Positions 1 to 41,410 of a DNA stretch of 41,410 nt are shown piece by piece. Position numbers and translations under genes: made by a program. The stretch comes from a virus. Every line of letters starts with the position of its first letter. Position 1 is the stretch's first letter. The notes under the pieces were generated by a model. The model saw only the letters and a program-made list of their open reading frames with translations, had not been told where the DNA came from and did not search any database. The stretch lies in IMG/VR virus record IMGVR_UViG_3300005529_000018, positions 1 through 41,410 of that record, one strand, 5' to 3'.

Positions 1-120
1 CTACAGCCCCTAGCTTTCGGCGCTTCAGCGCAAAGCTTTTGTTTTTGACTTGGAAGGGAAGGGTTAGGAAGGGAAGGGGCGTGACCGCTTTCCGGTTTTG
101 CGGTGACCGCTTCCTGTTCT
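1..120. repeat. Terminal direct repeat, left copy (circular closure)
   Basis: These 120 bases are identical to the last 120 bases of the window. The repeat lies inside the coding sequence of the replication initiator, and the reading frame is continuous when the two ends are overlaid. A true packaging repeat would usually lie between transcription units, so an assembly overlap of a circular or circularly permuted genome is the simpler reading. Confidence 0.95.
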
Positions 121-578
121 TCCGCTATCCGCTCTGCTTGCGCGATAGCCCTATGGCCTTCCATAAGTTTTTGCTGCCTCTCTAACTGCTTTGTTTTCTT
201 AGCCTCATTTGCCGCTTTCGACGCCGCTATTCTTTCTTGCTCTTTTGCTACATAAGGTTGATTCTCACTCCAATCGTGCCACTTCAGACCTTGTTCACAA
301 CTTTCGAGGAACTTCACCTCAAGTAAGACTTCGACGAACAACCCGCGACTCTTTCTACCCTTGTACGGCTCTTTCTTGACGATGAAGTTAGGCCACTTTG
401 CGTGCAACTCTATATCCTCTGTTGACATCCCAAAGAAGTCTCCCGAGGTACGATTACGGCAACTCCAAGCCAAAAGCGAAATCCAGTGATAGACGGAACC
501 AGTGCCAAGTCGCTCAATCATGCGCTGCGTCTTATGGTGCTCGGGGAATCCCGCTAATAGCCTGAAGTCTGATGCCAC
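1..578 (-). CDS. Phage replication initiator, O/DnaT-like (N-terminal part; gene wraps the contig ends)
   Basis: This is the 5' part of a gene that continues at 41290 and ends at 40876, 330 codons when joined. The GTG start at 578 overlaps the TAG stop of the upstream gene (TAGTG) and has a purine-rich AAGGAAAAGG upstream. Residues about 28-115 look like the winged-helix DNA-binding part of phage replication proteins: a SVYHWISLLAW helix, the FFGMSTEDIEL stretch, then a LFVEVLLEVKFLE segment and HDWSENQPY. Residues about 118-155 are a charged helix rich in A, E, K and Q. A low-complexity linker (ALPN/SLP repeats) follows at about 165-180, encoded by the repeated purine tract described as an origin candidate. 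By family analogy it binds the phage origin and recruits the loader and helicase. The family call is from motif layout, not a search. Confidence 0.82.
   Translation of the reverse strand, partial: MASDFRLLAGFPEHHKTQRMIERLGTGSVYHWISLLAWSCRNRTSGDFFGMSTEDIELHAKWPNFIVKKEPYKGRKSRGLFVEVLLEVKFLESCEQGLKWHDWSENQPYVAKEQERIAASKAANEAKKTKQLERQQKLMEGHRAIAQAERIAEEQEAVTAKPESGHAPSLPNPSLPSQKQKLCAEAPKARGC
12..112. other. Candidate replication origin inside the initiator gene
   Basis: Three kinds of repeat are packed into about 100 bases. First, an interrupted inverted repeat at 12-37: AGCTTT, CG, GCGCT, TC, AGCGC, AAAGCT. Second, a 12-base purine repeat GGAAGGGAAGGG at 52-63 and again at 67-78, a strand-asymmetric tract preceded by an AT-rich GTTTTTGACTT. 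Third, GTGACCGCTT at 81-90 and again at 103-112, one 22-bp period apart, each followed by a similar TTCC-type sequence. This is the arrangement of lambda ori: iterons plus an asymmetric easily melted tract within the middle of the O gene. The repeats fall at codons about 155-190 of 330. Function is inferred. Confidence 0.5.
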
Positions 579-961
579 TAAGCCCTTTTCCTTCTCTCAA
601 CTGCGTACTTCACTACTTGAGGCCGCTTCTTATAAATCCCGCTCCATACGTCTAGTTCTTGCTCTGCTGGAGAGGGAACGGGGAGCTTATGAATATCCCG
701 AGCTATCCCAACAAACTCCCTGATTATGCTTACGTCTCGCCTGACTCTCGTCTGCAATCTCGGGGAAGTCCTCCAAATGACCAAAGCTCCCAAGAACCCA
801 ATAGACAATTCCCACCCAATTACGTGCCAGCTCGGACCGTGAGTCAGATAGTCGTAACCGTAATTCCCGCTTGGAACGTTCCTCGTATACAAAACAACGG
901 CGAGCTGTAGCACTAGGGAAAAGACTCCAAACCATGCCGCAACTCGCCATTTATTCAGCAT
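578..961 (-). CDS. Small membrane protein with two transmembrane segments
   Basis: 127 codons. Residues about 7-25 (AAWFGVFSLVLQLAVVLY) and about 45-62 (HVIGWELSIGFLGALVIW) are strongly hydrophobic, followed by a basic soluble tail of about 65 residues. The ATG lies inside the last codons of the upstream lipoprotein gene, and its stop overlaps the initiator start, so it belongs to the replication operon. I do not recognise a family. A two-TM protein here could be an early membrane protein such as an exclusion or host-takeover factor, but nothing in the sequence shows that. Confidence 0.7.
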   Translation of the reverse strand: MLNKWRVAAWFGVFSLVLQLAVVLYTRNVPSGNYGYDYLTHGPSWHVIGWELSIGFLGALVIWRTSPRLQTRVRRDVSIIREFVGIARDIHKLPVPSPAEQELDVWSGIYKKRPQVVKYAVERRKRA

Positions 962-1092
962 CCTTGTGGGTCAGGACAAACGGGAACCGGATCGCCACCC
1001 GATCCCGGAGTGTTAGTTTTTTGTTGATGTTTAACGGCGCATCCCAAAATCAATGCAGCCGCAAGTACAGCAAAAGTGATTCGCTTTCTCAC
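955..1092 (-). CDS. Small lipoprotein, 45 aa
   Basis: GTG start at 1092 with AGGAG seven bases upstream. The product begins VRKRITFAVLAAALILGC, a short positively charged n-region, a hydrophobic core and a LILGC lipobox with Cys18 as the predicted lipidated residue. The mature part is only 28 residues with two further Cys near the C-terminus (VPVCPDPQGC). It sits between the 237-codon gene and the two-TM protein and overlaps the latter by seven bases, which suggests the two act together at the membrane. The start region lies in a hairpin (see 1091-1120). No family recognised. Confidence 0.72.
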   Translation of the reverse strand: MRKRITFAVLAAALILGCAVKHQQKTNTPGSGGDPVPVCPDPQGC

Positions 1093-1120
1093 GCCAATCT
1101 CCTAGAATAGAAATTGGCGT
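1091..1120 (-). promoter_or_regulatory. Hairpin enclosing the SD and start of the small lipoprotein gene
   Basis: An exact 8-bp inverted repeat, ACGCCAAT at 1091-1098 and ATTGGCGT at 1113-1120, flanks a 14-base loop. In the minus-strand RNA the loop carries AGGAG, and the 3' arm runs into the GTG start codon. Folding would leave the Shine-Dalgarno in the loop but bury part of the start codon. It could be translational control or a DNA operator. Confidence 0.45.
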
Positions 1121-1139
1121 AGTCCCTTGTGTTCAGCCC

Positions 1140-1158
1140 TTCCCGTCGTCAGCGGGAA
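1140..1158 (-). terminator. Stem-loop after the 237-codon gene, no U-tract
   Basis: TTCCCG (1140-1145) pairs with CGGGAA (1153-1158) around a 7-base loop, directly downstream of the stop of the gene ending at 1161. There is no run of U after it on either strand, so it may be an attenuator or RNA-stability element rather than a full terminator. Confidence 0.3.
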
Positions 1159-1160
1159 AC

Positions 1161-1874
1161 TTAAGCGACTATTTGAATGCTCGGAATTGCCACGCGGAGA
1201 TAACGCGCAACTTCCTCAACGGCATCAATCTTCCATTTGCCGCCGTCCGCTTCAAATAGCGCCAGATTTGGTTTGTTATCGCCTGATTGCTTGACGCGAA
1301 AGATGAACTCGCTTGCAGGTTGAGTAACTTCGCGGAAGGTTCTGAACGGAGCTAGGCTCACGCGACTTTTCAGTGTTTCAGTGCCGACTAGCGCGACTCC
1401 TGCCTTCTGGCCGACCTGTTGAGAGATCCCGTCATCCTGCGAAGTCTTGACCTGTTCGCTCGTAATATTGCTTGCGATTTTGAGCACATAGTCACGGTCA
1501 CCATCAGCAGTGAAGTTGGCCTGCACTCCGATAATGAAGGTTTCATGGTCTAACCATGTGCCGAAGTTGAACCCCTGAGTCTTTGGAAGATTGACTGTTA
1601 CGAGTGTTTGCCGCCGCGCCCATGTGTCGCTAACTTTGGCAATGAGGCGAACGGTTTGATGATCTACGACATGAGCGATGAAGGCTTTAGGGTCGAGAGC
1701 TTCCACGCCAACATTCACCAAATCAACCAAGCCTTGCAGGGTTGCAACATCCACGCTTCCTGCAAGCGGGTCAGTTACAGGATGAATGCCCTTATCTGTG
1801 TAGTTTCGCCCATCGACCTGAATCGTTTGGACAGGAGCGAGCGCTAAAACTCTGTCGATTGCTTCTTTAATCAT
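1161..1874 (-). CDS. Conserved phage protein of the recombination/replication module (DUF2303/YfdQ-like layout)
   Basis: 237 codons, ATG overlapping the stop of the gene above by ATGA. The protein is mixed alpha/beta with no membrane segment. It has an N-terminal region ending in VDVATLQGLVDLV, a central segment (DHQTVRLIAKV, FNFGTWLDHETFIIGVQ, DRDYVLKIASNIT) and a conserved-looking C-terminal half (LAPFRTFREV, PASEFIFRVK, LALFEADGGKWKID). Proteins of this look are commonly found next to RecT in temperate-type phages and prophages and are usually unnamed. The position directly below the terminator-like gene and RecT fits that. I propose the DUF2303-type relation only tentatively; a biochemical role is unknown. 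Confidence 0.65.
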   Translation of the reverse strand: MIKEAIDRVLALAPVQTIQVDGRNYTDKGIHPVTDPLAGSVDVATLQGLVDLVNVGVEALDPKAFIAHVVDHQTVRLIAKVSDTWARRQTLVTVNLPKTQGFNFGTWLDHETFIIGVQANFTADGDRDYVLKIASNITSEQVKTSQDDGISQQVGQKAGVALVGTETLKSRVSLAPFRTFREVTQPASEFIFRVKQSGDNKPNLALFEADGGKWKIDAVEEVARYLRVAIPSIQIVA

Positions 1875-2215
1875 TGTTTCGCCTCACTAACTGTGGGCTC
1901 AGAAGCGAACAAAGCCGTCTGTCGGGGGTCGCGAGAGAAGGCGAACGTCTGGCCGCCGCGCCGAGAGAAGAAAGCGTTACCTTTCACGGCGTTGACGCTT
2001 GCCAACTTCGACTTATAGTCGAAGGTCACAGTCGCGCCCGAACGGTCGGGAAACGGAGAGAAGGTGAATTGCAGAGTAATACCGCGCTTCTGCTCAGCCT
2101 TCGTATTTGGATCGTTGATGTTGTCAACAAGCTCTGCTAGTGCTCGCTCGAAAAGTTCCTGAGCCGCCCCGCCGCAAATATTGTCGAGAGATAACTTCTG
2201 CGGACCATCATTCAT
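1871..2215 (-). CDS. Replication-terminator-like phage protein
   Basis: 114 codons with an excellent GGAGG eight bases before the ATG. It begins MNDGPQKLSLDNICGGAAQELF, then PNTKAEQKRGITLQFTFSPF and a VTFDYKSKLASV strand. This order (SLD..CGGA..E.F, then 'R.I.L...F.P', then 'V...V.SKLA') matches small phage proteins that databases label replication terminator protein, found beside RecT-type annealing proteins. The label is historical; DNA binding at a terminus has not been shown for this group to my knowledge. It is coupled by ATGA to the next gene. Confidence 0.62.
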   Translation of the reverse strand: MNDGPQKLSLDNICGGAAQELFERALAELVDNINDPNTKAEQKRGITLQFTFSPFPDRSGATVTFDYKSKLASVNAVKGNAFFSRRGGQTFAFSRDPRQTALFASEPTVSEAKQ

Positions 2216-2217
2216 TG

Positions 2218-2304
2218 CTACTTCCTCCTGTCACTAAATCGTTTCATCACATCCCTGAACAACAAGGCCAATAACTTAGGATTCCAAACTGTTTTCTTAC
2301 CCAT
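2218..2304 (-). CDS. Predicted 28-aa basic peptide downstream of RecT
   Basis: The ATG at 2304 overlaps the RecT stop (TGATG), and the ORF ends three bases before the ATG of the next gene, so it fills the gap exactly. The product is basic (MGKKTVWNPKLL ... KRFSDRRK). Its last codons contain the AGGAGG Shine-Dalgarno of the next gene, so it might act mainly as a translated leader. Confidence 0.45.
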   Translation of the reverse strand: MGKKTVWNPKLLALLFRDVMKRFSDRRK

Positions 2305-3194
2305 CAGAATTTCAGCGCCGGACTTTTCAGCTCGGAAGCATCGAAGTCTTGCGTGTCCTTATCTGAGATTTCAAATTCTGCCGGATTGAAGTCTGTTTGC
2401 TTAGACTTCCTCTTTGGCTTTCCAGTCTCGTGTTGGACGGCCTGTCTTTCGCGTTCTAGCTTCTCCTGCGCGGCCGGTATATCTTCGATAGGCTCTTGTG
2501 GCGGTAGTTCGGGTTCCTGGGAGGCTTTAACGCGTTTTGCTTGACAATCTCCGCAGAGGTCTAGTTCCCAATGTCTCCGAGAATTGGACATGACTTTCTC
2601 AATCGAGAACTCTTTCCCGTTGACCGTAATTGCGTTGATCGGCTTTTTGCAATCTTCGCAGTTCACTGTAACTTTGCCATCGTTCGCTACATGCTCCATC
2701 GGGATCGCGCCAGGAATTGAATCGACCTCGGTTTCGTCCAACATTCCAAGTCCGCAAATAGAAAGTGTTGCGCGTCTCTTGGCCTTTGTCTCGGCCTTCA
2801 TCATGGCGTTAGCTTTAGCTTCGCCTTTGAGGCTCTCAATATTCGTCGCTCCAATCGCTGCATCAGTTCGGCCCTTTGCGTCTCGGACATTTGCGGTAAC
2901 GACAAACAAGCCATCCTCAGATTTGTGCTCCAATTTCTCGACAGAGACTCCATGAATACTTCGTAGCTGGTCTGTGCAGTCCTTCCGCGCATAGAGCACC
3001 AACCTTCCGTTCAGCGAGAGATACTGAAAGGGCTGAGTCAAGGGATTCAGCCCTACCGACTCACAGAGTCGCTGATAGTAAGCAAGCCTCTGATTGTCGG
3101 TTAACTTGGATAAATCGCCGCGAAGTAGGACCGTTTCAATCGCATTCGCGTCTAACTGCTGAATCGGCTGAACTTTTTGGATCGCTGTGCTCAT
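2304..3194 (-). CDS. recT: RecT-family single-strand annealing protein with C-terminal zinc-type extension
   Basis: 296 codons. The N-terminal two-thirds follow RecT: VLLRGDLSKLTDNQRLAYYQRLCESVGLNPLTQPFQYL, then LVLYARKDCTDQLR, VTANVRDAKGRTD and KAETKAKRRATLSICGLGMLDETEV, the conserved end of the RecT core at about residue 160. The family binds ssDNA and promotes annealing and strand exchange in phage recombination and replication. Residues about 175-220 add two CxxC pairs (NCEDCKK, LCGDCQA), a likely zinc ribbon not usual in RecT itself, followed by a charged low-complexity tail. No RecE, YqaJ or lambda-exonuclease gene is visible beside it; the VRR-NUC protein at 38242-38700 is the only obvious nuclease that could partner it besides the HNH protein. 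Confidence 0.9.
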   Translation of the reverse strand: MSTAIQKVQPIQQLDANAIETVLLRGDLSKLTDNQRLAYYQRLCESVGLNPLTQPFQYLSLNGRLVLYARKDCTDQLRSIHGVSVEKLEHKSEDGLFVVTANVRDAKGRTDAAIGATNIESLKGEAKANAMMKAETKAKRRATLSICGLGMLDETEVDSIPGAIPMEHVANDGKVTVNCEDCKKPINAITVNGKEFSIEKVMSNSRRHWELDLCGDCQAKRVKASQEPELPPQEPIEDIPAAQEKLERERQAVQHETGKPKRKSKQTDFNPAEFEISDKDTQDFDASELKSPALKF

Positions 3195-3201
3195 GCTGTC
3201 C

Positions 3202-3366
3202 TCACGCTGAGTGATATGCGCCTGCTATATACAATTCGGGTCCAGCTTCCATTCGTTCAAAGCTGTAGAGTCTTTCTTCTCCGCAAACCGTACAGACCTG
3301 GTAAGAGTCGTAACCCTCAGGCGGTTTCTTTAGTTTGTTCGGCCACGTCCACTTGTGTTGGTGCAT
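3202..3366 (-). CDS. Small zinc-ribbon-like protein, 54 aa
   Basis: ATG at 3366 with AAGGCGAAAG just upstream, chosen over longer in-frame starts because of this site. It starts MHQHKWTWPNKLK, with a single CxxC (VCTVCGEERLY) in the middle. The His-x-His-x-x-x-Trp and the CxxC could bind one metal. It lies seven bases before RecT and is presumably co-translated. Many phages carry such mini zinc proteins in early operons; their roles are mostly unknown. Confidence 0.6.
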   Translation of the reverse strand: MHQHKWTWPNKLKKPPEGYDSYQVCTVCGEERLYSFERMEAGPELYIAGAYHSA

Positions 3367-3514
3367 CTTTCGCCTTCTTGAATCTCCGGTGATTACAGCG
3401 GCACTTCCCAAAGAACGTTTCCCCGTTTATGTTCAGCCGCGCTACTCCATCGCAATCTTCACAGTTACCATCAAAGCAGCGATTACAGAGTGTCGGCGCG
3501 TAGATTTCACTCAT
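3317..3514 (-). CDS. Cys-rich small protein, 65 aa
   Basis: Start at the ATG at 3514, which forms ATGA with the HNH stop and has GGAG seven bases upstream. The N-terminal half has CNRCFDGNCEDCDG, and CRCNH follows after a GVARLNINGETFFGK hairpin. The spacing (CxxC, CxxC, then CxC) is that of a treble-clef or DnaJ-like zinc fold. It overlaps the downstream 54-aa gene by 50 bases. Function unknown; nucleic-acid or protein binding is the general expectation. Confidence 0.6.
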   Translation of the reverse strand: MSEIYAPTLCNRCFDGNCEDCDGVARLNINGETFFGKCRCNHRRFKKAKDAPTQVDVAEQTKETA

Positions 3515-3807
3515 TTCTTGCTCCATTCGGGATTGCTCTCACGCTTCTGATGGCAAGTTCGGCAAAGGCCAGTCACATACCGATCATCCCTAGAGCCGCC
3601 GCCCATCTTGCGCTTCTTCTCATGGTGCAAGTCCATTTCCGGCAGCATTGCTAGCTCTTTCCCGCAATCGGCGCAGCAACCATGTTGATTCTCGTAAACA
3701 CAGGCTCGGAGCTTCTCGTAGTTCAATGGCGAGTGCTTGACGCGCTTCTCGGCCTTCTGCGGCTTAGGAAATGCGTACTCCGATTTGTCTGACCAAAGTA
3801 GGCTCAT
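3511..3807 (-). CDS. HNH endonuclease
   Basis: 98 codons. The HNH/zinc fold is clear: CCADCGKEL (first Cys pair), DLHHEKKRKMGGGSRDDR (the H-H catalytic pair and the Asn/Asp-type loop) and TGLCRTCHQK (second Cys pair and final His). This is the short stand-alone form. In phages such proteins either assist packaging next to the terminase or act in early recombination; here it sits in the recombination block beside RecT, so the second is more likely. It is coupled on both sides by ATGA. Confidence 0.85.
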   Translation of the reverse strand: MSLLWSDKSEYAFPKPQKAEKRVKHSPLNYEKLRACVYENQHGCCADCGKELAMLPEMDLHHEKKRKMGGGSRDDRYVTGLCRTCHQKRESNPEWSKK

Positions 3808-3947
3808 AATCCGATTTCGGTTTCGATGTAGCCTTCAATAAATCGGGCCAATGATTCTTTGTTTGGCGAGTTTGGCATGATCGTGAAGGCCCATCCGAGC
3901 AACGTCTCCGCAACCAGCAGGCGGAATTGATAGAACGCCCGCTTCAC
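3804..3947 (-). CDS. Predicted small protein, 47 aa
   Basis: GTG start at 3947 overlaps the preceding stop (GTGA), and its own TGA overlaps the HNH start (ATGA). The product (VKRAFYQFRLLVAETLLGWAF, then SPNKESLARFIEGYIETEI) has one moderately hydrophobic amphipathic helix and an acidic C-terminal helix. The double coupling is the main evidence that it is translated. No family recognised. Confidence 0.58.
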   Translation of the reverse strand: MKRAFYQFRLLVAETLLGWAFTIMPNSPNKESLARFIEGYIETEIGL

Positions 3948-4123
3948 CGCAATAGCCCCCAAATAACCGCTCCCCAAAACACCAGCAGCCCTAAACCGAC
4001 TACAGCTAGAGCAGTCCGCCTATCTCTAAACCGTTGCTCGTCCTCGGTTATTACGAGCCGCCACATATTGTTGAGTTTTTCCAATTCCTCTCTAGCTCGG
4101 ATCATGTCGGCTTCTGTAGTCAT
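3944..4123 (-). CDS. Small single-pass membrane protein, 59 aa
   Basis: ATG at 4123 preceded by GAGGA about ten bases upstream. A charged, probably helical N-terminus (MTTEADMIRAREELEKLNN) leads to a C-terminal membrane segment at about residues 38-58 (ALAVVGLGLLVFWGAVIWGLL) ending in a single Arg, a tail-anchored layout. It lies directly downstream of the SPFH-tail-like membrane protein, so the two may form an early membrane pair. Function unknown. Confidence 0.65.
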   Translation of the reverse strand: MTTEADMIRAREELEKLNNMWRLVITEDEQRFRDRRTALAVVGLGLLVFWGAVIWGLLR

Positions 4124-4125
4124 GG

Positions 4126-4524
4126 CTATTTGTCCTCATCGACGGTCTTTACGAGCGGAATCCCATTGTTCCCAGTCGGAATATAGATTGTCGTGTGGTT
4201 AGGACTGTCGGCCATGTGCCGCTGAGCTTCTATAGCCTCATGCTGAAGGTATTTATTGGTCAGAGTCGCGTTAATTTCGTCCTGAGCCTTGCGGATTCCG
4301 ACAGCTTCAGCCAGCTTGATTGCGGCCTTCTGCTTCTCGACCTCTACGAGCTGTTGAGTCTGCTGAATCTTCAGGGAATTGAGGAAAATCTGGTTCTGCT
4401 CGTTCGCTCTGTCCTGATAGCGGCTGTAGGCTGGCAGGGCATACATTCCAGCAACTATCAGCCCGATAATGACGAGCACCACGCTCGAAATCCCGACTAC
4501 AAAGCCCTTAGCGTCATCTTCCAT
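4126..4524 (-). CDS. Membrane protein with coiled coil, resembling the C-terminal tail of SPFH/stomatin proteins
   Basis: 132 codons. Residues about 8-32 are one membrane helix (FVVGISSVVLVIIGLIVAGMYAL). A long helix follows from about 36 to 85, ending in IKLAEAVGIRKAQDEINATLTNKYLQHEAIEA, then HTTIYIPTGNNGIPLVKTV. The order 'AEAxGIxxAQxxIxxxLTxxYLxxxxIEA ... YIPxGxxGxP' is the C-terminal end of many stomatin/prohibitin-type (SPFH) proteins, but the SPFH domain itself is missing. It might mix into or mimic host SPFH membrane complexes such as HflK/HflC. That role is inference from the tail similarity. Confidence 0.6.
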   Translation of the reverse strand: MEDDAKGFVVGISSVVLVIIGLIVAGMYALPAYSRYQDRANEQNQIFLNSLKIQQTQQLVEVEKQKAAIKLAEAVGIRKAQDEINATLTNKYLQHEAIEAQRHMADSPNHTTIYIPTGNNGIPLVKTVDEDK

Positions 4525-4793
4525 TACCGCACCTCCGCATAAACCGGCACTAGCACCGCAGCATTCCCGCGAAACTCGTTACCCTTCAAATCCAGCATCC
4601 CCTCGGCAGTCAGGCCAAGCACTACGTCATAGGCTGAGTCGTCCGGAATCCCTAAATGGCTCACGATTTCCGGTATGGTTACGCCGAAAGTCCCATTCAG
4701 GATTGCGAACTTGTAGACATCCCGCCTCATGGAATCCTTCGTTGCTGGAAGTTTGAGAACTCGGTCTACTTGGTCTATAAGCTCGTTAATCAC
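4524..4793 (-). CDS. Small protein with possible winged-helix fold, 89 aa
   Basis: Starts MINELIDQVDRVLKLPATKDSMRRDVYKFAILNGTFGVTIPEIVSHLGIP, then DSAYDVVLGLTAEGMLDLKGNEFRG. The pattern of two helices, a turn, a helix and then a two-strand wing is reminiscent of a winged helix-turn-helix, with 'GVTIPEIVSHLGIPDDSAYDVV' as the HTH. Its ATG overlaps the stop of the gene upstream (ATGA). It could be an early regulator; no stronger evidence. Confidence 0.55.
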   Translation of the reverse strand: MINELIDQVDRVLKLPATKDSMRRDVYKFAILNGTFGVTIPEIVSHLGIPDDSAYDVVLGLTAEGMLDLKGNEFRGNAAVLVPVYAEVR

Positions 4794-5194
4794 TCGGCCC
4801 CCTTTGTCTTGATGAAGTGGTCAATTCTCCGAGCTGCTGCGCGTGCTCTTCCCGCTGGCGTTTTAGCTTTGAGGTAAGCGTCGGCATACTTTTTCGGCCA
4901 ATAATTCGTGCATCCGCTAGCAACGCTGTCAAATAAGCGGTCGGCTTGCTCGTCAGTAATCTTCAATTCGCGGCGAGCCTTGCCGAGATGGTCAAACGTA
5001 AAATCCAAGTTAGGTCTGACGCGGCTAAGAATGTATGCCCACCCACCAATGCAGGCCATAGTCCCGCACTTAGGAACGCCGCCGTTTACGTCTCGTATCT
5101 CATCCTGATCCGTCTCGATGGTAACGTTCTGGTTGTACCGCTTAGGCTCGGCTAAAATATGCTTCTGAATCTTCCGTAAAAGTCTTACGTTCAC
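4790..5194 (-). CDS. Conserved-looking phage protein with CGTMACIGGWA motif
   Basis: 134 codons, GTG start overlapping the previous stop. It begins with a basic helix (VNVRLLRKIQKHILAEPKRYNQ). Residues about 43-54 give CGTMACIGGWAYIL, followed by a helical domain with ARRELKITDEQADRLFD and a second Cys near 94. The motif C-G-T-x-A-C-I-x-G-W-A recurs in unnamed phage and mobile-element proteins I recall, so I regard the gene as real and mobile. Its biochemical function is unknown. Confidence 0.6.
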   Translation of the reverse strand: MNVRLLRKIQKHILAEPKRYNQNVTIETDQDEIRDVNGGVPKCGTMACIGGWAYILSRVRPNLDFTFDHLGKARRELKITDEQADRLFDSVASGCTNYWPKKYADAYLKAKTPAGRARAAARRIDHFIKTKGAE

Positions 5195-5421
5195 AGTGTC
5201 GCCTCCAAAGACTTAAGAAATTGCGCATTCTCCTGAGTGGCATCTATCCGCCCTCTCATGTACATCGACTGCATGACTGTCAAAACTTGTTTCTTAACCT
5301 GCGGGGCGGCAAAGTTTAAGATTGCGGCCCATTGCCTCATCTCGATAATTGAGTCTGGAGAAGCTAGCTCCAGAAATTCTTGAGAGAGATCCGGTGAGGG
5401 GAATTGACGTAGATCAGCCAT
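5191..5421 (-). CDS. Small helical protein, 76 aa
   Basis: Start chosen at the ATG at 5421 (MADLRQFPSPDLSQEFLEL), eight bases inside the previous gene, not the long upstream extension. The product is predicted to be all helical, with QWAAILNFAAPQVKKQVLTVMQSMYMRGRID in the middle. Its stop overlaps the GTG of the next gene. No recognisable domain. Confidence 0.55.
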   Translation of the reverse strand: MADLRQFPSPDLSQEFLELASPDSIIEMRQWAAILNFAAPQVKKQVLTVMQSMYMRGRIDATQENAQFLKSLEATL

Positions 5422-5647
5422 TAAGACCCTCCAGCTTCCGTTCACGCTTAATCTCTTCAATCCGGTAGATAATGGCCCTATGGATTCGGCGGGAATCCGG
5501 CCCTGAGCGATCCTCAGCGACTTCGTGGCCCATGCGCTCCTCCCCGTCAACCCATCCGCGAATTACCAATTTGCCAAATCGGTTACGGCAAATTCGTACA
5601 TCCATCGTGATGCCTTCGTGCGTGACGAAATATCTGCGCTCGGCCAT
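5414..5647 (-). CDS. Small basic protein, 77 aa
   Basis: The ATG at 5647 overlaps the previous TAA (TAATG). It reads MAERRYFVTHEGITMDVRICRNRFGKLVIRGWVDGEERMGHEV and ends in a basic helix (RAIIYRIEEIKRERKLEG). The N-terminal half looks like a small beta sheet. Function unknown. Confidence 0.55.
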   Translation of the reverse strand: MAERRYFVTHEGITMDVRICRNRFGKLVIRGWVDGEERMGHEVAEDRSGPDSRRIHRAIIYRIEEIKRERKLEGLNG

Positions 5648-5979
5648 TACGCGATTTCTGCCATTTCTTCTGCATTCAGCAGGGGCTCGCATTCATACTC
5701 GGCCTCTCGGACTAGACGGCAAACTGAATCACGATTAACGTTCATGTCGATAGAGGCAGTCGTTCCGAGCGATTTAGATACCCGAAGATACGTCTTGTCG
5801 CTAAAGTCTTTTGATAAACTGCCGAGCGCCCTGACCGCACTAATAAACCGTCCCTTATCGCTGAAATAGCTGAAAGATACGTAAGCCTTTCGGGTGTAGT
5901 CGGGCAGATCGAACTCTGGCCGAGACTCCAACTCATCGGCAATTCGGCGTAATTCAACCGCGTAGTCATGCGATGTCAT
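5647..5979 (-). CDS. Hypothetical early protein, 110 aa
   Basis: ATGA-coupled to the gene above. N-terminal MTSHDYAVELRRIADELESRPEFDLPDYTRKAYVSFSYFSDKGRFISAVRALGSLSKDFSD, then a strand-rich part and an acidic end (AEYECEPLLNAEEMAEIA). The opening helix plus a 'YVSFSYFSDKGRFISAVRAL' alpha/beta unit is a form seen in several phage early proteins of unknown function. Nothing catalytic is visible. Confidence 0.58.
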   Translation of the reverse strand: MTSHDYAVELRRIADELESRPEFDLPDYTRKAYVSFSYFSDKGRFISAVRALGSLSKDFSDKTYLRVSKSLGTTASIDMNVNRDSVCRLVREAEYECEPLLNAEEMAEIA

Positions 5980-6131
5980 GCTGCATCTCCTTCGTGCGAA
6001 TCAATCCATTCCTGAACTTGTTCGGCATCTTCCGCCTCAATCAAATCGGCAAAGAACTCAAACAGGTCTAATCTGGCTAATTCCAGTTGAGTCTTAGGTC
6101 TAGGTCTATAGGGAGTGCAGAGTATGTTCAT
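5976..6131 (-). CDS. Small acidic protein, 51 aa
   Basis: ATG at 6131 forms ATGA with the stop of the gene above; its own stop overlaps the next ATG. The sequence is acidic and helical (LELARLDLFEFFADLIEAEDAEQVQEWIDSHEGDAA). Strong negative charge on a small early phage protein is sometimes a sign of a DNA mimic or host-protein inhibitor, but that is only a thought here. Confidence 0.55.
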   Translation of the reverse strand: MNILCTPYRPRPKTQLELARLDLFEFFADLIEAEDAEQVQEWIDSHEGDAA

Positions 6132-6316
6132 GGCTTGCCTGCTTTCCGAGCTTTGAGCTTTCCTAGCTGCCAGCACAGCTCCGCGAATAGGGGGCCATTT
6201 CGTTGCCTACGAGCAATTTTGATTCGGTGCTTAAGCCGCCATTCGCGGAAAGGAGGGCGGGTGGAAGTCTGAGAGAGTCCAGTTGAGCTAGGCTGCTGCT
6301 GCTTTAGTACGGACAT
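6128..6316 (-). CDS. Small basic protein, 62 aa
   Basis: Starts MSVLKQQQPSS; the rest is strongly basic (FREWRLKHRIKIARRQRN, then LCWQLGKLKARKAGKP). It overlaps the previous gene by 29 bases and the next by ATGA. The basic helix could bind nucleic acid. No family recognised. Confidence 0.5.
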   Translation of the reverse strand: MSVLKQQQPSSTGLSQTSTRPPFREWRLKHRIKIARRQRNGPLFAELCWQLGKLKARKAGKP

Positions 6317-6626
6317 CGCGCCTCTCGACAGAGGCGATCTTGCGGACTGACTTCTTTGGAATTAGCCAGTCACCGAGGGAACCATCAAAGCGGATTTGGC
6401 AGATTGGGAATTGTTCTGCTCTCTGCTCTAGCCAGCGTTCGATCTTTCTGGCAAAGCGCGAGTCTCTGAACAGAATCTCAGCTACTTCATACGGAAGGCT
6501 CAAGCCCTTTCCAGCATTCACAACCGTTGCTAGAGCGACCTGATACCGCCCCTTGTAGTAGGGATTCGGCTCCCAATCGACTCGGCCAGCGAGGTAGGCC
6601 CTGACGCGGGCAGTAGCGTCCAACAC
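6288..6626 (-). CDS. Hypothetical early protein, 112 aa, start uncertain
   Basis: The frame opens around a GTG-TTG pair at 6629-6624 with no good Shine-Dalgarno. The product reads ARVRAYLAGRVDWEPNPYYKGRYQVALATVVNAGKGLSLPYEVAEILFRDSRFARKIERWLEQ and ends with a basic tail. The spacing of helices suggests a small globular protein. It is the second gene after the RHH regulator, separated from it by a 124-base leader that carries inverted repeats. Confidence 0.6.
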   Translation of the reverse strand: MLDATARVRAYLAGRVDWEPNPYYKGRYQVALATVVNAGKGLSLPYEVAEILFRDSRFARKIERWLEQRAEQFPICQIRFDGSLGDWLIPKKSVRKIASVERRDVRTKAAAA

Positions 6627-6697
6627 GGCGCATGTAAAACTGCCACAAAAGCGCGTCCACTTAATCCCAAAGTAACCTTAAAGATGGTACGTACTGC

Positions 6698-6710
6698 CCT
6701 GTGAATATCC
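6698..6710. repeat. 13-bp inverted repeat, inner copy (CCTGTGAATATCC)
   Basis: CCTGTGAATATCC here is the exact reverse complement of the bases at 6994-7006, so the pair flanks the RHH gene and its promoter. Next to it, CTGTT and AACAG form a small inverted repeat. This is a candidate operator. Confidence 0.5.
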
Positions 6711-6750
6711 TGTTAACGGAACAGTATCCATTATCGGACATTGCAGCTTT

Positions 6751-6918
6751 TTAGGCTACTCGGACCCCTTCAGCCTCAGCCAGCCGCTTCAGGGCCAATC
6801 GGATAACGGAGCTTTTGTTCGGAACTCCGAGCTTTTCGCACAGCGCCGACAGCAGCCGGTAATCAGCCACGTTCGGAGCCATCGTTATCGTCTTCGGCCT
6901 TGCTTTTTCCTTCGGCAT
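6751..6918 (-). CDS. Ribbon-helix-helix (CopG/Arc-type) DNA-binding protein, 55 aa
   Basis: MPKEKARPKTITMAPNVADYRLLSALCEKLGVPNKSSVIRLALKRLAEAEG: a basic arm, the strand PKTITMAPNV, helix A (ADYRLLSALCEKLG) and helix B (SSVIRLALKRLAEAE), the RHH plan at the usual length. RHH proteins bind operators as dimers and often repress their own promoter. This is the first gene of the leftward early operon. Its promoter (6930-6958) lies 11 bases from the ATG and contains two palindromes, so autoregulation is likely. There is almost no leader and no Shine-Dalgarno, so translation may be close to leaderless. Confidence 0.82.
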   Translation of the reverse strand: MPKEKARPKTITMAPNVADYRLLSALCEKLGVPNKSSVIRLALKRLAEAEGVRVA

Positions 6919-6929
6919 CGCTGGGACAC

Positions 6930-6958
6930 ACTATAGGCATTCCGCTTTAGCGAGTCAA
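6930..6958 (-). promoter_or_regulatory. Strong sigma70-type promoter of the leftward early operon
   Basis: On the minus strand TTGACT (6958-6953), a 17-bp spacer and TATAGT (6935-6930). These match the TTGACA/TATAAT consensus in five of six positions each. The ATG of the RHH gene is 11 bases past the -10 box. Confidence 0.85.
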
Positions 6959-6975
6959 GCAAAATATTATGCTTG
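6943..6975. promoter_or_regulatory. Two palindromes in the early promoter (candidate RHH operators)
   Basis: CGCT-TT-AGCG at 6943-6952 fills the spacer between the -10 and -35 boxes. CAAGCA, an 8-base AT-rich centre and TGCTTG at 6956-6975 cover the -35 edge. A third small repeat, GCTTG-CGTTT-CAAGC, overlaps the far side. Binding at either would block RNA polymerase. Confidence 0.55.
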
Positions 6976-6993
6976 CGTTTCAAGCAGATGGCG

Positions 6994-7006
6994 GGATATT
7001 CACAGG
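6994..7006. repeat. 13-bp inverted repeat, outer copy (GGATATTCACAGG)
   Basis: Exact inverted copy of 6698-6710, 283 bases away on the other side of the RHH gene. The two could be joined by looping of a bound repressor. Confidence 0.5.
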
Positions 7007-7212
7007 AGAGCCGTAAACACAGCTCCCCCATGCGCTCTGGCAGTTCCCTTCTCCTTGTAAGTGATTTTCCTTATTCGGGAATCAGGAGAGTAAATTGCGG
7101 AAATGGGCCTGTCGAGATTACGACCGAACAACGAAAGGAAACCGCAAGGTCACTAAAGGGAATGGCCGTTAGGACATGTACTCGGCGGTTTTAGGAGGGA
7201 CAGGGCGAAAGG
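7007..7212. other. Boundary between late and early operons, no convincing gene
   Basis: Beyond the end of the lysis lipoprotein gene and before the early promoter region I see no ORF with a ribosome site. A plus-strand frame (TTG at 6973 to 7194) is open, but it starts inside the operator region, has no Shine-Dalgarno and reads as low-quality basic sequence. GACATGTAC-type words recur at about 7164 and 7212. No clear terminator for the late operon is visible. Confidence 0.4.
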
Positions 7213-7509
7213 TCATGTACCTGGAGGGTAGGAAACGCAGGCGAAGCGAATCTTGACCTTATTGCAGACGGCTTGGTTCGGCCCGATCTCGACGCACTTG
7301 TCTGCAAAATCCGTGACGGTCAGTTCATGCAAACATCGCAGGGGAATGACGGCTTGAGGCTTTTTGTGGGCAGCGCAGCCGAGTAGTGCTAGGATCAGGA
7401 TGCTGGCAGCGGCACTCACGCGGAGTGTGGAGACGGACTGCGCAAGTCCCCCTCGAAAAATCTTGACCCTATGGCTTGCGGGGCGCGGCTGGCTAATCCA
7501 GTCTGTCAA
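7213..7509 (-). CDS. Lipoprotein of the lysis cassette (possible o-spanin/Rz1-like)
   Basis: The C-terminal part is VSAAASILILALLGCAAHKKPQ, a signal with lipobox LLGC, followed by about 60 residues with four Cys (PLRCLHELTV, DKCVEIG, AVCNKV, RFACVSY). It is the last gene of the late operon, after endolysin, holin and a small TM protein, where outer-membrane spanins are often found. The start is uncertain: TTG at 7509 gives TTGA coupling with the 30-aa gene but adds a long pre-signal, while GTG at 7419 would give a compact lipoprotein but lacks a ribosome site. The Cys-rich mature part is unlike the proline-rich Rz1, so spanin function is only suggested by place and lipobox. Confidence 0.6.
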   Translation of the reverse strand: MTDWISQPRPASHRVKIFRGGLAQSVSTLRVSAAASILILALLGCAAHKKPQAVIPLRCLHELTVTDFADKCVEIGPNQAVCNKVKIRFACVSYPPGT

Positions 7510-7598
7510 CAGAGTTCGTCCGAATCGTATGGATCGGCCCAATCGTCAATCTCCCAATCCCAGAGTCCGAGGAAATCGCCCCACCAGAGGAACGGCAT
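7506..7598 (-). CDS. Predicted 30-aa Trp/Asp-rich peptide
   Basis: The ATG overlaps the TAA of the upstream gene (TAATG), and the TGA overlaps a TTG start of the lipoprotein gene. The peptide (MPFLWWGDFLGLWDWEIDD, then WADPYDSDELC) is unusually rich in Trp and Asp. Evidence is tiling alone. Confidence 0.4.
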   Translation of the reverse strand: MPFLWWGDFLGLWDWEIDDWADPYDSDELC

Positions 7599-7753
7599 TA
7601 GACTTTGGACCGAACCTTGGACTTCAACGTTGCGATCTCACGCTTGGCCTTATCTAATTCAACTTGAGCGTCAGTCTTGAGTGTCTGCCCGAATACCAGG
7701 CCGAGCACGAAACCTGCGATTGCGCTGATTACTACTGCGTAGAAGATGTGCAT
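7598..7753 (-). CDS. Small membrane protein of the lysis cassette, 51 aa
   Basis: Start at the ATG at 7753 with AGGAG eight bases upstream. MHIFYAVVISAIAGFVLGLVFGQ is a membrane segment with a glycine zipper; a charged helix follows (QVELDKAKREIATLKSKVRSKV), predicted coiled coil. N-in/C-out with a periplasmic helix is the plan of an inner-membrane spanin or a small antiholin, although 51 residues is short for Rz. Confidence 0.62.
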   Translation of the reverse strand: MHIFYAVVISAIAGFVLGLVFGQTLKTDAQVELDKAKREIATLKSKVRSKV

Positions 7754-7761
7754 AGAGTCTC

Positions 7762-8307
7762 CTATTTGCTGAGATTGTCGATTGTCTCGTCTTTCGCTTT
7801 GCTGCCGAGACTTGAGCCTAAGAAGTAAGCGATGGCCTGCTTTGCTTCTGAGATTGCGTATCCGAGTACGGTTCCTATAGTCCCCGCTTGAGCGACCGTC
7901 GCATTCGGCGCATGGCCGGTGAGAACGTACCAGCACATTCCCATCGTTGAACCAACAATGAGATAGGCCAGTCTTTCAGGAGTCTTGTCTCTTACTGCGA
8001 TTTCCCGCGCTCTCGCATTGGCTGTGTCTGCGTAGGCAGCATTTGTGAGGTCTTCGATATGCTGGAATCCCGCCTTCTGCATGTTGAGCGAGTATTCCTG
8101 ATCGGCTGCGCGAATTGAGGCTAATTGCTCTGGAGTCGCACCAGCTACGGCATTGGTAATCTCATCAAGGTCTGGCTTTAAATCAGGCTTACCAACAATC
8201 TCTCCAATCTTCGCAGCAGCCTGTCCTAATGGCCCAGGTAACAGCGTCGAAGCTCCGGCGAATAACCACGGAGCTACAGCCTTGAAGATTCCTTTAGCGT
8301 TCGCCAT
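7762..8307 (-). CDS. Holin, 3-TM type
   Basis: 181 codons from the ATG at 8307 (GGGAGAG upstream). N-terminal MANAKGIFKAVAPWLFAGASTLLPGPLGQAAAKIGEIVG, a central helical stretch (DLDEITNAVAGATPEQLASIRAADQEY), ARAREIAVRDKTPERLAYLIVGSTMGMCWYVL, then VAQAGTIGTVLGYAISEAKQAIAYFLGSSLGSKAKDETI. The long amphipathic middle and the 'RDKTPERLAYLIV ... GYAISEAKQAIAYFLGSSxGSKAKDE' end are those of the phage/GTA Holin_3TM family. It makes the membrane lesion that lets the endolysin out, and lies two genes after the endolysin. Confidence 0.82.
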   Translation of the reverse strand: MANAKGIFKAVAPWLFAGASTLLPGPLGQAAAKIGEIVGKPDLKPDLDEITNAVAGATPEQLASIRAADQEYSLNMQKAGFQHIEDLTNAAYADTANARAREIAVRDKTPERLAYLIVGSTMGMCWYVLTGHAPNATVAQAGTIGTVLGYAISEAKQAIAYFLGSSLGSKAKDETIDNLSK

Positions 8308-8485
8308 GTTCACTCTCCCACTTTGCCAGTTGGATTAACACAAGAGCCTGAGTTGCTATGTCTGCCGAAGTAAGACACCTGATACAGATAGCCTCATCAT
8401 CACAATTGCATTCTTTGGGAAACTGGCAGATGTAGTGTCTATTGCAGATGGGGCAGCGATGCTTGATTGCCCGTATGAGGCACAC
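8294..8485 (-). CDS. Small zinc-binding protein, 63 aa
   Basis: GTG start directly after the endolysin stop (TAAGTG). Eight cysteines: CLIRAIKHRCPICNRHYICQFPKECNCDD, then CIRCL. The order fits one or two zinc knuckles. A zinc protein within the lysis block is odd; it could be structural or regulatory. It overlaps the holin start by 14 bases. Confidence 0.58.
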   Translation of the reverse strand: MCLIRAIKHRCPICNRHYICQFPKECNCDDEAICIRCLTSADIATQALVLIQLAKWESEHGER

Positions 8486-8914
8486 TTAGTAATACTTGTT
8501 CACTCGGTCTAAGACCTGCTGCGGATAGGCCGGATTGCCGCCACCATTCCACAAGAGCAGAGCTTTAGTTACATCCGAACCAGCAGCGTCTATCTTTCGA
8601 GCGAAGTGCTTGCAGCCCCAATCGAGGCCTACGAACGGATCACAAAGAGAGGCCATCTTGTCGTGAAACCCTAAGTCTCTCGCACATTGGCCCATCAGTT
8701 GCATCAATCCCCACGAGAACGAACGTGCAACAATCTCCGTCTGATTCGTGAGGCCGAGAGGCTCAACGTACCGCTTCTGAAACGCAGGTTCATAACGAAT
8801 CGCCCACGGTTGCCAGTCTGATTCCTGTTCTACGACTGCACAGATAAGAGCGGGATCGAGAACATGCTTTCGGGCAGTTTCTTTGGCGAGTTGAACTAAC
8901 TGAGGAAATTCCAT
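8486..8914 (-). CDS. Endolysin, SLT/lysozyme-like lytic transglycosylase
   Basis: 142 codons from the ATG at 8914, which forms TGATG with the preceding gene. It follows the SLT fold: LICAVVEQESDWQPWAIRYEP carries the catalytic Glu in the QES motif (about residue 31), then SFSWGLMQLMGQCARDLGF, then LDWGCKHFARKI and KALLLWNGGGNPAYPQQVLDRV. No signal peptide, so release depends on the holin. The family cleaves the MurNAc-GlcNAc glycan bond of peptidoglycan. Confidence 0.88.
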   Translation of the reverse strand: MEFPQLVQLAKETARKHVLDPALICAVVEQESDWQPWAIRYEPAFQKRYVEPLGLTNQTEIVARSFSWGLMQLMGQCARDLGFHDKMASLCDPFVGLDWGCKHFARKIDAAGSDVTKALLLWNGGGNPAYPQQVLDRVNKYY

Positions 8915-9129
8915 CAATGTGAGCTCCCTGCTGCTGCCCCATTCGTCCGCTCAATCTTCCCTGGTGCGTATTCTGGCGGGTAAATGATCGTTCCATTCAC
9001 ATGTCGGTGTGGCGGGTAGTCTCGCTTAATCGAATCGTCACGGTTTAAACGGCGGATCACTTGCCATGCGACTAGGATGTAAACCCCTAATTCGCCCGAA
9101 TGAAGCAAATGGTCAATGATGGGACTCAT
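8914..9129 (-). CDS. Small protein before the endolysin, possible membrane segment
   Basis: 71 codons. HSGELGVYILVAWQVIRRL (residues about 11-28) could be a short membrane helix, followed by a basic hydrophilic region (NRDDSIKRDYPPHRHVNGTIIYPPEY). It overlaps the endolysin start. No Shine-Dalgarno is visible before the ATG at 9129. A second holin/antiholin role is possible by position. Confidence 0.55.
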   Translation of the reverse strand: MSPIIDHLLHSGELGVYILVAWQVIRRLNRDDSIKRDYPPHRHVNGTIIYPPEYAPGKIERTNGAAAGSSH

Positions 9130-9159
9130 GTTGTGTTTTGGGAAAATTCAGACGGGATT

Positions 9160-9168
9160 TGCTACAAT
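9160..9168 (+). promoter_or_regulatory. Extended -10 promoter of the lipoprotein moron
   Basis: Plus-strand TTTGCTACAAT ends at 9168 and carries a TGn extension and TACAAT. The -35 is poor (TTGGGA at 9138-9143, 19-bp spacer). The same TTTGnTACAAT word appears before the plus-strand operon at 31777. Confidence 0.6.
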
Positions 9169-9237
9169 TACTGCGCTCCGAGCGCCTGTTCTCAGCAGAC
9201 GCCCGGGGCTAACCAATCGACTCAATGGAGGAGTCTC

Positions 9238-9690
9238 ATGGCTACCAAGCATTTTCTCACTATCGCTGTTCTCTCGCTTTTCCTTACAGCTTGCGGCGGA
9301 TCGTCGGCTGATTCCAATGGCATCGTTTCTGCCGTTCATGCTGCCAGTCCGCAGAACATTCATAAAGCGTTCGTCGGCCAAGTCGGGCCAATTCCCGATA
9401 CGGTCATGGCTACACCTACGACTGACGGCGATTACCGCATGGTTGTTTATCTGACTGCGGGAGCAGGAACCATCACCAATGAAATTGATGTGAACACAGT
9501 CTGGACGGACACAAGAGGAACTTTCGTTGAGCCTGCGAGCTGGCAACAGACTTCTGCTCCGTCCCCTCAGCATCGCGTCTTGATGTTTGCCTTTCATGCT
9601 GTTGCTGGGCAGCCAATCAAGATCACCGGGGACGGAACGACTAACACGACATTCCAATACGACTGCTTTGTCACTCTTGAGCAGCTTTAG
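9238..9690 (+). CDS. Lipoprotein moron on the opposite strand
   Basis: 150 codons from the ATG at 9238 with GGAGGAG seven bases upstream. MATKHFLTIAVLSLFLTACGG is a signal peptide with LTAC lipobox and lipidated Cys19. The mature protein begins with a flexible GSSADSNG region and then a beta-rich domain of about 115 residues (FVGQVGPIPDTVMATP, YRMVVYLTAGAGTITNEIDVNTVWTD, PSPQHRVLMFAFHAVAGQPIKI, TNTTFQYDCFVTLEQL). It is read against the late operon between the tail fibre and the endolysin, with its own promoter and terminator. Phage-coded surface lipoproteins expressed this way often alter adsorption or superinfection; that is family-level expectation, not shown here. Confidence 0.82.
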   Translation: MATKHFLTIAVLSLFLTACGGSSADSNGIVSAVHAASPQNIHKAFVGQVGPIPDTVMATPTTDGDYRMVVYLTAGAGTITNEIDVNTVWTDTRGTFVEPASWQQTSAPSPQHRVLMFAFHAVAGQPIKITGDGTTNTTFQYDCFVTLEQL

Positions 9691-9802
9691 GCTCTGACTG
9701 CTTTTGAAGGTCTGCGATTTGCTGTTGCAGACCTTTTATTGCCTCGTTCTTTGCATCGCACTGTGCTAGCAAAAAGCTGATGATTTGTTCTCTCTCTGGC
9801 AT
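9671..9802 (-). CDS. Small coiled-coil protein, 43 aa
   Basis: ATG at 9802 with AGAGGA upstream, nine bases after the tail-fibre stop. The product is one helix (MPEREQIISFLLAQCDAKNEAIKG, then LQQQIADLQKQSEPKAAQE) with heptad spacing. Its 3' end overlaps the convergent lipoprotein gene by 20 bases, and its DNA also forms the stem of that gene's terminator. It could be a fibre-associated chaperone or capping helix, by position only. Confidence 0.6.
   Translation of the reverse strand: MPEREQIISFLLAQCDAKNEAIKGLQQQIADLQKQSEPKAAQE
9707..9737 (+). terminator. Rho-independent terminator of the lipoprotein moron
   Basis: On the plus strand AAGGTCTGC (9707-9715) pairs exactly with GCAGACCTT (9727-9735), 9 bp, 11-base loop, followed by TTTTATT. 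It lies 17 bases after the lipoprotein stop. Confidence 0.85.
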
Positions 9803-9811
9803 ATTTTCCTC

Positions 9812-11788
9812 TTAGCTGTTGAAGTAGGGAACCTTTTGAGCGGTCCCAGCCACATTGATTATCAAATACCCAGCAACTTGGGCGGGCACAGCTCCATTAG
9901 CTCCCGCTGTTGCTGAAGTTGCAGTAGTACTGCCCAAGCCAACCTGACTCGCGCTGACCGTTGGCGCAGCAGCAGTGAGCTTTGCCGTGTTAGCGGTTAG
10001 TCCATTGCTGATAGTAATGCCATCGGCAACAGTGATTAAGCCAGTCGCTCGATTAATGCTCAGTGGAGTGTCTTGAAATGTGCCGGCGTCGTTATAGCGG
10101 TCGAAATCAAAGTCTGAGCCGACATTGCTTCCACTCTCGGCAGTTCCATTCTTTCCGACAAGCCAACGTTGATTCCCGGTATTGGTGTATTGAATGCCTG
10201 CGAAGTTGCCACTGACTACATCAAGTCTGATTTGCTGAGCCCCGCTCGTACTGCTACAGGTGATAGGTAACGGTGAATTGGTGAAGTTGACATTCTTTGA
10301 GAATAGGGCTGATCCATCGTTGTTGATCTTCCAGGTTGTCGCAGACTGATTAGCGTTGAACCCTTGCAGTTGGACGCTAGCATTGTCCACGGTAGGAGTG
10401 AATTGCATATGGTTTGAGCTGCCTTGCAGGTAGAGCCCAACGCTGCCCCAGCCGGACAAGATCATTCCGTTTGACCATTGTCCCCCGATATTGATTGCAG
10501 TTCCGCACCTATTTGCCCCGACTGCATTCAAGTCAATTCCCAGAGAACCAGTTAGAGGCGCATCGACTCCCGAATTGTTTGTAATGTCAATTTCAAGGCC
10601 AAAGCATTGCCCTTGATTCGAGTCGACCGATGTGGCATATGTGAGGTTAAGGTTAGCGCCATATATGCCACGTTTACCTCCTGATCTGACGCCGAATACT
10701 GACAAGCCTACCCATTCGCCCGCTGAGTAAGTGTTCGGAGTGCCAGCAGTTGAAGTAGCTCGTATGCAGAGGCCTTCCTGCCCGACAAGAATTACCGCTG
10801 CACCAGAACCCCCCGTGCCTGCGTAGTTGGCTTTTAGCGTGGCGTGAGTATCATCGGTAACCGAAGCAACTTCAGCCCATTTTGTTACGCCATCGGCGGA
10901 TAGCCGAATCGAAGGACCGAAGAAATATGCGGGGTTAATTTCCGTTGTGAACTTCGTTCCTACGCCAGTCACAGCGGTTGAGCCATTAGTAAGCGTGACT
11001 GTACCTGTCAAAGCAGCCGTCGAAAACTCGCCTAGGTTCTGATTGATAGTTAGTACGGTCGGGCGAGTAGCGAGAGTTCCCGGAGGTGCATTGTTGAGAA
11101 TGTCTTGAGTCTGCCGGAAGTCCCAAATTGACTGATTGTTAGCTGGAGCATTGAAGCCGCCGAACGTCAACCCCTCAACCGCTTGAATGCGGCCAGCCGA
11201 TGAACCCAAGTCTGAAAGCGCACTGTTAATCTGAGCCCCTCCATTAGCTCCCGCAAACTGATCGGCGAACCTAACTCCATTAAGCTTTTTCGCGTTTCCT
11301 GAAAAGCCCGCATTGAACTGGATGAATCCAGTAAACGGCGTATTCCCGCCTGTCAGTTGGGCATATGTTCCATCTCCTGTAGGTGCTGAGACTACTGGTA
11401 GGGTGGTAATAGGAGTAACGGAAGAGGGATCGAGCGTGGCACCGTTTTTGGCATGAATTGATTGCCTTGGGCCTGAAACGCCTCCAGCTACAACCATCAT
11501 GTCGTAATAAACCGCAGTCGTTGAGCCCGATACGGAAATATCCCCGCCCGCTACGCCATCTGCTGCCCTAGTTGAGTAGATCGTCCCTGAGACGTTCCCA
11601 TTGGCATCTGCCGGAAGATCCACGTAGAACTGATTATTTCCGCTGAACGGGGCAAGAATCGCGGTTCCTACAATCGTCGGCTGGGATTGGCCCGTTCCTT
11701 GTAGGACAAAGCGGAGAACGGCATTATTGGCAGAACCTACAGCGGCTTCTGCTAAGGACTTTATCGACCCGGACACGTTTGTCGGCAT
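9812..11788 (-). CDS. Tail fibre / receptor-binding protein
   Basis: 658 codons. The N-terminal 110 residues (MPTNVSGSIKSLAEAAVG ... LRFVLQGTGQSQP) look like a virion-attachment domain of beta type. The rest is a long repetitive Gly/Ala/Ser/Thr/Asn-rich beta region (GTVTLTNGSTAVTGVGTKF, SADGVTKWAEVASVTDDTHATLKANYAGTG, later GMILSGWGSVGLYLQGSSN and RWLVGKNGTAESGSNVGSDFDFDRYND), typical of fibrous trimers. There is no C-terminal peptidase triad or intramolecular chaperone I can name; the end is AGYLIINVAGTAQKVPYF, a short beta domain seen at fibre tips. It probably sets host range. Transcribed with the ejection and tail genes. Confidence 0.78.
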   Translation of the reverse strand: MPTNVSGSIKSLAEAAVGSANNAVLRFVLQGTGQSQPTIVGTAILAPFSGNNQFYVDLPADANGNVSGTIYSTRAADGVAGGDISVSGSTTAVYYDMMVVAGGVSGPRQSIHAKNGATLDPSSVTPITTLPVVSAPTGDGTYAQLTGGNTPFTGFIQFNAGFSGNAKKLNGVRFADQFAGANGGAQINSALSDLGSSAGRIQAVEGLTFGGFNAPANNQSIWDFRQTQDILNNAPPGTLATRPTVLTINQNLGEFSTAALTGTVTLTNGSTAVTGVGTKFTTEINPAYFFGPSIRLSADGVTKWAEVASVTDDTHATLKANYAGTGGSGAAVILVGQEGLCIRATSTAGTPNTYSAGEWVGLSVFGVRSGGKRGIYGANLNLTYATSVDSNQGQCFGLEIDITNNSGVDAPLTGSLGIDLNAVGANRCGTAINIGGQWSNGMILSGWGSVGLYLQGSSNHMQFTPTVDNASVQLQGFNANQSATTWKINNDGSALFSKNVNFTNSPLPITCSSTSGAQQIRLDVVSGNFAGIQYTNTGNQRWLVGKNGTAESGSNVGSDFDFDRYNDAGTFQDTPLSINRATGLITVADGITISNGLTANTAKLTAAAPTVSASQVGLGSTTATSATAGANGAVPAQVAGYLIINVAGTAQKVPYFNS

Positions 11789-11805
11789 TCGCTTTTTATT
11801 CCGTC

Positions 11806-11834
11806 TTGTGTGATTTGAAGAGGCGGGTTAGAGT
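11806..11834 (+). promoter_or_regulatory. Promoter of the leaderless plus-strand pair
   Basis: TTGTGT (11806-11811), 17-bp spacer, TAGAGT (11829-11834), only nine bases before the ATG at 11844. Transcription would start at or next to the A of the ATG, giving leaderless mRNA. Confidence 0.5.
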
Positions 11835-11843
11835 GTTCGCCCT

Positions 11844-12059
11844 ATGAAACGTATTGCTGTTCAGCTCGGCTTAGTTGCGCTCGGATTCATGCTTGGTTCT
11901 GCAGTCTTAGGCCGCGCCCAAAGTCCAGCAGAACCAGTGGGTACGTACCAAATAACCGCCGTCCATGGCTCGCAGTTCGATACGATTTACAGGGTAGATA
12001 CCCAAACAGGGACTGTTTGCGAGGTTCGAATGATCGGCGGAAGGGGATCATGCCAGTGA
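11844..12059 (+). CDS. Exported small protein (moron), 71 aa
   Basis: MKRIAVQLGLVALGFMLGSAVLGRAQSPAEP is a good type I signal peptide with cleavage likely after GRAQ or nearby. The mature 45 residues (VGTYQITAVHGSQFDTIYRVDTQTGTVCEVRMIGGRGSC) form a small beta unit with two Cys, perhaps one disulphide. It lies on the plus strand against the late genes and is followed by a membrane-protein gene overlapping by 10 bases. No Shine-Dalgarno is seen; see the promoter at 11806. Function unknown; a periplasmic effector in the infected host is plausible. Confidence 0.68.
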   Translation: MKRIAVQLGLVALGFMLGSAVLGRAQSPAEPVGTYQITAVHGSQFDTIYRVDTQTGTVCEVRMIGGRGSCQ

Positions 12060-12208
12060 AACTCTCAACGATTCTTTGGATGATAGCGGCTGCACTAGTC
12101 TTTGCGTTCGCCAGAACCACAACGTTCGACGTGATCGCGGCAATAGTGCTGCTTGGAATGTGGCTTACTCGCCAGTCTTTGAAGCGAGATGAAAAATCTT
12201 TGCAATAG
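12050..12208 (+). CDS. Small membrane protein (moron), 52 aa
   Basis: ATG at 12050, ten bases inside the preceding gene. MPVKLSTILWMIAAALVFAFARTTTFDVIAAIVLLGMWLTRQSLKRDEKSLQ: two membrane segments (about 7-22 and 27-41) and a basic cytoplasmic end. Its 3' 44 bases overlap, in antisense, the end of the ejection-protein gene at 12165-12689. Two small envelope proteins on one short transcript suggest a paired role at the inner membrane. Confidence 0.65.
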   Translation: MPVKLSTILWMIAAALVFAFARTTTFDVIAAIVLLGMWLTRQSLKRDEKSLQ

Positions 12209-12689
12209 ATTTCGGCGCTAAGTCCTTCGTCACTTCGTACAACACGTAAGCCTTTATGGGATTCGCAGCCGCCCAATCGTAAGCACCTTTCAGTATCCCC
12301 GGCAATCCTCCAATAGCGTCCAGAGCTGCCTTACTTCCGGCAGCAATTCCCGCCCCTTCGGTTGCTGGGACATTGATTGCAGCCGCTCCTGTAGCTCCGA
12401 TTAGCGGAGCAGCCGCTAGGACCGTAGCAAGTTTGCCGGGAGCAGTTTTTAGCTCGTCGTTAATATCTTGCTGAGTTGTTTTCTTCCCCTGTTCGATTGC
12501 ACGGTTCATCGTGTCTTCAAAAGATTCGCCTTCTTTTGGGACGATGATAGTCTTACCGATGTCGTTAGTCTCTTGGCCGGAAGTGTCTTGCGCTGGTTGC
12601 TGGCCTTCAACCGTGTATCCAGCAGGCAGCGAGCTTTGCGGCTGCTCAATTGTGTATCCCGGTGGAGGCGTTATTGCGCTGGTTGCCAA
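12165..12689 (-). CDS. Virion internal/ejection protein with PxGYxxE repeats
   Basis: 174 codons. The N-terminus carries two copies of a Pro-Gly-Tyr motif (PPPGYTIEQPQSS, LPAGYTVEGQQPA), the short repeated signature found at the ends of podovirus internal virion and ejection proteins. A linker and an Ala/Gly-rich hydrophobic half (ATVLAAAPLIGATGAAAINVP, GLPGILKGAYDWAAANPIKAYVLYEV) follow, which could cross a membrane. It is directly downstream of the 582-codon ejection protein. By analogy it leaves the virion with the DNA and helps form the trans-envelope channel. Confidence 0.65.
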   Translation of the reverse strand: MATSAITPPPGYTIEQPQSSLPAGYTVEGQQPAQDTSGQETNDIGKTIIVPKEGESFEDTMNRAIEQGKKTTQQDINDELKTAPGKLATVLAAAPLIGATGAAAINVPATEGAGIAAGSKAALDAIGGLPGILKGAYDWAAANPIKAYVLYEVTKDLAPKSIAKIFHLASKTGE

Positions 12690-14419
12690 GTCTTACCTCC
12701 ATCGGTTGACATCAATCGGGGCTTGCCTGGAGCACTTGCAAAGATGGCCTGAGTGCTTGAACCAAACTGCTTTTGTAAATACCGATTGCCGCCAATCAAT
12801 TCAGATTTCCGATTAGCTAGTAGCGTTCTCAAGGTATCCGCCACTGCGGTGATTTGCTGTTTATTGAATCCCGTACGGAACAGCTCTTGAGCCTGTCGCA
12901 TCTTGGCATCGGAAGTTCCAGAACCTCCACCTTGAAGAATCTTGGCGATTTGGTCAGAGACTTCCGTTACTGCCGCATGATAGGCAGCCATCGCTGGATC
13001 ACCAGCCTCTAGGCGCGCCCATGCTGCCGTATCGTTCAACGCTGGGAATTTGGTACGAGTGATCGAATTGGACTGCTGTACGAGTGCTCCGAGGTTTCCA
13101 CTCTTGTTGTCTGAGCCCGTGAGCGAGTTGAGATACTTTAGAGTGTTTTGTGTTGATGGATTATTGGCGAACTTGTAATCCGTCTGCGCTTGGGCCATGT
13201 CGAATGGCTTCCCGTACTTCTCCATCGAATACTGAGAAGCTAGTTGCTCGACTTGTTGGGCTGTCATCCCTGAGCGGGCATTCTTGATTTGGCTGGGATC
13301 GGCATTACCTTCGACTAGCATTACCGGGAGACTGGCCTGATTCCAGTTTCCACTCGCGTCTTTCGCCCCGCCCATTGCCTCCATTTGACCTTTGGCCGTT
13401 CCTTTTGCAACAGCTTCCGCCTTTGCCCCTGCCGCTGCTGCTTCTGGGCCTGCCGTGGCTTTAATGTTGGCAACTTGAGCCGCAGTCTGGCCGGGTTGCG
13501 CTGCTTGCGCTTCAGCTCCGACCGCTTCGCCCTTACGTGTTGCTTCCTGCTTGCTCCCACTATCAAGTACCTGCTTTTGATGATCTACCGTTGCCTGTAA
13601 TTGGCTTACGAGGGCATCTTTTCCGTTGAACTGCGGTTGAGCTTTTACGGTAGCTAACCGCATGTTGGCAATATTCAGACTGTTCTGCGTAATTTGCCCG
13701 TTGATGTCCCTCGGATCGGTAAAGTTGATAGCATCCCTCGCCATTGAGTCTTTGTCTTGTGGCGCTAAAGAAGCATAGGCCGAAGGGTCGATTTCCGGCA
13801 TTCCCTGTGCTCTGCGGATTTGGTTGATTGTCGGCAAGGCAGCATTGGGATCTTGGAGTTTTAAGACGGTCATTCCATTGCCGGTATGGATATACAACAG
13901 TCCTTGAGGTACAGAGCCGAACTGTTGTTTGACCTGATTGAGCGCCGTCATGGGATCGGGCGAATCCGGGGTGACCGTGGCAATAGGGAGATAGCCTGCC
14001 TGTCGAGCCGCTGTGAGATTTGCTAAGCCTCGCGCATCGGCTTCTTGCTGGAGCTTTTCAGGTAGCTCTTGATATTCCGCATCGGCCATGTGCGCCATTG
14101 CTACTTCATGAGCTGCGCGAGCATTGGCAAACGTGACGTTAGAGGCTTCAGTGTTGGCCCTTGCTTGCGCTTCGCGTGCTACGCCTCTAGGACTGACGGC
14201 CCCAGCTACAGCACCAGGAACCCCGCCCATAGCAAGGCCCATCAGCATTCCCTGTAGAGTCCCCTTAAATGTCCTCTGGAAACGCGGCAAATCGACGGGC
14301 TGCTGCTCGACACTGCTAAGGGTAGCGGCCGCCTGTGGTGATGGAGCACCGCCAATGTCCGGGGCTGATACTTCAGTCGAAGGTGTTTGTAAGACCTGAG
14401 ATAGTGTGTTGTCTGCCAT
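12671..14419 (-). CDS. Large internal virion / DNA-ejection protein
   Basis: 582 codons. Very rich in Ala, Gln and Gly. The N-terminus has a Gly/Met-rich hydrophobic stretch (LQGMLMGLAMGGVPGAVAGAVSP, about 52-75). Long helical A/Q/K regions follow, some near-repetitive (EAVGAEAQAAQPGQTAAQVANIKATAGPEAAAAGAKAEAVAKG at about 290-335). The C-terminal half is more globular (SQYSMEKYGKPFDMAQAQTDYKFANN ... QELFRTGFNKQQITAVADTLRTLLANRKSEL). This composition and place, after the Q-rich small protein and before the PxGYxxE protein, match the podovirus ejection set (compare P22 gp7/gp16/gp20 or T7 gp14-16 in role). No transglycosylase motif is seen. Confidence 0.68.
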   Translation of the reverse strand: MADNTLSQVLQTPSTEVSAPDIGGAPSPQAAATLSSVEQQPVDLPRFQRTFKGTLQGMLMGLAMGGVPGAVAGAVSPRGVAREAQARANTEASNVTFANARAAHEVAMAHMADAEYQELPEKLQQEADARGLANLTAARQAGYLPIATVTPDSPDPMTALNQVKQQFGSVPQGLLYIHTGNGMTVLKLQDPNAALPTINQIRRAQGMPEIDPSAYASLAPQDKDSMARDAINFTDPRDINGQITQNSLNIANMRLATVKAQPQFNGKDALVSQLQATVDHQKQVLDSGSKQEATRKGEAVGAEAQAAQPGQTAAQVANIKATAGPEAAAAGAKAEAVAKGTAKGQMEAMGGAKDASGNWNQASLPVMLVEGNADPSQIKNARSGMTAQQVEQLASQYSMEKYGKPFDMAQAQTDYKFANNPSTQNTLKYLNSLTGSDNKSGNLGALVQQSNSITRTKFPALNDTAAWARLEAGDPAMAAYHAAVTEVSDQIAKILQGGGSGTSDAKMRQAQELFRTGFNKQQITAVADTLRTLLANRKSELIGGNRYLQKQFGSSTQAIFASAPGKPRLMSTDGGKTWQPAQ

Positions 14420-14420
14420 A

Positions 14421-15131
14421 TTAGAATCCGAACTGGCCCGAACCGAGAAGGCTTAGACCTGTACCCAATTCACCAATTCCGACTCCGCCGAGAGCAGCAC
14501 CTAATCCAGAGCCGAGACTTGAACTGAGCTTCCCAAAGAAGCTATTAGCATTGGCCTGATTGATTACATTCTGAAGGGAAGATTGCGCTCCGCTTAGTCC
14601 GGCGACCGTTGCACCACCTGAAAGGCTTCCGCTCATCAAAGCATTCGGGCTGTTTTGGGCTGCGACTCCGTTCAGAACATTCGCGGCATTGAACAGGTTT
14701 GATCTGGCCTGTTGAGCATTGGCTAGCGTGATCGTATTTTGTGCGGCTGCGTTCTGTTTGGCTTGCTCCTGAAGTAAGGCCAGATCAGCTCCGGCAGTCA
14801 CACCTGAGGGGACATTCACATCTCCAGCCGTCTTGAGCTGTTGGTTAAGGGCTTGCTGGGCATTGGTGAATTGCTGGGAGATGGTATCGGTTGCCCCGGT
14901 ACGCATCGCTGCCGTTTCCTCATCAGAGAAGCCCTTTCCGGCCTGAGCATCTGTCAAAACGGGCTGCATAACGCCCTTCAGGAAGTTGAGCTGATTCTGC
15001 TGATTCTGGAATTGCTGCTGAAACAGACTCATCAGTTGACTCTGAAACTGCATAGTCTGTTGCGTTTCTTGCACGTTCAACTGTTGCTGCTGTTTCGTTT
15101 CGGATGATCCGCCGCCGCTTCCCCAGCACAT
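14421..15131 (-). CDS. Q-rich internal virion / ejection protein
   Basis: 236 codons. MCWGSGGGSSETKQQQQLNVQ opens a strongly Gln-rich helical region (QETQQTMQFQSQLMSLFQQQFQNQQNQLNFLKGVMQPVL). Ala/Gln/Asn-rich helices follow, and a C-terminal Gly/Leu-rich hydrophobic end (SSLGSGLGAALGGVGIGELGTGLSLLGSG) that could insert in a membrane. It resembles the small ejection protein class of podoviruses in composition and gene order. Start forms TAATG-type contact with the gene above. Confidence 0.68.
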   Translation of the reverse strand: MCWGSGGGSSETKQQQQLNVQETQQTMQFQSQLMSLFQQQFQNQQNQLNFLKGVMQPVLTDAQAGKGFSDEETAAMRTGATDTISQQFTNAQQALNQQLKTAGDVNVPSGVTAGADLALLQEQAKQNAAAQNTITLANAQQARSNLFNAANVLNGVAAQNSPNALMSGSLSGGATVAGLSGAQSSLQNVINQANANSFFGKLSSSLGSGLGAALGGVGIGELGTGLSLLGSGQFGF

Positions 15132-15505
15132 TAGAGCACCGCCGTGTAATTGTCGTTTAACTCTTTGAACCCAAGTAGCTTGCCTGTGAACTTAATGAGG
15201 GGTTCCACTGTAGATTCAAAGATCATTTCCTTAAATCCAAGTCCCTTTAATGCCTGCCGTATCTGAATCCCACCCTGCAAAATGAGATTGGCCGCATCGC
15301 GTTTCCGTAACGATGGCTCATGGAGTATGTGAAGACGTACACATTGCTCCACTTTGACGTAAAGCCTATGCCCGTCTTCGTCGTACAAGACCTGTAATCC
15401 CCCATCTATCCATCTCTCTGGGCTCTTGTCGTTCTGATGGGTAAGGCAAGTCACCAAATGCGCCTTATCCTCTTCGGAGTAGTTACGAACACCAACCTTC
15501 GTCAT
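15131..15505 (-). CDS. GNAT-like virion-module protein
   Basis: 124 codons. The order of a strand 'HRLYVKVEQCVRLHILHEPSLR', a helix with KRDAANLILQGGIQIRQALKGLGFKEMIFES and the final TVEPLIKFTGKLLGFKEL is that of a GNAT fold: the last 'LIKFTGKLLGFKEL' resembles the GNAT beta5-alpha4 end. A clear acetyl-CoA loop (Q/RxxGxG/A) is not evident, so activity is doubtful. GNAT-like proteins are common beside podovirus ejection genes. Stops and starts here share bases with neighbours. Confidence 0.55.
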   Translation of the reverse strand: MTKVGVRNYSEEDKAHLVTCLTHQNDKSPERWIDGGLQVLYDEDGHRLYVKVEQCVRLHILHEPSLRKRDAANLILQGGIQIRQALKGLGFKEMIFESTVEPLIKFTGKLLGFKELNDNYTAVL

Positions 15506-15834
15506 CAGAATTGTCTGGGCTTCAAATGAGGAAACCCGGCTACAGCGTGCACCTTAGTCATAGCCTGTGCAGTCGTATCGCCTACTAAAACGCCATACTT
15601 TGCCAGCTTTTGTACGCATCCAGCGTCTAATGGTTCGCTTCCAAAGTGATTCGGCATACACGCGCATACGTTTTGAATTGCGTTGAGAACCTGTTCCGAA
15701 TCACAATTGCCGTCCATATTCACCACTCCAACTGATTGCCCGTCATCGTCTGTCCAGATATGGAAGGTTGCGCCGGGAACCTGTGTTCTCAAAAGCTCAG
15801 GGCCGCAAGATGGAATGAAGAAAAGCTGTCTCAT
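15505..15834 (-). CDS. Hypothetical protein in the tail/ejection block, 109 aa
   Basis: MRQLFFIPSCGPELLRTQVPGATFHIWTDDDGQSVGVVNMDGN, then VLNAIQNVCACMPNHFG and LAKYGVLVGDTTAQAMTKVHAVAGFPHLKPRQF. Small alpha/beta protein with five Cys. Exactly abuts both neighbours (last base shared), so it is part of the virion operon. No named family recognised. Confidence 0.6.
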   Translation of the reverse strand: MRQLFFIPSCGPELLRTQVPGATFHIWTDDDGQSVGVVNMDGNCDSEQVLNAIQNVCACMPNHFGSEPLDAGCVQKLAKYGVLVGDTTAQAMTKVHAVAGFPHLKPRQF

Positions 15835-17033
15835 CAGAATTTGTTGAGGTTATGAGCTACTAGACCGTTTTCGAGGATGTAATGATGGTCTTCTTCGTCC
15901 TCGCTATCGACGTGGAGATTAAACACTGTTCCAGTCCAGTCATAGTGCCTCTTGCAGCGAGACGGAAAGATGTTATTGGCCGGAATCCAATCGGAATCGC
16001 GCTTAAACCTGTGGGCGAAGGTCACTAGTTCGCCGTCGTGAAACTCCACCATGTGATCTGTGAAGTGATAGTGAACTAAAAGTTTGGCTCGGTGAACTCC
16101 TGTCAGGTTCTCAATATGAAACTCGCCCGGAAGCGAATCAAAACGCTTTAGGCCGTCAGGGGTTTTAATCTTGACGTTCCCTGTAAAACACCCACCTCCA
16201 CCGCCGCCACCGCCGCCAGAGCCACTCCCTGACCCGCTGGAAGTCGTAGCTCCCTGCATCCCCCCGATGCTTAGAGGGATATGATTTCTTAGGTTCTGCT
16301 GTTGAACGAGTGTCTTGCTTCCCGCTGAGGGCTGAGCATAAGCAGGCGTCCCGCTTCCTCCTGCAACCCACGCAATAGCCTTTGCAGCATCGTCATAGTA
16401 GGGATAGAAGTTGTAAGTCGTTCCGCTCGTAAGTCCGGTAATCGTCTGCGTTCCGCTCAGTGGGCCTGTCGTGGTCTTATCCGCTCGATAGATCGTGATA
16501 TTTGACGAACCGTTTGTTCCATCCCAATACCACGTGATGCTTGTCGTTGTGCTCGTATAGGCAAATCCGGTAGTTGTGCTAAATGGCGTGCTCCCTGCGC
16601 TCCCGGCTACGGCTGCGCTCTGAGCGGAATTAGGTAGCGATTCCTGTCCGGTCGTATCGACTGAAGTTACCCAATAGTAGTAATTCGCTCCTGTTGCTGC
16701 GGTGATTACGTCGCTAAAGGTGATTGGGCCTTTGTGCGTCGGATCGTGTACGAACGTATGAACCAGACTCGAATTGATAAATATGTTCTGAGTGTTCCGA
16801 TAGACCCGATAGGCCGCTATTACGTTCGTAGCGCCTGTTGGAACCTGTACTTGATTGAAGCTGAACTGAAAGCCTGTTGCCGTCCCTGTCGTGGGGATTG
16901 CAATCTGCGGAGCTGGGGGAATGCTTAACGGCTTTTGCGCCAGTTGGACGTTGTTCTTAACCAGAATTTGTAACTGATTCTGAAACGGGGCAGGCCATTG
17001 AATCGCTCTTAGGATAGCGTTGTCGTTGGTCAT
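15834..17033 (-). CDS. Tail protein with FN3-like domains and C-terminal Hint autoprocessing domain
   Basis: 399 codons. Residues about 40-138 and 148-230 look like two fibronectin-III-type units (AYRVYRNTQ, YYYWVTSVDTTGQES; ITIYRADKTTTGPLSG, GTTYNFYPYY). A Gly/Ser linker with nine successive Gly (273-281) leads straight to Cys282. Residues 282-395 read as a full Hint domain: block A CFTGNVKIKTPDG, block B TFAH (Thr338, His341) followed by DWIPANNI, block F GTVFNLHVD...HHYIL, block G LVAHN with His394-Asn395. Only four residues (LNKF) follow, with Leu at +1 instead of Cys/Ser/Thr, so splicing is excluded but N-terminal thioester cleavage and Asn cyclisation are possible. It lies between the nozzle protein and the ejection genes. 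Confidence 0.85.
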   Translation of the reverse strand: MTNDNAILRAIQWPAPFQNQLQILVKNNVQLAQKPLSIPPAPQIAIPTTGTATGFQFSFNQVQVPTGATNVIAAYRVYRNTQNIFINSSLVHTFVHDPTHKGPITFSDVITAATGANYYYWVTSVDTTGQESLPNSAQSAAVAGSAGSTPFSTTTGFAYTSTTTSITWYWDGTNGSSNITIYRADKTTTGPLSGTQTITGLTSGTTYNFYPYYDDAAKAIAWVAGGSGTPAYAQPSAGSKTLVQQQNLRNHIPLSIGGMQGATTSSGSGSGSGGGGGGGGGCFTGNVKIKTPDGLKRFDSLPGEFHIENLTGVHRAKLLVHYHFTDHMVEFHDGELVTFAHRFKRDSDWIPANNIFPSRCKRHYDWTGTVFNLHVDSEDEEDHHYILENGLVAHNLNKF

Positions 17034-18835
17034 ATGACCCCAAGCCCTAAGAGTTCGCCTTGAAAGTTCTCGGCAGGAAACGAGACTTTGACTTGCATGT
17101 GCTCTATCTGCTGAGGCACCGGAGCTGTCCCGGATTTGAGGTAATGACGCCTCGTGTAGATCGTCTGGCTCTCCGTAGTGCTCGGGGGTTCGGCTATGGG
17201 ATTGGCAAGCGTCGTAAATGTCCCGCCAATCTCATTTCTCAGTATCCCTACGGTGGGATAAGTGCCGGTCCTCGTTGCATTCAGGCAGACCGCTTCGACT
17301 GTGTTCTTGCTTCCAGGAGGGCCGATAATTAGGCTTCCTACGGTCGCATAACACGTATAAGTCCCACCGTCGTCAGTCCATGAGGAAGTATTTCTTCCCC
17401 AGATGTATTTTGCTCCGACAGTCCCACCTAAAAGCAAAGTCCAGTTCGCATCTGAAGTCTCAATGCTCCCAATGACTCCAGCTCCTTGAACAGGTTGCCT
17501 AGCAGGGCTCCATGAGTTGTAGGTCATGGAATAGCGGTAGATGTTTGTCGAGCCATCGCTAACGAAGAACCCTTCATCATCGCCGCTGCGATGGATGGCG
17601 ATACTCACACTATCGGGGCTGATGGCCTTCAGCTTGTTGCGGATGCTCAAACCGACTTCCGTAAGGTTCTGACCAATCGAGAACGCTTGAGCCCTTGATG
17701 TGAAGACGAAAATCAAATCCCCATCCTGGCAAACGGCATTAGGCTGCTTAATGCCGAAGTTCTTCTGCCAAGGATTGATGAAATAGACTCCAGAACTTCC
17801 CGTAACCAGCCATGTAGTGTCTGACGTGAACACTAAAAGGCCATTCGTCGTAGGAGCAAACCCTGTGATGTTGATGGGCAGTTTGAAGAAGTTCGTTGTC
17901 AGATTGAAAGACTGCTCCGAGACTCCAGTAGTGACTTGTGGCCCAAGAGCCCAATAGAGCGTATTCTTCGATGCTACCCAAAGTCTGCCATCCCAGAACG
18001 TAACTAGACTTGATCCTGAAGGGCAGGGAGCATTGTTCGGAGCGAACGGAGCTGTAATGAGCGTGTTTAGAGCTGTATCAGCGTTGTTGTCGGTATAGCT
18101 AGATGTTGCATTAGCTACTACAGCCGATCGATAATAGGTACCTCCTCCGTCTGCTGGCCGCCATATCCATATCTGGTCAACCTGTGGATCAGAAGATGCC
18201 GTGTATCCAATTGCATATTGCTGATTCGTTCCAGAACCGCTGTTAGAACTTATTGGGGAGATTGCGGAAACATGTCCAGTAACGCTGCTGGCATAAGAAT
18301 AACCCCATGTGTATCCAGCTTGCGGAGACAGAGAGCCTGCGCCGGGGGTAACAGATGGAGCATTCGTCGGAGCGGTAATCCCCCAATTCCTCCAAGTCGT
18401 TCCATCCCAGAACTTAGTATCAGTTCCATTGCAGTAATAAACGTAATCCCCGACTCTGTAGAAATCTCCGCGTGCAGTCGTTCCTTTCGTCAGAATCGGG
18501 GCATTTGTCGAAGCCGAGAAGTTGTAAACCTTGTTTGGAGTGTCAACGAGAGGGTAGATCGTCCCTGATGTGTTCTGAAACGAGTAGTAATTCAGTGGAT
18601 AATCACCAGTTCCAAACGCAGTAGAAGAGAACCTAGTAAACGCAGGGCTTCTCACTACTGTCATAGTCGGGCTGATCTCCATGTTTAAACCGTCAATCAG
18701 AGCATCTAAACGGGAGACGAACTGCAATCCCATTGCGCTGATTGGGGTGTAAAGTGGGGATCTTTGAGTGACAAGGCCGCTCACCCATCTTTGAATCCAG
18801 AGCCCCTGAGATTCTACGTTCCGATAGGAAGCCAA
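17030..18835 (-). CDS. Tail nozzle / tubular protein, beta-propeller-like
   Basis: 601 codons, TTG start right after the preceding stop. Repeated beta blades with Trp/Asp/Gly turns: KFWDGTTWRNWG, PQVDQIWIWRPADGG, LVTFWDGRLWVASKNTLYWA, LLVFTSDTTWLVTGSSGVYF, DLIFVFTSRAQAFSIGQNLTEVG, DEGFFVSDGSTNIYRYSM. This is the look of podovirus tail nozzle proteins (role like T7 gp12 or P22 gp10), which form the lower tail tube and dock the fibres. An FN3-like insertion at about 165-260 (AGYTWGYSYASSVTGHVSAIS) is likely. N-terminus overlaps nothing; C-terminus overlaps the FN3-Hint gene by ATGA. Confidence 0.72.
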   Translation of the reverse strand: MASYRNVESQGLWIQRWVSGLVTQRSPLYTPISAMGLQFVSRLDALIDGLNMEISPTMTVVRSPAFTRFSSTAFGTGDYPLNYYSFQNTSGTIYPLVDTPNKVYNFSASTNAPILTKGTTARGDFYRVGDYVYYCNGTDTKFWDGTTWRNWGITAPTNAPSVTPGAGSLSPQAGYTWGYSYASSVTGHVSAISPISSNSGSGTNQQYAIGYTASSDPQVDQIWIWRPADGGGTYYRSAVVANATSSYTDNNADTALNTLITAPFAPNNAPCPSGSSLVTFWDGRLWVASKNTLYWALGPQVTTGVSEQSFNLTTNFFKLPINITGFAPTTNGLLVFTSDTTWLVTGSSGVYFINPWQKNFGIKQPNAVCQDGDLIFVFTSRAQAFSIGQNLTEVGLSIRNKLKAISPDSVSIAIHRSGDDEGFFVSDGSTNIYRYSMTYNSWSPARQPVQGAGVIGSIETSDANWTLLLGGTVGAKYIWGRNTSSWTDDGGTYTCYATVGSLIIGPPGSKNTVEAVCLNATRTGTYPTVGILRNEIGGTFTTLANPIAEPPSTTESQTIYTRRHYLKSGTAPVPQQIEHMQVKVSFPAENFQGELLGLGVI

Positions 18836-19921
18836 CTACATCCCGCTCCAGTAGGGGCCGTAATCAATCAATGATTCTGTGGGCTCAAGGTATACGTTGG
18901 ATTCTTCGGCTTGATCTGAGCCCTTCTGCTTCTGAATGAGCGCCTGAAGCTTCTTGTATTCGCTGTCTGTGGCATTCGAGCGAATGTACCTATAGGCTCG
19001 ATAGATCACGGCTTGATTGATGAGGGCAACGAGGTTGTCAGGGATTCCCCAATACTGATTCAGACTTGTATATAGAGTGGATTGCTTCTGGTAAATCAGG
19101 TTCACAATCCACGTCACGGCAGCAGGCGGAAACATGAAACGAACAAGGAGAACGCCAGTTCCAAAATCCTGCATTACCGCGACTTGCTCAGGATCGGCCA
19201 GTTTTGACCATGCTGGAAGATTTCTGACGGCTTTCAAATGCCGGATATTCATCGGGGATGACTGATTGTTAAGCTCCATCATGGTTGAGTTGGTCAGCCA
19301 TCCAAAGTTTGTAATTCCCGGAGCCCCACCTACGTCGTTATTGTTCTGCCCTGAGAGAGCGGCGAAGCTAAACGTATTCGAGGTAACCGCCGTGAGAACA
19401 ACTCCACCTGCCCATGTGGTCTTATTTCCATCATCGGTAAACGTCGCGTTGTACTTCGACGCTGTTCCCGTGGTGAACGTCAGGCCAAACAGGTAAACAG
19501 TGTTTCCAACTGCGAACCTGTGAGGCTCAAGAGTTTTGACTGTGACCACTCCGCCCGTAACAGTGACTCCGCTATTTGAAGCGAGATCAATGCTTGCGCC
19601 TGTTGAATTAACTCCTGTAGAGGCTCCGCTTCCAGTGATATTCATGGTGAACGCGGAAGCCCCGGCAAAGAGATAATCTTGTTTCGACTGGTAGATGATT
19701 AATGGAAGGCCAGTCCCTTGAGTCAATCCCAGAGGCGAGCACAGCTCGACCGAGTTCCATTTCCAGTCGTTCTCATCGTTGATGATTTCCGACGCAGCTT
19801 CAGTGCAAATCGTTAAACCTGGCTCATCCACGATCCCCCCAACCCCGGTTAAGGGCAGAAGATCGGTATGAGTCGTTGCGTAGTTAAGAGTTGTACTGAG
19901 CTTGATGCTTGAGATGGACAT
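18836..19921 (-). CDS. Tail adaptor/tubular protein (T7 gp11-like role) with beta insertion
   Basis: 361 codons. Helical N- and C-terminal parts (LLPLTGVGGIVDEPGLTICTEAASEIINDENDWKWN at start; LVALINQAVIYRAYRYIRSNATDSEYKKLQALIQKQKG near end) enclose a Ser/Thr/Gly-rich beta region (about 95-205: HRFAVGNTVYLFGLTFTTGT, GGVVLTAVTSNTFSFAAL), probably an Ig-like insertion. The outer frame matches head-to-tail adaptor proteins of podoviruses. The VNLIYQKQ and QYWGIPDNL motifs support a structural role. Position between connector genes and nozzle agrees. Confidence 0.65.
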   Translation of the reverse strand: MSISSIKLSTTLNYATTHTDLLPLTGVGGIVDEPGLTICTEAASEIINDENDWKWNSVELCSPLGLTQGTGLPLIIYQSKQDYLFAGASAFTMNITGSGASTGVNSTGASIDLASNSGVTVTGGVVTVKTLEPHRFAVGNTVYLFGLTFTTGTASKYNATFTDDGNKTTWAGGVVLTAVTSNTFSFAALSGQNNNDVGGAPGITNFGWLTNSTMMELNNQSSPMNIRHLKAVRNLPAWSKLADPEQVAVMQDFGTGVLLVRFMFPPAAVTWIVNLIYQKQSTLYTSLNQYWGIPDNLVALINQAVIYRAYRYIRSNATDSEYKKLQALIQKQKGSDQAEESNVYLEPTESLIDYGPYWSGM

Positions 19922-20358
19922 TAGCCGATGATTTCACCTTGGGATTGAGCGCACGCCTGGAATAGAAGATTGAATTTTGCTGTGTCAAAAATGGCATTTG
20001 GATCTAGCTTGCGCCATTTCGGAGTGTCTGGACGGAAGCGCCCCTCGCAGTTTTGGCAGTAAATAAATCCAGGGTCCCCCGGATGGTCATTGTCCAGAAC
20101 GTGAACGCAATGAGTCCCCCCGCCTGCTTGTTTGCTGTGTTCGTGCGTGCAGGCATTCTCCTGAAGCCATCGTTTTCTTACTTCCTTCTGCTTAATCTGC
20201 TCAGCGTTTTCTTTGCGCTGCTGCTGGGCCAACTCGATTTCTGCAAGCTCTTGTTCCGTTTTAGGCTTGGGCTTATTGGCCTCACGCATCGCCGCTGTAA
20301 CTGCGGCATCTACAATCTTCTGGATGTCCTCTGTTCCGTAAATGCTCTGTCCGTTCAT
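19921..20358 (-). CDS. Conserved-looking virion-region protein with zinc-type motif, 145 aa
   Basis: N-terminal helix and a long charged coiled coil (KTEQELAEIELAQQQRKENAEQIKQKEVRKRWLQEN), then ACTHEHSKQAGGGTHCVHV ... FIYCQNCEGRFRP, with Cys/His pairs that could hold one zinc. ATGA overlap with the gene above. Such proteins (coiled coil plus a CxxC knuckle) are found among phage head-tail genes without a known function. Confidence 0.58.
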   Translation of the reverse strand: MNGQSIYGTEDIQKIVDAAVTAAMREANKPKPKTEQELAEIELAQQQRKENAEQIKQKEVRKRWLQENACTHEHSKQAGGGTHCVHVLDNDHPGDPGFIYCQNCEGRFRPDTPKWRKLDPNAIFDTAKFNLLFQACAQSQGEIIG

Positions 20359-21017
20359 CTGTTCTCCTGTGTTTCCTGTTTAAATCTAATATTGGGATTG
20401 TTCTTCCAGGGGGCTAATTGCTCGTTCCATCTCCAGCCCCGTCTATCTGTTCCCACGTCCCCAAATTGTGCAACGGCCTCGTTGTAGCTCATCGTCCCCT
20501 GTTTGATAAGGGCTATTAACACTGTTCTCCAGCCCCGCTTTTCCCGTGTCGGCAAAAGGGAGGTATCGACATCAACCGTTGAATATTCTGGTAGATCATG
20601 CTTGGGGAACCCGCATACGTACCTGTGTCGCCTAAAGAACGGATCACGCTTATTGTCGTGCTCGTAATCCCACTCCCTAACCGTGTCTTCGTAGTCTCTA
20701 GCATTTCTAGGGAAATACACCGCGATATTCCCCGGAGAACCGTCTATTGCCTTCAGCTTGGGGGTGATTCTTCGCAATCTGGAGATAATCTCCGTATAGG
20801 AGAGTTTTGGGCCTAAAGCTCTGTCTGGATCTTCCAGCTCATCCTGTCCATAAATCCGAAACTTTCCCGCCCTGGAAAGTAGCTCCTCGCGTTGTTTGAT
20901 TACGCCTTCTTCGGGGTTGAGCCTCTTATCTCCAAGTTCGTGGATGTCCGTCTCAACGAGTGGAGCTTGATTCTTCTCGCCCAGCCCAGCAAGGCTGGCT
21001 ATGCGACCTTTAGGCAT
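20355..21017 (-). CDS. Hypothetical head-tail region protein, 220 aa
   Basis: N-terminal disordered region, then FRIYGQDELEDPDRALGPKLSYTEIISRLRRITPKLKAIDGSPGNIAVYFPRNARDYEDTVREW, then DPFFRRHRYVCGFPKHDLPEYSTVDVDTSLLPTREKRGWRTVLIALIKQGTMSYNEAVAQFGD. The last part describes a conserved 'RHRYV.G..K..LPEYS..D.D...LP..E.RGWRTVL..L' segment I have seen in soil-phage head modules. Not an enzyme I can identify. Overlaps both neighbours by 4-8 bases. Confidence 0.55.
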   Translation of the reverse strand: MPKGRIASLAGLGEKNQAPLVETDIHELGDKRLNPEEGVIKQREELLSRAGKFRIYGQDELEDPDRALGPKLSYTEIISRLRRITPKLKAIDGSPGNIAVYFPRNARDYEDTVREWDYEHDNKRDPFFRRHRYVCGFPKHDLPEYSTVDVDTSLLPTREKRGWRTVLIALIKQGTMSYNEAVAQFGDVGTDRRGWRWNEQLAPWKNNPNIRFKQETQENR

Positions 21018-21312
21018 TCGCTACTATGGCCTCTCTGTGTCCATCTGGAAAAACTGCATCAATAAACTCTGCATCTCCAACTACAAGCATGGGCCTGCCT
21101 ATGTCTTCTGCCCATCGCTTAGCTAGGAGATTTGCTGTTGCTTCAGAATCGGCGCTGAAGATTTGGTCAGAAAACTTCATTGCCAGTTCAGCATCTATGT
21201 GATTCGAGATAAATACTGCGTGGCATGGAGTGATTGAAAGAGTGAGCGCGGCAGCTTCTACCTGTTCAGGTTGAAGGCCGCGCCTCACAATGTAGTACAG
21301 CGGAACTTCCAA
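21010..21312 (-). CDS. Hypothetical head-region protein, 100 aa
   Basis: TTG start three bases after the stop of the gene above. MEVPLYYIVRRGLQPEQVEAAALTLSITPCHAVFISNHIDAELAMKFSDQIFSADSEATANLLAKRWAEDIGRPMLVV: an alternating alpha/beta pattern, possibly a small Rossmann-like unit. No motif recognised. Confidence 0.5.
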   Translation of the reverse strand: MEVPLYYIVRRGLQPEQVEAAALTLSITPCHAVFISNHIDAELAMKFSDQIFSADSEATANLLAKRWAEDIGRPMLVVGDAEFIDAVFPDGHREAIVANA

Positions 21313-21315
21313 GGT

Positions 21316-21600
21316 TTAGGTAAGCTCGGTTAACTTCGAATCGTCCAATGTGGCTGAGCCTCCCGTAGCTGCCAGCGCAGAAGAGGAAGAGTTCCCGCTT
21401 CCGGTAAGCGTGGTGATCAATTGAGGAGAAGCCTGCGGATTGATTTTCCACGCCTTTACCAACGTGCCAGCTTCGGTAGCCTTTTTGCCTGAGGAGGTTC
21501 CAGTGCCGGTTTTCGCTGTGGAACCAGCCAGCCAATCACTGTCCGTCGAAAAGTAAAGTTTCCCATCGCTGTAAAGCAATAGATAAATGGGAGCTGCCAT
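21316..21600 (-). CDS. Small Ser/Thr-rich head protein, 94 aa
   Basis: Immediately downstream of the capsid gene. MAAPIYLLLYSDGKLYFSTDSDWLAG is beta-rich; the rest is low-complexity Ser/Thr/Gly/Ala (KTGTGTSSGKKA, SGNSSSSALAATGGSATLDDSKLTELT). The position and composition suggest a capsid decoration or head-stabilising protein, by analogy only. Confidence 0.52.
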   Translation of the reverse strand: MAAPIYLLLYSDGKLYFSTDSDWLAGSTAKTGTGTSSGKKATEAGTLVKAWKINPQASPQLITTLTGSGNSSSSALAATGGSATLDDSKLTELT

Positions 21601-21601
21601 A

Positions 21602-22597
21602 TTAGCCGATGCTCGATTCCAACCGCAGGCGTCGGAAGTGGTTGATTGAGGCAGAAGTGTCAGGCGTAGTGACTACTCCATAGAAGAAGTTGTAAAACGC
21701 AGCCGCAGCAATCAGTCCAGCAACGTCGATTGAGTTGCCCTGATCATAGCGACGAACGGTTACAGAGAAATTCTTCTGATTGAGTTCAGTCCGGCCTAGG
21801 CTTGAAGAATACAGCGCACCCTTGCCAATAACATAGACGTTGTAGCTCGTCTTGCTAGTGGACTGCCAGTTGGCCTGAGAAGACACTGCGTTGGATTCGT
21901 AGAACTCCACTCCGCCAACAATTCCTACACGCGCACCCTTGATTCCCACCAAAGCGGGGTTTGCAGATGCAGTGTTGTCAGAGTATTTCTGGAGATCCGT
22001 GAAACCGGCAGCCGTGTTGTCGTTCACCAAGTCGTAAGAGTTCAACGAATTGATGATTCCGAACATATTGCCGTTGGCCTTGGGCTTTACGTCTTTGGAG
22101 CGGAGCTGCCAGTAGCACTTACGCGCTAACGCGGCAGTCATAAAGCTGCCATCATTAACGTCGATATTGGCGACAGCATCGCCGTTGGCTGCCGTGTCAT
22201 AAGCAACCATAGTGATGTTGTCAACAGAGAGGGCTCCGCGATAGCCCAGCAGGGCCGCGCCCTCAGCAACCACGTTGCTAATGGCCGTCAGTACGACTTT
22301 GTTGGAGAAGCTGACGTAATCGGCGTAGTTGGACAGGTTTAGAGTCTTCGTCTGTTGAGTAAGGGTCTGACCTGATGCCGGGGTACCTTCAGTGACCGCC
22401 GAAGTGTTGGCGCTCATTTTCAGGTAGTTAAAGATTTGCATGGCAACGCCAGACATATTTGGCATAACACGCAAATCGGTTGAAGGATAGAAGAAGAGGT
22501 TGCTATAAAGCGTATCCTCTGCCGTCTTGTTGTAATAGACGGTAGGATAACCAGCTAGACCTCCACTAACTACTGATGCTGCTGTGGGAAGTGCCAT
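21602..22597 (-). CDS. Major capsid protein, N4-gp56 type
   Basis: 331 codons. N-terminal TVYYNKTAEDTLYSNLFFYPSTDLRVMPNMSGVAMQIFNYLKM, SEGTPASGQTL-type turn (TEGTPASGQTLTQQT), NYADYVSFSNKVVLTAISNVV, ALSVDNITM, then a C-terminal half with GIKGARVGIVGGVEFYESNAV and YNVYVIGKGALYSSSLGRTEL. This order (a 'TEGxxP' loop, 'gqy..Y.s.sd...' strand, long spine helix, 'vyviGk.ay' strand) is the N4-gp56 family version of the HK97 fold. It forms the head shell and sits between scaffold and decoration candidates. Confidence 0.85.
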   Translation of the reverse strand: MALPTAASVVSGGLAGYPTVYYNKTAEDTLYSNLFFYPSTDLRVMPNMSGVAMQIFNYLKMSANTSAVTEGTPASGQTLTQQTKTLNLSNYADYVSFSNKVVLTAISNVVAEGAALLGYRGALSVDNITMVAYDTAANGDAVANIDVNDGSFMTAALARKCYWQLRSKDVKPKANGNMFGIINSLNSYDLVNDNTAAGFTDLQKYSDNTASANPALVGIKGARVGIVGGVEFYESNAVSSQANWQSTSKTSYNVYVIGKGALYSSSLGRTELNQKNFSVTVRRYDQGNSIDVAGLIAAAAFYNFFYGVVTTPDTSASINHFRRLRLESSIG

Positions 22598-22619
22598 TTG
22601 TATCCTCTAAAGGAAGAAG

Positions 22620-23567
22620 TTAACGAGCCCAAGAAGGCCGCTCTATTTGTCCGGCAAGCTGCTTGTTAGCAAGATCCCGGATTTGATCGAGTGACATCTT
22701 GTCGGCTTCGTCCTCAGAAGGCCCGACATTAACAGGCGCATTCGTTACTCTGCTGTGCGTGCTAATGGTCGAAGTCTTCTTCGTCCGCGTCTGCGCTGTT
22801 TCCACCTTGGGCTCAACAATCCGTTGAGGTTCCTTGGTTTCCTTAGTCGCGTCCGCGTTCGCTTCCTCGCTTTTGAGATGGAGCAATCCGCTTTGCTTCA
22901 ATTGCGAGTACGCCTTTGAAAGGTTTTCGGAAGTTACAGGGAGCCGGAGTTCGGCCAGCTTCATCCTTATCAGAGCGCCGTTCTTGTTCCCGGCTTCCCC
23001 CTGATCTTCGTAATCTGGGTGAGTGGCGATAAACGTATTTACCGCTTCATTGCTGCGCTGTGCAACGACAACCGCATCAGCCGCCTGCTTTGCCGTAACG
23101 AAGTCCTCAACTTCGTATCCGGTAAGCTCTTTCCACATCTTTCTGAGAGTTGCGAGAGGCTTTTTCTGGAGTTCCTGTGAATAGGTGTACTCCTCGTCTT
23201 CGCTAATCTCTTTAGGTTTAGGGGGCTCTGCGGAGCGAGCGCGGAAGTCTTTAAGCTCTGCCTCTTGCTGGCGAATCTTCTTCGTCGCATGAACTTGAGC
23301 ATCGGCAATTTTGTCTGCCAAGGCTTCTAAGGCTGCCTCGCGGCTCTCGCCTGTCGCTTCGTAAACCTGAACGCCAGAGCCGTCTTGCAAATCGACTTCC
23401 CGCCGAGCTACGAAGGTTTCTGGTTCATCGTCTTCAGCAGCTACAAATCTGCCGCTTTCATCGCGTGGCTGGGCTTTTGCTTCCGGTTCGGGCTCTGGAT
23501 CGTCCGCGAGCTTTTTAAGATCGTCCAGAGATAACTGTTCCATTTCTGCTTCAGTGTGCTTTGGCAT
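22620..23567 (-). CDS. Scaffolding protein
   Basis: 315 codons with GAGGATAA before the ATG. Highly charged and largely helical: KHTEAEMEQLSLDDLKKLADDPEPEPEAKAQP, EAALEALADKIADAQVHATKKIRQQEAELKDF, ISEDEEYTYSQELQKKPLATLRKMWKELTGYEVEDF, and a basic C-terminus (QIRDLANKQLAGQIERPSWAR). Low-complexity acidic Pro/Glu stretches and the place between portal and capsid are those of podovirus scaffolds, which guide procapsid assembly and bind the shell by a basic C-terminal helix. Confidence 0.75.
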   Translation of the reverse strand: MPKHTEAEMEQLSLDDLKKLADDPEPEPEAKAQPRDESGRFVAAEDDEPETFVARREVDLQDGSGVQVYEATGESREAALEALADKIADAQVHATKKIRQQEAELKDFRARSAEPPKPKEISEDEEYTYSQELQKKPLATLRKMWKELTGYEVEDFVTAKQAADAVVVAQRSNEAVNTFIATHPDYEDQGEAGNKNGALIRMKLAELRLPVTSENLSKAYSQLKQSGLLHLKSEEANADATKETKEPQRIVEPKVETAQTRTKKTSTISTHSRVTNAPVNVGPSEDEADKMSLDQIRDLANKQLAGQIERPSWAR

Positions 23568-23573
23568 TTATCC

Positions 23574-23846
23574 TCACATAACCACTTCTAAGAAATTCTC
23601 CGAACTATCGGCGCTCTTGGCTGCCTCGATTGCTCCGAGCCATTGAGCCCAGAACTTACGCGCTCCGCGTGCATCATGCCTAAAGGTCTTAGCCCTTTCC
23701 TCATCGTCCTCTTGCAAAGACTTCTGTTCGAGGTTATAGACAACTTCTTCGGCTAATTCCCGCATTACATTCCAGCTCTGATCCGCTGTAATCCTGATGA
23801 GCGCGGCCTTTATCGCCATGCGGTGAGCATCATTGCGAACTTCCAT
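23574..23846 (-). CDS. Small helical head-module protein, 90 aa
   Basis: ATG at 23846 with GGAGG upstream, overlapping the portal gene end by 17 bases. All-helical (NDAHRMAIKAALIRITADQSWNVMRELAEEVVYNLEQKSLQEDDEERAKTFRHDARGARKFWAQWLGAIEAAK). Its position between portal and scaffold fits a head-assembly accessory. No family name. Confidence 0.58.
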   Translation of the reverse strand: MEVRNDAHRMAIKAALIRITADQSWNVMRELAEEVVYNLEQKSLQEDDEERAKTFRHDARGARKFWAQWLGAIEAAKSADSSENFLEVVM

Positions 23847-25794
23847 TTGCCTCCAGTGTTGCTAAGCCTGCCGTCTCATGCTGTTTGACTACCGATTTCA
23901 GAACGGCTAATTGCCCCTGAGCTGCGGCTTTTTGGTCTATTGAATCGAGGTCTGCGGCGTGTTGATTCTGAATCTGTAACAATTTGCCTTGAGCGGCCTG
24001 CATTGCTTGATTCTGCTGCTGCATTCTCTGTAGATCGTCAGGAGTCATATCGACAAAGAACTGTTGAGTGTCCCAGCCCATCAGCTCGAACCATTCCTTA
24101 GTGAAGGTTGCGTAATCAAATTTTTTGCCCTGAATCTGTAACGACTGCTGAATTGCAGTGTTTTGCATAGCCTGGAGAATTATTGGGGCCATCTGGGCGG
24201 CAGCTTGCTTAACTGCAAGCTTTATGCCAGCAATAATGTCGATTTTTACATCGGCGTTGTAGATGTCGAGATGATCTCCAGAGAACGCCTTAGCATTCTC
24301 ATCGCTAAGAATTTCATCTATTTCGTCCTGCTGAAGGTTTTCGCAAATGTGAATTAGAAATGATTTCAATACATCGATGAAAATGAGGTTGAAGAACTGC
24401 TCCATGAAGTATTGGACGCGTTCGTTAATATCTCCCTGAAACGTCTGAACGCCTGAGCCTGTACGAAGTGCCTGAGTGGGCATCTGCGTACCACCCTCAG
24501 CTCCGATTCTTCGATAGGCTCTCTGTGAACTAGCTTCAAGGGCCGTCTCTGCGGTTCCCGAAACATCGGGAACCACGAGCGGCTTCAACTCGCTTTCCGT
24601 GGAGACTACGCGACCCGGCGCGATGCTAATGTTTTGCCCTGTACTCCCCAATCCCTTGACCTGCTGGAAGCTGGGATTGAGTAAGAGGGCAAGAGAGTCA
24701 ACCCAGGTATTTAAGACACCCTGCTGGAATCTCTGTTCGCCATTCAGAAGCGCAGGAACTCCAAACCCAAACAGGGAGTCAAGAATGTCGATAAACGCGC
24801 AGCCGTGAACACCTAGGCTTCCCGATTTGTTGACTTCATTGCGAATGACAATCTTGCGCTGTAGAGCGGTAATGATCCTGTCCCGCGTCCGATACTCGAT
24901 GAGTTCAAGCGGAGCATTCAGCGGGTCTTTAGATGTCGGTAATTTGTCGTCTTGCGCCTGATATTCTCGCGTCTGATTCAATTTGAGGGGCTGCATTGAA
25001 TCTTCCGCAGGTTCTTCTTTGTTGGCGAGAATGAATGCTAATTCTTCCCTAGACGGAACGTTTTTATAGGTGTCGTCATCGCGCATATCGTCCAGATCGT
25101 AGGCATTGATCTGGATGCGCTTGGCAATCCATCTTCCCGAGTTGGGGTCTTGGCAATTACACGAGGGGTCAAAGATAACATTGCGGAGATTGCCATTTTC
25201 GTAGGTAGGGCGCTGAACTATCTTTGCGCCATTCTTGCGCGCAATTTTTCCCTCCGCATCTCGAATGTATTTTCTCTGCTCAATCTCATCAACGGCCCAG
25301 CCGTCAAAGCCGCATCCAAAGCCGTAAGTCAGAATCGATTTTAGGGTGAGACGCGAACCTTCTTTGAAATTGCTAGCCTTAACAGCCCATCGCAGAAGGC
25401 TTTGCCAAGCTGAGGCAACCTCTGGCTTTGTATTGCCCTTAGGCGTAACCTCGAAAGGATCTTTACCGCTTCCCCATATTGACAGATATAGCTTTGGTAG
25501 AAGTTTTTCGATAGCCTCAAGAGCTACCGGGACACTAAGGGCAGAACGCGCCTTATCGGTATTCGGCCACGGACGAACCCTGACGTATCCCCTAATCAGA
25601 TCGTCGGCGTTCTCCATTCGAGTGACGAAGTTCTTGGCCTGCTCGAATCCGATACCAGAATCAATATCTGCTAACAGGATTCCGAGAGCTACTTCGTCGG
25701 TCCAAGGATCGGAGAACTCAACCTGTGATGGAAGGATTTGGGCTAATGCTTCGCCCGGTTGAATTGCCTCTGGCAGGTTCTCGAAACCAGGCAT
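23830..25794 (-). CDS. Portal protein
   Basis: 654 codons, ATG overlapping the terminase stop. It follows the podovirus portal plan: N-terminal ADDLIRGYVRVRPWPNTDKARSALSVPVALEAIEKLLPKLYLSIWGSGKDPFEVTPKG, a central clip/wing (FDGWAVDEIEQRKY, RNVIFDPSCNCQDPNSGRWIAKRIQINAYDLDDMRDD), a stem-type region (GAPALL-like GVPALLNGEQRFQQGVLNTWVDSLALLLNPSFQQVKG) and a C-terminal Gln-rich coiled tail (QRMQQQNQAMQAAQGKLLQIQNQHAADLDSIDQKAAAQGQLAVL), the barrel end. It forms the dodecameric DNA channel, docks terminase and tail adaptor. Confidence 0.85.
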   Translation of the reverse strand: MPGFENLPEAIQPGEALAQILPSQVEFSDPWTDEVALGILLADIDSGIGFEQAKNFVTRMENADDLIRGYVRVRPWPNTDKARSALSVPVALEAIEKLLPKLYLSIWGSGKDPFEVTPKGNTKPEVASAWQSLLRWAVKASNFKEGSRLTLKSILTYGFGCGFDGWAVDEIEQRKYIRDAEGKIARKNGAKIVQRPTYENGNLRNVIFDPSCNCQDPNSGRWIAKRIQINAYDLDDMRDDDTYKNVPSREELAFILANKEEPAEDSMQPLKLNQTREYQAQDDKLPTSKDPLNAPLELIEYRTRDRIITALQRKIVIRNEVNKSGSLGVHGCAFIDILDSLFGFGVPALLNGEQRFQQGVLNTWVDSLALLLNPSFQQVKGLGSTGQNISIAPGRVVSTESELKPLVVPDVSGTAETALEASSQRAYRRIGAEGGTQMPTQALRTGSGVQTFQGDINERVQYFMEQFFNLIFIDVLKSFLIHICENLQQDEIDEILSDENAKAFSGDHLDIYNADVKIDIIAGIKLAVKQAAAQMAPIILQAMQNTAIQQSLQIQGKKFDYATFTKEWFELMGWDTQQFFVDMTPDDLQRMQQQNQAMQAAQGKLLQIQNQHAADLDSIDQKAAAQGQLAVLKSVVKQHETAGLATLEANGSSQ

Positions 25795-27449
25795 CAGGCG
25801 AACTCTTCTCCCATCGTCTCATTTTGCGTCAGATATTCTTTTCCCATTGCGTCGAGAGTGGTTAAAGCTACGTCTCTATCTAAAATTTGCACGACTGGAT
25901 GAGCGGTACTAGGAATCATCGCTGGAGGAATGCTCAGATACTTGCTGGCGAAGACGTTACACATCAGAGCCATCGTGTCTGGATAGTCGTCATGCTGATG
26001 TTTTGAGCCTGTGTACTTCGTGCTCTGCTCTACTAGCTTGTCCCAATACTTCAGACCGACGAAGAACTTCAGACGACCGTTCTTTACATGCCCAGCCATT
26101 GCTTTAATGCGGATCATCTTCGCGTCTTTTTGGTTATTGACCTTGATATAGTCCAAGGGCAGGTTTATGCCCTTATCTCGGCATTCCAGACGCATGTACT
26201 CAACGAAATACTTTGCGGAAGCGGTTTCCTCGATGAGAATCTTCAGTGGCCTGCATTGGAGAGCGTAGGAAATGACGTTACTGGCGAGCTGAGGGATCGT
26301 CCACTTACCTCCATTCCCTCCAACTGCGTACATAACCCCTTTTCCGTCAGTTTTCCCGATGATTACAACCGAATCATCAGGCTCGGTGTCTCCTTCAGCC
26401 GCTAAGTCGATAAATAAGCAGGCTGGACTCAATGGAGGAGCTAGAGCTGGGATGATTGTGGCTCTCAGCATGTCGTCTTCAGTCAAAATCTGCTGGCTTT
26501 CCAGCATTGGCTGGTTCAAATACTGAGAAGCGAAGACTCCAGGGTTGTCTCTGAGTATTTGATTGAGGATTTCCGCTGTAAAGCCGTGAGCATTGCCGTC
26601 ATTTCCGATAGTTCGAGGGAATCTTACCGATCCATCATCCTTCCAGCAGGTTTTTATGCTGATTGCCCACTCACCACGGTCTTTCCCTTGCTCATCTCGG
26701 CTTCGCTTAATGATTACTTCGTACAAATCCCCAAAGGCATACCGAGTTCCAGAGACGAAACGAGGGCAACCGGGGTCAATTAGTGGGAAGCACATGTCGA
26801 AGTCTTCCTGAACATTCTTGAGAAGCGTTTTAGACCTGTAATTCTGATCGTTTACGAGGTCGTCAAAGATTCCGAGGTCAAAGTGCTGCCCGGTTTTGAC
26901 TGTTTTCGGGGAAGCAACCGTCATCGTTGCTTGAGCTAACTGTTTCCTTTGCCTTGCAGGGGTCACGAAGCTATCTTTTGTAAGCTGAAGGTTCTTTCTA
27001 GTGATCTTGTAGTCTTTTGCCGTGTCACTCCAAATACCGCAATACTCAGGAAAGAACTGAGTGAGCTTCGATTTGTGAGCCGTTCCGAGAAAATGACTCG
27101 CGACTTCGGCCAATCGCTCTCTTGTGGTCTTCTGGCTGCCCTGCATTATCAAGATTCTTATGTCGGGAAATACCAAAATGGCCTGAATCGCTACGACTAC
27201 CATTGCAGCCGTGGTCTTGAAGTGACCGCGAGGCCAGAGAATCATCACGTCTCGCTTAGGAAATTGCTGCGCCCACGGCTCGTTCTCTTTGAACTCTGGG
27301 TATTGCTCGAATAATTCAGCATGAGTCTCAGGAGAGAAGTCATATCCCAAAATGTCATTGGCGAGATACAGGCGATCCGTCTTCGCTCTGTGTCTTATGA
27401 CTGAATTTTTCCGCTTAGCTGCGCGGACTTCAGGATCTTTGTAAGGCAC
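25794..27449 (-). CDS. terL: Terminase large subunit
   Basis: 551 codons. ATPase: adenine-binding QFPKRDVMILW, Walker A WPRGHFKTT (residues 72-80), LIMQGSQKTTRERL strand, Walker B LGIFDD (192-197) and a coupling motif SGTRYAFGD (about 233-241). Nuclease: FIDLA with the first acid Asp348, DDSVVIIG, and a last acid in HQHDDYPDTMAL near residue 487. It cuts and pumps phage DNA into the head. The gene is followed by the portal with overlapping start and stop. No small terminase subunit is evident next to it. Confidence 0.93.
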   Translation of the reverse strand: MPYKDPEVRAAKRKNSVIRHRAKTDRLYLANDILGYDFSPETHAELFEQYPEFKENEPWAQQFPKRDVMILWPRGHFKTTAAMVVVAIQAILVFPDIRILIMQGSQKTTRERLAEVASHFLGTAHKSKLTQFFPEYCGIWSDTAKDYKITRKNLQLTKDSFVTPARQRKQLAQATMTVASPKTVKTGQHFDLGIFDDLVNDQNYRSKTLLKNVQEDFDMCFPLIDPGCPRFVSGTRYAFGDLYEVIIKRSRDEQGKDRGEWAISIKTCWKDDGSVRFPRTIGNDGNAHGFTAEILNQILRDNPGVFASQYLNQPMLESQQILTEDDMLRATIIPALAPPLSPACLFIDLAAEGDTEPDDSVVIIGKTDGKGVMYAVGGNGGKWTIPQLASNVISYALQCRPLKILIEETASAKYFVEYMRLECRDKGINLPLDYIKVNNQKDAKMIRIKAMAGHVKNGRLKFFVGLKYWDKLVEQSTKYTGSKHQHDDYPDTMALMCNVFASKYLSIPPAMIPSTAHPVVQILDRDVALTTLDAMGKEYLTQNETMGEEFA

Positions 27450-27790
27450 TATCGGTCTAGGTATTGAGCTGTGACGTTATATCCAGAGGCATTCGCGGAA
27501 GCCGTTGCAGTCCAAGCCGCATTTGCTTTCGATTGCTCTAGTGGCGGATCAAAGTAGAGCTGCAATGGAGTTGACGGAGCACTCGCAGCGTTTGGGTAGT
27601 TGATGACTAGCTGAGTTTTCCCTCCGTCGCTGATCGTGACTGTTCCCGCTACCGCGTTGGCTGTGGTGATTGTCAGGGATACGAGGTCACGATAACCCGC
27701 AGCGTTGCCAGAAGCCGCAAGGATGTTTACCGCTCCCGTACCAGATACGGCAGTTTGAGTTGCTGGAGCATATTGTGCGACTGTTGCCAT
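27449..27790 (-). CDS. Small beta-rich virion-type protein, 113 aa
   Basis: MATVAQYAPATQTAVSGTGAVNILAASGNAAGYRDLVSLTITTANAVAGTVTISDGGKTQLVINYPNAASAPSTPLQLYFDPPLEQSKANAAWTATASANASGYNVTAQYLDR. It has the look of a small Ig/jelly-roll head or tail protein (strands 'LVSLTITTANAV', 'GTVTISDGG', 'LQLYFDPPL', 'AWTATAS', 'YNVTAQYL'). Placed immediately before terminase and after the 67-aa protein. It does not resemble a small terminase. Confidence 0.58.
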   Translation of the reverse strand: MATVAQYAPATQTAVSGTGAVNILAASGNAAGYRDLVSLTITTANAVAGTVTISDGGKTQLVINYPNAASAPSTPLQLYFDPPLEQSKANAAWTATASANASGYNVTAQYLDR

Positions 27791-27993
27791 TACTTTTTCC
27801 CCATATGCGTAAGACCTTCTGCGCTTGCGGCCTCACGTCGAGTCTGAGGGTTCTTGCTATGTAGAGCAGCCTTTATTCGCGCCTGCCCTAACTTCTGGCC
27901 TTCAGGAACTCCGAGAGCACGATGCAATGCGCCCTTTCGGACCTTGAATGAGCCTTTCTTGCCTAATGAGACTGTCTCAGTTTTCTTTGCCAT
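27790..27993 (-). CDS. Conserved small basic phage protein, 67 aa
   Basis: MAKKTETVSLGKKGSFKVRKGALHRALGVPEGQKLGQARIKAALHSKNPQTRREAASAEGLTHMGKK. The GKKGSFKVRKGALHRALGVPEGQKL unit is one I know from many phage and prophage packaging modules without a set function. Strongly basic, likely DNA or portal contact. Stop and next start share a base. Confidence 0.65.
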   Translation of the reverse strand: MAKKTETVSLGKKGSFKVRKGALHRALGVPEGQKLGQARIKAALHSKNPQTRREAASAEGLTHMGKK

Positions 27994-28000
27994 ATGTCTC

Positions 28001-28300
28001 CTAAAATCCCACTCCCGTCATTCCAAGCTGAGGAATATCAAAGGCAGATGCGCCGCCAGCAGCAGAAGGAATACGAATCAAGTACGCATCCCAGCCTGCA
28101 CTGCCGGAATGCGTGAGGCTTCCTGATACGGTTCCAGTCGCTCCTGCGCTTACATTGTCCTTGTTGGCGGCAGCAACGACATCAAAATGATCCACAGAAT
28201 CAACTGCCGAACCCTGCGACGTGTAGCCTGTTGGCTGCGTAAAAGTATTAGTCGCTGAGGGTAGAGCCTTGAGCAACCTGAAGTCCGGTAACTGATGCAT
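28001..28300 (-). CDS. Structural-type protein continuing out of frame after the 278-codon gene
   Basis: An open frame gives ATNTFTQPTGYTSQGSAVDSVDHFDVVAAANKDNVSAGATGTVSGSLTHSGSAGWDAYLIRI, then AFDIPQLGMTGVGF, a beta-domain unlike random sequence. The first possible ATG (28300) lies inside the upstream gene and has no ribosome site; a TTG at 28276 is no better. The frame is +1 relative to the upstream gene, which ends VTGLQVAQGSTLSD at the overlap, a place where related beta proteins usually continue. Either a separately started gene, a frameshift product, or one gene broken by an indel. Confidence 0.5.
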   Translation of the reverse strand: MHQLPDFRLLKALPSATNTFTQPTGYTSQGSAVDSVDHFDVVAAANKDNVSAGATGTVSGSLTHSGSAGWDAYLIRIPSAAGGASAFDIPQLGMTGVGF

Positions 28301-29084
28301 CGAGGGCCAGAGAACCGGAAGTCCCAATATTCGCAGTGACAGTACCAGTTACGGTAGTAGTAGGGGCAGTTGTGACCTGGACCTTCAGGCCGTTGGTATT
28401 GTCTCCGGGGGCCGCGACCGCCCCGCCAGAAGCAGGGAGAGCGAGGCCGAACATCGTAAGGTTTTGTGTGCCTGCGCCTGTGTCATAGTCTGCTGTGACA
28501 TTTGACTGCTGATTGGTAAATGTTCCCGAGCCTGCATTCGCGGTGACTGTTCCGCTAACGGGTTGGGTTACTCCCGAATTATCGACTTTTACCGCTGTAG
28601 AGTTCGCGCCTGTATTAGCAAGTGTGACTGGAAGCGGATTGGAGCTGGAGACTCCAACCAGGTTTCCGCCAGAATTGAACCCTGTGTAGTCGGCATTCGA
28701 CGGTACTGCTGACCCGGTAGCACTCGCAGCAGCGTTTCCGCCCGATCCTCCAAAGGCTGTAATTTGATTCCCTGAGGCATCGACAATCGCCACGGTTGGA
28801 GCAACTTTGCTTCCGAGCGATAGCCCGGTGACTCCGGTGAGGTTTCCGCCTACATTGACGCCTTGATAGTCTGCATCCGCTGGGACGGCAGAGCCCGTTG
28901 CCCCTGCTGCCGGATTGGAGCCGCTTCCAGTGTTGACGGTCTTTACAAGCAGATTTCCGGCATTATCGAACTGGAAGGCAACTACATCTCCATCATTCAG
29001 GGAAGGAGTGACGGCATTGTACTCACCCGCACTGTAATTGACGGGATCGTCTATTGGAGTTGTAGGTCGCTTTTTGGTTGCCAT
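28248..29084 (-). CDS. Repetitive beta structural protein (tail/decoration type)
   Basis: 278 codons. Low-complexity with internal repeats: ATGSAVPADADYQGVNVGGNLTGV and ATGSAVPSNADYTGFNSGGNLVGV are about 45 residues apart and nearly the same. Then NPLPVTLANTGANSTAVKVDNSG, VSGTVTANAGSGTF, VTGTVTANIGTSGSLALDASVTGLQVAQG. Such 'SGTVTA' and 'GSAVPADADY' units are common in phage structural proteins. Position early in the late operon. See 28001-28300 for the abrupt end. Confidence 0.62.
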   Translation of the reverse strand: MATKKRPTTPIDDPVNYSAGEYNAVTPSLNDGDVVAFQFDNAGNLLVKTVNTGSGSNPAAGATGSAVPADADYQGVNVGGNLTGVTGLSLGSKVAPTVAIVDASGNQITAFGGSGGNAAASATGSAVPSNADYTGFNSGGNLVGVSSSNPLPVTLANTGANSTAVKVDNSGVTQPVSGTVTANAGSGTFTNQQSNVTADYDTGAGTQNLTMFGLALPASGGAVAAPGDNTNGLKVQVTTAPTTTVTGTVTANIGTSGSLALDASVTGLQVAQGSTLSD

Positions 29085-29290
29085 TAGCTACTGCGGAGAC
29101 GGCAGAAGTGACAATCTTTCTCAGCTTCAGGCTCGCCGTGATAATGAGTCACTGGCCTGCCGCACTTGCATTTGCCTATTGCCTTGACCTTAGGAATGGC
29201 CTGCTCGAATTGCTTGAGCCTTCGGACGATATACCAAACAGCCACGCCAACAAGCAGAGCGAAAGCTAAGAAGAAAAATGCTAGTTGCAT
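29084..29290 (-). CDS. Membrane-anchored zinc-ribbon protein, 68 aa
   Basis: MQLAFFFLAFALLVGVAVWYIVRRLKQFEQ: an N-terminal membrane helix. Then GKCKCGRPVTHYHGEPEAEKDCHFCRLR, a CxC...H...CxxC unit that would bind zinc. It lies between the methyltransferase and the beta repeat protein. Overlaps the methyltransferase 3' end by 10 bases. Role unknown. Confidence 0.6.
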   Translation of the reverse strand: MQLAFFFLAFALLVGVAVWYIVRRLKQFEQAIPKVKAIGKCKCGRPVTHYHGEPEAEKDCHFCRLRSS

Positions 29291-29829
29291 TGAATGACTA
29301 TTGCTCTCCCAGTCCCCTTATCTGAGTAGTGGAAGAAAAGCGTATGTTCTGGGAGGTAGGGACTAAGCAGGTTATTTTTGACTGTCCACTCATCCACGTC
29401 TTCAATGATGTAGAGGCTTTTAGGAGCCATCGACAATCGGAGCACTTCAAAGTATTTGAGCTGGTCTTGGGGGTCGTGGCTGCCGTCATCTACAACTAGA
29501 TCGAACTTCGGATAGGTGCAACCGTCATCTACGTGTTTTGTAACGATACGAGGAGGGTCAGACGCTTCGGCGACTGCACTGTGATCGTTGTCCACTCCGT
29601 AAATGGTTGCGTCCTGAAAATAGTCTCGCCACATGCGGAGACTCGCTCCAGCTTTATAGCCTTTGACGTGCGGCATTGCCTGTGGCGTTCCGATGCCGAT
29701 TTCGAGAACGTTTTTGACTTCATTGCGTCTACCCGACAATAGCAAATCGTAAAAAGGGGTGTAAACGCCTAGTTTGTCTGTTCGGTACTTGCTGGCGAAC
29801 TGGCAGAGTTCGCTTTGTCCTGCGCCCAT
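29281..29829 (-). CDS. SAM-dependent methyltransferase, TylF/macrocin O-methyltransferase-like
   Basis: 182 codons from the ATG at 29829. The leading ELCQFASKYRTDKLGVYTPFYDLLLSGRR, then motif I VLEIGIGTPQAMP, ASLRMWRDYFQDATIYGVDND (motif II with acidic Asp), FDLVVDDGSHDPQDQL (motif IV, metal-binding DDGSH) and LYIIEDVDEW. These are those of the TylF/CmcI-type sugar O-methyltransferases. The first 61 bases overlap the upstream gene in another frame; the N-terminal motif shows that both are real. Next to a glycosyltransferase, it may methylate the sugar that enzyme transfers. Confidence 0.8.
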   Translation of the reverse strand: MGAGQSELCQFASKYRTDKLGVYTPFYDLLLSGRRNEVKNVLEIGIGTPQAMPHVKGYKAGASLRMWRDYFQDATIYGVDNDHSAVAEASDPPRIVTKHVDDGCTYPKFDLVVDDGSHDPQDQLKYFEVLRLSMAPKSLYIIEDVDEWTVKNNLLSPYLPEHTLFFHYSDKGTGRAIVIQCN

Positions 29830-30005
29830 TTGTTCACATCTTCCGGCTTTACGCCTAGTTTTTCGCAAACGCAGGCAAGGCACATATCAATCTTCTGAAT
29901 TGCTACGGCCTGCGCCCTGATTACTCCTGCCTGCTCGTCATAGACCTTTTGGGCTTCTGCACGGCTTATAAAGCCATTCCAATAGCTAATATGCGTCTGA
30001 CTCAT
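29769..30005 (-). CDS. Small helical protein, 78 aa
   Basis: MSQTHISYWNGFISRAEAQKVYDEQAGVIRAQAVAIQKIDMCLACVCEKLGVKPEDVNKWAQDKANSASSPASTEQTN. Helical, with one CxxCxC cluster. ATGA-coupled to the glycosyltransferase gene and overlapping the methyltransferase by 61 bases. It may be an adaptor for one of them. Confidence 0.6.
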   Translation of the reverse strand: MSQTHISYWNGFISRAEAQKVYDEQAGVIRAQAVAIQKIDMCLACVCEKLGVKPEDVNKWAQDKANSASSPASTEQTN

Positions 30006-31417
30006 GCAACCTCGTTCAAGAACTTATTCCTGTGCTCGTACATCTGTCTCATCTGAGAAGGAAAGACCGCGTGCATAGTAACTATTTCCTCAGTCACCTT
30101 GTCAGGATCGAAGGACTTCCCGTCTCCAAAGAAGAAGTGGGCTGACCATCCGGGCCTGTGATTCTGGAGCATGATTGGACGAATGTTATGTTCCGCCAGG
30201 ACTCGGCTAACATGAACGTCCTCAGCGTACTCATGCCGTCTCTGTTGGCCCTTAGTGGCTACGATTTCAGCCGCCTGACGCGATAGGAAATAACCAGGGC
30301 CGCCAGAACAGACGCTTGCATGGAGGTATCCTGCATAATCAAAGGCGTTCTCCATCATCTCGACTAGGAGCTTTTCAGCGAATACCCAAGTATCGGTGTC
30401 GCACTTGTAGATGTACTCAAAGTTCTTCCCTACAGCCCATTTGCAGATTCCGACCGTCTTCTCAATCAAAGACCCATAGCCATCAGGAACATCGAGGAAG
30501 ACTTCATCCGGTAATGGCTGTCTAGGAAATCCATCGGAAGGCTTGCCATAGAAGAACTTGACGGTTACGTTTTTGAACGGCGCGAAGTCTTTAACCCACG
30601 TTTCTCTACAGGCTTGCGTCTGATCGTTCGGCCCTGAGACGTGCATGTCTTTACCATATTCAGGATTGCCTCTGTGTTCCCACCGTCCTTCATAATCAAG
30701 TCGGAAACAGGTAGGCACTGCAATGAGGACTTTTGGGAGCGGCGGGAGGTCTTCGACGGACCTAGAACGATTACCCCCGATATGAGTGACAATGGGTCGG
30801 CCAAGGTCGGCGATTCTGTAGCCTTGATCCAGAAGATGTTTTGAGAGTTCGCCTTCATGCTGTAATCCCTTCACCCCTACAGAGGCTAGAACTTGCGGCA
30901 GAATCTTGAGCAACGTCGAACGCCGGCGAAGTCCAGGATTCCAAGACCATCCGCCCCAGCATCCACGCCAGTAGGGTTCGGCAATCTCAACGCTCATATT
31001 CCCGCGCATGGCCCTAGTCAAGGGATGCCAGCCAGAAGGGCCGCGTAATGAAACCTGCGCTATCAGAGGATCGGCATCCAGAATCGCCTTCGACTCCCGC
31101 ATGAACGGAGAAATCTGATTCTGGAATAACCAGTCTTCCTCACACCAAAACACATAATCGTGTTTGGCTTCGTGAATTAGCCTCGCAATAGCAAAGCACT
31201 GCCCCATTCTCGTCTTACCGGAAATCCATCGGACATTCCGACTTCGCCAGATGTCTCCATTCAAAAACTCCGGTTTAGGCCCATCTGAGTCCTCATAGAT
31301 CAGTACCTCTTGCGGCTCTTGATCCACGATTGCATAGAAGCTCTCAAGCGTTGTTTGCAGTAAATCCGACCTGCCGCAACTCGTAACGCACATTGAAATG
31401 TTAGTGTTAGGAGCCAT
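30002..31417 (-). CDS. Two-domain glycosyltransferase (GT2-like + GT31-like)
   Basis: 471 codons from the ATG at 31417. N-terminal domain: NISMCVTSCGRSDLLQTTLESFY and VFWCEEDWLF (EED as the DxD-like metal motif, residues about 93-95), then SVEIAEPYWRGCWGGWSWNPGLRR, a GT-A fold. Second domain from about residue 228: KVLIAVPTCFR, CRETWVKDF, YIYKCDTDTWV (DTD motif, about 340-342), SGGPGYFLSRQAAEIV and YAEDVHVSRVL, the order of GT31/fringe-type beta-1,3-glycosyltransferases. Both domains keep their key motifs, so two sequential transfers are possible. Substrate unknown: phage DNA, virion protein or host surface. First gene of the late operon; the ATG has no close Shine-Dalgarno (see 31426-31449). 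Confidence 0.8.
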   Translation of the reverse strand: MAPNTNISMCVTSCGRSDLLQTTLESFYAIVDQEPQEVLIYEDSDGPKPEFLNGDIWRSRNVRWISGKTRMGQCFAIARLIHEAKHDYVFWCEEDWLFQNQISPFMRESKAILDADPLIAQVSLRGPSGWHPLTRAMRGNMSVEIAEPYWRGCWGGWSWNPGLRRRSTLLKILPQVLASVGVKGLQHEGELSKHLLDQGYRIADLGRPIVTHIGGNRSRSVEDLPPLPKVLIAVPTCFRLDYEGRWEHRGNPEYGKDMHVSGPNDQTQACRETWVKDFAPFKNVTVKFFYGKPSDGFPRQPLPDEVFLDVPDGYGSLIEKTVGICKWAVGKNFEYIYKCDTDTWVFAEKLLVEMMENAFDYAGYLHASVCSGGPGYFLSRQAAEIVATKGQQRRHEYAEDVHVSRVLAEHNIRPIMLQNHRPGWSAHFFFGDGKSFDPDKVTEEIVTMHAVFPSQMRQMYEHRNKFLNEVA

Positions 31418-31425
31418 GACGGTAA

Positions 31426-31449
31426 TTTCGCTAAGCGAAACGGCTCCTG
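31426..31449 (-). promoter_or_regulatory. SD separated from the glycosyltransferase ATG by a perfect hairpin
   Basis: On the minus strand CAGGAG (31449-31444) lies 26 bases before the ATG at 31417. Between them is TTTCGC-TTA-GCGAAA (31440-31426). Folded out, the effective SD-to-ATG spacing would be about 11 bases. The palindrome also contains CGCT-A-AGCG half sites like those in the early promoter, so it may be an operator instead. Confidence 0.45.
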
Positions 31450-31560
31450 CGTGTATTGGAAAAGGCACCGAAAGAGAGTTTGCCCGCCTTCCCCATTTGC
31501 ATTCCTTGGGGGGCCTCACCCGGCACTTTCATTACGTAAAAAGAATGCTTATTCGCTGAC

Positions 31561-31749
31561 TCAGTTCCCATATTGGAACATTGCGCCACTCAGGATATTC
31601 TCACGCTGGTACGTTGTGCCACTTTGGGAAAACATTGGGAAATCATGCGTGGGGGAAATGAAAATACGCGATGGGGCTTTGCTTTTATGCAAGCCTATCC
31701 ACATGAGGATTAAGCACGCGAGAGTGAATAAAGCCAATGCTTCCATCAT
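31561..31749 (-). CDS. Possible small membrane protein, 62 aa
   Basis: MMEALALFTLACLILMWIGLHKSKAPS has one clear membrane segment. The rest (FPMFSQSGTTYQRENILSGAMFQYGN) encodes two similar pieces because its DNA carries operator-like repeats. Weak ribosome site. It would lie under the promoter of the plus-strand pair. Treat as doubtful. Confidence 0.35.
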   Translation of the reverse strand: MMEALALFTLACLILMWIGLHKSKAPSRIFISPTHDFPMFSQSGTTYQRENILSGAMFQYGN

Positions 31750-31776
31750 CTAATTGCTATTTGGTACAATGCGCCA
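31573..31776. promoter_or_regulatory. Three copies of a 16-bp operator-like element between divergent operons
   Basis: TTGGAACATTGCGCCA (31573-31588), CTGGTACGTTGTGCCA (31606-31621) and TTGGTACAATGCGCCA (31761-31776). Consensus YTGGWACRWTGYGCCA with TTGG...CCAA dyad ends. The third overlaps TACAAT (31765-31770) of the plus-strand promoter, and its last base touches the ATG at 31777, so the transcript would be leaderless. The rest of 31520-31776 holds no convincing gene; a 33-codon minus-strand frame (31532-31431) has no ribosome site. Confidence 0.6.
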
Positions 31777-31917
31777 ATGAGATTGCCTGATAATGCTATC
31801 GCTGAGCTTGCCGACATGATTTGGAATGCATTCAGTATTCACGATGGCGAACTATCGCGTACACAATGCGAATTGCTTGCGAGACTTGCGATTCAATACG
31901 TTAAGGAATGCCAATGA
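31777..31917 (+). CDS. Small protein at the operon boundary, plus strand, 46 aa
   Basis: MRLPDNAIAELADMIWNAFSIHDGELSRTQCELLARLAIQYVKECQ. Two helices, mildly acidic. The ATG follows the -10 box by six bases (leaderless), and the TGA overlaps the next start (ATGA). Its codon pattern and coupling with the zinc-protein gene support translation. Function unknown; the divergent position would suit a regulator. Confidence 0.62.
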   Translation: MRLPDNAIAELADMIWNAFSIHDGELSRTQCELLARLAIQYVKECQ

Positions 31918-32117
31918 TTGTCACTAGAGAAGACGTATGCAAGTGCGATGTGTGCGGACATCAATGGCTTCCGAAGACAGAAGGCGAGTTTCCAAAGCGT
32001 TGCGCAGCAAGAGATTGCAGGAGTATGCGATGGAATGGAGGAGTTTTGGTTACGCCTGAGGAGCGCTTTGCTAGATTCAATGGCGTTAGGCTCACTGATC
32101 GCGTTCCGTATGACTAG
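31914..32117 (+). CDS. Zinc-ribbon protein, plus strand, 67 aa
   Basis: MIVTREDVCKCDVCGHQWLPKTEGEFPKRCAARDCRSMRWNGGVLVTPEERF. Two Cys knuckles (CKCDVCGHQW, PKRCAARDCRSMRWN) build the classic small zinc ribbon found in phage and plasmid proteins, with the last Trp-Asn typical. Start at ATG 31914 forms ATGA with the gene before. Might bind DNA; could be the regulator that acts at the three 16-mers beside it. Confidence 0.72.
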   Translation: MIVTREDVCKCDVCGHQWLPKTEGEFPKRCAARDCRSMRWNGGVLVTPEERFARFNGVRLTDRVPYD

Positions 32118-32292
32118 TTCTGCGCGTTCGTCTCATGACCTGATATTGGCAAGCATCCTCAGCTATTCCAGGCTCACAAATACTGTATCTAAAGCCTTTA
32201 GGAGTGATAGACGAAGATTTGAAGTTCTGCGCTGATTTCGGCTGGATTGGCTCTTTCCTTACCCAGCGGCCTTGGGCTGCGTTATGCGCCAT
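32092..32292 (-). CDS. Doubtful 66-aa ORF at the end of the early operon
   Basis: MAHNAAQGRWVRKEPIQPKSAQNFKSSSITPKGFRYSICEPGIAEDACQYQVMRRTRRTSHTERDQ, preceded by GAGAGAG. Overlaps the plus-strand zinc gene by 26 bases. Another minus frame across 32404-32260 can be tiled as two very short ORFs, so the true coding of 32118-32422 is unclear. Confidence 0.3.
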   Translation of the reverse strand: MAHNAAQGRWVRKEPIQPKSAQNFKSSSITPKGFRYSICEPGIAEDACQYQVMRRTRRTSHTERDQ

Positions 32293-32398
32293 AATTCTCT
32301 CTCGTCTCTCCGAGATGTCACCGCTTGTGCGAACTCTCTTCCCTGCGGTCGGTACTAGCAGTTGCCTCGCACTGGCGCGGCGTCACGTGCCGCACGAC

Positions 32399-32416
32399 CC
32401 TCATTGCTGAGGTTTT
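32399..32416 (+). terminator. Weak rho-independent terminator
   Basis: CCTCA-TTGC-TGAGG followed by TTTT on the plus strand; 5-bp stem. It would end transcripts of the plus-strand pair about 280 bases past the last stop. A GCGGC/GCCGC stem lies just upstream. In the minus direction the same stem follows the last gene of the early operon but lacks a U-tract. Confidence 0.45.
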
Positions 32417-32422
32417 AACGTC

Positions 32423-32665
32423 TCATAAACTTGCCAGCTCTCTAGCCTCGGCTATTGGAAGCAATTCCTCAAGTCTTTTGGCGAGCTTCCATGCAGTATT
32501 GAATTTATCGTCGGGAATGCTCCGAATTCCGTGTGCTCGCAAATGGCCCGAATACAGGCAGTACATGTGGTAGTACTGAGCGCATTCTTTGGTTAGCCTA
32601 TTGATTTCCGCTCGCTGATTTACGATTTTGGCCTCAAGGGCCTTGATGTGATCTAAATCGCTCAC
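32423..32665 (-). CDS. Coiled-coil protein, 80 aa, end of the early operon
   Basis: MSDLDHIKALEAKIVNQRAEINRLTKECAQYYHMYCLYSGHLRAHG gives a heptad-repeat helix; then SIPDDKFNTAWKLAKRLEELLPIAEARELASL. Its last residues (ARELASL) echo the end of the gene above (ARELATL), a small hint of local duplication. ATGA-coupled. Function unknown. Confidence 0.6.
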   Translation of the reverse strand: MSDLDHIKALEAKIVNQRAEINRLTKECAQYYHMYCLYSGHLRAHGIRSIPDDKFNTAWKLAKRLEELLPIAEARELASL

Positions 32666-33162
32666 AGAGTCGCCAACTCTCTAGCCTGAACTAAGCACTC
32701 ATACTTTACTTGACTTGTCCAAATCTCAGATTTAGGCAGAATTTCCCTCTCTCCACAGCACTTAATCGGCGGTAAATAGCCTTTTTGCTTGGACTTAGGG
32801 AGATGTTTATCGTTGAATCTGCCGAATTGGGCGAGGTTTAGCGACATCTTAGAGAGTCGCTCGGCAGTAGAGAGTTCGCGGATGGAGATGTTCTCCTTGA
32901 CCCACTCGCACACGCATTGCTCTACCCAGCGTTTTGCGACAGAGAGCTTTACGTAGATTCCAGGGCGGGATGTGTTGCGGACTGTATTAGCCAAAGTTCG
33001 TTGTCGGTCTTTCCCGACTGTCAGGCTGGCCTCTCCGTTGCTTACTTTCGCTCTGAAACGAATGCTACGCGGAGTGCTCGACCGCGCTCTCAGCCAACGA
33101 GGGAGAGTCGAACTCCCACACTTGAGACACGAATGTCTTGGTAGAACGGTCCCCGCTTGCAA
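32662..33162 (-). CDS. Early protein with uncertain N-terminus
   Basis: The frame is open for 166 codons to a TTG at 33162, but there is no ribosome site. The first 45 codons run through a stretch holding a tRNA-like T-arm (33117-33101). The reliable part starts around SNGEASLTVGKDRQRTLANTVRNTSRPGIYVKLSVAKRWVEQCVCEWVKENISIRELSTAERLSKMSLNLAQFGRFND, then KSKQKGYLPPIKCCGEREILPKSEIWTSQVKYECLVQARELATL. A TTG (LANTV) or an upstream non-ATG codon may be the start. No family recognised. Confidence 0.5.
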   Translation of the reverse strand: MQAGTVLPRHSCLKCGSSTLPRWLRARSSTPRSIRFRAKVSNGEASLTVGKDRQRTLANTVRNTSRPGIYVKLSVAKRWVEQCVCEWVKENISIRELSTAERLSKMSLNLAQFGRFNDKHLPKSKQKGYLPPIKCCGEREILPKSEIWTSQVKYECLVQARELATL

Positions 33163-33288
33163 GGGGTATTAGTTCCAGTATTGCCCCCGAAAACGTGCCT
33201 AATCCTCTCTCGCGGGCATTGCGCCATTAGGCGGCGTTGCTGGAAACCTTCTACAACCTATTGTGGAGGAGTTACAGATGCAGGATAG
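33163..33288. other. Gap with inverted repeat, no convincing gene
   Basis: GCCTAAT (33197-33203) and ATTAGGC (33226-33232) form a 7-bp inverted repeat with a 22-base centre; GGGG/CCCC blocks lie just to the left (33153-33187). A plus-strand ATG at 33278 has a fine GGAGGAG but opens only 39 codons, antisense to the RHH-like gene. Confidence 0.35.
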
Positions 33289-33480
33289 CTACTCTGGAGT
33301 GAATTGCAAGGTTTCTGATTTATCGCGCACTAAATATTCGGTCAGAATTTGCAGCGCGGCCTCAGTCATGTACTTTTGGCCAGATTGGATTGTGTGATCG
33401 TTGAGTTTTAGGTAGAGATCCACTGAGATCCAGAGGTTTAGGCGCTTCTTCGGCTCACCTTTTGGACGGCCACGGCTCAT
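33289..33480 (-). CDS. Ribbon-helix-helix-like DNA-binding protein, 63 aa
   Basis: MSRGRPKGEPKKRLNLWISVDLYLKLNDHTIQSGQKYMTEAALQILTEYLVRDKS. A basic arm (GRPKGEPKK), a strand RLNLWISV, helix A (DLYLKLNDHTIQSG) and helix B (YMTEAALQILTEYL) give the RHH plan. Second RHH candidate in this genome, near the end of the early operon. ATGA-coupled to the broken gene upstream. May repress one of the operator sites. Confidence 0.68.
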   Translation of the reverse strand: MSRGRPKGEPKKRLNLWISVDLYLKLNDHTIQSGQKYMTEAALQILTEYLVRDKSETLQFTPE

Positions 33481-33625
33481 TTAGACTCCCCACTCGGCTC
33501 GGCGGCTGGCTCATCAATAAGTTGGAGATAGTTCACGGACTCGTGAAAGCCGTCTTCAATCAGGGCGGTGAGGGTAGCATCTCAACGGCCCAAATAAATT
33601 CTCGCGGCTCTGTACGGGGTGTCAC
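33477..33625 (-). pseudogene. Small gene broken by a single-base frameshift
   Basis: It begins with GTG overlapping the previous stop (GTGA, 33625) and reads VTPRTEPREFIWAVE in one frame; that frame stops at 33560. The frame that ends at 33477 in ATGA with the next start reads DATLTALIEDGFHESVNYLQLIDEPAAEPSGESK and has a stop just before the Asp. Joined, they give a plausible 50-residue protein; the span is 149 bases, one short of 50 codons. A one-base deletion near 33580, in the genome or the assembly, explains it. Confidence 0.5.
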
Positions 33626-33831
33626 GCTTGCTCCTCCGCTCGGCGTTTTCGCTGTTTTTGATACAGATAGCACCCGAACTCTTGCCCGGCTAGGCTAGAT
33701 ATTGCTCGGCATGTTTGACAGGGACGATCACTCCATTGATGCGGATCGGCCTGAATCGTCTGAAGCGCGGCAGACATCAGCATTTTCGCAGCAGCACGAA
33801 TCATCTCTTCAGCTTTTTGCTCGTCCGGCAT
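33622..33831 (-). CDS. Small protein with Cys motif, 69 aa
   Basis: MPDEQKAEEMIRAAAKMLMSAALQTIQADPHQWSDRPCQTCRAISSLAGQEFGCYLYQKQRKRRAEEQA. A helical start, then a PCQTC...C motif with a basic tail. Looks like the small phage proteins that pair a helix with a half zinc site. Follows the 33-aa gene closely. Confidence 0.55.
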   Translation of the reverse strand: MPDEQKAEEMIRAAAKMLMSAALQTIQADPHQWSDRPCQTCRAISSLAGQEFGCYLYQKQRKRRAEEQA

Positions 33832-33836
33832 CTATT

Positions 33837-33938
33837 TCATTCCTTCTTTCTGCGTCTCAGCTTCGGCAGGTCTCGGTGCGGAAATTCTCGGTCGGCCAGT
33901 TCCCGTACACGCTGAGATAATGGTTTAGGGTTAGGCAT
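33837..33938 (-). CDS. Predicted 33-aa basic peptide
   Basis: ATG at 33938, eight bases inside the gene above, with GGAGAA upstream; stop five bases before the next ATG. MPNPKPLSQRVRELADREF, then PHRDLPKLRRRKKE. Very basic C-terminus. Tiling plus ribosome site make it plausible. Confidence 0.48.
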   Translation of the reverse strand: MPNPKPLSQRVRELADREFPHRDLPKLRRRKKE

Positions 33939-34233
33939 TCGAGTTTTTCTCCGCACATAAATCGCACGCGATTCCCGGAGCATATTCTTCTCCGCAGGAT
34001 GAGCACGCCGCCCATTTCGGCGCGATTAGTTTCGCCATTTGCTTTCTTTTCTGCTGCGATGCTCTCGCGGCATTGTTCTGACAGATTCGGCAACGAAATC
34101 GTATGCGCCTAACTCCAGCCTGATCTACATAGCGACAAGCCACTACATTCTCTGGCGTCCAAGGATGACCGTGGAAGCAGCGCGTCTTTTGGCGTACACG
34201 CTGAGGGAGAGGGATAGGATTAGCTGGCGTCAC
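33931..34233 (-). CDS. Zinc-binding protein resembling an HNH-associated domain, 100 aa
   Basis: TRCFHGHPWTPENVVACRYVDQAGVRRIRFRCRICQNNAARASQQKRK: 'CxxGHPWTPENV ... RxCRxCxNxxxRxxxxxR' is the N-terminal unit often found fused to HNH nucleases or standing alone in actinophage-like and soil phages. A second knuckle follows (WAACSSCGEEYAPGIACDLCAEK). No catalytic HNH residues are present, so it is probably a non-catalytic zinc protein. Confidence 0.68.
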   Translation of the reverse strand: MTPANPIPLPQRVRQKTRCFHGHPWTPENVVACRYVDQAGVRRIRFRCRICQNNAARASQQKRKQMAKLIAPKWAACSSCGEEYAPGIACDLCAEKNSNA

Positions 34234-34489
34234 GTAGCCTCTTTATTGGCGTTCCTACCTTGTATGCAACCTTGATGATTCCGAGTCTTCGTCTGCGAAA
34301 TTCGGGATAGCCAAAGAACTCTCCCCACGCGACAGGACCCGATTGAGCAATCTCAGCAGTCATCGCGGCCAGAACGCGCTGCAACTCGCAGACTTCGGCC
34401 ATGGTGTACATCGTGATCTGAGCGCCTCCATAGCTAATTAGAAATTCGGCTTTGCGGGGAGGCTTGGGAGTAGAGTTAGCTCGGGTCAT
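34220..34489 (-). CDS. Hypothetical early protein, 89 aa
   Basis: MTRANSTPKPPRKAEFLISYGGAQITMYTMAEVCELQRVLAAMTAEIAQSGPVAWGEFFGYPEFRRRRLGIIKVAYKVGTPIKRLRDAS. ATGA overlap on the 5' side, 14 bases on the 3' side. Small alpha/beta protein with a basic end. Nothing recognised. Confidence 0.52.
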   Translation of the reverse strand: MTRANSTPKPPRKAEFLISYGGAQITMYTMAEVCELQRVLAAMTAEIAQSGPVAWGEFFGYPEFRRRRLGIIKVAYKVGTPIKRLRDAS

Positions 34490-34695
34490 GCTTTCAACCT
34501 TTTGCGAGATTTTCCTTCAATCGTTTTCGGCGCGAGCCGGCAGTTTTCGCAGAGCATATTCCGGATCTGAGACGTTGAGGCGGCGAATCCGGCCAGATCA
34601 TTGCCTGCGAGATGGATGATTTCGCCGCACTTCTTACACGTCGCAGCGACACTCCAAGTGCATGAACCGTAAGACGCTTTTACTTTAATCGCCAT
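34486..34695 (-). CDS. Zinc-ribbon protein, 69 aa
   Basis: ATG at 34695 with AAGGAG upstream. ATCKKCGEIIHLAGNDLAGFAASTSQIRNMLCENCRLAP: two CxxC knuckles about 28 residues apart form a zinc ribbon; basic C-terminus (KSRKRLKA). Likely nucleic-acid associated. Confidence 0.62.
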   Translation of the reverse strand: MAIKVKASYGSCTWSVAATCKKCGEIIHLAGNDLAGFAASTSQIRNMLCENCRLAPKTIEGKSRKRLKA

Positions 34696-34765
34696 TGAGC
34701 CGCTCCTTGATATAGCTCGCCAGTCGGTCGGCCAACTGCTGCGCTCTCTCTACTTCTGTAGCCAT
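34685..34765 (-). CDS. Predicted 26-aa peptide
   Basis: ATG at 34765 with GGAGG upstream; 11-base overlap with the zinc-ribbon gene. MATEVERAQQLADRLASYI, then KERLNGD: one amphipathic helix. The ribosome site is as good as that of its neighbours. Confidence 0.5.
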   Translation of the reverse strand: MATEVERAQQLADRLASYIKERLNGD

Positions 34766-34776
34766 TCCCGGCCTCC

Positions 34777-35172
34777 TCAGACTTTCTCTTTAAGCTCTTC
34801 GTTCGCTTCTTCGGGGCTGAGTTGGGTCCCAATCCCACAGTCGGGCTTCGAGTCAGCATCTCGCCATTCAGCCCAGCTTTCATCTGTCATCTTGTGCTTG
34901 ATCCAGTCGGGGTGATCGGGCTTGGGATGTTTGTAGGGCCGTTTATATGCTGCGCATCTAGCACACACCCGATGTTCTCCGCGCCACCCCTGTAAGTGTT
35001 CTTCACAAAAGTACAATCCGCAACCAACCTCGCCACCATAAGGCTCCCCGCCGCACACGTACGACAATCCACGATCAATTCTTTTTGAACACTTCGGATG
35101 GTCGCAGAACGCCGGAACTCCATATCCAATGTCGCGCTGCCAATGCTCGTCAAATCCTATCGACCAGCTCAT
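34777..35172 (-). CDS. Cys-rich conserved-looking phage protein, 131 aa
   Basis: MSWSIGFDEHWQRDIGYGVPAFCDHPKCSKRIDRGLSYVCGGEPYGGEVGCGLYFCEEHLQGWRGEHRVCARCAAYKRPYKHPKPDHPDWIKHK. Zinc-type order: CDHPKC, YVC, GCGLYFCEEHL, CARC. The 'MSWSIGFDxxWxRDIGYGVPAxCDxPxCxxxIDRGLSYVCG' opening is one I recall as a recurring phage protein of unknown role. Good GGGAGG before the ATG. Confidence 0.68.
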   Translation of the reverse strand: MSWSIGFDEHWQRDIGYGVPAFCDHPKCSKRIDRGLSYVCGGEPYGGEVGCGLYFCEEHLQGWRGEHRVCARCAAYKRPYKHPKPDHPDWIKHKMTDESWAEWRDADSKPDCGIGTQLSPEEANEELKEKV

Positions 35173-35210
35173 TCCCGGCCTCCCTGCCCCTTTTGGGTCT
35201 TAGAAGTTAC

Positions 35211-35444
35211 CTACACGTCCACGCTGGTGACGGGCCCCGACCCACCGTCTGTATCGCCGCTGGTTCGTGCATACGCGCCGGTTTCACTTGGTCGTTTTTC
35301 CCATTGCCATACGTTCAGCCACCATTTTTTCCAGCGATTCGGAGGCCAGATGGACAATTCAAATGCAGGCTTTCCGTAAGCTCGTTGATAGAAAATCGTC
35401 AGCCAGAACCACGGCGTATTCCAGTCAAACATTCTCAGTCGCAT
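35211..35444 (-). CDS. Trp-rich small protein, 77 aa
   Basis: MRLRMFDWNTPWFWLTIFYQRAYGKPAFELSIWPPNRWKKWWLNVWQWEKRPSETG has ten Trp in the first 50 residues. GAGGAG precedes the ATG. It may lie flat on a membrane, or be a beta sandwich with aromatic faces; no family recognised. It sits next to the cytosine methyltransferase. Confidence 0.55.
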   Translation of the reverse strand: MRLRMFDWNTPWFWLTIFYQRAYGKPAFELSIWPPNRWKKWWLNVWQWEKRPSETGAYARTSGDTDGGSGPVTSVDV

Positions 35445-35461
35445 TTTTATCTCCTCGTTAC

Positions 35462-36145
35462 CTAGCCGTCACTGTGTCCGCTACTGCCTGCAATCGCACC
35501 GGCACTGGCTTTATGGTCTACCAGCCATTCGGCGTATTCTGCGACACAGTTTGCGAGCTCAGGTGGAATCTCGGCCCACTTTGCCTTCAATTCCTTCCGG
35601 CGTTTTGACTTGCTGCTGCCGGTTGTCAAAATGTATTTGCGATCCCACGCGCCAAAGCCTTTGGTAATCCCCTGCGGCATCAGCGGTGGCACGCCTTTTC
35701 CCCAAATATGGAACGGCCCGCAGCGGTGCTCTGACGGTCCGACGAACTGCCGAGCTGCTCTGACATTCTCCATGACATACGGAATGCCCGATTTCTCGAA
35801 CTGGCAGCGAGTGTGATTGAAGAGTCGCACGCCACCCTCTGGGAATTGCGGATTAGGATGAAAATGTCGCATCCCCCAAACGGCAAACTCTTCACAGGGC
35901 GAACTTCCCGCTCCAAAATCGAATTTGCCAAGTCGTTGATACCCTTCGGAGAGATCATCTACCAGAATCCATTCGCCTAATTCCCGGCTGTACTCGACAT
36001 CCATCACATCGGCATTGATAAACGTCACTCCTGCGGGAATCTCTGGCGGCTCAACGAGATCAACGGCTGTAACTTCCCAGCCTCTCGCGAGGAAAGCCTT
36101 TGACCATCCCAATCGGCCGGCAAACAAATCCAACATGCGCTTCAC
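35462..36145 (-). CDS. DNA cytosine-5 methyltransferase (short phage form)
   Basis: 227 codons from the GTG at 36145 (GGAAGGAA upstream). Motif I MLDLFAGRLGWSKAFLARGWEVTAVDL, motif IV PC in FGAGSSPCEEFAVWGM with the catalytic Cys near residue 94, motif VI VMENVRAARQFVG, then PFHIWGKGVPPLMP and the end AEIPPELANCVAEYAEWL (motif X). The target-recognition region is very small, as in other short phage C5 enzymes. It would methylate C5 of cytosine in phage DNA and may guard against host restriction. Forms a block with the radical-SAM-like and DpdA-like genes. Confidence 0.8.
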   Translation of the reverse strand: MKRMLDLFAGRLGWSKAFLARGWEVTAVDLVEPPEIPAGVTFINADVMDVEYSRELGEWILVDDLSEGYQRLGKFDFGAGSSPCEEFAVWGMRHFHPNPQFPEGGVRLFNHTRCQFEKSGIPYVMENVRAARQFVGPSEHRCGPFHIWGKGVPPLMPQGITKGFGAWDRKYILTTGSSKSKRRKELKAKWAEIPPELANCVAEYAEWLVDHKASAGAIAGSSGHSDG

Positions 36146-36147
36146 AG

Positions 36148-36222
36148 CTAAGATTCCTTCCCTACCTGTAGCGAGGACGCGGCCCGAAGCTGGTGAGTTG
36201 CGGTAAAGCTGGGTGTGGTCAT
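36148..36222 (-). CDS. Possible 24-aa peptide
   Basis: ATG at 36222 overlaps the stop above (ATGA), with GAGGAA nine bases upstream; ends two bases before the GTG of the methyltransferase. MTTPSFTATHQLRAASSLQV. It may serve to carry ribosomes to the methyltransferase start. Confidence 0.4.
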   Translation of the reverse strand: MTTPSFTATHQLRAASSLQVGKES

Positions 36223-37223
36223 GCGAACAGTTCCTCACCTGTATATGGTTTGTCCTTCATGCCGCGCACGTATTCCTTGAACGGTTTTCCTTTCCCGATC
36301 CGGTTTCCCCATCGTTGGAAGTCAATGAGTTTTTGCTCGGTCCAGTCATGGAGCGTTGGCAGTGGGCCTTCGATGTAATCCAGCGGCCTGCGTCTCTGCA
36401 CGATCGGTACGGCCTTCCACTCATTGATTTCCCGCACGCGCTGTTCGCAGGCTTCGACAGGTTCATTCCCGGCGAGGCAGTAGATATGCAGCTTTCGGCG
36501 CGAAACTCCTGCGGCATCCAGCATCTCGATAACCTTCAGCACATCGGCGCGTTCGCTGGTTTCGTCATAAGCGAATCGCCATGCTACGAGCGGCAGCTTC
36601 TTCCAGATGTCGATTACCCACGGCTTCATGCTGCGCGGCTCGAATCCGCTGTTAGCATCGACGCTGGTAAAGTTCGCTGCCTTCGTGCGCTCAACAATGA
36701 ATTCCTGATGAGATCGCGGAAGTGCAGAGAGATTGTTATCTCCGATCAGCCGAGCAGGGATGATGTCTGAATAGAGCGTGTACTTGCGGCCTTCCATCAG
36801 CGGCACGGAGCAGACAGGCTTACTCCCATCTTTCGGATAGCCGAGCGTGCAGTTATAGGCTGGACAGCCGCGACTCCAGAACACCATGAGGTATTGCCCC
36901 GGTTCGCGCTCGAATCTCGCATCCGGCGTGCTCTTCGGCGCGATCCCAAGCCTGCTAACGATGTATTCCTGAACTCCGAAGGTTCCCGGCCCTCCAACCT
37001 CGACCGTGCGCCCATCAGCCAAAGCTGCCTCGGCAAATTTAATTAGGCGCGGAACATGCCAAGAGAAAATCGCGGACACCCAAACCACATCGAAGCCGAA
37101 CATGCGCGAGTACTCAGAATCGCGGACTACTTCCGCACCTTGACGCTTCCACCAATTCGCAGCCTTCTCCAGTCCTAAGTTGTAAGACGGATGGCTTGCG
37201 TTAATTAGTAGAACTCGGGTCAT
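36219..37223 (-). CDS. Radical-SAM-like protein with atypical Cys motif
   Basis: 334 codons, AAGGAG before the ATG. N-terminal 90 residues resemble a B12-binding-type Rossmann unit (MTRVLLINASHPSYNLGLEKAANWWKRQGAEVV, DVVWVSAIFSWHVPRLIKFAEAAL, VEVGGPG) without the DxHxxG cobalamin motif. Then FWSRGCPAYNCTLGYPKDG with Cys120 and Cys125, where the radical SAM cluster motif is expected; the third Cys is missing at the usual spacing (Gly128), and the next Cys is 138. IIPARLIGDNNLSAL is the 'DNN' stretch common to the phage radical SAM group, and SVDANSGFEPRS and LPLVAWRFAYDETSERADV follow as barrel strands. It may be a divergent or inactive radical SAM enzyme that works with the DpdA-like protein. 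Confidence 0.68.
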   Translation of the reverse strand: MTRVLLINASHPSYNLGLEKAANWWKRQGAEVVRDSEYSRMFGFDVVWVSAIFSWHVPRLIKFAEAALADGRTVEVGGPGTFGVQEYIVSRLGIAPKSTPDARFEREPGQYLMVFWSRGCPAYNCTLGYPKDGSKPVCSVPLMEGRKYTLYSDIIPARLIGDNNLSALPRSHQEFIVERTKAANFTSVDANSGFEPRSMKPWVIDIWKKLPLVAWRFAYDETSERADVLKVIEMLDAAGVSRRKLHIYCLAGNEPVEACEQRVREINEWKAVPIVQRRRPLDYIEGPLPTLHDWTEQKLIDFQRWGNRIGKGKPFKEYVRGMKDKPYTGEELFA

Positions 37224-37244
37224 TTCGCTCCTTGTAGTGTGCGG

Positions 37245-37970
37245 TCAGCCGAAGAGTTCCATGTTTTCTCTGACTCCCGCGCTTCCCGACCATCTTGCTG
37301 CTGCTGCATGTTGCTCTAATCTGCTGTTGATTATTTGGGCTGCTACTTCATTGCTGATGCCATATCGCTCCGACTCCCGATCATGATTACGGGCGATGTT
37401 GGTTGAATCGACTGAGGAAAACGGGATGTGCGAGAAAATGCTCGCGTTCATCATGCGCAGGCCGTGAATCTTGCAGACTGGCCGACCATGTTCATCAAAC
37501 AGGATCGGAGCAACTTCGGTGATTCTGGCCCACCATGCAGATGAGCCCGGATCGGAGTATTTACCGGAACTTCCGAGAGCTACACGCGGCCACGCATTTA
37601 CGAGCTGGCCTAGTCGTTCTGGAGATTCGTGCAGGTGCCACACCGGAACGTTGATGTGATCGCTTGCGTATTTCGCTATCAGGGCGTCATTTTCGGACTC
37701 GTTTCCATCAATCGAATCAGGGATAATCGCCCAATCGAAGCCGGGATGATAGCTCCAGCCGTGAACCCAATCCATGTACCCTTCCCAATCCGGTTTAAGC
37801 CCTTGCTTCCATACGGAGAACGCGCCATTGTCCAGAGCGAACGATGCCGAGACTTCAGCAGCCAATCCGATTTGTTCAGGGCGCGCAAAGCCAACCATCG
37901 CGTGACGCCCTCGCCAAGTCGAGATGGCTACTGAGTTCGGCGTAATCGGTCCTCCGTGGTAACAGATCAA
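37245..37970 (-). CDS. DpdA-like transglycosylase (7-deazaguanine DNA modification family)
   Basis: 241 codons, TTG start with GGAG ten bases upstream. The order HGGPITPNSVAISTWRGRHAMVGFARP, SFALDNGAFSVWK (Asp47), FDWAIIPDSIDGNESEND (Asp85), VPVWHLHES, WPRVALGSSGKYSDPGSSAWWARI, CKIHGLRMM and SSVDSTNIARN (Asp188) is that of the phage proteins named deazapurine DNA modification protein DpdA family, related to tRNA-guanine transglycosylase. The family exchanges guanine in DNA for a 7-deazaguanine. No queC, queD, queE or folE gene is present here, so the base would have to come from the host or another source. Neighbours are the radical-SAM-like protein and a C5-methyltransferase. Confidence 0.8.
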   Translation of the reverse strand: MICYHGGPITPNSVAISTWRGRHAMVGFARPEQIGLAAEVSASFALDNGAFSVWKQGLKPDWEGYMDWVHGWSYHPGFDWAIIPDSIDGNESENDALIAKYASDHINVPVWHLHESPERLGQLVNAWPRVALGSSGKYSDPGSSAWWARITEVAPILFDEHGRPVCKIHGLRMMNASIFSHIPFSSVDSTNIARNHDRESERYGISNEVAAQIINSRLEQHAAAARWSGSAGVRENMELFG

Positions 37971-37971
37971 C

Positions 37972-38193
37972 CTACTTTTTCTCCTGTCTTAGATAGCTGG
38001 TAATCCGATCCGCCACGAACTCTGAGTGCGCGAATTTCTTCTGAACCTCAAGGTTTCTGTCCCATTCGTGGATTGCTATTCGAATCTGCTCGGCGAGTCC
38101 GGCGCGGTCTTCCAGTAGAGAGTGAATGCGCCGTAACTCTTCCGAATCTCGCAGCAACTCGGCATGTGCAACAACATTTTTTAAATGGCTCAC
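37972..38193 (-). CDS. Small helical protein, 73 aa
   Basis: GTG start with GGAGGG upstream. VSHLKNVVAHAELLRDSEELRRIHSLLEDRAGLAEQIRIAIHEWDRNLEVQKKFAHSEFVADRITSYLRQEKK. Entirely helical and charged. The last codons (DRITSYL) are duplicated upstream of the gene at 38215-38234. It is followed immediately by the TTG of the DpdA-like gene. Confidence 0.55.
   Translation of the reverse strand: MSHLKNVVAHAELLRDSEELRRIHSLLEDRAGLAEQIRIAIHEWDRNLEVQKKFAHSEFVADRITSYLRQEKK
37992..38011. repeat. 20-bp direct repeat, copy 1
   Basis: Bases 37992-38011 equal 38215-38234 exactly. This copy encodes DRITSYL at the end of the 73-aa gene. Confidence 0.85.
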
Positions 38194-38214
38194 TTGAAAC
38201 CCTCCAATACCCGA

Positions 38215-38234
38215 GATAGCTGGTAATCCGATCC
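38215..38234. repeat. 20-bp direct repeat, copy 2
   Basis: Exact copy of 37992-38011, lying between the VRR-NUC stop and the next GTG. It may be the remnant of a duplication or deletion that removed a related gene. Confidence 0.85.
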
Positions 38235-38241
38235 CCGCCCC

Positions 38242-38700
38242 TCACTTCAGAAGTGCAATTACGTCTTCGAGCGAACGGGCGAGCAGGTAGCACATTTGTT
38301 CTTCCCTTACCCAATTCGCAAATTGCTGCTGATCTTGTGTCCAGTTCCCTTTTGGCGCTTTGACTTCAATCCACAGCGGATATGGAACCCAAGCCTCTAG
38401 CCCAATCGGATTATCAACAGTCAGCGGCTTTTCGCTACGATTGTGTAACTTACGCTGGTAAGCTCCGGGCGGCAGGACGACCTTTCTTCTAGGCATCGCC
38501 AAAATATCTGCCATCCCCGGCCTGCCGAATCGGACGAACCATCTCTTACCCTTATGACTTCCGGCCATTGCGCCCGTATTCAAACGGATGTGCCAGATTC
38601 GCTCTGCGGCCAACCAATCGAGAATCGCTCTCTGAACGTCGGCCTCTTTCGGCTGTGGAGACCTTGGAGGCTTTAGGCGTACTGGAGGTCTGATAGTCAC
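38242..38700 (-). CDS. VRR-NUC domain endonuclease
   Basis: 152 codons from the GTG at 38700, which overlaps the upstream stop (GTGA). The PD-(D/E)xK fold is visible: KEADVQRAILDWLAAERIWHIRLNTG (Glu and Arg helix), RFGRPGMADILAM (the GxxD motif with catalytic Asp), PLWIEVKAPKGNWTQDQQQFANW (ExK) and CYLLARSLEDVIALL. The family includes Holliday-junction resolvases and flap nucleases; phage forms help recombination or debranching before packaging. It could be the missing nuclease partner for RecT, though its fold differs from RecE. Confidence 0.85.
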   Translation of the reverse strand: MTIRPPVRLKPPRSPQPKEADVQRAILDWLAAERIWHIRLNTGAMAGSHKGKRWFVRFGRPGMADILAMPRRKVVLPPGAYQRKLHNRSEKPLTVDNPIGLEAWVPYPLWIEVKAPKGNWTQDQQQFANWVREEQMCYLLARSLEDVIALLK

Positions 38701-38915
38701 GCGCTGGCCCTCGCTGGATAACTCTGTTCTGTGTACTTCGGCGGATCGCCAGATAGATAGCACTCTTCGTTTCGCCAGAGTTCTATTACCCAAGTCAGCA
38801 CAAACGGGAAGGCCATTCCGTTCCGAACTTCGGCATAGGAGCAATCAGGATGCAGCTGCAAGGCATTCAGCTTCGCTTCGGCCTGAGTCCAATCTTTTGA
38901 CATTCGCTCACTCAT
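38697..38915 (-). CDS. Hypothetical early protein, 72 aa
   Basis: ATG at 38915 with GAGGG eight bases upstream, preferred to the GTG nine bases earlier. MSERMSKDWTQAEAKLNALQLHPDCSYAEVRNGMAFPFVLTWVIELWRNEECYLSGDPPKYTEQ. Helix, then a beta part with Trp. Stop overlaps the VRR-NUC GTG. Confidence 0.52.
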   Translation of the reverse strand: MSERMSKDWTQAEAKLNALQLHPDCSYAEVRNGMAFPFVLTWVIELWRNEECYLSGDPPKYTEQSYPARASA

Positions 38916-38953
38916 CTCACTCACCCTCTCGCTTATGGGATACGCCCCGTCAT

Positions 38954-39142
38954 TTAGCGTCTAAGTATTGATATTCGAACCCTTGCTGTTTCATCGGCCA
39001 ATTTCGGCGGTTCGCCTTTTCCCCTCAGGTCCCACATCTTGCTGGAGGTGAAGACTATCCAACGCTGATAGCCTCGGAGCTTCAGGAACCGCCTATAAAT
39101 CGCGTCGAGCTTACGGATCACTGCTGCTATAGGACGGCTCAT
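38954..39142 (-). CDS. Small basic protein, 62 aa
   Basis: ATGA overlap with the gene above. MSRPIAAVIRKLDAIYRRFLKLRGYQRWIVFTSSKMWDLRGKG, then KLADETARVRISILRR. Basic with one amphipathic helix. Unknown. Confidence 0.52.
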   Translation of the reverse strand: MSRPIAAVIRKLDAIYRRFLKLRGYQRWIVFTSSKMWDLRGKGEPPKLADETARVRISILRR

Positions 39143-39501
39143 GGCTCGGCTTGTCTCCCTTCAGCCTCAGCTCGCACTTTTAAAGCAGCCCTTACCTTGT
39201 CGAGCATTGCGTCTCGCTCGTGCTGTAAGGCTGGGAATTGAGCGACTTCGGACTCGAATCCTGCAAAATTATGTAGGGTAACCTCTGAGAGGTTGGTGTC
39301 GTCAGGCCCATGAAACGCGTATCCCTCGAATGGCGTCGGACACGAGCACCCTGAGTCTTGAGCCGAAAATACGCGCCCGGAATCCTTATGCTTGAGCACA
39401 ATCAACGTGTTGTACTCATATGACAAATGAGCTTCATCAAGACTATCGACCATCTCTAGTCCGAAGTGTTCCGGCTCGTAATACACATTTGCCGTGCTCA
39501 T
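39139..39501 (-). CDS. DUF7574-like phage protein
   Basis: 120 codons from the ATG at 39501 (GGAG eight bases upstream, ATGA overlap). VYYEPEHFGLEMVDSLDEAHLSYEYNTLIVLKHKDSGRVFSAQDSGCSCPTPFEGY: a beta unit ending in GCSCPTPFE, a motif that marks a family of small phage proteins (DUF7574-like, from memory). The C-terminal half is a helix (SEVAQFPALQHERDAMLDKVRAALKVR). No known activity. Confidence 0.62.
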   Translation of the reverse strand: MSTANVYYEPEHFGLEMVDSLDEAHLSYEYNTLIVLKHKDSGRVFSAQDSGCSCPTPFEGYAFHGPDDTNLSEVTLHNFAGFESEVAQFPALQHERDAMLDKVRAALKVRAEAEGRQAEP

Positions 39502-39977
39502 GCCTTCTCCTGTTTCGCTAATTCGCGGGCTAGATGTTTTACCCATCGCTGTTTCTTGCCTTGCGGTTGGTCTGTCCGCCGATTTCCTCGACTTGGCCGA
39601 TTCCAATCGCCGCCATCTGTCATGCCGTCAAATATCCAGCCTGCTGCGATTAGCGACGTTCCGGGTTCATGCTCCAAGATGAACGTCTGAATCTTCTCGA
39701 ATCCCATCGCGCCTGCTGCTCGCGCTGCTGCTGCGTACAGAAACGAGCAAGCGTTTTTATGACCGTTTGTCACGCATCGAGTCGCTTCTGCAATTTCGTA
39801 CTGCTCCGTCATCTGTGCGACCGGACGACCTACAACGATTGCCCCTACGAGCTCGTCTCCAACCTTTGCGCCAATTGCGAACCGATAACCCGGAACTGGC
39901 TTGTGATGCCGATGCCATTCTCGGATGAGGTTATTCACCTGAGAGCGGGTCAATGGCTTAAGTCGCAATCGCTTCAC
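39498..39977 (-). CDS. XF1762-like phage protein (GNAT-type fold)
   Basis: 159 codons, GTG with GGAG ten bases upstream and TAAGTG contact. MKRLRLKPLTRSQVNNLIREWHRHHKPVPGYRFAIGAKVGDELVGAIVVGRPVAQMTEQYEIAEATRCVTNGHKNACSFLYAAAARAAGAMGFEKIQTFILEHEPGTSLIAAGW follows the XF1762-type family: the 'WHRHHKPV.G..F.IG' start and 'EVTRLCTDG..NAcS.LY.A..RAA...GY..I.TY.L..E.G.SLrAaGW' order. It looks like a GNAT relative; activity is unproved. Confidence 0.8.
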   Translation of the reverse strand: MKRLRLKPLTRSQVNNLIREWHRHHKPVPGYRFAIGAKVGDELVGAIVVGRPVAQMTEQYEIAEATRCVTNGHKNACSFLYAAAARAAGAMGFEKIQTFILEHEPGTSLIAAGWIFDGMTDGGDWNRPSRGNRRTDQPQGKKQRWVKHLARELAKQEKA

Positions 39978-40277
39978 TTACTGCTGCTCCTGTCGGGCCA
40001 ACTCAATCGCCCTCTCGAACGCTGCCTTTACTTCAGGCCATGTACGCCTAGCGTGGTCATTCCACATTCCGAGCGTTCCGTAGTCTCTAGCAGCGGCAAT
40101 GCATAACAATTCGTACGCTGGAATCTTGCTTAGGCAAGCGGCATGACTTTGGCCTGCAGCAATCTGTACCGCAGTAACCATGCAATAGCACGGTCCGTAC
40201 TGCTGCTCCTTGACCCAATTCTCCCCATTCGGTCCTAGCAGCTCTAACGCTTTCGTAAGCACCTGTTCTGTTGTCAC
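39978..40277 (-). CDS. DUF6197-like phage protein
   Basis: 99 codons from the GTG at 40277, with GAGGGG upstream. VTTEQVLTKALELLGPNGENWVKEQQYGPCYCMVTAVQIAAGQSHAACLSKIPAYELLCIAAARDYGTLGMWNDHARRTWPEVKAAFERAIELA. The order 'AxxLLxxxxxWxxgxxg...C...AI..A......a...l..a.......l..WND...RT..EV...f.rAi' fits the DUF6197 family of phage and plasmid proteins. Confidence 0.72.
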   Translation of the reverse strand: MTTEQVLTKALELLGPNGENWVKEQQYGPCYCMVTAVQIAAGQSHAACLSKIPAYELLCIAAARDYGTLGMWNDHARRTWPEVKAAFERAIELARQEQQ

Positions 40278-40281
40278 AGTT

Positions 40282-40545
40282 TCACCCCTCAATCTTGCTG
40301 CCTCTCATCAGGAATAAGTGTCCTATGCCGTTCGTCCGAGTTATCAACTTCCATCCGGCTTTCGTGACGTGATACTTCACGGCAATTCCTATTCGCTTGG
40401 CGTCGTTTCGGCCGCTTATGTCGATTTTTATGCTCTTGCCGATAGGCGCATCTATTACCAATTGGGCAATTTCCTTCGCTTCCATGTTCGGGGATCGGCC
40501 ATTTACGAAGCGTCTATCTGGAAAATCTGTTATTTCTGCATTCAT
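40282..40545 (-). CDS. Hypothetical early protein, 87 aa
   Basis: MNAEITDFPDRRFVNGRSPNMEAKEIAQLVIDAPIGKSIKIDISGRNDAKRIGIAVKYHVTKAGWKLITRTNGIGHLFLMRGSKIEG. One helix and a four-strand sheet with basic residues, ending like a small DNA- or RNA-binding protein. ATGA overlap with the loader gene. Confidence 0.58.
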   Translation of the reverse strand: MNAEITDFPDRRFVNGRSPNMEAKEIAQLVIDAPIGKSIKIDISGRNDAKRIGIAVKYHVTKAGWKLITRTNGIGHLFLMRGSKIEG

Positions 40546-41096
40546 GCCTGTTTTATCCTCTCCGCTACTTCGGCTGCCTGCTGCTTTAGAAGTGCTCGCC
40601 TTGCGTCTAATTCGGCGTCTGTAAGCTCGCTGGCTCTCTGGAATACCTCAGGCTTGGTTTTCTTCTCGTCGCGCTTCCTGAGGCCAATTAGAGCGATTTG
40701 CTGCTTTAACTGTTTCCACCAATTTGCCATCTCTGGTTGCTGTTCGGCTCTCTGGCGATATTCCTCGGAAGTTGGCCCTTGCCATTCCTTGATGTCGGGA
40801 TTCTCGGTAATCTCAGGCTTAGTTCGCTCGATAATGTCTGCAATCATCGGAAATCCAAATTGATCCGCTTTCCATTCACGCTTTATACGGTTCCAGGCAG
40901 TCTGTAACTGATGCTGACTGAAGCCTTGGAGTTCCTGGGCGTATAGCGTCAATCGTTCTTCGCTCATCGGACGGTCCATCAGAATCGACAGATACCCTAA
41001 CTGCACGATGATCCAATCCCGCATTTCTTCGGAGTGCGGCTTGAACACTTTCGATAGTGCTGTTTTGGTTCCTGATGTTTGTAGTTTGCTTTCCAT
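40542..41096 (-). CDS. Candidate helicase loader / second replication protein (lambda P-like position)
   Basis: 184 codons from the ATG at 41096 (GGAG six bases upstream). Overlaps the last 221 bases of the initiator gene in another frame. EEMRDWIIVQLGYLSILMDRPMSEERLTLYAQELQGFSQHQLQTAWNRIKREWKADQFGFPMIADIIERTKPEI is the conserved-looking helical domain ('L.....l....e..l..ya.dL..fs...l..A...i.re.k....FP.ia.i'), found in phage replication proteins that follow the initiator. The C-terminal half is charged and helical. No ATPase motif, so it would act like lambda P rather than DnaC. Confidence 0.65.
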   Translation of the reverse strand: MESKLQTSGTKTALSKVFKPHSEEMRDWIIVQLGYLSILMDRPMSEERLTLYAQELQGFSQHQLQTAWNRIKREWKADQFGFPMIADIIERTKPEITENPDIKEWQGPTSEEYRQRAEQQPEMANWWKQLKQQIALIGLRKRDEKKTKPEVFQRASELTDAELDARRALLKQQAAEVAERIKQA

Positions 41097-41410
41097 TTGT
41101 CGCTCCATACTGCTTCGCTCTCCGCAGCCAATTTCTAAAGGCTGCGTGCCAATCTAACTTCACGCCTTTATTCCCAGGGGCAGACGCAAAGTGATCCCTA
41201 AAAGCATCAATTTCGCTGTCTGGGTTAGGCAGGTTTTCTTTCGCTGCAAATGCCCGATGGTGTGGCTCGACTTTGAAATCCTTCGGCAATCTACAGCCCC
41301 TAGCTTTCGGCGCTTCAGCGCAAAGCTTTTGTTTTTGACTTGGAAGGGAAGGGTTAGGAAGGGAAGGGGCGTGACCGCTTTCCGGTTTTGCGGTGACCGC
41401 TTCCTGTTCT
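40876..41410 (-). CDS. Phage replication initiator (C-terminal part; joins 1..578)
   Basis: This is the 3' part of the gene starting at 578. The frame is open from the window end to the stop at 40876, and the first base is the third base of a codon. It repeats codons 153-192 in the duplicated end. After the linker, RLPKDFKVEPHHRAFAAKENL leads to SEIDAFRDHFASAPGNKGVKLDWHAAFRNWLRRA (residues about 219-252), the typical C-terminal box of phage replication initiators, where 'DWxAAFRNWL' ends the conserved part. The last 80 residues (TTNIRNQNSTIESVQAALRR ... LQSASVTDCLEPYKA) overlap the loader gene and look non-conserved. Confidence 0.8.
   Translation of the reverse strand, partial: EQEAVTAKPESGHAPSLPNPSLPSQKQKLCAEAPKARGCRLPKDFKVEPHHRAFAAKENLPNPDSEIDAFRDHFASAPGNKGVKLDWHAAFRNWLRRAKQYGATNGKQTTNIRNQNSTIESVQAALRRNAGLDHRAVRVSVDSDGPSDERRTIDAIRPGTPRLQSASVTDCLEPYKA
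41291..41410. repeat. Terminal direct repeat, right copy
   Basis: Identical to bases 1-120; see the left copy. Confidence 0.95.

Follow-up and report, generated by a model that had tools for sequence, protein, structure and literature searches.

A tail-type protein encoded by an uncultured phage ends in a Hint domain, which by its sequence and structural model is a real domain and most likely an active, self-excising BIL/intein-like element. The window, the whole 41,410-nucleotide stretch analyzed here (IMG/VR record IMGVR_UViG_3300005529_000018), carries the precursor gene on the minus strand at 15834 to 17033, where the open reading frame translates to 399 amino acids; all parts of the gene given below lie on that strand. 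The gene directly follows one encoding a 601-amino-acid protein with a head-closure PHROG match and overlaps both of its neighbors, and portal, scaffold-like, capsid, and terminase genes lie upstream on the same strand. The downstream neighbor (15505 to 15834, minus strand) encodes 109 amino acids and overlaps the stop codon of the Hint gene. A 48% identical protein is encoded at the same place in a relative, L166, and in another, L165, the start of this gene likewise follows the stop of the tail-type gene; because this position is conserved, it anchors the comparison of the window with its relatives at the 3' end. The downstream protein itself ends in GFPHLKPRQF, similar to the ends of its positional counterparts in L166 (GFPPLKPKRF) and L122 (GFPPFRPTYH); those in L111 and L123 are of similar size. 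Elsewhere in the window, the last 50 residues of a tail-fiber-like protein (9812 to 11788, minus strand) are 68% identical to the end of a protein in L110 (residues 835 to 884); the rest of that protein differs, which suggests an exchangeable C-terminal module. Near the structural genes, a gene with a galactosyltransferase-family match (30002 to 31519, minus strand; PF01762, E = 1e-8) adjoins a methyltransferase-like ORF recognized by eye only (29281 to 29883, minus strand), and the two possibly modify glycans of the virion or the host.

The sequence-only reading had described the precursor as an FN3 tail part followed by a nine-glycine linker and a complete Hint domain, and its coordinates, residue numbers, and motifs all agree with the translation of 15834 to 17033. 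The first beta-rich module (about residues 45 to 140; 16614 to 16901), FN3-like by resemblance only, is kin to a separate 340-amino-acid gene in L122. The second FN3-like module (about residues 148 to 240; 16314 to 16592) is common to the C termini of siphophage tail proteins and is 50 to 61% identical to the tail proteins of L111 and L123, which match PHROG tail families 1101 and 4271. As a profile match, the FN3 assignment is weak (Pfam fn3, E = 0.84). A Ser/Gly linker joins these modules to Cys282 and ends in the nine-glycine run (residues 273 to 281; 16191 to 16217), which closes the N-part and has a counterpart in L165 and L166. The Hint domain covers Cys282 to Asn395 (114 amino acids; 15849 to 16190). 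Cys282, Hint residue 1 and the predicted thioester nucleophile, is encoded at 16188 to 16190, position 16190 being the first base of its codon. Block B reads TFAH in the context LVTFAH (Thr338 to His341; 16011 to 16022), and the predicted site of C-terminal cleavage by Asn cyclization, His394-Asn395 (15849 to 15854), stands in the context VAHN. Only the C-terminal tail, LNKF (15837 to 15848), and the stop codon follow; Hint and tail together are the last 118 residues.

The complete Hint domain is borne out by profiles, an AlphaFold2 model, Foldseek, and an alignment of relatives as well as by translation. Sequence profiles are suggestive. The NCBIfam model TIGR01443, "intein C-terminal splicing region," matched the window protein with 21.6 bits against a cut-off of 15.6, and Pfam Vint (Hint) matched its C-terminal part with an E value of 0.0022, under the gathering score. 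The Vint (PF14623) scores of the window member, 14.8 and 17.4 bits, lie below the curated cut-off of 27. The fold is settled by the predicted structure. The AlphaFold2 model of the domain, built from a 13-row alignment, is all beta, with a mean pLDDT of 93.2 and a pTM of 0.85. When it was compared with the PDB by Foldseek, every match with a probability of at least 0.99, the best 37 in all, was to an intein, BIL domain, or Vint domain; the best E value was 1.5e-4 and TM-scores reached 0.69. The best matches included BIL2 of Tetrahymena, DnaB/DnaE inteins, the Clostridium thermocellum BIL domain, and Vint, the only BIL structures matching by fold being PDB 6y75 and 2lwy. The moderate TM-scores to solved Hint domains (0.57 to 0.69) arise because the window domain is shorter than the solved mini-inteins. 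A profile search of PDB sequences returned noise only. The matches among predicted viral structures carry Hint or intein domains. One of them, from an uncultured member of the Caudovirales, is annotated "Fibronectin type III" (matching domain, E = 9e-3), so the combination of FN3 and Hint is already in databases, unremarked. The features that mark the Hint superfamily, the fold, a Cys or Ser at position 1, and a TxxH block B, are all found here. A recent origin of the domain from foreign DNA is weakened as an idea by its GC content, 47.7% against 50.7 +/- 2.4% in windows of the late region (z = -1.3).

Twelve relatives of the window Hint, 35 to 50% identical to it, were recovered from other uncultured phages in IMG/VR by degenerate patterns and profiles; we call this family type 1. 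A first scan of viral contigs with the single window domain gave no match, and the entry to the family was a degenerate DNA pattern for GGGGCFxG[DN]. Bacterial genome contigs yielded no type-1 relative, a motif scan gave chance matches only, and no near relatives were found among cultured phages. The residues that never change in the 13 members include (domain numbering) Cys1, Thr57, His60, His113, and Asn114. Some search patterns held CF or AHN, so that the invariance of Cys1 and of His-Asn is partly selected. Thr57 and His60 lay outside every search pattern, and the chance of finding both among the six unforced invariant columns is about 0.003. Independent support for Cys1 and His-Asn comes from L133 and L134, found with a block-F pattern and also carrying both, and from loci reached through the FN3 module, whose Hint types likewise have the terminal His-Asn. 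All residues predicted to be needed for an N-terminal thioester and a C-terminal Asn cyclization are present, as had been proposed for the window protein.

Type-1 domains are also carried by the tail and virion proteins of other phages, and their hosts vary. The L111 and L123 hosts are siphophage tail proteins, and the L109 host is a virion structural protein (PHROG 3287); in L110, L133, and L134 the domain is internal, in L134 inside a homolog of the head-closure-like protein that the window encodes. Polyglycine directly precedes Cys1 in nearly all C-terminal members, and 3 to 6 residues follow Asn, the tails being LNKF, FNKF, SKMV, LKVK, LKEV, VKIV, FKSN, NKIGP, NKYSPP, and NRPVKP. At +1 the window has Leu396 and the relatives have Leu, Phe, Asn, Val, Ile, or Lys, with Ser only in L088 and L111. 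In L133 (618 to 1457), the type-1 Hint is followed by KGGGGGG and a second domain with a Cys start and a THN end, perhaps a tandem Hint pair. A J-like tail-tip protein of uncultured phages (78 loci, L004 to L108; for example, L022, 7284 to 11027) has a Hint near its N terminus, in the order of about 10 to 20 residues, a Gly run, a 130-amino-acid Hint (CF.G...VHN), AGLG, and a Gly-rich stretch. The J-like Hints comprise 63 distinct domains, and two cultured Pseudomonas phages (L158 and L159) have a J-like protein without Hint.

The activity of the window Hint is a prediction, and on a reading without processing the domain would be an inactive or purely structural remnant, retained by the virion protein. 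In favor of that reading, the block-B His is gone from the Hint-like C termini of L178 to L180 (CEP or TEP). It is improbable, however, as every catalytic residue is retained in 13 divergent type-1 members and selection appears to be purifying, on limited data: dN/dS is about 0.07 for the type-1 Hint (a single informative pair, 60 codons), and for the related J-type Hints at N termini the median over 317 pairs is 0.09.

When the FN3 module alone was used as a query, proteins both with and without Hint were found. The syntenic relatives L165 and L166 carry the same tail-type protein, 57 to 59% identical, without Hint; the head-closure-like gene is 65 to 67% identical, the next gene upstream 79 to 80%, and the following genes 48 to 65%. 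The alignment gap opens exactly between the Gly run and Cys282, and the L165 and L166 proteins pass from the Gly run directly into RLYL or GKFV and the stop, the counterparts of LNKF. Their ends read GGGGGGGGGGRLYL and GGGGGGGGGGKFV, respectively, and, as in the window, the next gene begins at the stop codon. Removal of residues 282 to 395 from the window protein leaves 285 amino acids (399 - 114), and the L165 and L166 proteins have 285 and 284. From this agreement in sequence length, the Hint is lodged like an intein between the N-part and a four-residue C-part. The tails of Hint-less proteins (RLYL, KFV, RLV, KGRFA, and TLRKV) resemble those behind type-1 domains in being short and containing Lys or Arg. 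A move of the Hint to a separate gene was rejected, as no copy was found elsewhere in the L165 or L166 record. A final scan for more alleles of the window lineage returned the same two contigs only. The Hint is also C-terminal in L122 (40.7 kb), a syntenic relative at greater distance, whose N-part is split over two genes. A tree of FN3 modules places the window beside the two Hint-less rows (96/91 support), and at least two changes are required to explain where Hint is present; being short and unrooted, this tree would fit either gain or loss of the domain.

In light of this, we consider it probable that the Hint is an A-type BIL-like insertion between the polyglycine linker and the four-residue tail that excises itself after folding. 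Once the Hint had folded, Cys282 would attack the carbonyl of Gly281 to form a thioester, and cyclization of Asn395 would free the LNKF tail and let the Hint domain leave. The amine of the freed tail could then attack the thioester, giving a rejoined protein of 285 amino acids (Gly9-LNKF) with the junction peptide ...GGGGGGGGGLNKF; alternatively, hydrolysis of the thioester would give a protein of 281 amino acids ending in Gly9. Either product is close to the natural Hint-less proteins, and what enters the virion would then be an ordinary tail protein. On this reading the odds between splicing and plain cleavage are about even, and the chemistry itself, its balance, and any benefit to the phage are inferred. 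A-type BIL domains form an N-terminal thioester, cyclize Asn, and mainly cleave, with ligation if the freed amine attacks the thioester (PMC4031507; PMC7664689). The earlier suggestion that, with Leu at +1, only release or transfer is in effect left does not hold in that form, since A-type BILs without a +1 nucleophile can still ligate (PMC4031507), although another review holds that they cannot (PMC7765530). For self-excision we count the fold, the invariant catalytic residues, the Hint-less orthologs, and the low dN/dS; against it we count the Leu, Phe, Asn, or Val at +1, which makes cleavage likelier than splicing, the small number of Hint-less orthologs found in the window lineage (two, L165 and L166), and the moderate TM-scores to solved Hint domains.

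The sequence-only reading had also offered release of the tail part or its transfer as a thioester. A hedgehog Hint transfers its protein to cholesterol, a model for covalent cross-linking. The window Hint might similarly transfer the tail protein, through its polyglycine end, to another protein of the virion or to the host surface, where an amine, thiol, or hydroxyl would accept it. The conserved Cys1 and TxxH block, the Gly at -1 (an easy acyl donor), and the closest solved structure, BIL2 of the Tetrahymena BUBL1 locus, a ubiquitin-like gene type, are in keeping with such a transfer. It would require only the N-terminal half-reaction, yet the His-Asn at the C-terminal edge is invariant, mostly with 3 to 6 residues behind it, which excision explains better; no acceptor is known, and the Hint-less relatives do without the domain. 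Cross-linking is less likely than self-excision, and transfer as the function of the domain is quite unlikely. The close relatives that have no Hint end in a Gly run and 3 to 4 residues, which makes the Hint-less protein the simplest candidate for the mature form, and the agreement in tail and length favors full excision over a hedgehog-like transfer. On these sequence comparisons, self-excision to the Hint-less form is the more likely course. PT-HINT proteins have a Hint that frees a C-terminal toxin; this role was dropped for the window Hint, which has only four residues behind it.

The same FN3-Gly-linker module is followed by other Hint types. A second C-terminal type, in one alignment, is found in L163, L167, L169, L171, and L172; its AlphaFold2 model has a pLDDT of 85.9, and its best PDB match is the C. 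thermocellum BIL domain (E = 3e-9, TM-score 0.82). L176 has Hint_2, above the cut-off, and L175 a further C-terminal Hint of no assigned type. The Hint-like C termini of L178 to L180 match no profile and lack the block-B His; they have Cys-Pro at the start, IHN near the end, and CEP or TEP in place of TxxH, possibly with altered chemistry. With at least three divergent Hint types and an empty state behind one module, the place tolerates, or favors, such domains; tail proteins of other phages carry unrelated Hint versions at this position. We consider it unlikely that the Gly linker near the C terminus of phage tail adhesins repeatedly receives unrelated Hint lineages with their cleavage put to use, the polyglycine thioester being passed on to form covalent links inside the tail or with the host. 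It is similarly doubtful that the Hint is a C-terminal assembly chaperone that aids folding or oligomerization of the tail protein and then cuts itself off, as do the S74 chaperones of tail spikes, whose fold is unrelated to Hint. A chaperone would suit the C-terminal location, seen on tail-type proteins of several phage lineages, and different Hint types at one place would be functional replacements, but close relatives with the same N-part have no such domain, and Hints are also found internally in structural proteins (L110 and L134) and at the N terminus of J proteins.

Most known inteins lie in conserved proteins of replication and packaging. For mycobacteriophages, a 2013 survey placed them in terminase and nonstructural genes (PMC3706429). 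Among open-access full texts that connect phage tails, virions, or autoproteolysis with Hint or BIL domains, terminase and replication inteins came up but no C-terminal Hint on phage tail proteins, and the open literature searched gave no description of an FN3-Gly-linker module carrying an empty site or varied Hint types. In the phages compared here, tail proteins of the virion repeatedly carry intein-like domains, at a linker a few residues from the end and with natural Hint-less alleles. If they are active, some tail proteins would be matured posttranslationally by self-excision, gene-based predictions of such proteins would be about 110 residues too long, and the domains would form a new family of very small cleaving domains.

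Among known Hint-fold systems, the C-terminal domain of hedgehog shares the fold and the N-terminal thioester chemistry predicted here, but it needs no C-terminal Asn cyclization, and the window Hint has no sterol-recognition (sterol-binding) region, with only LNKF behind it. Vint (PF14623) is the top Pfam match in 10 of the 13 type-1 members, and the solved Tetrahymena Vint reaches a TM-score of 0.69 with the window Hint, which nevertheless scores under the curated cut-off and has no von Willebrand domain. Class 1 mini-inteins, such as gp41-1 and Npu DnaE, share the fold, the catalytic residues, and presence or absence at one site, the last seen with terminase inteins among close relatives in mycobacteriophage cluster J (PMC3706429) and here in L165 and L166. 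The window Hint differs from them in having Leu396 rather than Cys, Ser, or Thr at +1 and in lying outside any conserved active site of a replication or packaging protein. A-type BIL domains (Amitai 2003 and Dassa 2004, as summarized in PMC4031507 and PMC7765530) have Cys1, a TxxH block B, a C-terminal His-Asn, no endonuclease, variable host proteins, and usually a +1 residue other than Cys, Ser, or Thr, all as in the window Hint. The latter is shorter (114 amino acids), sits at the extreme C terminus of phage tail proteins with polyglycine before it and, over the family, 3 to 6 residues behind, and has Hint-less alleles at the same site. The His394-Asn395 end together with the non-nucleophilic Leu396 is the mark of A-type BIL domains, and by this motif the window Hint would belong with them.
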